From the IMG/VR virus record IMGVR_UViG_3300032047_000156, positions 1 to 22,077 of that record: a DNA stretch of 22,077 nucleotides. One strand, 5' to 3'. Each line of letters begins with the position of its first letter. The first letter of the stretch is position 1. The notes under the pieces were generated by a model. It saw nothing but the letters and a program-made list of their open reading frames with translations. It was not told where the DNA came from and did no database searches. Both the position numbers and the translations under genes were made by a program. The stretch comes from a virus. This document shows, one piece after another, positions 1-22,077 of this stretch.

Positions 1-1218
1 TTTAACCGACTCTGGTGGTGTTTCGAAGACAGGATACCCGAATTTGTCAATAAACCCTTCGTATCCCCATTCCATAGGTATGAACAAAGAATATAATCCA
101 CTTGCAGTCTGGCCATTGCGGTTTCTATTTGTAACATCTGAATTATAATATAGTTTTTTAAAATTATCACCTCCTTTTTCAATTGCATTAGATGTTGAGC
201 CCATCATGCATTTGCCAACTATTTTTGCTCCAAGTCTAAGGCACGTTTTCGTGACCCTCCAGTTGTTGAGAATATTATCCGGTCTTTCCCATTTCCCCGA
301 TTCGTCGTGGACGAGTAATTGTAGTTTCTCCCCATCGTACGAGTTGTCTCCCGTGTTCTTCCAATCGATCGTTGTGTCGAGCCCTTGTAGCCCCTGCCCA
401 TATTCCTCCTGACTATAACTTTCCTTGAGGGAGTTTCTTGTAAGTCTTCTTGACGGAATCTTATAGGATAGCTCTGTCTTTGGTCTCTCCATACCGTCCT
501 GTATTGGTTTGAAAAAGAACGGGTAGTTAATGGATATTGGTACCACCTTGTCTGTGAACATCTTCTTTGCATCTGCGCCAGTCTTAGATAAGATCCCAAA
601 CCTAGAGTCTTTGGATATTGTTGCCAAGTTAACAGTCTCTGAGGATGCCATAAAGCTAAACCCAGACCTTCTGTTCTTGAGGTAACACATTCCGTAAGAT
701 CTTCTATCTGCCTTGCAAGCCTCCCAAAAGTAATAGAATATTCTGTTTGCCTGTCTAAAATCAGGTGATCCAACATCAATTTTCGTCCAGTTGAGGTATA
801 TATAGTGCGATCCTGTAATGTAACAAGGCTCATTGTTGCACATGAACCAGTAACCATTAGAACGATGATTAAACTCACTTTCAATATATTCATAGTACTG
901 TTCTTTAATATCTTCCGCATATTCTTTAAAATCAATTAAATTTTTTATTTTACTAAGTGATGCAGGTTTAGATATCTGTTTAAATACTTGATCTTCTTTC
1001 TTAAGGTCTTCACCATCTATTTTATTTGGAGTTTTAGGTATTCCTACCTTTAGACCTTGAATTTCATATATATCACCTAAAGTACCGTCCTTACTTATAA
1101 TAACACAATCTAGCTCTTCATTATAACCGTAATCAAATTTTTTATATTTATTGTTTTTCTTTACCTTTTTATCAGATAAGTGATCCGTGTGTATTTTATA
1201 TAAAGTTTGTTTATACAT
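1..1218 (-). CDS. terL: Terminase large subunit, ATPase half (partial, runs off left edge)
   Basis: ATP-driven DNA packaging motor that loads the genome into the prohead. I translated 406 residues without a stop; the protein continues beyond base 1. Residues 122-146 (GYWFMCNNEP then YITGSHYIYLNWTK) form the adenine-binding region before the ATPase core. Residues 181-189 (KNRRSGFSF) occupy the Walker A position; there is no GKT/GKS, but the pattern matches the deviant Walker A of lambda gpA, with the lysine at the start of the loop. Walker B with catalytic Glu is at 299-306 (LQLLVHDE), and the coupling motif is at 340-345 (GSTSNA). The C-terminal nuclease domain lies outside the window. The start ATG at 1218 overlaps the stop of the preceding gene as TAATG, which fixes the start and implies coupled translation. 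The placement after a small helical gene fits a terS-terL pair. Confidence 0.88.
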   Translation of the reverse strand, partial: MYKQTLYKIHTDHLSDKKVKKNNKYKKFDYGYNEELDCVIISKDGTLGDIYEIQGLKVGIPKTPNKIDGEDLKKEDQVFKQISKPASLSKIKNLIDFKEYAEDIKEQYYEYIESEFNHRSNGYWFMCNNEPCYITGSHYIYLNWTKIDVGSPDFRQANRIFYYFWEACKADRRSYGMCYLKNRRSGFSFMASSETVNLATISKDSRFGILSKTGADAKKMFTDKVVPISINYPFFFKPIQDGMERPKTELSYKIPSRRLTRNSLKESYSQEEYGQGLQGLDTTIDWKNTGDNSYDGEKLQLLVHDESGKWERPDNILNNWRVTKTCLRLGAKIVGKCMMGSTSNAIEKGGDNFKKLYYNSDVTNRNRNGQTASGLYSLFIPMEWGYEGFIDKFGYPVFETPPESVK

Positions 1219-1463
1219 TATTTAACTCTATTTTCAACACCCATAAAAGCTTCTGATTTTTTATTCTCTGATTTTTTTTCTGCTAACTCTTCAATTTTTT
1301 CAATTATTTTTAAAGAGTCTTCAATAGCCACCCACTTTGCTTGTGCTGCTGTTTTTGCTTTTTCTGGATCTAATTCTCCTAAATCTATATTTTGTTTAAT
1401 AACTTTTTCAAGTTCTACTAAAGCTTTTTCAGCTGCTTCGATCACTCGTTTTCTCCTGTCCAT
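1218..1463 (-). CDS. Small helical protein, candidate terminase small subunit
   Basis: 81 residues, almost entirely predicted helix and highly charged: a helix at about 3-25 (RKRVIEAAEKALVELEKVIK), a turn around the LDPEKAKTAAQAK stretch (31-43), a second helix at 44-65, and a charged, probably disordered tail. The N-terminal RRKR could touch DNA. Its position directly before terL, sharing the TAATG junction, together with its size and helical content, suggests the small terminase subunit, which recognises the packaging site. I see no clear helix-turn-helix, so this rests mainly on context; it could be an unrelated small helical protein. It starts inside the end of the upstream gene (35-base overlap in another frame), which is a long overlap for this genome. 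Confidence 0.6.
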   Translation of the reverse strand: MDRRKRVIEAAEKALVELEKVIKQNIDLGELDPEKAKTAAQAKWVAIEDSLKIIEKIEELAEKKSENKKSEAFMGVENRVK

Positions 1464-2022
1464 AATTTATTGTAACTTGATTAGATAAAATTCTATATAG
1501 TTTTTTCCCCTCTATTTCAAACTCATATTCGGAGTCTGGCGTGAAGCCCACAACATCACCTATAGCCAACCCTAAGGATCCTAATTCGTCGTTGCTATAC
1601 ACAAGCTCACCTTTTAATTTTTGTTCAGTTTCAGGAGCCCATTCGTCTTCGCTAATTAAAGGACTAACAAAGCAATAATCATCTGGGCAAAACCATTTAT
1701 TATTTCTTTTATAAGCAAATATTTGATCAGGGGCTACAAAGTATTCATTTTCTTTTAAAAAGCTTGCACTATTTTTTTCTTCACCTCTTATATCAATCCA
1801 TCTTCTAAAAACATTATGATGTACAATTACAACATCTCCCTTCTTAGGGGTTTTGTAAGTTACTCCATACGCGGGTTCATTAACTATGACACCCATTCTA
1901 TTAACAAACATATAGTCACGCTCGCTAATTTCTGTATTTAATATTAATTCTTTTTTGTCAACATTTATTTTATTGTTGTACCTTGATTCAGTAGATATAA
2001 TATAATTAAAAAGTGATTTCAT
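1429..2022 (-). CDS. GroES-like double beta-barrel protein (putative co-chaperonin)
   Basis: 197 residues. The second half (about 135-187) reads like a compact GroES barrel: GELVYSNDELGSLGL, then GDVVGFTPDSEYEF, then a final LYRILSNQVTI strand. The first half (about 35-122) has a similar order: a strand ending GVIVNEPAYG, then KKGDVVIVHHNVFRRW, a charged variable loop (EEKNSASFLKE, 81-91), then a Tyr/Phe-rich strand (NEYFVAPDQIFAYK). This suggests a tandem GroES-fold protein. I recall similar proteins near terminase genes in marine phages, sometimes annotated as co-chaperonin, but cannot verify this here. The window also encodes a separate canonical-size groES, so this may serve a different ring or a non-chaperonin role. 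Its last codons overlap the next gene by 35 bases. Confidence 0.55.
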   Translation of the reverse strand: MKSLFNYIISTESRYNNKINVDKKELILNTEISERDYMFVNRMGVIVNEPAYGVTYKTPKKGDVVIVHHNVFRRWIDIRGEEKNSASFLKENEYFVAPDQIFAYKRNNKWFCPDDYCFVSPLISEDEWAPETEQKLKGELVYSNDELGSLGLAIGDVVGFTPDSEYEFEIEGKKLYRILSNQVTINYGQEKTSDRSS

Positions 2023-2241
2023 TTAATAGTCTAAATTGTATTCTATTGATACTGCCATGTTAGAATTAAAAAATTTCCATGGCAACACCTCTTTGTTTTT
2101 TGTAATATAAATTTTGTAGCCTCCGTTGTCTTCTAATATATCGCATATCTTGTGTCCTCCGTAGACTTCTTGACCAACAGAGTAATGCATTGCTTCATTT
2201 TTATAATCTGCTCCAATGCTTATTTTTCTAATTAATTTCAT
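2023..2241 (-). CDS. Conserved-looking small protein of unknown function
   Basis: 72 residues, start ATG at 2241. I cannot assign a function. The sequence alternates short beta-like stretches (KLIRKISIGADYKN; YKIYITKNKEVLPWKFF; MAVSIEYNLDY) with polar turns, suggesting a small beta-rich domain; no signal peptide or membrane segment. The GxxY...M.Y.VGQEVYGG.KI pattern looks like a single small barrel or SH3-like fold, but that is only an impression. It ends one base before the start of the 197-residue GroES-like gene and follows the endolysin gene by nine bases, so it is cotranscribed with lysis and packaging genes. Because its neighbour is barrel-like too, the two may work together. Confidence 0.7.
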   Translation of the reverse strand: MKLIRKISIGADYKNEAMHYSVGQEVYGGHKICDILEDNGGYKIYITKNKEVLPWKFFNSNMAVSIEYNLDY

Positions 2242-2250
2242 TTAATTTAT

Positions 2251-2595
2251 TTAGTATGTCCATATTGTTATAGGGGGAGCACCCTCATATCCGATCCCTA
2301 CATGGACAAAGTTATTTTTTCTACTTATACCTATTCTAGTAAAGCCAACCTCTATAGCTGCTTTAACTAATTTAAATGTAGCTTCACCACCTACACAAGC
2401 AATATCAACTGCAGCTCCGTATGCGTGCTCGCCTGGACTGGATTTTTTTGCTTCTATGGGATGATCAGGGCTTCTATAAGTTGATGTTAATTTAATAGGG
2501 TATCCATAGCTTTCTCTTAGATCATCTAACATACCTAACAGCTTTGGATCCATCATTTCAAAATTTCTAAATTCAGATTCATTAAAGTATTTCAT
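2251..2595 (-). CDS. Endolysin: M15-type zinc peptidase
   Basis: 114 residues, a single catalytic domain with no separate cell-wall-binding domain. The motif STYRSPDHPIEAKKSS (38-53), then GEHAYGAAVDIA (55-66), then NNFVHVG (94-100), is the Peptidase_M15 arrangement; predicted zinc ligands are His57, Asp64 and His98. This family cuts peptide cross-links or stem peptides of peptidoglycan, here to release progeny. The residue two after the last His is Gly, whereas HxD is common in this family as I know it; this may be a lineage difference. A holin-like gene and a small membrane protein lie just upstream, forming a lysis cassette. There is no signal peptide, so export through a holin pore is expected. 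The leader before the ATG is A/T-rich, without a Shine-Dalgarno sequence. Confidence 0.88.
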   Translation of the reverse strand: MKYFNESEFRNFEMMDPKLLGMLDDLRESYGYPIKLTSTYRSPDHPIEAKKSSPGEHAYGAAVDIACVGGEATFKLVKAAIEVGFTRIGISRKNNFVHVGIGYEGAPPITIWTY

Positions 2596-2599
2596 TGTA

Positions 2600-2746
2600 T
2601 TATTCTTTTACTTTTTTAATTATCATTAAAATCGTGTACACTATAGTTAATAATAAAACTACAGTCTGTAGTATGGGGTTTAAGTCTGGTAGTATAGAAA
2701 ATACCAAAGCGCCTACGTTAAGTCCAAATATTTTTAGGTCTTCCAT
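2600..2746 (-). CDS. 48-residue membrane protein in the lysis cassette
   Basis: A short gene found by translating the gap between the holin-like gene and the endolysin. It begins MEDLKIFGLNVGALVFSILP and ends in MIIKKVKE. A hydrophobic stretch at about 6-20 is broken by PDLNP (20-24), followed by a strong membrane segment at about 25-42 (ILQTVVLLLTIVYTILMI), with a basic C-terminal tail. The start ATG at 2746 directly follows the stop of the upstream gene (TAAATG), and the stop is four bases before the endolysin start, so the spacing supports a real gene. It may be a second holin, an antiholin or a pinholin-type protein; the sequence alone does not decide. It is too short for a typical spanin pair, and I see no lipobox. 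Confidence 0.75.
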   Translation of the reverse strand: MEDLKIFGLNVGALVFSILPDLNPILQTVVLLLTIVYTILMIIKKVKE

Positions 2747-3160
2747 TTATTTGTGTTTGTTATTTCCGAATACTTTCTCCACTCCTCGAGATCCGAAATA
2801 TCCTCCAATTACTATTGTAAGTAATCCAGTTATAGAATCCAACGGGTAACCCATGTACCATCCTGCTACATAGCTAACTGTTAAAAACACAAGAACTAAA
2901 GGTCTTACGTTTGAAGCTAGCCAAGAGCCTGATCTTGCATCAGCCACCCATCTTTTTGTTGTGCCGTCTATTTCAGCACGTTCCATTTTTAATTTTTCAA
3001 GAGCAATTTCTTTATCAGCATCGCTCATATCTGAACCGCCGATTATAGCTTGTATTACAGAGCCAACAGGTGTGTCACCAGCAATAGCTCCAACGACGCT
3101 GGGTATTTTATCTAATAAAAATTTTCCAACGCCGGTGTCTTTAAATTTTTTCTTTTCCAT
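2747..3160 (-). CDS. Holin-like membrane protein (resembles the three-TM holin / GTA holin family)
   Basis: 137 residues. The N-terminal 45 residues are Gly/Ala/Ile-rich and amphipathic (SVVGAIAGDTPVGSVIQAII), followed by a charged helix (SDADKEIALEKLKMERAEID, 46-65). Then come SGSWLASNVRPLVLVFL and two membrane segments at about 86-104 and 108-123, ending GGYFGSRGVEKVF. The W-x-x-x-x-RP entry to the first membrane helix and the GG-x-F-x-x-R-x-x-E end are typical of the 'holin of 3TMs' family as I know it. Function: pores in the inner membrane that let endolysin reach the wall. It lies just before a 48-residue membrane protein and the endolysin. Its ATG at 3160 overlaps the stop of the large fiber gene as TAATG. 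Confidence 0.82.
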   Translation of the reverse strand: MEKKKFKDTGVGKFLLDKIPSVVGAIAGDTPVGSVIQAIIGGSDMSDADKEIALEKLKMERAEIDGTTKRWVADARSGSWLASNVRPLVLVFLTVSYVAGWYMGYPLDSITGLLTIVIGGYFGSRGVEKVFGNNKHK

Positions 3161-6100
3161 TATTTTATTGCTAAATAGATGTAGGTTTCTCCACTACCAT
3201 TCCATCCTGAATTACTTGTTGATAATTGAAACCCATCGCTTAAAAAACTAAATCTACCTGCATATGTAGTGTCAGCATTAGATAAGTTAGGAAACAATAC
3301 AATATCATTTCCTCTTGAAGTATCGTATATCATCCAATTATCTGATAAGGATGTCGGTTTAAGTATTACAAATCTTGGAGCAAATCCTGTTGTAACTGAT
3401 AATGTCCCTCCATTCCCTGTATAACTCCCTATCTTCTGATAACCTGTTACAGAGTGGAAGCAGTATGCGATAAAAGGACTACTACTTGCATTTGAACTAC
3501 TACTCACACCAACAGTAAAAACAGTTGAAGTAGGAGCAACTCCCACATCAGCTGGATAACCAAACAAACTACCTGTACCACTTTCACCTCCTGTAGAATT
3601 TAATTCCATATGTTTTCCTGTTCCCATAGCAGTATGGTAAACTATCCAAGGGTTTGTTGAATTTAATCTTTTTAAGATAATCATTTCAGGAGCAGAAGAA
3701 AGTCCGTGTCCTATCGTATTGTTTACAGCTAATCCTGTTCCCGTATATTTAACAATACTAAACCCTGCCTCTGCATTTACACTTACTATACTATCTATAG
3801 TACCCTCTGTGTTTATCTGTGGGAGGTTATCATCGTGGTCTCCTGCTTTCCAAGCCCAAGCAACGTAGTCTATTCCATTACGATTTACGTCAAAATAAGG
3901 AAAAGATGAATTTGTCCCTGCACCTAAATGAAATCCATTAGAATTATATTGAGTAACTGCTCCTTGATAAGTAGATGTTTCTTCAGCGTAGGTTTGGTTG
4001 CCATATAGTGCATAACCACCATTGCCAAATCTAACACTGTCAAATAAAGAATGATTAGCCGAACCCTCAACAGGGTCTGCAGTTCTCGCTTTTACCCATA
4101 TAAGGTCAGGTTTAAAATCTAATGAAATATCTCTATCATTTCCATCTCCTGTCCAAGTAACAACATCAAAGCTATTCTCTACTGTTGGAGTTGTAGTATC
4201 AGGGTCTGCTGCTATAGCAAGGTAGATGTATTGTCTATTAGTACCGTTTAAAGCGTTGTCATTACTTGCTAATTCAAAGCCATTAGATAAAAAAGTAACT
4301 CCATTACCAGTACCTAAAGATGATTCTTGGTGACTATCTTGAGCGTCTAAAAAAGCATTGTTATTCACAGGAGCGTGTCTTTTGTTATCTGCTATTAACC
4401 ATCTGTCTCCCTGTAATCCTTTAATCATTATAAAAGCAGGCTCAAATCCTGTTTCCACAAAATTACCTTCAGAACTTCCTGTCCCATCATAGCTACCGAC
4501 TTTTTGGTATCCGTCTACGCTGTGGAAGTTGTAATTTATATGTCTTGAACTTACACCAATATTAAAAGAAGAACTACCTAAATCAATTTTACTTGTATCT
4601 ACTGATAAAAAATTAGGCGAATAAGAAGTAGCTGCTGCAGTTGTAAATCTTAACTCTTTTTGCCCTAAAATTAAAGGTGCATAAATAAACCAACTTCCTG
4701 ATGAACCTGCATTTTTAACTATAATAAATTCAGGAGCTTGAGAAAGTCCGTGTCCCCAAGAGGGTTTCCCACTTGAGGGAGTTGTAAATTCACATATTGA
4801 AAACCCTGCATCTTGATTTGCTTTTACTTGTGACGTAACCGCAGTTACACTTCCTGATGTCACCCCATCGTTATTAGTAGCTGCTGCACCTTCTCCTGCA
4901 TTGAAACACCAAGCTACCATTTTATTATTAGCACCACTTGCACCACCATTAAAATATCCATCATTTCCTAAAGAAAAACCATTATTATCAAAAGATATTA
5001 TTCCGTTTGAAGAAGTTAGTTCTTGAGATGATGAATTAGATTGCAGATACTTTGTATTTCCTCTAACAGAATCTGTTAAGACGTGCGGATAACTTGAACT
5101 GTCCCTATTCTTAATCCAAATTAAGTCAGGACTAAAATTAGTAGCCTCTTGATAAGTTACGTTTGTAGCAGTACCATCATAAGCGTATTTAACGTTAGTT
5201 GCAGTACCATCGTATAGTTGTTGTTCATCTCTTGCATCCCCGTCTAATTTGTAGTATGCAGTTAGGTTATCTGTTGGTATAGATGCAGTATTGTTGTTGT
5301 AAATATATCCTACTTCTGTTGAGGTTAGTACGTCTGAATATATTCTTACATCGTCTATTTCTCCGTCCCAATACCATTGATTACCTCCACTATCTTGATT
5401 GCCTCCTATATTAAATTGATTTAAATCTGATGGCATTACTATTGTTGAAGAAGATGAACCTATATCATAATTTACTGTAATTTCATTCCCATCAACATAT
5501 AGCTTATTTCCGTTTGAATCAGCGGTAAAAACAGCGTGATGCCAATTACCATCTCTTACACTTGAACCTGATATGTTTTCTGCTTGTACTTGATTTGCTC
5601 CATCATTTATATTTCTAAAACCAACTGTATTTACATCTAATCCTAAAAATAAATCAGTAGAACCATCCCCTGTGGCACTAAATGAAACAATAGTCATTCT
5701 TCCTGATGAAGCTGATGTTTTAAACCAAGCAGATAAAGATAATGTTGTTTGCCCTCTGTAATCAGTACCTAAAGATGTGTTTTTAATTATAGAACTACTC
5801 CCATTAAATATAGCAGCTTCTCCAAACTTACCACTTACTCCTCCTGTATCATTAGCATTTCCATCTAATTGGTATAAAGCAATAGCTGAACTATCAGAGA
5901 ATATATCGGTAACTGATTTAGATGCTGAAGCAAATGTTTCTCCGTATAGAGTAGTTACTTCGGTAGAAGATAGCGCTTTGTTAAAGAATCTTACTTGGTC
6001 AAATTTACCATCTATTCCACTACTGCTCCTTCCTATGTAAATAGGTTCTGTACCACCTTGATTAATGGCATTTGTGCGAGTCATTGTTTTATTAAGAGAA

Positions 6101-6564
6101 CCATTCAAGTAAAATTTAGCTTCCGTACCTGACCTCGTGTATACCATATTATACCATTGACCTGCACTAATAGTCCCCGAAGCAGCGCTTTGCGAATAAC
6201 TTGTAGTACCATCTCTTTCTATAAACTCAATAGCACCATCAGATTTTGTTCTAAATAAAATCACTACTCCCGGTGAAGCACCCCACTTACTAATTATTCG
6301 TTTATTATCACCAAGCGTGTCTAAATAAATCCACCAAGACATAGACCAATCTTCAGTAGAAAAATCTATTGGTGTTGTATCAGTTGAGGGTATTGAAATC
6401 TCACTACTACTACCATTAAATACCGCCCCTCTATTTATATACCCACCTATACGTTGAGTACTTGGTCTGTTACCTGTATAGAGTACAGTGTTAAAGTTTT
6501 CTGAAGCAAAAGTATTTGCTCCGCCACTAATAGGTCCAGAGTTAATTAGTTTTTTACCAAGCAT
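3160..6564 (-). CDS. Large tail adhesin: two LamG-like domains plus duplicated beta block
   Basis: 1134 residues, the largest protein here. Two concanavalin/LamG-like domains sit at about 45-205 and 228-425; each starts around GAVFNGSSS or AAIFNGSSS, has a WYNMVYTRS or WHHAVFTAD strand, then FYLNG or LYVDG, and ends in DQVRFFNKALS or DDVRIYSDVL. Residues 434-471 look like a shrunken third LamG start (AYYKLDGDA then duplicated YDGTATNV). The rest is two ~310-residue copies (477-785 and 817-1134), each made of sub-blocks: PDLIWxK...DSVR, AWxxxAG, GHGLSxAPExIIxK, FHSVxGYQKxGSY, then FLSxGFxL...YIYLAI. This resembles a repeat found in marine phage proteins that I know as DUF7483-like, named from memory. 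LamG folds often bind sugars, so host-surface binding is likely. Its start overlaps the stop of the preceding gene (TTAATG). Confidence 0.85.
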   Translation of the reverse strand: MLGKKLINSGPISGGANTFASENFNTVLYTGNRPSTQRIGGYINRGAVFNGSSSEISIPSTDTTPIDFSTEDWSMSWWIYLDTLGDNKRIISKWGASPGVVILFRTKSDGAIEFIERDGTTSYSQSAASGTISAGQWYNMVYTRSGTEAKFYLNGSLNKTMTRTNAINQGGTEPIYIGRSSSGIDGKFDQVRFFNKALSSTEVTTLYGETFASASKSVTDIFSDSSAIALYQLDGNANDTGGVSGKFGEAAIFNGSSSIIKNTSLGTDYRGQTTLSLSAWFKTSASSGRMTIVSFSATGDGSTDLFLGLDVNTVGFRNINDGANQVQAENISGSSVRDGNWHHAVFTADSNGNKLYVDGNEITVNYDIGSSSSTIVMPSDLNQFNIGGNQDSGGNQWYWDGEIDDVRIYSDVLTSTEVGYIYNNNTASIPTDNLTAYYKLDGDARDEQQLYDGTATNVKYAYDGTATNVTYQEATNFSPDLIWIKNRDSSSYPHVLTDSVRGNTKYLQSNSSSQELTSSNGIISFDNNGFSLGNDGYFNGGASGANNKMVAWCFNAGEGAAATNNDGVTSGSVTAVTSQVKANQDAGFSICEFTTPSSGKPSWGHGLSQAPEFIIVKNAGSSGSWFIYAPLILGQKELRFTTAAATSYSPNFLSVDTSKIDLGSSSFNIGVSSRHINYNFHSVDGYQKVGSYDGTGSSEGNFVETGFEPAFIMIKGLQGDRWLIADNKRHAPVNNNAFLDAQDSHQESSLGTGNGVTFLSNGFELASNDNALNGTNRQYIYLAIAADPDTTTPTVENSFDVVTWTGDGNDRDISLDFKPDLIWVKARTADPVEGSANHSLFDSVRFGNGGYALYGNQTYAEETSTYQGAVTQYNSNGFHLGAGTNSSFPYFDVNRNGIDYVAWAWKAGDHDDNLPQINTEGTIDSIVSVNAEAGFSIVKYTGTGLAVNNTIGHGLSSAPEMIILKRLNSTNPWIVYHTAMGTGKHMELNSTGGESGTGSLFGYPADVGVAPTSTVFTVGVSSSSNASSSPFIAYCFHSVTGYQKIGSYTGNGGTLSVTTGFAPRFVILKPTSLSDNWMIYDTSRGNDIVLFPNLSNADTTYAGRFSFLSDGFQLSTSNSGWNGSGETYIYLAIK
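3163..5136 (-). repeat. Duplicated ~310-residue beta block in the LamG-like adhesin
   Basis: Residues 477-785 and 817-1134 of the 1134-residue protein show the same order of sub-motifs: PDLIWIK/PDLIWVK, then AWCFNAG/AWAWKAG, GFSI, GHGLS, APE, FHSV-x-GYQK, SY-x-G-x-G, an 'FLSNGF/FLSDGF' near the end and YIYLAI. The copies are diverged but collinear, so this is an internal duplication rather than a recent copy. Confidence 0.8.
5159..5216 (-). repeat. 33-base tandem duplication encoding YDGTATNV twice
   Basis: Two near-identical units, 33 bases apart, at 5159-5181 and 5192-5216, sharing GCAGTACCATC and flanking bases. In the protein they give YDGTATNVKYA and YDGTATNVTYQ (residues 451-472). They lie in what looks like the remnant of a third LamG start, between the second LamG domain and the repeat blocks. 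Confidence 0.75.
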
Positions 6565-7049
6565 TAATCTAAGTTTATATCATACAGTACAACTGCAGAT
6601 TTTTCAGTAAGTGCGTTTATTTCGGTTTCTTTTGTACCTACAGCTGTTCTAACCGCAGCTCTAGCTGTTGTTATATCTGCAGGCACTGCTGTACCATCAT
6701 CATCTTTTCTTATTATATACCAATCTGTTTCTGCTAACTTGTTATTTGCATTAGATTTTAAATTGCTAATTTTATCAGCTTTCATTTCTTCTAATGACTG
6801 GGGCCAAGTTTTATCAGATTTAGTATATGTAAATACTGAATTAGCTGAGTCCCAAAATATTTCACTTAAATTATCAATAGCAGAATTATATCCTTCAGGA
6901 TATACCACATCAAACAAACCAGCACTGCGAAGTGCATCATTTGACATAGCTGGTGCATTCAAATAGGTACCTGATGAACTATATAAAGTTTTAGGTACAC
7001 CATTATATACTGTAATAACACCGTTTTTGTTTATTGCTTTTGTTGCCAT
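6564..7049 (-). CDS. Tail fiber assembly-like protein (resembles tail assembly chaperone C-terminal domain)
   Basis: 161 residues. The N-terminal part (about 8-85) is beta-like and ends in YTKSDKTWPQSLEEMK. Residues 87-140 form a long charged helical region containing LAETDWYIIRKDDDG (105-119), then VPADITTARAAVRTA. A 'LxxTDW...R...R' layout is typical of the small tail assembly chaperone/DUF4376-like domains that help fibers trimerise or fold. That family call is from recognition, not a search. The gene lies between two structural genes in the fiber block and shares TAATG junctions on both sides, so it may serve the adjacent 1134-residue adhesin. It could also be a minor structural protein. 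Confidence 0.7.
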   Translation of the reverse strand: MATKAINKNGVITVYNGVPKTLYSSSGTYLNAPAMSNDALRSAGLFDVVYPEGYNSAIDNLSEIFWDSANSVFTYTKSDKTWPQSLEEMKADKISNLKSNANNKLAETDWYIIRKDDDGTAVPADITTARAAVRTAVGTKETEINALTEKSAVVLYDINLD

Positions 7050-7399
7050 TATGTTGCTTGTTTACTTATTGTAGCCCATTGTTCTGTTGAACCATTGGTT
7101 ACTGCTATTTGAATTAAATTACTAACCGCTCCATCATATGTTCCAGATATAACTTTTACAGATGCTGGTAACACTAAAGCGTGTGCTCCTGTAATTACAA
7201 GGTCTTTTACCATGCCTGTTGCTACATTTGAAAATGTTAGCGTTGTATCTGCTGTTAATGTTTTAGTAAATACTTGGGCCGTGCTAAAGTCTACAGCACT
7301 TGCAGCTACCGCGGCAGCCGTTGTAAACTCAGCTCCAAGCTTGTCGTATGACACAGCATCATCGGTTAATACTGCTGCTGTTACTTTAGTTAATGCCAT
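7049..7399 (-). CDS. Small tail structural protein with beta fiber domain
   Basis: 116 residues, beginning MALTKVTAAVLTDDAVSYDK, a 'threshold' type N-terminus common in phage fiber proteins. Residues about 45-116 are a beta domain (KTLTADTTLTFSNVATG, then LVITGAHALVLPASV, then LIQIAVTNGSTEQWATI). This C-terminal part is weakly like the beta domain of the 104-residue protein at 16652-16966 and the C-terminus of the 704-residue protein: a TLT strand, a G-containing turn, a V/I strand and a final W. No membrane segment or catalytic motif. It is probably a short fiber, collar or tip piece. Its leader is an A/T stretch (AATAAATAAATAATT) with no Shine-Dalgarno. Confidence 0.65.
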   Translation of the reverse strand: MALTKVTAAVLTDDAVSYDKLGAEFTTAAAVAASAVDFSTAQVFTKTLTADTTLTFSNVATGMVKDLVITGAHALVLPASVKVISGTYDGAVSNLIQIAVTNGSTEQWATISKQAT

Positions 7400-7409
7400 A
7401 ATTATTTAT

Positions 7410-7781
7410 TTATTCTGTTATTAAATCCCAACTGGTTGTTTCTTCATTCCACTCGTATCTTTGTCCATCATCTGGCATAGCCACAGGGGCTTCCCATAAG
7501 CAGCTGTTTTCATTTAGTGTCCAGCTATCAAATGGTTTAGGCGGGATAAAAGCATCGCGAGCATGGTCATAAGTATATCCTATGCCCGCATAGTTTTTTC
7601 TATATGGAGTACCATCACCTGAGTGTACACCTCCTCTTGTATTGTAAGATGTACGCTTACAAACTTGCTCACGTATGTTTCCATAGTGTATCTCCCAGTT
7701 CGTATTTCCGTCTGTTTCGTCTTTACCTACTATTACTTCGGTAACGATGTTTTGCATGTTTAAAAAAGCGTAATGTGCCAT
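7410..7781 (-). CDS. Conserved marine-phage tail-associated protein
   Basis: 123 residues. The C-terminal two thirds are highly characteristic: RTSYNTRGGVH, then RKNYAGIGYTYDHARDAFIP, then SWTLNENSCLWEAP, then DDGQRYEWNEETTSWDL. I recognise this as a family widespread in marine T4-like phages (cyanophages and others), where it is usually left hypothetical and lies near tail or fiber genes. The N-terminus (AHYAFLNMQNIVTEVIVG) is also typical. Several Trp/Tyr-rich strands and WE/WN repeats suggest a compact beta domain. Its place inside the fiber block supports a virion role. The molecular function is unknown to me. Start ATG at 7781; it follows the 695-residue Gly-rich protein by four bases. 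Confidence 0.8.
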   Translation of the reverse strand: MAHYAFLNMQNIVTEVIVGKDETDGNTNWEIHYGNIREQVCKRTSYNTRGGVHSGDGTPYRKNYAGIGYTYDHARDAFIPPKPFDSWTLNENSCLWEAPVAMPDDGQRYEWNEETTSWDLITE

Positions 7782-7785
7782 ATTA

Positions 7786-9873
7786 TTAGTTAAATTGTAT
7801 ATTACCTGTTCCTGCCGTAAATGTAGTTACCTTATCCGTTCCATCTGTGGCAGTTGTTCCGGTTAATCCAGATCCTATAGTGACTGTGTGCGTATTGGGA
7901 TAGCGTAAAATTACAACTCCCGATCCTCCAGATCTTGCCTGGCTAGCATTTTGCTCACCACCTCCAGCTCCTCCACCTGTGTTTGGAGTTCCGTTGGTAG
8001 CGTTATTTTGAGCATTACCCGTTCCACCAGTTCCTCCTCCTCCGGAGCCACCAGATCCACCAGTGCTATAATAACCACCGCCACCACCACCGCCAGCATA
8101 TGTGACAGATGATCCAGTAATTGAAACAGCTAAACCAGCCCCTCCAACACCTCCTTGACTTGGATTGCTACCACCAGAAGCATTACCTCCAATAGAACTA
8201 GCACCCCCGCCGCCAGTTCCAGCAACAGCTCCTGTGTCTGGACCGCCGGCATAACCTTGACCAGAAGTACCTGACCCAGGTGTGAAAGAGTTGCTATTAC
8301 CTCTACCTATACCACCTCCAGATCCTCCTGTAGCACCATTCCCATTTCTATGTGGTCCACCACCACCATTAGATGTTATTGTAGAAAAAACAGAATTAGA
8401 ACCATTTAATGGACTGCCTCCAGATGATGCTAAACCGGCACCTCCGGCACCAACTGTCACCGTATAATTTGTAGCCGCTATCGGTAAAGATAAAGACGTT
8501 TCGGCAGATTCTCCACCACCAGAAGTATTCCCATAAGATGTGCGTAAACCGCCAGCGCCGCCCCCTCCGCTTATGTCACTTGTTGCCCCAGCACCTCCAG
8601 CAACTACTAAATAGTCAACATTAATAGGTTGTTGTTCTGTAGTTTCAAATGTAATGTTACCTGTGCCTGATGTAAATGTTGTTACTCTATCTGTTCCAAC
8701 TGTTGTAGTTGTTGATGTTAATATTCCTGGTTTGTGTATAAAATACTCAGAAGGATAGCGTAGAATTACTACTCCAGAGCCACCAGCTCCTCCAGTATAC
8801 GTTCCACCAGTAACTGTTGTAGCTCCACCTCCACCGCCTCCAGTGTTATTAGTTCCGTTACTTCCACCGCCATTTGTAGATGCACCATTACCACCGCCAC
8901 CAGTTCCGCCAGATCCTCCAGATGACTCACCACCACCGCCGCCTCCACCAGCATAGTAATTTCCAGTTCCCCCAATAATATTAACTTCTAATCCAGCTCC
9001 GCCATCTCCAGCATTACCAGACGATCCATTTCCACCAACTGCTCCAGCACCACCACCTCCTCCAGCGGAAGTTAAAGCTCCAGCATTATATGCCATCCCT
9101 AATCCACCAGAATAACCTTGAGTTGTTGGGGATGTTACAGCTGAGCCAGCGCCTTGATAAATTGCGTTATCATAGGATCCCTCACCACCACCAGAGCCTC
9201 CATCAGTTCCTGCTGCTCGAGCAGTACCACCACCACCACCGCCAGTTGCAGTTACAGTAGAGAAAACTGAATTATTCCCATTATTTCCACCTTGTGTGTA
9301 TCCTGTGCCACCTGTACCACCAGGCCCAACTGTTACAGTATAATTTGTTGCTATTAATAACGATAATGCAGTTTCAGCTGAACCTCCACCTCCTGTTGTA
9401 GATCCGTATGATGTTCTCAAGCCTCCAGCTCCACCTCCACCAGCATTTGTATTGTTTGAGGCAGATCCACCAGAACCACCACCACCAGCTACTACCAAAT
9501 AGTCAACAACTAAAGGAGCAAGATCTTTTATAATATTATCTGCAGTCCATCCTTTTGTTGTATCCTGATATACAAGGGTTACAGTAGAGTTATTAATTAT
9601 ACATCTAGAATTATCAGTTAATCCTTGTATTTTTTCAGAACCATTAGCAGCTAGGGAAAGTTTATTAGTTGCAAATGTACCAGCATAGTCTTGTATTACT
9701 ATTTCAGCGCCTACAACACCTGCAGGTAGAGTAACTGTAATTTCAGCACTAGTAGTATTAACAAAATAACCTTTACCTGCAACAGCAGTAAAATTACTTG
9801 TTTGAATTGTTTCAACCCAATCTGTGCCAAATGAAGCGTCAATTAATTCTTTCTTTATTTTAGTTTGTGCCAT
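7786..9873 (-). CDS. Gly-rich tail fiber with two Gly-rich domains
   Basis: 695 residues. Residues 1-118 hold a beta domain (TVTLPAGVVGAEIVI...LVYQDTTKGWT) shared with the end of the 704-residue protein. Two Gly-rich domains follow, at about 123-374 and 419-659. Each opens DYLVVAGG, then has AGGLRTSYG, YTVTVG, NSVFSTxT, a long GGGG-rich stretch and a closing SGVVILRYP. Each is followed by a ~37-residue strand module ending VTTFTxGTGNIxF (375-411 and 660-695). Such Gly-rich folds may form polyglycine-II lattices, as in the receptor-binding tip of some T-even phage adhesins, so this is probably a distal fiber tip. CCN-triplet runs on the plus strand (8075-8094, 8930-8950, 9227-9243) could slip in frame and vary length. 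Confidence 0.82.
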   Translation of the reverse strand: MAQTKIKKELIDASFGTDWVETIQTSNFTAVAGKGYFVNTTSAEITVTLPAGVVGAEIVIQDYAGTFATNKLSLAANGSEKIQGLTDNSRCIINNSTVTLVYQDTTKGWTADNIIKDLAPLVVDYLVVAGGGGSGGSASNNTNAGGGGAGGLRTSYGSTTGGGGSAETALSLLIATNYTVTVGPGGTGGTGYTQGGNNGNNSVFSTVTATGGGGGGTARAAGTDGGSGGGEGSYDNAIYQGAGSAVTSPTTQGYSGGLGMAYNAGALTSAGGGGGAGAVGGNGSSGNAGDGGAGLEVNIIGGTGNYYAGGGGGGGESSGGSGGTGGGGNGASTNGGGSNGTNNTGGGGGGATTVTGGTYTGGAGGSGVVILRYPSEYFIHKPGILTSTTTTVGTDRVTTFTSGTGNITFETTEQQPINVDYLVVAGGAGATSDISGGGGAGGLRTSYGNTSGGGESAETSLSLPIAATNYTVTVGAGGAGLASSGGSPLNGSNSVFSTITSNGGGGPHRNGNGATGGSGGGIGRGNSNSFTPGSGTSGQGYAGGPDTGAVAGTGGGGASSIGGNASGGSNPSQGGVGGAGLAVSITGSSVTYAGGGGGGGYYSTGGSGGSGGGGTGGTGNAQNNATNGTPNTGGGAGGGEQNASQARSGGSGVVILRYPNTHTVTIGSGLTGTTATDGTDKVTTFTAGTGNIQFN

Positions 9874-9875
9874 AA

Positions 9876-12335
9876 TTAACTAAATGTTATTGTTCCAGTT
9901 CCAGCTGTGAAAGTTGTTACTTTGTCGCTGCCATCAGTAGCTGTGCTACCAGTTAATCCAGAGCCTATAGTTACTGTGTATGCATTTGAGTAGCGTATAA
10001 TTACTACCCCAGAACCGCCATTACCTGCTCCATTACCTTGATAAGATCCATCTCCTCCATTTCCTGTATTACTAGCTGCATTAGGTCTTCCTCCAGGATT
10101 TGTATTACCACCACCTCGCCCTCCTGCGGCATAAGTTACAGATGAGCCAGTTATAGAGACAGATAAACCAGCGCCACCATTAGTTCCACCACCACCAGAG
10201 CCTGAGCTAGAACCCACGCCGCCAGCACCTCCTCCACCACCACCGAAAGAGGCTCCTCCAATATGACCGTTTCCACCGTTATAACCTTGATTTGCAGTAC
10301 CACTTCCAAACAAAACTCCTGTTGAGTCGGTATAGTGATAAGCCGTACCTCCTCCTGAACCGCCATTAGCTCCAGATTGACCACTATATGTTCCACCAGA
10401 ACCAGCAGGATTTGCTGCGGCACCGCCACCACCTCCACCGATTGAAGTAATATTACTAAATACTGAGTTGTTTCCGTTAGCACTGCCGGTTCCAGAAATA
10501 CCTTTATTACCTCCACCACCTACAGTAACCGTATAGCTATTGCCTAATGCTAACGTTAAAGCTGATTCTGCTGAGGACCCTCCACCCGATGCGCTTCCAT
10601 AAGATGTTCTTAAACCTCCTGCACCACCTCCACCAGCTATATAAGATCCACCACCTCCACCACCAGCAACTACTAAATAGTCAACAATGGGAGGAACGAC
10701 TGTAGCTGTTAATCCAGATACTATAATACCAGTGTTTAATGCATTAGCAGAAGGATATACCCCTTCTAATGTTATGGTTAAAACATTCCCTGCATTATTA
10801 TTGTTATATGATTGTGAAGCAATTGTAACTCCCGTAGGTAATCCTGTTAAAACAGCAGTTCCGCTTAACGTATTTGCAGCTTTTGTTATTGTAAAAGTTG
10901 TTGTTGGAAATATTGATCCAGCTTGACCTATAGAACTTTGAGGTGAAGGATTAGTATATGTTAAACTTTGGCCGCTTGGCGTGGCCCATGAAACAGTCAC
11001 ATCCACTAGAGTATTACTTACAGTAAAATTATTAGGTGAATTAGTTACTACACTTATACCAGTACCTCCTGTTATAGAAACAGCAGGGGCTAATGATATA
11101 GCACTAAATGCCATTACCTCAACAGTATACCCATTCTGAGGAGCTGTTGAAAATGTAATAGTATTACCACTTATGCTATACATACTTTTCTCCTGGTATA
11201 CACCTTGTATAAATACAAATGTTTTATTTTCATCATCAATGCTTTGAGATAGGGTAAACGCTGTTGTTGACCCGTTTCCTGTAAAGCTATTTTGATTTAA
11301 TGAAGAAGCATCAACTGCTTTTATATGAACAACCTCTACGGCAGCACCGCTCGGCGGTGCGGTGGAGAACGTTAATGTGCTACCGGAAGTTGTATAATTA
11401 TTTTTACTTTGATAAACACCATCAATGTATACTTGTGTGGCATTCTCATTTGTGATGCTCATAGAAAGCACGAATGCTGTTGTTGAACCATTACCTGTAA
11501 AACCATCTCTAGCTATTACACCATCAACCGCTACCATGTGTATCAATTCAACAGACGTTGTATTGGGAGGTGCTGTAGAAAATGTTACAGTACTCCCATT
11601 TGTAGTATAGTTATCTTTTGATTGGTAAACACCATCTATATATACTTGAACATTGTTTTCATTTACAATTGCAGTTGAAGTATTAAATGTTGTAGTTGAT
11701 CCGTTTGCTGTATATACATTTTTTTCTACAGTTACACTTCCACCACCTCCACCCGAAGAAGCTATTTCAACTTCTTGCGCGCTGCTTCTAGTAAGTGTAA
11801 TATTATTACCAGCTGTAAGTTGTACTGTTGAATCCGTACCAGACCCAGCATCTAATAGTATATCAACGTTATCACCATCTTGTGTAGCGCTTAATGTATA
11901 CGTATCCCCCTGTGATCCTGTACCAAATTTTGTATAACTACCCATTAAAGCATGAGCAGAGCATTGGTAATATAATATAGGTGGAGTAGATGCTGAAGGT
12001 ATTATTTGAGTATAAGCACCTGAATTTCCTGGTGTACCGTTTGTAGTTACTCCTGTTGTATATGCCGTTGTTTTTGCAGCATCTTGATAAAATCTAAGTG
12101 GATGTCCTGTGTTAGAATTATCTGATTGATCAAACTTATAAGTATTGCCTGGAGTAAATTCAAGATATGCTCCCTCAACACCATCTATTACATATCCGTT
12201 AGAGCTACCGTTACCATACTCTGGGTGTGCGGCGGTTTTTGTAGCGACAGTAACCGTAAGTGTCTGAGCAGCATCGCTGTGTGCTATTGCCCGGTGTGCC
12301 GAAAGCTCTAAATGCGATCTGAATTTAACACTCAT
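9876..12335 (-). CDS. Multidomain tail fiber: cupredoxin-like N-domain, three 72-residue repeats, Ig-like and Gly-rich domains
   Basis: 819 residues. N-terminal: MSVKFRSHLELSAHRAIAHS with three His. Residues about 25-136 resemble a cupredoxin: TLTVTVATKTAAHPEYG, LEFTPGNTYKFDQSD, TGHPLRFYQ (His78), then ILYYQCSAHALMGSY with Cys125, His128, Met131. Residues 206-411 are three tandem 72-residue repeats (F/YTxNGSTT..., VYIDGVYQSK, TFSTAPP, VExxHxxAV). Residues about 446-545 are an Ig-like domain (VSWATPSGQ...GLPTGVTI...LTITLEG) closely matched in the 403-residue protein. Residues 550-790 are a Gly-rich domain and the C-terminus is the SGVVIIRY...VTTFTAGTGTITF module. Likely a receptor-binding or accessory tail fiber. 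Copper binding is an inference from ligand spacing. Confidence 0.83.
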   Translation of the reverse strand: MSVKFRSHLELSAHRAIAHSDAAQTLTVTVATKTAAHPEYGNGSSNGYVIDGVEGAYLEFTPGNTYKFDQSDNSNTGHPLRFYQDAAKTTAYTTGVTTNGTPGNSGAYTQIIPSASTPPILYYQCSAHALMGSYTKFGTGSQGDTYTLSATQDGDNVDILLDAGSGTDSTVQLTAGNNITLTRSSAQEVEIASSGGGGGSVTVEKNVYTANGSTTTFNTSTAIVNENNVQVYIDGVYQSKDNYTTNGSTVTFSTAPPNTTSVELIHMVAVDGVIARDGFTGNGSTTAFVLSMSITNENATQVYIDGVYQSKNNYTTSGSTLTFSTAPPSGAAVEVVHIKAVDASSLNQNSFTGNGSTTAFTLSQSIDDENKTFVFIQGVYQEKSMYSISGNTITFSTAPQNGYTVEVMAFSAISLAPAVSITGGTGISVVTNSPNNFTVSNTLVDVTVSWATPSGQSLTYTNPSPQSSIGQAGSIFPTTTFTITKAANTLSGTAVLTGLPTGVTIASQSYNNNNAGNVLTITLEGVYPSANALNTGIIVSGLTATVVPPIVDYLVVAGGGGGGSYIAGGGGAGGLRTSYGSASGGGSSAESALTLALGNSYTVTVGGGGNKGISGTGSANGNNSVFSNITSIGGGGGGAAANPAGSGGTYSGQSGANGGSGGGTAYHYTDSTGVLFGSGTANQGYNGGNGHIGGASFGGGGGGAGGVGSSSGSGGGGTNGGAGLSVSITGSSVTYAAGGRGGGNTNPGGRPNAASNTGNGGDGSYQGNGAGNGGSGVVIIRYSNAYTVTIGSGLTGSTATDGSDKVTTFTAGTGTITFS
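11100..11720 (-). repeat. Three tandem 72-residue repeats in the 819-residue fiber gene
   Basis: Residues 206-411 hold three copies starting at residues 206, 278 and 350. Shared positions include NGSTTxF, an acidic/Asn step (NEN or DEN), VYIDGVYQSK (third copy FIQGVYQEK), NYTxxGSTxTFSTAPP and a VExxHxxAV end. Copies one and two are most alike; the third has diverged. They probably form a beta-rich stalk. Confidence 0.85.
11928..12263 (-). other. Cupredoxin-like domain encoded in the 819-residue fiber gene
   Basis: Residues about 25-136 of the fiber. The predicted ligand set is His78 (GHPLRFY), Cys125, His128 and Met131 (YYQCSAHALMG), which resembles type 1 copper sites: a His on an early strand and a Cys-His-Met loop near the end. 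The C-x2-H-x2-M spacing is shorter than in plastocyanin or azurin. The gene context is a phage tail fiber. The same sequence type occurs in other marine phage structural proteins as I recall. Metal binding is inferred. Confidence 0.55.
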
Positions 12336-12338
12336 ATA

Positions 12339-13298
12339 TTATATTGCTTGGATTAATACTTTTATATCATTTGTTGTAGGCGCTGTTGAGAAACTAACAG
12401 TGACTGCAGCAGCTGATGTTCTTACTACGTCTGCGATAACAGTATCATAAGAGGATACATCGTAAAGTTGCACGATGACATCCCTAGTATTTAAATTGTG
12501 TGTAACAGTATAAGATGTGTTAGTTCCATCACCTATAGCTGTTTTAAATGTTTTTGTTGCAAGAGAAACAAATCCAGAAGATACAGAAAAGTCCGCTGAA
12601 TCATATCCAGATATACCTTTTACCGCTGCTCCCGCTGTTGCCGCCGCGGTAGCTAAATCAATATTAGACTGTACAATTGTAAAGTCAGTTAAAGCTCCAC
12701 CTGCTCCGGCAGCTATTGTTGCTTCCGCAATAATTAAATCACCAATTCTTACTTGCTCTGTAAAGAATGTACCATCTGCGGTAACAGTATATGTATCACC
12801 TTTATCAATTGCAACGTTTGAATTTGTATCTAAATTTGGCGTGTTTGTAGCAGCGTCATATCCACCCTTATATTCTAATAAACCTGTAGCTATTGTATCT
12901 ACATAATCTTTAGTAGCAACGTCTTGTGCACCGGTTGGGTTTGTAACGTTCTGTATTCTTGCATTAATACCTGTAGTTACAAAATCATATATTTGATCTC
13001 CTGTAGCAAGTGCAGTTCCATTATTAGCAACAGCCGCTGTAGTTATAGCTAGGCTAGGTATTGGACCTGTGCCGTTTGTTATAGCTAATTGATTAGCTGT
13101 AGTAGTCTGTATTGCTGTTAGATCTCCAGAACCATCAACCCATATAGTGCCATTCCAATAATATAATACATTATCAGTGGAATTATAATATATTTGACCC
13201 GTCACTGGATTTGAGGGATTGCTAGCTAATACCTGAATACGAGCATTTTGTAACTCGTTTTTATTCAGATCTAAATTGTTTAAATATTTTACTGCCAT
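12339..13298 (-). CDS. Tail fiber protein with C-terminal 'HNLNT' knob
   Basis: 319 residues. It opens MAVKYLNNLDLNKNELQNAR and then GQIYYNSTDNVLYYWNGTIW (35-54), a signature commonly seen in marine phage tail fibers. Next is VATKDYVDTI (128-137), LEYKGGYDAATNTPNLD (141-157), then KGDTYTVTADGTFFTEQVRI, a module frequent in cyanophage-type fibers. The C-terminal ~65 residues (254-319) contain TSYTVTHNLNTRDVIVQLYD and end in FSTAPTTNDIKVLIQAI. A similar 'VTHNLNT/VITHNLNT' end occurs in the neighbouring 236-residue protein, so the two share a tip module. The domain order suggests an elongated trimeric fiber with a small C-terminal knob, a likely host-range determinant. Confidence 0.8.
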   Translation of the reverse strand: MAVKYLNNLDLNKNELQNARIQVLASNPSNPVTGQIYYNSTDNVLYYWNGTIWVDGSGDLTAIQTTTANQLAITNGTGPIPSLAITTAAVANNGTALATGDQIYDFVTTGINARIQNVTNPTGAQDVATKDYVDTIATGLLEYKGGYDAATNTPNLDTNSNVAIDKGDTYTVTADGTFFTEQVRIGDLIIAEATIAAGAGGALTDFTIVQSNIDLATAAATAGAAVKGISGYDSADFSVSSGFVSLATKTFKTAIGDGTNTSYTVTHNLNTRDVIVQLYDVSSYDTVIADVVRTSAAAVTVSFSTAPTTNDIKVLIQAI

Positions 13299-13303
13299 TT
13301 TTT

Positions 13304-14014
13304 TTAGTTTAAATATGCTTTACCTGAAAACGCTGATGTAAACGTTATAGCTATTTGATTTTTATTATTGTATGTAACTGCTCCTATTACCACCGCTCCA
13401 GAACTGTCTACAACTGTAACACTTGGATATGTATTTAAATTATGAGTTATTACCCAATTAGTCGCGGGTGTTGCTTGTGTATAAACAAATGAAGGACTTG
13501 ATAATCCTGATAATGAAATTGTTAAAACTTCAGAAGAAGGTGTTCCCGCACTTCCTTTATGTGTTAAAGCTAAAAGATAAGCTGATTCATTGCTTATAAA
13601 AGATTGCGAATCAACAACGTACATTCCGTAAGAATTTGCCAACGAGGAATCTACATCTGTAAGTTTTAATATTTGATTTGTAACAAGAGATACAACCGGC
13701 GAAACGTCTACTCCGTTTCTATTTATTTTACTTATTGCAATACCTGTTATATTAGCCCAGCCATATTGAGCTGGAGCAGAAGAATCTACTTGGTATCTAA
13801 ATTCACCAGAAGCAATCGTTTGGTTAGAATAAGTGCCCGCATAGTTGTATTGAAATCCTGTTCTAGTTGGATCAGCACTCCCTGTTTGCGCAAAATACTT
13901 AGCAATTTCTTCTATCTGGTAATTTTTTGTAGCATTACCGTTTATATCCGTTCCAACTAAACGGTCACCACCTGTGATAGCCGTGTCGTTGGGATATAGT
14001 TTTATTCTTGCCAT
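13304..14014 (-). CDS. Fiber protein with 'MARI...GTD' adaptor and 'HNLNT' tip
   Basis: 236 residues. The N-terminal ~42 residues (MARIKLYPNDTAITGGDRLV, GTDINGNATKNYQIEEIAKY) match the start of the 704-residue protein at 16971-19085, so this is a shared attachment adaptor. Residues about 58-175 are a beta-rich middle region (GEFRYQVDSSAPAQYGWANI; SQSFISNESAYLLALTHKGS). The end (178-236) contains NWVITHNLNTYPSVTVVD and AITFTSAFSGKAYLN, like the tip of the next gene product. It is probably a short tail fiber or baseplate decoration that competes for or co-assembles on the same attachment point as the 704-residue protein. No enzymatic motif. Confidence 0.72.
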   Translation of the reverse strand: MARIKLYPNDTAITGGDRLVGTDINGNATKNYQIEEIAKYFAQTGSADPTRTGFQYNYAGTYSNQTIASGEFRYQVDSSAPAQYGWANITGIAISKINRNGVDVSPVVSLVTNQILKLTDVDSSLANSYGMYVVDSQSFISNESAYLLALTHKGSAGTPSSEVLTISLSGLSSPSFVYTQATPATNWVITHNLNTYPSVTVVDSSGAVVIGAVTYNNKNQIAITFTSAFSGKAYLN

Positions 14015-14023
14015 ATTATTTTA

Positions 14024-14845
14024 TTAAGGAAATATTGTATCGCTAGCGTTCGTTTGTGTTGCTGAATAGCAATTAATATTACCTATTGTTAAAGAAGCTG
14101 AAAAGGAAGTCATAGGTGTTGCACCAGCTGGTATTGTAAAGTTTACTGTTCCACTAACCCCGTTTAATCCAGCGTTACTTCCATCCCACACTACATTAAC
14201 GCCAGCTGTGCCTGCATTCCAAGCTTGAGGTGTTAGCCCTCCATTTGAAATAGTCCAATTACCTATAGCAGGGCTAGGTGTTAAAGTAATGCTTCCAAGT
14301 GTTTGTTGTGTTACCACAGAAATATTTACCGCAAAACTAGCTCCCGGCGCCCAAAGAACAGAACTCCCTTGTGTTACTGTAACTCTATTTGTATTAGTAA
14401 TATTGACAGATAAAGTTGTTGTGTTAGATACATTTGGAGGACCGGCCGCTTGTATTATAGTATCTGTATTATTTAATCCACTAGCTAAAGTAGTATTGCC
14501 CTGAGCTGCTATAACAACCTGAGCATTTCTTTGAGGGGATCCACATATTGTGGATTGATTTGCTATGGCTATTTGATATGTAGCAGGGCTAGATGATATA
14601 ACTTGAGTCCCGCTTGGAGCAGTAGCTCCGTTGCTTCCTGTTAAAGTAAATGAAGAACCTATATCTCCTGTAACAACATAAGGAGTATTACCTCCCGTGT
14701 TAGCTATATTAGAATTAGTAAATGCCGCTGCAGTTATTTCTGTATCGTTAGGAAATATTTGACTGTTACCAATATATCCTTTTAAAATGTTATCAGCTCC
14801 CAACTTAATTGAGGATAAAGGATTATTGAATAAGTTTATAGGCAT
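14024..14845 (-). CDS. Secreted-style Ig/beta-sandwich fiber protein
   Basis: 273 residues, Ser/Thr/Asn-rich and almost Lys-free after residue 22. The N-terminus (NNPLSSIKLGADNILKGYIG, then NSQIFPNDTEI, 7-37) is the 'KxGxxxIxKxYxGxxxI' type adaptor seen in phage fibers and related to the YKGT repeats at the start of the 403-residue protein. The rest looks like two or more beta-sandwich repeats, with strands such as TLSVNITNTNRVTVTQGSSV and GSITLTPSPAIGNWTI. The composition (NT, TT, SG steps) is typical of virion surface proteins. No known catalytic motif. I cannot place it in a named family; it is most likely an adhesin or fiber tip. Its ATG directly follows the stop (TAGATG) of a 51-residue gene. 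Confidence 0.7.
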   Translation of the reverse strand: MPINLFNNPLSSIKLGADNILKGYIGNSQIFPNDTEITAAAFTNSNIANTGGNTPYVVTGDIGSSFTLTGSNGATAPSGTQVISSSPATYQIAIANQSTICGSPQRNAQVVIAAQGNTTLASGLNNTDTIIQAAGPPNVSNTTTLSVNITNTNRVTVTQGSSVLWAPGASFAVNISVVTQQTLGSITLTPSPAIGNWTISNGGLTPQAWNAGTAGVNVVWDGSNAGLNGVSGTVNFTIPAGATPMTSFSASLTIGNINCYSATQTNASDTIFP

Positions 14846-15001
14846 CTATGCTGTAATTAAGTATAACGTTTTAGCATCTTTAGTGCTTATTGCGTCGTAT
14901 TGAGCTTGCGTACCTTTCCAAAAACTTAATAAAGATTCTGAGTTTGCATTGGCAGCATCATAGTATGGTTGACCACCTATTATATTTGTTAAATTTGCCA
15001 T
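14846..15001 (-). CDS. 51-residue 'WxGTxAQY' fiber-tip or adaptor peptide
   Basis: A short gene I translated between the 273-residue and 69-residue genes; start ATG at 15001, stop TAG at 14846-14848. It reads MANLTNIIGGQPYYDAANAN, then SESLLSFWKGTQAQYDAIST, then KDAKTLYLITA. The C-terminal 25 residues match the C-terminus of the 67-residue protein at 16445-16648 (WTGTAAQYAALGSKDADTLYFVTA), so the two are paralogues with different N-termini. This WxGTxxQYxAxxxKDxxTLYxxT motif is frequent at the ends of phage tail and collagen-like fiber proteins. Here it stands alone as a whole protein, perhaps a capping peptide on a neighbouring fiber. Function is inferred from the motif only. Confidence 0.8.
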   Translation of the reverse strand: MANLTNIIGGQPYYDAANANSESLLSFWKGTQAQYDAISTKDAKTLYLITA

Positions 15002-15004
15002 TTT

Positions 15005-15214
15005 TTATTTTTTATGTTTTCTTATTTGTTCGAATATACTAGCTATTACAGGATCACCTATAAGTTGTATACCATTTTCAAATTGCAATAAAGGTAATTC
15101 TACCGAAATAATCCCATTATAACTAGGATCACTTATATCTATTATTTCTACATTAATATCTTCTGTATTTAATGCTTCGCAATTACCATGCCCTTTTTTT
15201 ACAAATAATTTCAT
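15005..15214 (-). CDS. Small protein of unknown function in the fiber block
   Basis: 69 residues: MKLFVKKGHGNCEALNTEDI, then NVEIIDISDPSYNGIISVEL, then a C-terminal helix-like IASIFEQIRKHKK. It is acidic in the middle with a basic end. Nothing identifies a family. It is more charged and less Ser/Thr/Gly-rich than its neighbours, so it is more likely an assembly or regulatory partner than a fiber. It is 17 bases after the 403-residue Gly-rich fiber gene and three bases before the 51-residue peptide gene. The leader (TTTAAAATGTAATTAA) has no Shine-Dalgarno sequence. Confidence 0.65.
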   Translation of the reverse strand: MKLFVKKGHGNCEALNTEDINVEIIDISDPSYNGIISVELPLLQFENGIQLIGDPVIASIFEQIRKHKK

Positions 15215-15231
15215 TTAATTACATTTTAAAA

Positions 15232-16443
15232 TTAAGCAGAATATGATCCGTTGCCAGTCCATCTTATTACAGTATCGCTTCCAGATGTAAAAGAGGTATA
15301 AGCTCCTGAGGGTGTCCCTAAATTAGAAGTCGGAACTCTTAAAATAACCACACCTTTATTTCCTGTAGCATTTGTTCCACCTTGAGCAGAGCCATAATTA
15401 TTAGAATACAGTTGGCCTGTACCCCATCCTGAACCATAATAATAAGTTGAACCCGTTATTGAAACAGCAAGTGCAGTACCTGATCCTCCTGTTCTATTAT
15501 TAGATTGGAATTGTGTAGGCGTGCTTCCTCCAGCACTAGCCGTACCTCCACCTCCAGCAAATCCTGATGCGTTTCTACCTCCATTTACATTCCCACCATC
15601 AAATCCTTCATCAGCATTACCAACTCCTCCGCTAGCATATACATAACTTAAATTCCCAGAATATGTTCTACCACCACCGCCGCAGCCTCCATCAGCACCA
15701 TTTGCTGTTCTTCTATTTGCGAAAGAAAAAGGATCTGGGGTATCTGATCTACCGTTAGCCCCTCCTTCAACTGATTTGTTAATTGACCCCCCAACAATAC
15801 TTGCATTACCTCCTTTTAAAGCGTAATAAGTTGTTCCTTGATATGAAAAACTTTCGGCGGTAGAATGATTTGCTACGGTTATAGAATAAGTAGTACCCGC
15901 TTCTAAAGAAAGTTGACTTTCTGCAGCTGATCCACGTCCAGAAGTAGATCCCCAAGAGGTTCTTAACCCACCAGCGCCGGCTCCATAATTAGTTCCACCA
16001 CCACCTATCATTAAGAAATGTGCATTGTAATTTGTAGCTGCTGTTATACCAGTAATATTTAACACAATATTAGTATAACTATTAGGAGGATATGCTCCTG
16101 TTAATGTAATGGTAATTGTATTACCAAGCCCTCCCCCGCTGTTTGTTTGATTAGACACCGTTATACCAGGAGGTAATCCAGAAACAGTTGCTGTACCTTG
16201 GAGGTTAAAAGAAGGATCTGTTATTGTTAAAGTAGTTGTTGGTATGGCTTGACCAGCATCCCCTGTTGAAGTTTGGGGAGTTGGCACAGAATAAGTATAA
16301 CCCTGACCAATTGGCGTAGCCCAAGAAATAGTAGTTTGGTTTTCATAAAATAAACTTGTACCCTTGTAACCATCCTCAACCTCAGTAGACCCTTTGTATA
16401 AGTTTCCTCCGGTAATCTCGCTTGTTCCTTTATATAATGGCAT
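15232..16443 (-). CDS. Gly-rich tail fiber with YKGT repeats and Ig-like domain
   Basis: 403 residues. The N-terminus carries three short repeats: LYKGTSEITGGN (3-14), LYKGSTEVEDG (15-25) and YKGTSLFYENQT (26-37), a repeated adaptor motif known from phage fiber N-termini. Residues about 38-137 are an Ig-like domain (ISWATPIGQGYTYSVPTPQ...GLPPGITVSNQ...ITITLTGAYPP) nearly collinear with residues 446-545 of the 819-residue fiber. Residues 141-370 are a degenerate Gly-rich domain (FLMIGGGG, AGGLRTSWGS, YSITVANH, then GGGG stretches and KGVVILRVP). It lacks the long uninterrupted Gly tracts of its relatives and contains more Asn, Arg and Tyr. The C-terminal strand module (SFTSGSDTVIRWTGNGSYSA) is shortened. 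Likely a receptor-binding fiber tip. Confidence 0.78.
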   Translation of the reverse strand: MPLYKGTSEITGGNLYKGSTEVEDGYKGTSLFYENQTTISWATPIGQGYTYSVPTPQTSTGDAGQAIPTTTLTITDPSFNLQGTATVSGLPPGITVSNQTNSGGGLGNTITITLTGAYPPNSYTNIVLNITGITAATNYNAHFLMIGGGGTNYGAGAGGLRTSWGSTSGRGSAAESQLSLEAGTTYSITVANHSTAESFSYQGTTYYALKGGNASIVGGSINKSVEGGANGRSDTPDPFSFANRRTANGADGGCGGGGRTYSGNLSYVYASGGVGNADEGFDGGNVNGGRNASGFAGGGGTASAGGSTPTQFQSNNRTGGSGTALAVSITGSTYYYGSGWGTGQLYSNNYGSAQGGTNATGNKGVVILRVPTSNLGTPSGAYTSFTSGSDTVIRWTGNGSYSA

Positions 16444-16444
16444 A

Positions 16445-16648
16445 TTAAGCTGTTACAAAATATAATGTATCTGCATCTTTTGAACCAAGTGCTGCATATT
16501 GCGCAGCTGTTCCTGTCCAAATTTTTGAATTTGCAGTTTGATTTTGATCATCCACCGTTGTTGCCACGGCTGAGCCCGCAGCATCGGTAGCGTTATTTAT
16601 TGGATTTCCTGCTGTTGCACCAGGATAAAATGTTTTAACGTCTGGCAT
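16445..16648 (-). CDS. 67-residue 'WxGTxAQY' fiber-tip or adaptor peptide
   Basis: 67 residues: MPDVKTFYPGATAGNPINNA, then TDAAGSAVATTVDDQNQTAN, then SKIWTGTAAQYAALGSKDAD, then TLYFVTA. The C-terminal half matches the 51-residue peptide at 14846-15001, while the N-terminus differs (Ala/Thr/Asn-rich and probably extended). The conserved W, GT, QY, KDA and TLYxxTA positions are the family signature seen at C-termini of many phage tail proteins. As a free-standing protein it may cap or join fibers. It sits one base before the 403-residue fiber gene and three bases after a 104-residue beta protein. The two paralogues flank the 403-residue fiber gene. Confidence 0.8.
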   Translation of the reverse strand: MPDVKTFYPGATAGNPINNATDAAGSAVATTVDDQNQTANSKIWTGTAAQYAALGSKDADTLYFVTA

Positions 16649-16651
16649 AGC

Positions 16652-16966
16652 TTATGTTATTAGCCAACCAAAAGTAGCATTGATATATACAAATCTTACT
16701 GCTTGGTTGTTAGTTATTGTTAGTGATTGGTTAGTCCCCTCTATAAGAGCTGAAGCAACTGTTACGGTTTGCGTTCCTACTTTTTTTACTAATATTTCTC
16801 CTCCGTCAGCGGTTACTGTTGTTGGAAGTGTTATTGTAAAATCAGAGGCTTGTTTACAAACATATACACTGTTAATATTTAAATCAGTATTACCAGTTAT
16901 TTCAAAAGCTTGAGCGCCGGATATCCCTAGGAGTCCAGCGCTTGGTAAATCTATTGTTAATCCCAT
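16652..16966 (-). CDS. Small beta-domain tail structural protein
   Basis: 104 residues. After a short N-terminal helix-like part (LPSAGLLGISGAQAF), residues about 28-104 form the beta domain found also at the ends of other fibers here: VYVCKQASDFTITLPTTVTA (34-53), then GGEILVKKVGTQTVTVAS, LTITNNQAVRFVYINATFGW. Compared with the C-terminus of the 704-residue protein and the N-terminus of the 695-residue protein, the shared features are the TLP turn, the G-containing beta hairpin and the final 'xxGW' strand. It is likely a fiber joint or cap encoded as a single-domain protein. No transmembrane or catalytic motif is visible. Confidence 0.72.
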   Translation of the reverse strand: MGLTIDLPSAGLLGISGAQAFEITGNTDLNINSVYVCKQASDFTITLPTTVTADGGEILVKKVGTQTVTVASALIEGTNQSLTITNNQAVRFVYINATFGWLIT

Positions 16967-16970
16967 ATTA

Positions 16971-19085
16971 TTAATTTATTACCCATCCATTAGCGGCATC
17001 TGTATATAGAAGCTCAAAAGATTCTGTAGAAGCGTCAAGAGTTAAACTTGTTGCTCTCATTATTTTATCAGATCCATTAGTTGCTATAGACCAGGTATAT
17101 GAGGGTTGAGAGTATACACCAGAAGCGTCTAAAGAAGACATGTTTGTTATTTTTACACTATTACCTACCGTTCCTGCCGGTAAGGTTAAAGTTTTATCAG
17201 CTGTTATATTGCTTAATATATAATGATAATAATTAGTAGCAATAGTATTATCTGTTAAAGCCCCACCGTACGTGTGCCCCTGCTTTAGTGTTACAACACC
17301 GTTAGCGGGCGCTGAAATTATAAAATTATCAAAATCAATTGAAACAACAGGTACATCTGTATTTCCTCCGTAATCATAAGTAGCACCATTTGCTAAACCA
17401 GAAACCGTTAAAGGATTATGAGAAACAGCGTTAGTAGCTGTATCATAATATAAAAAGTTTGATTTAGCGCCTGTAGGTATTGTATTTAACTTTACAACCT
17501 CTGAATCTATATTAAAGGTACTTGTAGATACACTCAATGTACCATAACCTTGTCTGCCAAATACAGCTACATAAGTACCTGTATCGTATGCAACAACTAA
17601 ATATATATTAACTGATGCATCTAGTATTTGACCGCCAGGTGCTGGAAAAGCAGCTGTATACGCGCTGTCAACAAAATATAAATTTTGTCCAGTAGGTACA
17701 GCAGCAAATATTGACGCAAAATCAGTTTGATTACCTGAAGATATAGTTATAGACGTCACATCTTGTCCTATTGTTTCCGCAGATAATAAAGAGGCCGGGG
17801 AAGTGGCTGATTGAAATAAAGCTCCCGCTGCATTTTGTATGCCATAGAAAAATCTCCCAGTTGTTATATTAGAGGGTGGTCCAGCTAAAGTTTCGCTTAG
17901 ACCCGGTAAAGCTTCTGCTACACCTGAGGATAAAGCAGGTAATTGATACCAATTTCCATCAACTTTTAAAGATGTTAAATAACCTTGATTATTTAATCCA
18001 CCTTGGGAAGCATTACCAGAAACTTGCTGTTGGGCTAAAGCATTACCACTTGAATCTTGTAATTCAACACCTGAATTAGACAAAACACCTCTAGTGCCAT
18101 CTGTTGCAATAGCAGTAAAAGTATTTTGACCCATTATAGTTCTGCCATCTGCAGAAGTGGTATTATTGTCTTTTACTATATCCTGTGTAAACCTAGTGGC
18201 ATTAGTAACTATATTAGACCCTGATCCAGAACCTGAGATTGTCATGTCGGATCCGTCTGTGCTTAATAGCACATTATTAGTATCGCCTCCAAATTTAATT
18301 CTGCTTTCTGATGTTGGTAATTTTATATCACCATATACTGTAAGATTTCTAGGGTCCGTAGTTGGACTTTCTGTACCTACTGTTAAATCACCATCTGGTA
18401 CACTAAAATTTCTTGTTACCTTTAACGAACCAATAGCCTGTGTTTCAATGCGCTGAGCTCCTGTTAAAAAAGTAAACTCCGTAAATGCTACTTGCCCGCC
18501 TGTATAAACTTGTCCTGCGGTTAAAGTAACATTAAACATCCACTCCGTATAAATGTTATTACCACTTGTTACGTATTGGCTATCATTAGCATCTGGGCTG
18601 CTGCTTCCAAAGTTTGGAGCATTAAATGATGTTACGGTACCGCTATGGGTTACACCGCCAACAATTCCTGTGAAAGTTGCTGAATTTGTTGCAAAATCAT
18701 TTAAATCATAATCAACAGCAAACTGGCCATCATTGTAATCCCTAATTATTAAAAATACTTGACCTGTTCCCAGAGTGTTTAAATAAACATCGCATCCTGT
18801 ATTAACTGTTGCACTTTTAAGTACAACATTATTTTCAACAGAACTAGCTAATGTTCTAACTAAAGCTCTTTCGTAATCTGTTCCTTCTCTATTTACTGTT
18901 AAAGCAAACCCTAGAGGAATATCGTCTGGTATATTTTTTGCACTAGCACCATTAATATATTCTTTAAGACTATCAATGGTGTAATTTTTAGTGGCTAATG
19001 AGGAATTAGAATTTGCATCAGTACCTAAAAGCTTATCGCTTCCTTCTACAGTAGAGTCAATTGCGTACGTGCTAATTCTTGCCAT
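16971..19085 (-). CDS. Large tail fiber protein with 'MARI' adaptor and C-terminal GW beta domain
   Basis: 704 residues. The N-terminal ~45 residues (MARISTYAIDSTVEGSDKLL, GTDANSNSSLATKNYTIDSL) share the adaptor of the 236-residue protein. Residues 210-290 contain fiber-like beta steps (LKVTRNFSVPDGDLTVG, LTVYGDIKLPTSESRIKFGG). The middle contains further beta-rich repeats with a low density of aromatic residues. The C-terminus (620-704) is the shared beta domain: HYILSNITADKTLTLPAGTV, GNSVKITNMS, then ELLYTDAANGWVIN. Together this suggests a long tail fiber with a C-terminal cap. The gene starts with ATG at 19085 in a TAATG overlap with a 47-residue gene. I cannot name an exact homologue. 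Confidence 0.78.
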   Translation of the reverse strand: MARISTYAIDSTVEGSDKLLGTDANSNSSLATKNYTIDSLKEYINGASAKNIPDDIPLGFALTVNREGTDYERALVRTLASSVENNVVLKSATVNTGCDVYLNTLGTGQVFLIIRDYNDGQFAVDYDLNDFATNSATFTGIVGGVTHSGTVTSFNAPNFGSSSPDANDSQYVTSGNNIYTEWMFNVTLTAGQVYTGGQVAFTEFTFLTGAQRIETQAIGSLKVTRNFSVPDGDLTVGTESPTTDPRNLTVYGDIKLPTSESRIKFGGDTNNVLLSTDGSDMTISGSGSGSNIVTNATRFTQDIVKDNNTTSADGRTIMGQNTFTAIATDGTRGVLSNSGVELQDSSGNALAQQQVSGNASQGGLNNQGYLTSLKVDGNWYQLPALSSGVAEALPGLSETLAGPPSNITTGRFFYGIQNAAGALFQSATSPASLLSAETIGQDVTSITISSGNQTDFASIFAAVPTGQNLYFVDSAYTAAFPAPGGQILDASVNIYLVVAYDTGTYVAVFGRQGYGTLSVSTSTFNIDSEVVKLNTIPTGAKSNFLYYDTATNAVSHNPLTVSGLANGATYDYGGNTDVPVVSIDFDNFIISAPANGVVTLKQGHTYGGALTDNTIATNYYHYILSNITADKTLTLPAGTVGNSVKITNMSSLDASGVYSQPSYTWSIATNGSDKIMRATSLTLDASTESFELLYTDAANGWVIN

Positions 19086-19228
19086 TATTTATTTTTTAAT
19101 TGCGTTCCTTTATTGCTAAGCTTAGCTTTAGCTGTTATAGGTTTTGTTGCGTTTGCTATTTCTGATAAAGTTGGATTTACACTTACACCTGGTAAAACGT
19201 CGTATAAATTAATTTTTCTTTTTTTCAT
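19085..19228 (-). CDS. 47-residue basic protein of unknown function
   Basis: A short gene I translated between the 116-residue and 704-residue genes; start ATG at 19228, stop TAA at 19085-19087, overlapping the next ATG as TAATG. It reads MKKRKINLYDVLPGVSVNPT, then LSEIANATKPITAKAKLSNK, then GTQLKNK. It is strongly basic, with no membrane segment. The clean one-base overlap, the 13-base spacing from the preceding stop and the matching codon style support it. The first 15 residues (KKRKINLYDVLPGV) resemble a short linear peptide rather than a fold. Function is unknown; it might assist assembly of the adjacent large fiber. Confidence 0.68.
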   Translation of the reverse strand: MKKRKINLYDVLPGVSVNPTLSEIANATKPITAKAKLSNKGTQLKNK

Positions 19229-19241
19229 GCTTTTATTTTTA

Positions 19242-19592
19242 TTATGGAGTATCTGTATCTGTAACTACAGCTTTAATAACTGCATTAACTGTTGCCGTTG
19301 CACTTGGAGCCTTAATTGTTTGTGTAATTCCAGTAGGAGCACTATACAATATAAAAGTATCATTACCAAAAGTAATATTAGCTAAACAGTTATTAGGTTT
19401 TACTTTAACATTATACTTCAATTCAGAAGCAGTGTCGTTATAAGTACCATCTGCTAACTTATCTGGTCCATTTGTCATAAACTCTCTTAAAACTACTCCT
19501 GTAATAGTTTCGTTTTTAACCAGTCCCTGAACAGTATTTGTAACAGCTCCTGTAGTATCGTCAATAGTGGTTACAATTGATCTTATTGCCAT
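19242..19592 (-). CDS. Putative structural protein, beta-rich
   Basis: 116 residues. It begins MAIRSIVTTIDDTTGAVTNT and continues with beta-like strands (KLADGTYNDTASELKYNVKV, ANITFGNDTFILYSAP) and a helix-like stretch near the end (TATVNAVIKAVVT). Ser/Thr content is high and charge is low, as in the virion proteins downstream. No recognisable motif. It is the first of the structural-type genes after the winged-helix gene and starts after a poly-A-rich leader (AAGAAAAAATAAAAAAATGG), a good example of Shine-Dalgarno-free initiation here. It may be a minor capsid, neck or tail protein. Confidence 0.62.
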   Translation of the reverse strand: MAIRSIVTTIDDTTGAVTNTVQGLVKNETITGVVLREFMTNGPDKLADGTYNDTASELKYNVKVKPNNCLANITFGNDTFILYSAPTGITQTIKAPSATATVNAVIKAVVTDTDTP

Positions 19593-19596
19593 TTTT

Positions 19597-20043
19597 TTAT
19601 TTTTTCTTGTTAAACTCTTTTATAGCTTGGCTGTACACTTTATCTATGTACGTTTCCCGTTTCATTATTTTATTTCTCTTCGCTGAAGTTGGAAGATCTT
19701 CTTCACCTATTAGTATTCTATATATTTTATTTATAAGTAATTTACCTCTTTGGCTGACTTTATATTTATTATGATCCCCTCTACGGCCACCTCCATTGTG
19801 AGATTTATTTATCCATCCTTGTTTTTGTAATCTATAGAATCTTTCTTTATCCCAAGTATAAAACAATGTACCTGTTTTAAAATCATCTATAGTGAAATAA
19901 ACAATAGGGTCTAAATAAAATAATAATTCTAAATCTGCAACAGATAAATCATTATTTTTGCAAGCCCACCTAGATACTAATCTATAATATTTAAGAAAAT
20001 CAACTTTAACTTCGCCTCTTTGAGCAAAATCAGTTCTTTCCAT
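19597..20043 (-). CDS. Winged-helix DNA-binding protein (MarR-like fold)
   Basis: 148 residues. Residues about 15-115 follow the MarR-type winged-helix order: a helix (KYYRLVSRWACK), LSVADLELLFYL (33-44), a helix around TIDDFKTGT, a recognition helix DKERFYRLQKQGWINKS (65-81), then a basic Gly/Arg wing (NGGGRRGDHNKYKVS, 83-97) and a closing helix (RGKLLINKIYRILIGEEDLP). This probably binds DNA, perhaps controlling late genes, or acts in a virion complex. I have seen similar proteins near chaperonin or tail genes in marine phages, but cannot name a studied member. Start ATG at 20043 overlaps the groES stop (TAATG), tying its expression to the chaperonin pair. Confidence 0.72.
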   Translation of the reverse strand: MERTDFAQRGEVKVDFLKYYRLVSRWACKNNDLSVADLELLFYLDPIVYFTIDDFKTGTLFYTWDKERFYRLQKQGWINKSHNGGGRRGDHNKYKVSQRGKLLINKIYRILIGEEDLPTSAKRNKIMKRETYIDKVYSQAIKEFNKKK

Positions 20044-20297
20044 TATAATATAGCTACAATATCACGCAAATTAATTACTTTATAAATATTACTATCGTGT
20101 TCAACCGGATAACCAGCTATTCTATCAAAAAGTACTGTTTGTCCTTTTTTAAGTATATCCGGCCCAGAAGACACAATATTTGCTTTTCTATACCTAATGT
20201 CCTCCCTGTGCTTTTCAGCCAGTTCTAAGCCTCCCTGTGTCTTTGTGGAGGTCTCTACGACTTCTTCTAAAACTACATAATTACCTATTGCTTCCAT
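20043..20297 (-). CDS. groES: Co-chaperonin GroES
   Basis: 84 residues, shorter than the usual ~95. It caps the GroEL ring to close the folding chamber. The start is typical (GNYVVLEEVVETSTKTQGGL). The mobile loop lies at about 14-32 with the hydrophobic GroEL-binding tripeptide LEL (residues 24-26) where bacterial GroES has IVL. The core then follows: RKANIVSSGPDILKKGQTVL (38-57), FDRIAGYPVEHDSNIYKVI, and the closing strand RDIVAIL (78-84). The roof loop between strands is short, which accounts for the lower length. It overlaps groEL by one base (TAATG), directly downstream of groEL; bacterial operons have groES first. A phage co-chaperonin may tailor the chamber for capsid or fiber proteins. 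Confidence 0.9.
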   Translation of the reverse strand: MEAIGNYVVLEEVVETSTKTQGGLELAEKHREDIRYRKANIVSSGPDILKKGQTVLFDRIAGYPVEHDSNIYKVINLRDIVAIL

Positions 20298-21874
20298 TAT
20301 TCTCTAATATTACTAATTACACAATCAGTTGATAGAATAGTAGTGGCTACAGAAACAGCATTGTTTAAAGCAGTTTTTGTAACGAGGAAAGGATCTATAA
20401 TTCCTTCGTCTCGCATATTTCTTGCGCATCCACAGGTTACATTAACACCTTCACCCCATTTACTTAAATTGAAGTTTTCAGGTTGTAACCCAGCATTGGA
20501 TAATATTTTTGTATATGGCGCAACTAAAGCATCTTTTAAAATTTCAAGACCCGCTAGTTCGTCTTGATTTAATTCCATTTGCCAATCGGTTTGAGCTGCA
20601 TATGCTAATGCAGAACCTCCGCCTGGTAAGATACCTTCTTTCCTCGCTGCTTTAACAGCGTGAATTGCATCATCTACTCTGTCTTGCTTTTCTTTAAGTT
20701 CAACTTCAGTATCAGCACCCACGTATACAATGGACACGCCACCGCATAATAATGCCAACCTGTCGTTCAAATGTTTAGACAACAGTTTATTGTCTTCTTC
20801 ATCAAGAGCAGTTTTTAAATATTCGATACGTTCTAGTGCTTCCTCTGATTTTTCAGAGATAACTAAAACTGTACCCTCGCTATCTGAAAGAGCCTTATCG
20901 GCTTCTCCTAACATGTCAGGGGAGATTGCATCAATCGAGTCCCCAAGGCTTTCGTCAAAAACTTTAGCCCCGACAAGCAACGCTAGATCTTCTAGTATAT
21001 CCTTTCGCTTAAGTCCGAAGCTGGGTGGATCTATTACGTTGACCTTAATATTGCCCTTTACTTTATTCATTGCTAGCGCAGTTAACGGCTGCGATTCTAA
21101 AGGTGCAATAAGGAGTATGCTGCGGTTAGACTTAATAGCATGCTCCAGGATGTCTTGAATTTTTCTTATATTTGGTATTTCTGATGCACTAATAAAAACA
21201 AGTGGTTTATCTAGTTCCGCTGTTTCTTTTTCTTTATTAGTGTAAAAGTGAGGGGTTTTGCAGGTACTACCAACTTTTGTGCCTTCTACGGTGTCAACAT
21301 ACGTTTGATTGTTTGGAGAAGTTTCCATAGCCACAATTCCATTGTCGCCTGAATTTTCAAAAGCTTTTGCAATAATGCCCCCAAGCTCTGCATCATTATT
21401 TGCAGATATTGTAGAAACGTTATACAGTTCTTCATTATCAACTTTTACTGCTTTATTAGATAAAAAATCTATTACATGAGATTTAAACTTATTAATCCCA
21501 CTTTTAATATCTCTAAAAGAACGTTCGTTTCCTTTACTTTTATTATAACAGTCGATTATGGCCTGTGTTAGTACTATGGAGGTGGTTGTACCATCACCTG
21601 CCATACTCGCTGTTTTTTGAGCGGCTTGTTTCATCATTGAAACGCCTAAGTTCTCAACGGGGTCGTTGAGTAATATTGAGTTAGCAACCGTAACTCCATC
21701 TTTAGTTACGTAAGGGTTACCAAAGTCATCTTCAATAACCACCGTTCTACCGCTTGCTCCTAGTGTAGAACCTACAGCATCTGCTATTTTATTTATTCCG
21801 TTTGATAGCCTATCTTTCGCTTCATTATTAAAATGAAGTTTTTTGACAAGCTTGGGTCCTCCAAATTGTGCCAT
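20297..21874 (-). CDS. groEL: Chaperonin GroEL
   Basis: 525 residues (E. coli has 548). ATP-driven folding chamber, here probably for phage virion proteins. Key parts are present: ASGRTVVIED (40-49), the ATP site GDGTTT (93-98, Asp94 equivalent to E. coli Asp87), apical domain helices (IRKIQDILEHAIKSNRSILL, then LTALAMNKVKGNIKVNVIDP), and the GroEL signature RVDDAIHAVKAARKEGILPG, followed by GGSAL (399-423), including the catalytic Asp near 401-402. The C-terminal end is NNAVSVATTILSTDCVISNI, then RE, with no GGM-repeat tail, as in other phage GroELs. groES and a winged-helix gene follow with one-base overlaps. The start is ATG at 21874 after an A/T-rich leader with five TTAAT units (plus-strand reading) and no Shine-Dalgarno sequence. 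Confidence 0.95.
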   Translation of the reverse strand: MAQFGGPKLVKKLHFNNEAKDRLSNGINKIADAVGSTLGASGRTVVIEDDFGNPYVTKDGVTVANSILLNDPVENLGVSMMKQAAQKTASMAGDGTTTSIVLTQAIIDCYNKSKGNERSFRDIKSGINKFKSHVIDFLSNKAVKVDNEELYNVSTISANNDAELGGIIAKAFENSGDNGIVAMETSPNNQTYVDTVEGTKVGSTCKTPHFYTNKEKETAELDKPLVFISASEIPNIRKIQDILEHAIKSNRSILLIAPLESQPLTALAMNKVKGNIKVNVIDPPSFGLKRKDILEDLALLVGAKVFDESLGDSIDAISPDMLGEADKALSDSEGTVLVISEKSEEALERIEYLKTALDEEDNKLLSKHLNDRLALLCGGVSIVYVGADTEVELKEKQDRVDDAIHAVKAARKEGILPGGGSALAYAAQTDWQMELNQDELAGLEILKDALVAPYTKILSNAGLQPENFNLSKWGEGVNVTCGCARNMRDEGIIDPFLVTKTALNNAVSVATTILSTDCVISNIRE

Positions 21875-21899
21875 TTAATTTAATTTAATTTGATTTAAT
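21875..21899. repeat. Five tandem TTAAT pentamers before groEL
   Basis: On the plus strand this reads TTAAT TTAAT TTAAT TTGAT TTAAT; as read by groEL it is an ATTAA array abutting the ATG. One unit has a single-base change. It forms almost the whole intergenic gap. It could serve as an unstructured A/T-rich ribosome landing leader or could come from slippage. I see no clear -10/-35 or flavobacterial TAnnTTTG promoter element in it. Confidence 0.8.
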
Positions 21900-21901
21900 T
21901 T

Positions 21902-22077
21902 TTAACAATTCCATTTGCGTCTAGCAGCGCGACCTCTTTCCGATGTCCAGCTTTTAGATCTTGCACAGAATGATTTTCTTCTTTTTGCAGCTTTGCTGCC
22001 TTTTTTTAATTTTGATGGTGGTGTTGTTACCGCAGTTTTTAGTTTACTGCCTGGATTATCTTTTCGATATTTAGCAA
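21902..22077 (-). CDS. Small basic protein, DUF6321-like C-terminus (partial, 5' end cut)
   Basis: The last 57 residues of a gene that starts beyond the right edge; stop TAA at 21902-21904, first full codon at 22073-22075. It reads AKYRKDNPGSKLKTAVTTPP, then SKLKKGSKAAKRRKSFCARS, then KSWTSERGRAARRKWNC. The blocks NPGSKLKTAVTTPP, KRRKSFCAR and the R/LRKWNC end match a small Lys/Arg-rich protein family common in phages (DUF6321-like in my memory). The middle segment here (SKSWTSERGRAA) is shorter than the usual MSG-x-linker. Very basic, with two Cys; possibly nucleic acid-binding or virion-associated, function unproven. It lies 27 bases upstream of groEL on the same strand, so it probably shares its transcript. 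Confidence 0.72.
   Translation of the reverse strand, partial: AKYRKDNPGSKLKTAVTTPPSKLKKGSKAAKRRKSFCARSKSWTSERGRAARRKWNC

Follow-up and report, generated by a model that had tools for sequence, protein, structure and literature searches.

A tail-fibre-like protein encoded by an uncultured phage of aquatic origin bears, near its N-terminal end, a domain (residues 20-140) that we judge likely to be a cupredoxin, complete with a type 1 copper site, that serves as a module of the fibre and most likely binds copper. The protein is encoded in the window analyzed here, i.e., the whole 22,077 nucleotide stretch of IMG/VR record IMGVR_UViG_3300032047_000156, and relatives of the domain recur in other phages; the most likely overall reading is that of a metal-competent cupredoxin module of the type 1 copper kind in the adsorption apparatus of aquatic phages. 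Cupredoxins are well known, as is the construction of phage fibres from mobile beta modules; an intact copper signature that is spread through the baseplates and fibres of marine phages is new within the literature searched. A search for cupredoxin-type phage domains, with most subscription journals and all preprints outside its coverage, found no description, and a copper-related family name for the domain was found in none of Pfam, PHROGs, and NCBIfam. This unnamed blue-copper signature is present even in long-studied cyanophages, including P-SSM2, Syn9, and S-RIM2, and hundreds of hypothetical and fibre genes would gain a fold and a testable activity for a structural domain that has had no name.

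The fibre gene and the predicted fold of its N-terminal domain

The domain is encoded in an open reading frame of 819 aa on the minus strand (window positions 9876 to 12335), which was assigned to the tail fibres based on matches to PHROGs family phrog_30742 (E 8e-22) and Pfam family PF03906 (E 1.8e-6) and which also matched phrog_2295. On the same strand, an N-terminal peptide (residues 1-19, positions 12279 to 12335; MSVKFRSHLELSAHRAIAH, with a close clade consensus of roughly MGIKFxSPLELSxHRxI) precedes the cupredoxin-fold domain (residues 20-140, positions 11916 to 12278), which is followed further along the protein by repeats with similarity to DUF4183 and to the N-terminal domain of T7 tail fibres (residues 208-410, positions 11106 to 11714; PF13799, E 1.2e-14, and PF03906) and by a glycine-rich fibre domain (residues 551-782, positions 9990 to 10685; PF21722, E 3.7e-7). 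A Pfam search found no enzyme domain in this protein. The preliminary description of this DNA had proposed that three histidines of the N-terminal peptide, His8, His14, and His19, could provide additional metal binding; we rejected this cluster as a metal site because His8 and His19 are not conserved, with Pro replacing His8 in every close relative listed and His19 replaced in several, while His14 is kept throughout. An intrachain disulphide involving Cys125 was also ruled out, as this residue is the single cysteine of the whole fibre.

Glycine-rich regions of the GGGGAGG type are alike in three nearby genes (7786-9873, 9876-12335, and 15232-16443), the first two of which also match Gly_rich_2; this suggests that fibre modules have been shuffled among the three genes. 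With regard to the virus itself, it likely infects Bacteroidota, because, among named isolates, Cellulophaga and Flavobacterium phages have the terminases nearest to its own, at less than 60% identity. Elsewhere in the window, a 1134-aa protein (3160-6564) that contains two Laminin_G_3 lectin domains and matches DUF7483 strongly (E 8.6e-153) is probably another receptor-binding or decoration protein; a Peptidase M15-type, endolysin-like gene is found at 2251-2595 (E 5.2e-14); and adjoining GroES-like (Cpn10, E 4.2e-10) and GroEL-like (Cpn60, E 1.9e-57) genes, which represent a phage-borne chaperonin pair, are located beside virion genes at 20043-21874.

The AlphaFold2 model of the domain, for which a 63-row domain alignment thinned at approximately 70% mutual identity was used as input, has a mean pLDDT of 92.9 and a pTM of 0.86 and shows a beta-barrel with nine predicted strands, consistent with the beta-rich stretch that had initially been noticed. 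His78 (12102 to 12104), the putative first copper ligand, lies directly before predicted strand 5, and Cys125 (11961 to 11963) lies at the end of predicted strand 8, while His128 (11952 to 11954) and Met131 (11943 to 11945), a putative ligand and the putative axial ligand, respectively, are both in the C-x2-H-x2-M loop that joins predicted strands 8 and 9. The four residues previously proposed as a ligand set could thus be located at their codons, and their arrangement in the model corresponds to that of type 1 copper sites.

A Foldseek search of the PDB with this model identified rusticyanin as the top match (E 6.5e-4). Next came pseudoazurin, a three-domain nitrite reductase, and plastocyanin, together with multicopper oxidases, and a small number of immunoglobulin-type domains ranked lower; the best matches, to solved cupredoxins, had a probability of 1.00 and moderate TM-scores of 0.4-0.5. 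Assignment to the cupredoxin fold, as anticipated in the preliminary description, was made by this fold search. Fold matches among viral models were fibres and baseplate proteins, mostly from cyanophages, and included a MED4-213 relative annotated as an immunoglobulin-domain protein. Beta-sandwich proteins of Marseillevirus LCMAC201/202 and Pithovirus LCPAC302/304 (BFVD A0A481YWX9, A0A481YY19, A0A481Z6J5, and A0A481Z7Q7) also matched the fold, with E values from 9e-9 to 6e-7.

Conservation of the putative ligands and probable kinship with copper proteins

F68, H78, C125, H128, and M131 are the sole invariant columns in the 63 homologues that remained after thinning at approximately 70% identity, and the complete His/Cys/His/Met set was found in 199 of 201 distinct copies; one of the remaining two ends at a contig end and the other has lost its ligands. 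As some of the search peptides included ligands, the searches were repeated with ligand-free queries. When the N-terminal half of the domain was used as query, 79 of 80 loci showed the full set, with one locus cut after C-x2-H by a contig end; when the strands between His78 and Cys125 were used, the full set was found in 78 of 78 complete copies, with two more copies cut. This count includes three copies in which a shifted profile start had hidden the first His, which inspection of their sequences showed to be present. Both queries combined thus gave all four ligands in 157 of 157 complete copies, from loci that overlap those found earlier and that hence represent an unbiased check and not additional lineages. 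A query that ended before the motif likewise found C-x2-H-x2-M in all 80 loci of the gp9 C-terminal domain. Over all loci together, the complete ligand set is present in 357 of 376 distinct copies, and none genuinely has two or three ligands; four copies scored as having three either stop early, at the end of a contig or locus, or carry an additional residue ahead of Met. Free replacement of individual ligands, one of the two outcomes that the preliminary description had named as refuting its proposal, was not seen in these sets; the other, a predicted fold unlike that of cupredoxins, was not seen either. In about 91% of copies, the first His is followed by Pro, whereas blue copper proteins usually have Asn at this position; an unusual spectrum would therefore not be surprising.

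Sequence comparisons with known copper proteins gave a graded picture. The window domain did not match Pfam Copper-bind (PF00127) or Cupredoxin_1 (PF13473) above the curated cut-off, and a PDB search with the single window sequence yielded chance matches only; the best PDB match of the window profile, to pseudoazurin 3tu6 (E 0.085-0.096), was aligned on YxYQCxxHxxMG and is suggestive only. A shorter sister form of the domain, which ends in C-x2-H-x2-M-x-G-x-I-x-V, was found in P-HM1, P-SSM2, and a lake Actinomycetia phage, and gp9-like baseplate connectors of T4-like cyanophages also end in this form. Two sister phage domains scored slightly under the Copper-bind cut-off (20.2 and 20.8 versus 21.2 bits), and Bacteroidota proteins of the sister type (L527 and L530) exceed it. 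In profile-profile comparisons, the window family matched the sister domains, in a profile that contains both Bacteroidota proteins, with a probability of 99.6% (E 5.7e-25); the sister domains in turn matched plastocyanins and pseudoazurin-like proteins, represented by sequences drawn from genomes, with 96.7% (E 3.7e-10), and the direct comparison of the window family with the latter gave 90.3% (E 1.4e-6). Judged from these profiles, the link of the window domain to copper proteins runs via the sister group.

The gp9 C-terminal domain, modelled separately with AlphaFold2 (pLDDT 88.4), is consistent with this link; nearly all of the matches listed for this model are cupredoxins, including rusticyanin (E 3.3e-5), amicyanin, plastocyanin, CuA domains, and multicopper oxidases. 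The gp9 domain also aligns with the Nitrosopumilus copper enzyme 9cck on CTLHxxMxGTIxV (E 0.28). The Pfam At5g54830-like domain showed weak matches in 12 of 30 members, with E values down to 1.4e-4.

Distribution in aquatic phages and the possible role of the site

The preliminary description placed a cupredoxin-like domain in a phage fibre; while the domain is indeed present in the window fibre, this description was too narrow, as the domain is widespread in virion proteins of aquatic phages. A search of 50,697 phage records with the window domain gave 37 matches, all marine by name, including phages of Synechococcus, Prochlorococcus, Pelagibacter, and Methylophilales as well as marine single-cell viruses. 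With a cyanophage-type query and a permissive cut-off (E values up to 1), 392 records were identified, a count that takes in ligand-less paralogues; almost all of these are cyanophages and the others are marine or unnamed. Three queries of IMG/VR yielded overlapping sets of 316, 254, and 476 confirmed relatives. The domain thus recurs in virion proteins of cyanophages, pelagiphages, and OM43 phages as well as in hundreds of IMG/VR contigs, with one to five copies per phage in the 14 phages that were searched whole. Its carriers are fibres and proximal fibres, wedge proteins of the baseplate, gp9-like connectors, and further proteins of the virion or of hypothetical annotation; those annotated in isolate phages are mostly fibre, baseplate, or other virion proteins. 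In the Actinomycetia phage DSL-LC01 (L250), a single protein combines a YHYH domain with a ligand-complete cupredoxin-like domain.

Overall, the domain is almost wholly confined to aquatic phages. A plasmid search gave no match, and the domain was also found in cellular assemblies, some contigs of which are probably phage. In SAR86 bacteria (L236 and L229), it occurs among metabolic genes as a small stand-alone lipoprotein, a form that is usual for copper proteins that are exported; these lipoproteins are scarcely more than the domain, and the one in L236 (L236:5818-6363) lies beside lipid-metabolism genes and is followed by a large exported protein. These lipoproteins are possible cellular relatives of the phage module. 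In Flavobacteriaceae, the domain is found within very long repetitive proteins.

In the reading that we judge likely, a cupredoxin module sits near the start of the fibre, and several divergent subfamilies of it have been built into fibres, baseplate connectors, and wedge proteins. From the sequence, the predicted fold, the invariance and all-or-none loss of the ligands, and the spread in virion proteins, we infer copper as the metal, loading of the virions with it, and some role in adsorption; copper is the likeliest metal because of the fold and the ligands. The Pro after the first His, the moderate TM-scores, the lack of a Pfam copper match for the window domain, and the paralogues without the Cys-His-Met loop count against this reading. 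Because the cytosol, in which phage proteins fold, contains very little free copper, acquisition of copper after lysis, from the lysate or from seawater, would be the likelier route. Candidate roles for the bound copper are to stiffen a module that is exposed, to make contact with metal-uptake or other surface groups of the host, and to buffer redox state. The wider proposal that many aquatic phage virions, including those of many T4-like cyanophages, have loaded type 1 copper sites that are used in attachment or in redox sensing or buffering is put forward tentatively, with the balance of our judgement against it. Ocean virions may carry copper, and if the sites do bind it, copper ligands would be pooled in marine virions, and attachment of phages could hinge on a scarce metal.

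Among the alternatives to a type 1 copper module, we consider a purely structural site, i.e., a cupredoxin fold in which the conserved His2-Cys-Met set holds zinc, iron, or Cu(I) and has no redox or receptor role, to be somewhat unlikely. Invariance of the ligand set is consistent with such a site, the presence of the domain in many different virion proteins is what would be expected of a stability module, and the metal reported for T4-type HxH fibres is iron (PMC11705849); on the other hand, the closest folds and the profile matches are copper proteins, and one Cys, two His, and one Met with amicyanin spacing form the established signature of type 1 copper. It is less probable, and in our view unlikely, that the metal-loaded domain specifically represents a host-contact device that exploits host metal uptake or surface chemistry, as a copper Trojan Horse; this would be a narrower version of the preferred copper-module reading and is compatible with it. 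The predominance of fibre, baseplate, and other virion annotations among isolate-phage carriers and the near restriction of the domain to aquatic phages are in favor of this role, and an iron version of the idea has been published (PMC11705849), but the domain of gp9-type connectors and wedge proteins may be located within the baseplate and not at a tip that binds receptors, and in the window protein it is located at the N-terminal end of the fibre, which is usually proximal to the virion.

Loss of the site in some paralogues bears on a further alternative, that of a metal-free, Ig-like beta-sandwich adhesion or spacer domain in which the ligands are a relic. The Cys-His-Met loop is gone as a whole in fibre paralogues from four cyanophages (S-RIM2, Syn9, S-CAM22, and P-RSM4), although the P-RSM4 paralogue retains His at the first ligand position, and further copies without the loop were found in Syn1 (one), P-HM1 (one), and an IMG/VR contig (L040, which keeps Met only). 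The fold can therefore serve in virions without metal, and the MED4-213 relative bears an immunoglobulin-domain name. A relic would erode residue by residue, however, whereas the copies found here have all four ligands or have lost the whole loop, and the ligands are retained at 18-35% identity to the window domain; since loss of the loop as a single unit fits a metal site and not a slowly eroding relic, we regard the metal-free alternative as improbable. A group of cyanophage fibres (L519, L512, L246, and L510), which has kept the sequence family and lost the Cys-His-Met loop, provides a natural metal-free control. Finally, a chance likeness of His plus CxxHxxM in an unrelated beta domain, conceivable for a short motif in a fibre of biased composition, is refuted by ligand invariance with ligand-free queries and by the predicted cupredoxin fold, and has next to no probability.

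Comparison with known metal-binding and modular proteins

The predicted fold of the window domain is similar to that of the type 1 copper proteins amicyanin, pseudoazurin, plastocyanin, and rusticyanin, with which it shares a His before a middle strand, a Cys that ends the penultimate strand, and His and Met in the last loop. The C-x2-H-x2-M spacing is equal to that of amicyanin, whose loop is spelled CTPHPFM in the title of PDB entry 2vmj. These cupredoxins are exported electron carriers, whereas the phage domain is a module of virion proteins and has a putative site with Pro rather than Asn after the first His. A cupredoxin is likewise found as a fused module in the Hyphomicrobium three-domain nitrite reductase and in Nitrosopumilus 9cck, whose loop (CTLHPWMKGTISV) aligns with that of the gp9 domain (CTLHAQMQGTINV); in both enzymes, however, the cupredoxin is fused to a copper enzyme, while no enzyme domain was found in the phage protein. 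The Ig-like structural domains of phages are, like the domain described here, mobile beta-sandwich modules of virion proteins, but are not known to have a conserved metal site.

The closest idea in the literature is the iron Trojan Horse proposed for HxH fibres (PMC11705849). These fibres, including those of T4 gp37 and Alteromonas phage R22Y (the Ferrojan or Trojan Horse hypothesis), share metal-binding residues in a fibre and a marine setting with the window fibre, and differ from it in fold, motif, and metal; based on all of its His positions, the window fibre contains no HxH, with no two His spaced two residues apart. Metal-loaded phage fibres thus have a precedent, with iron, in the HxH fibres.
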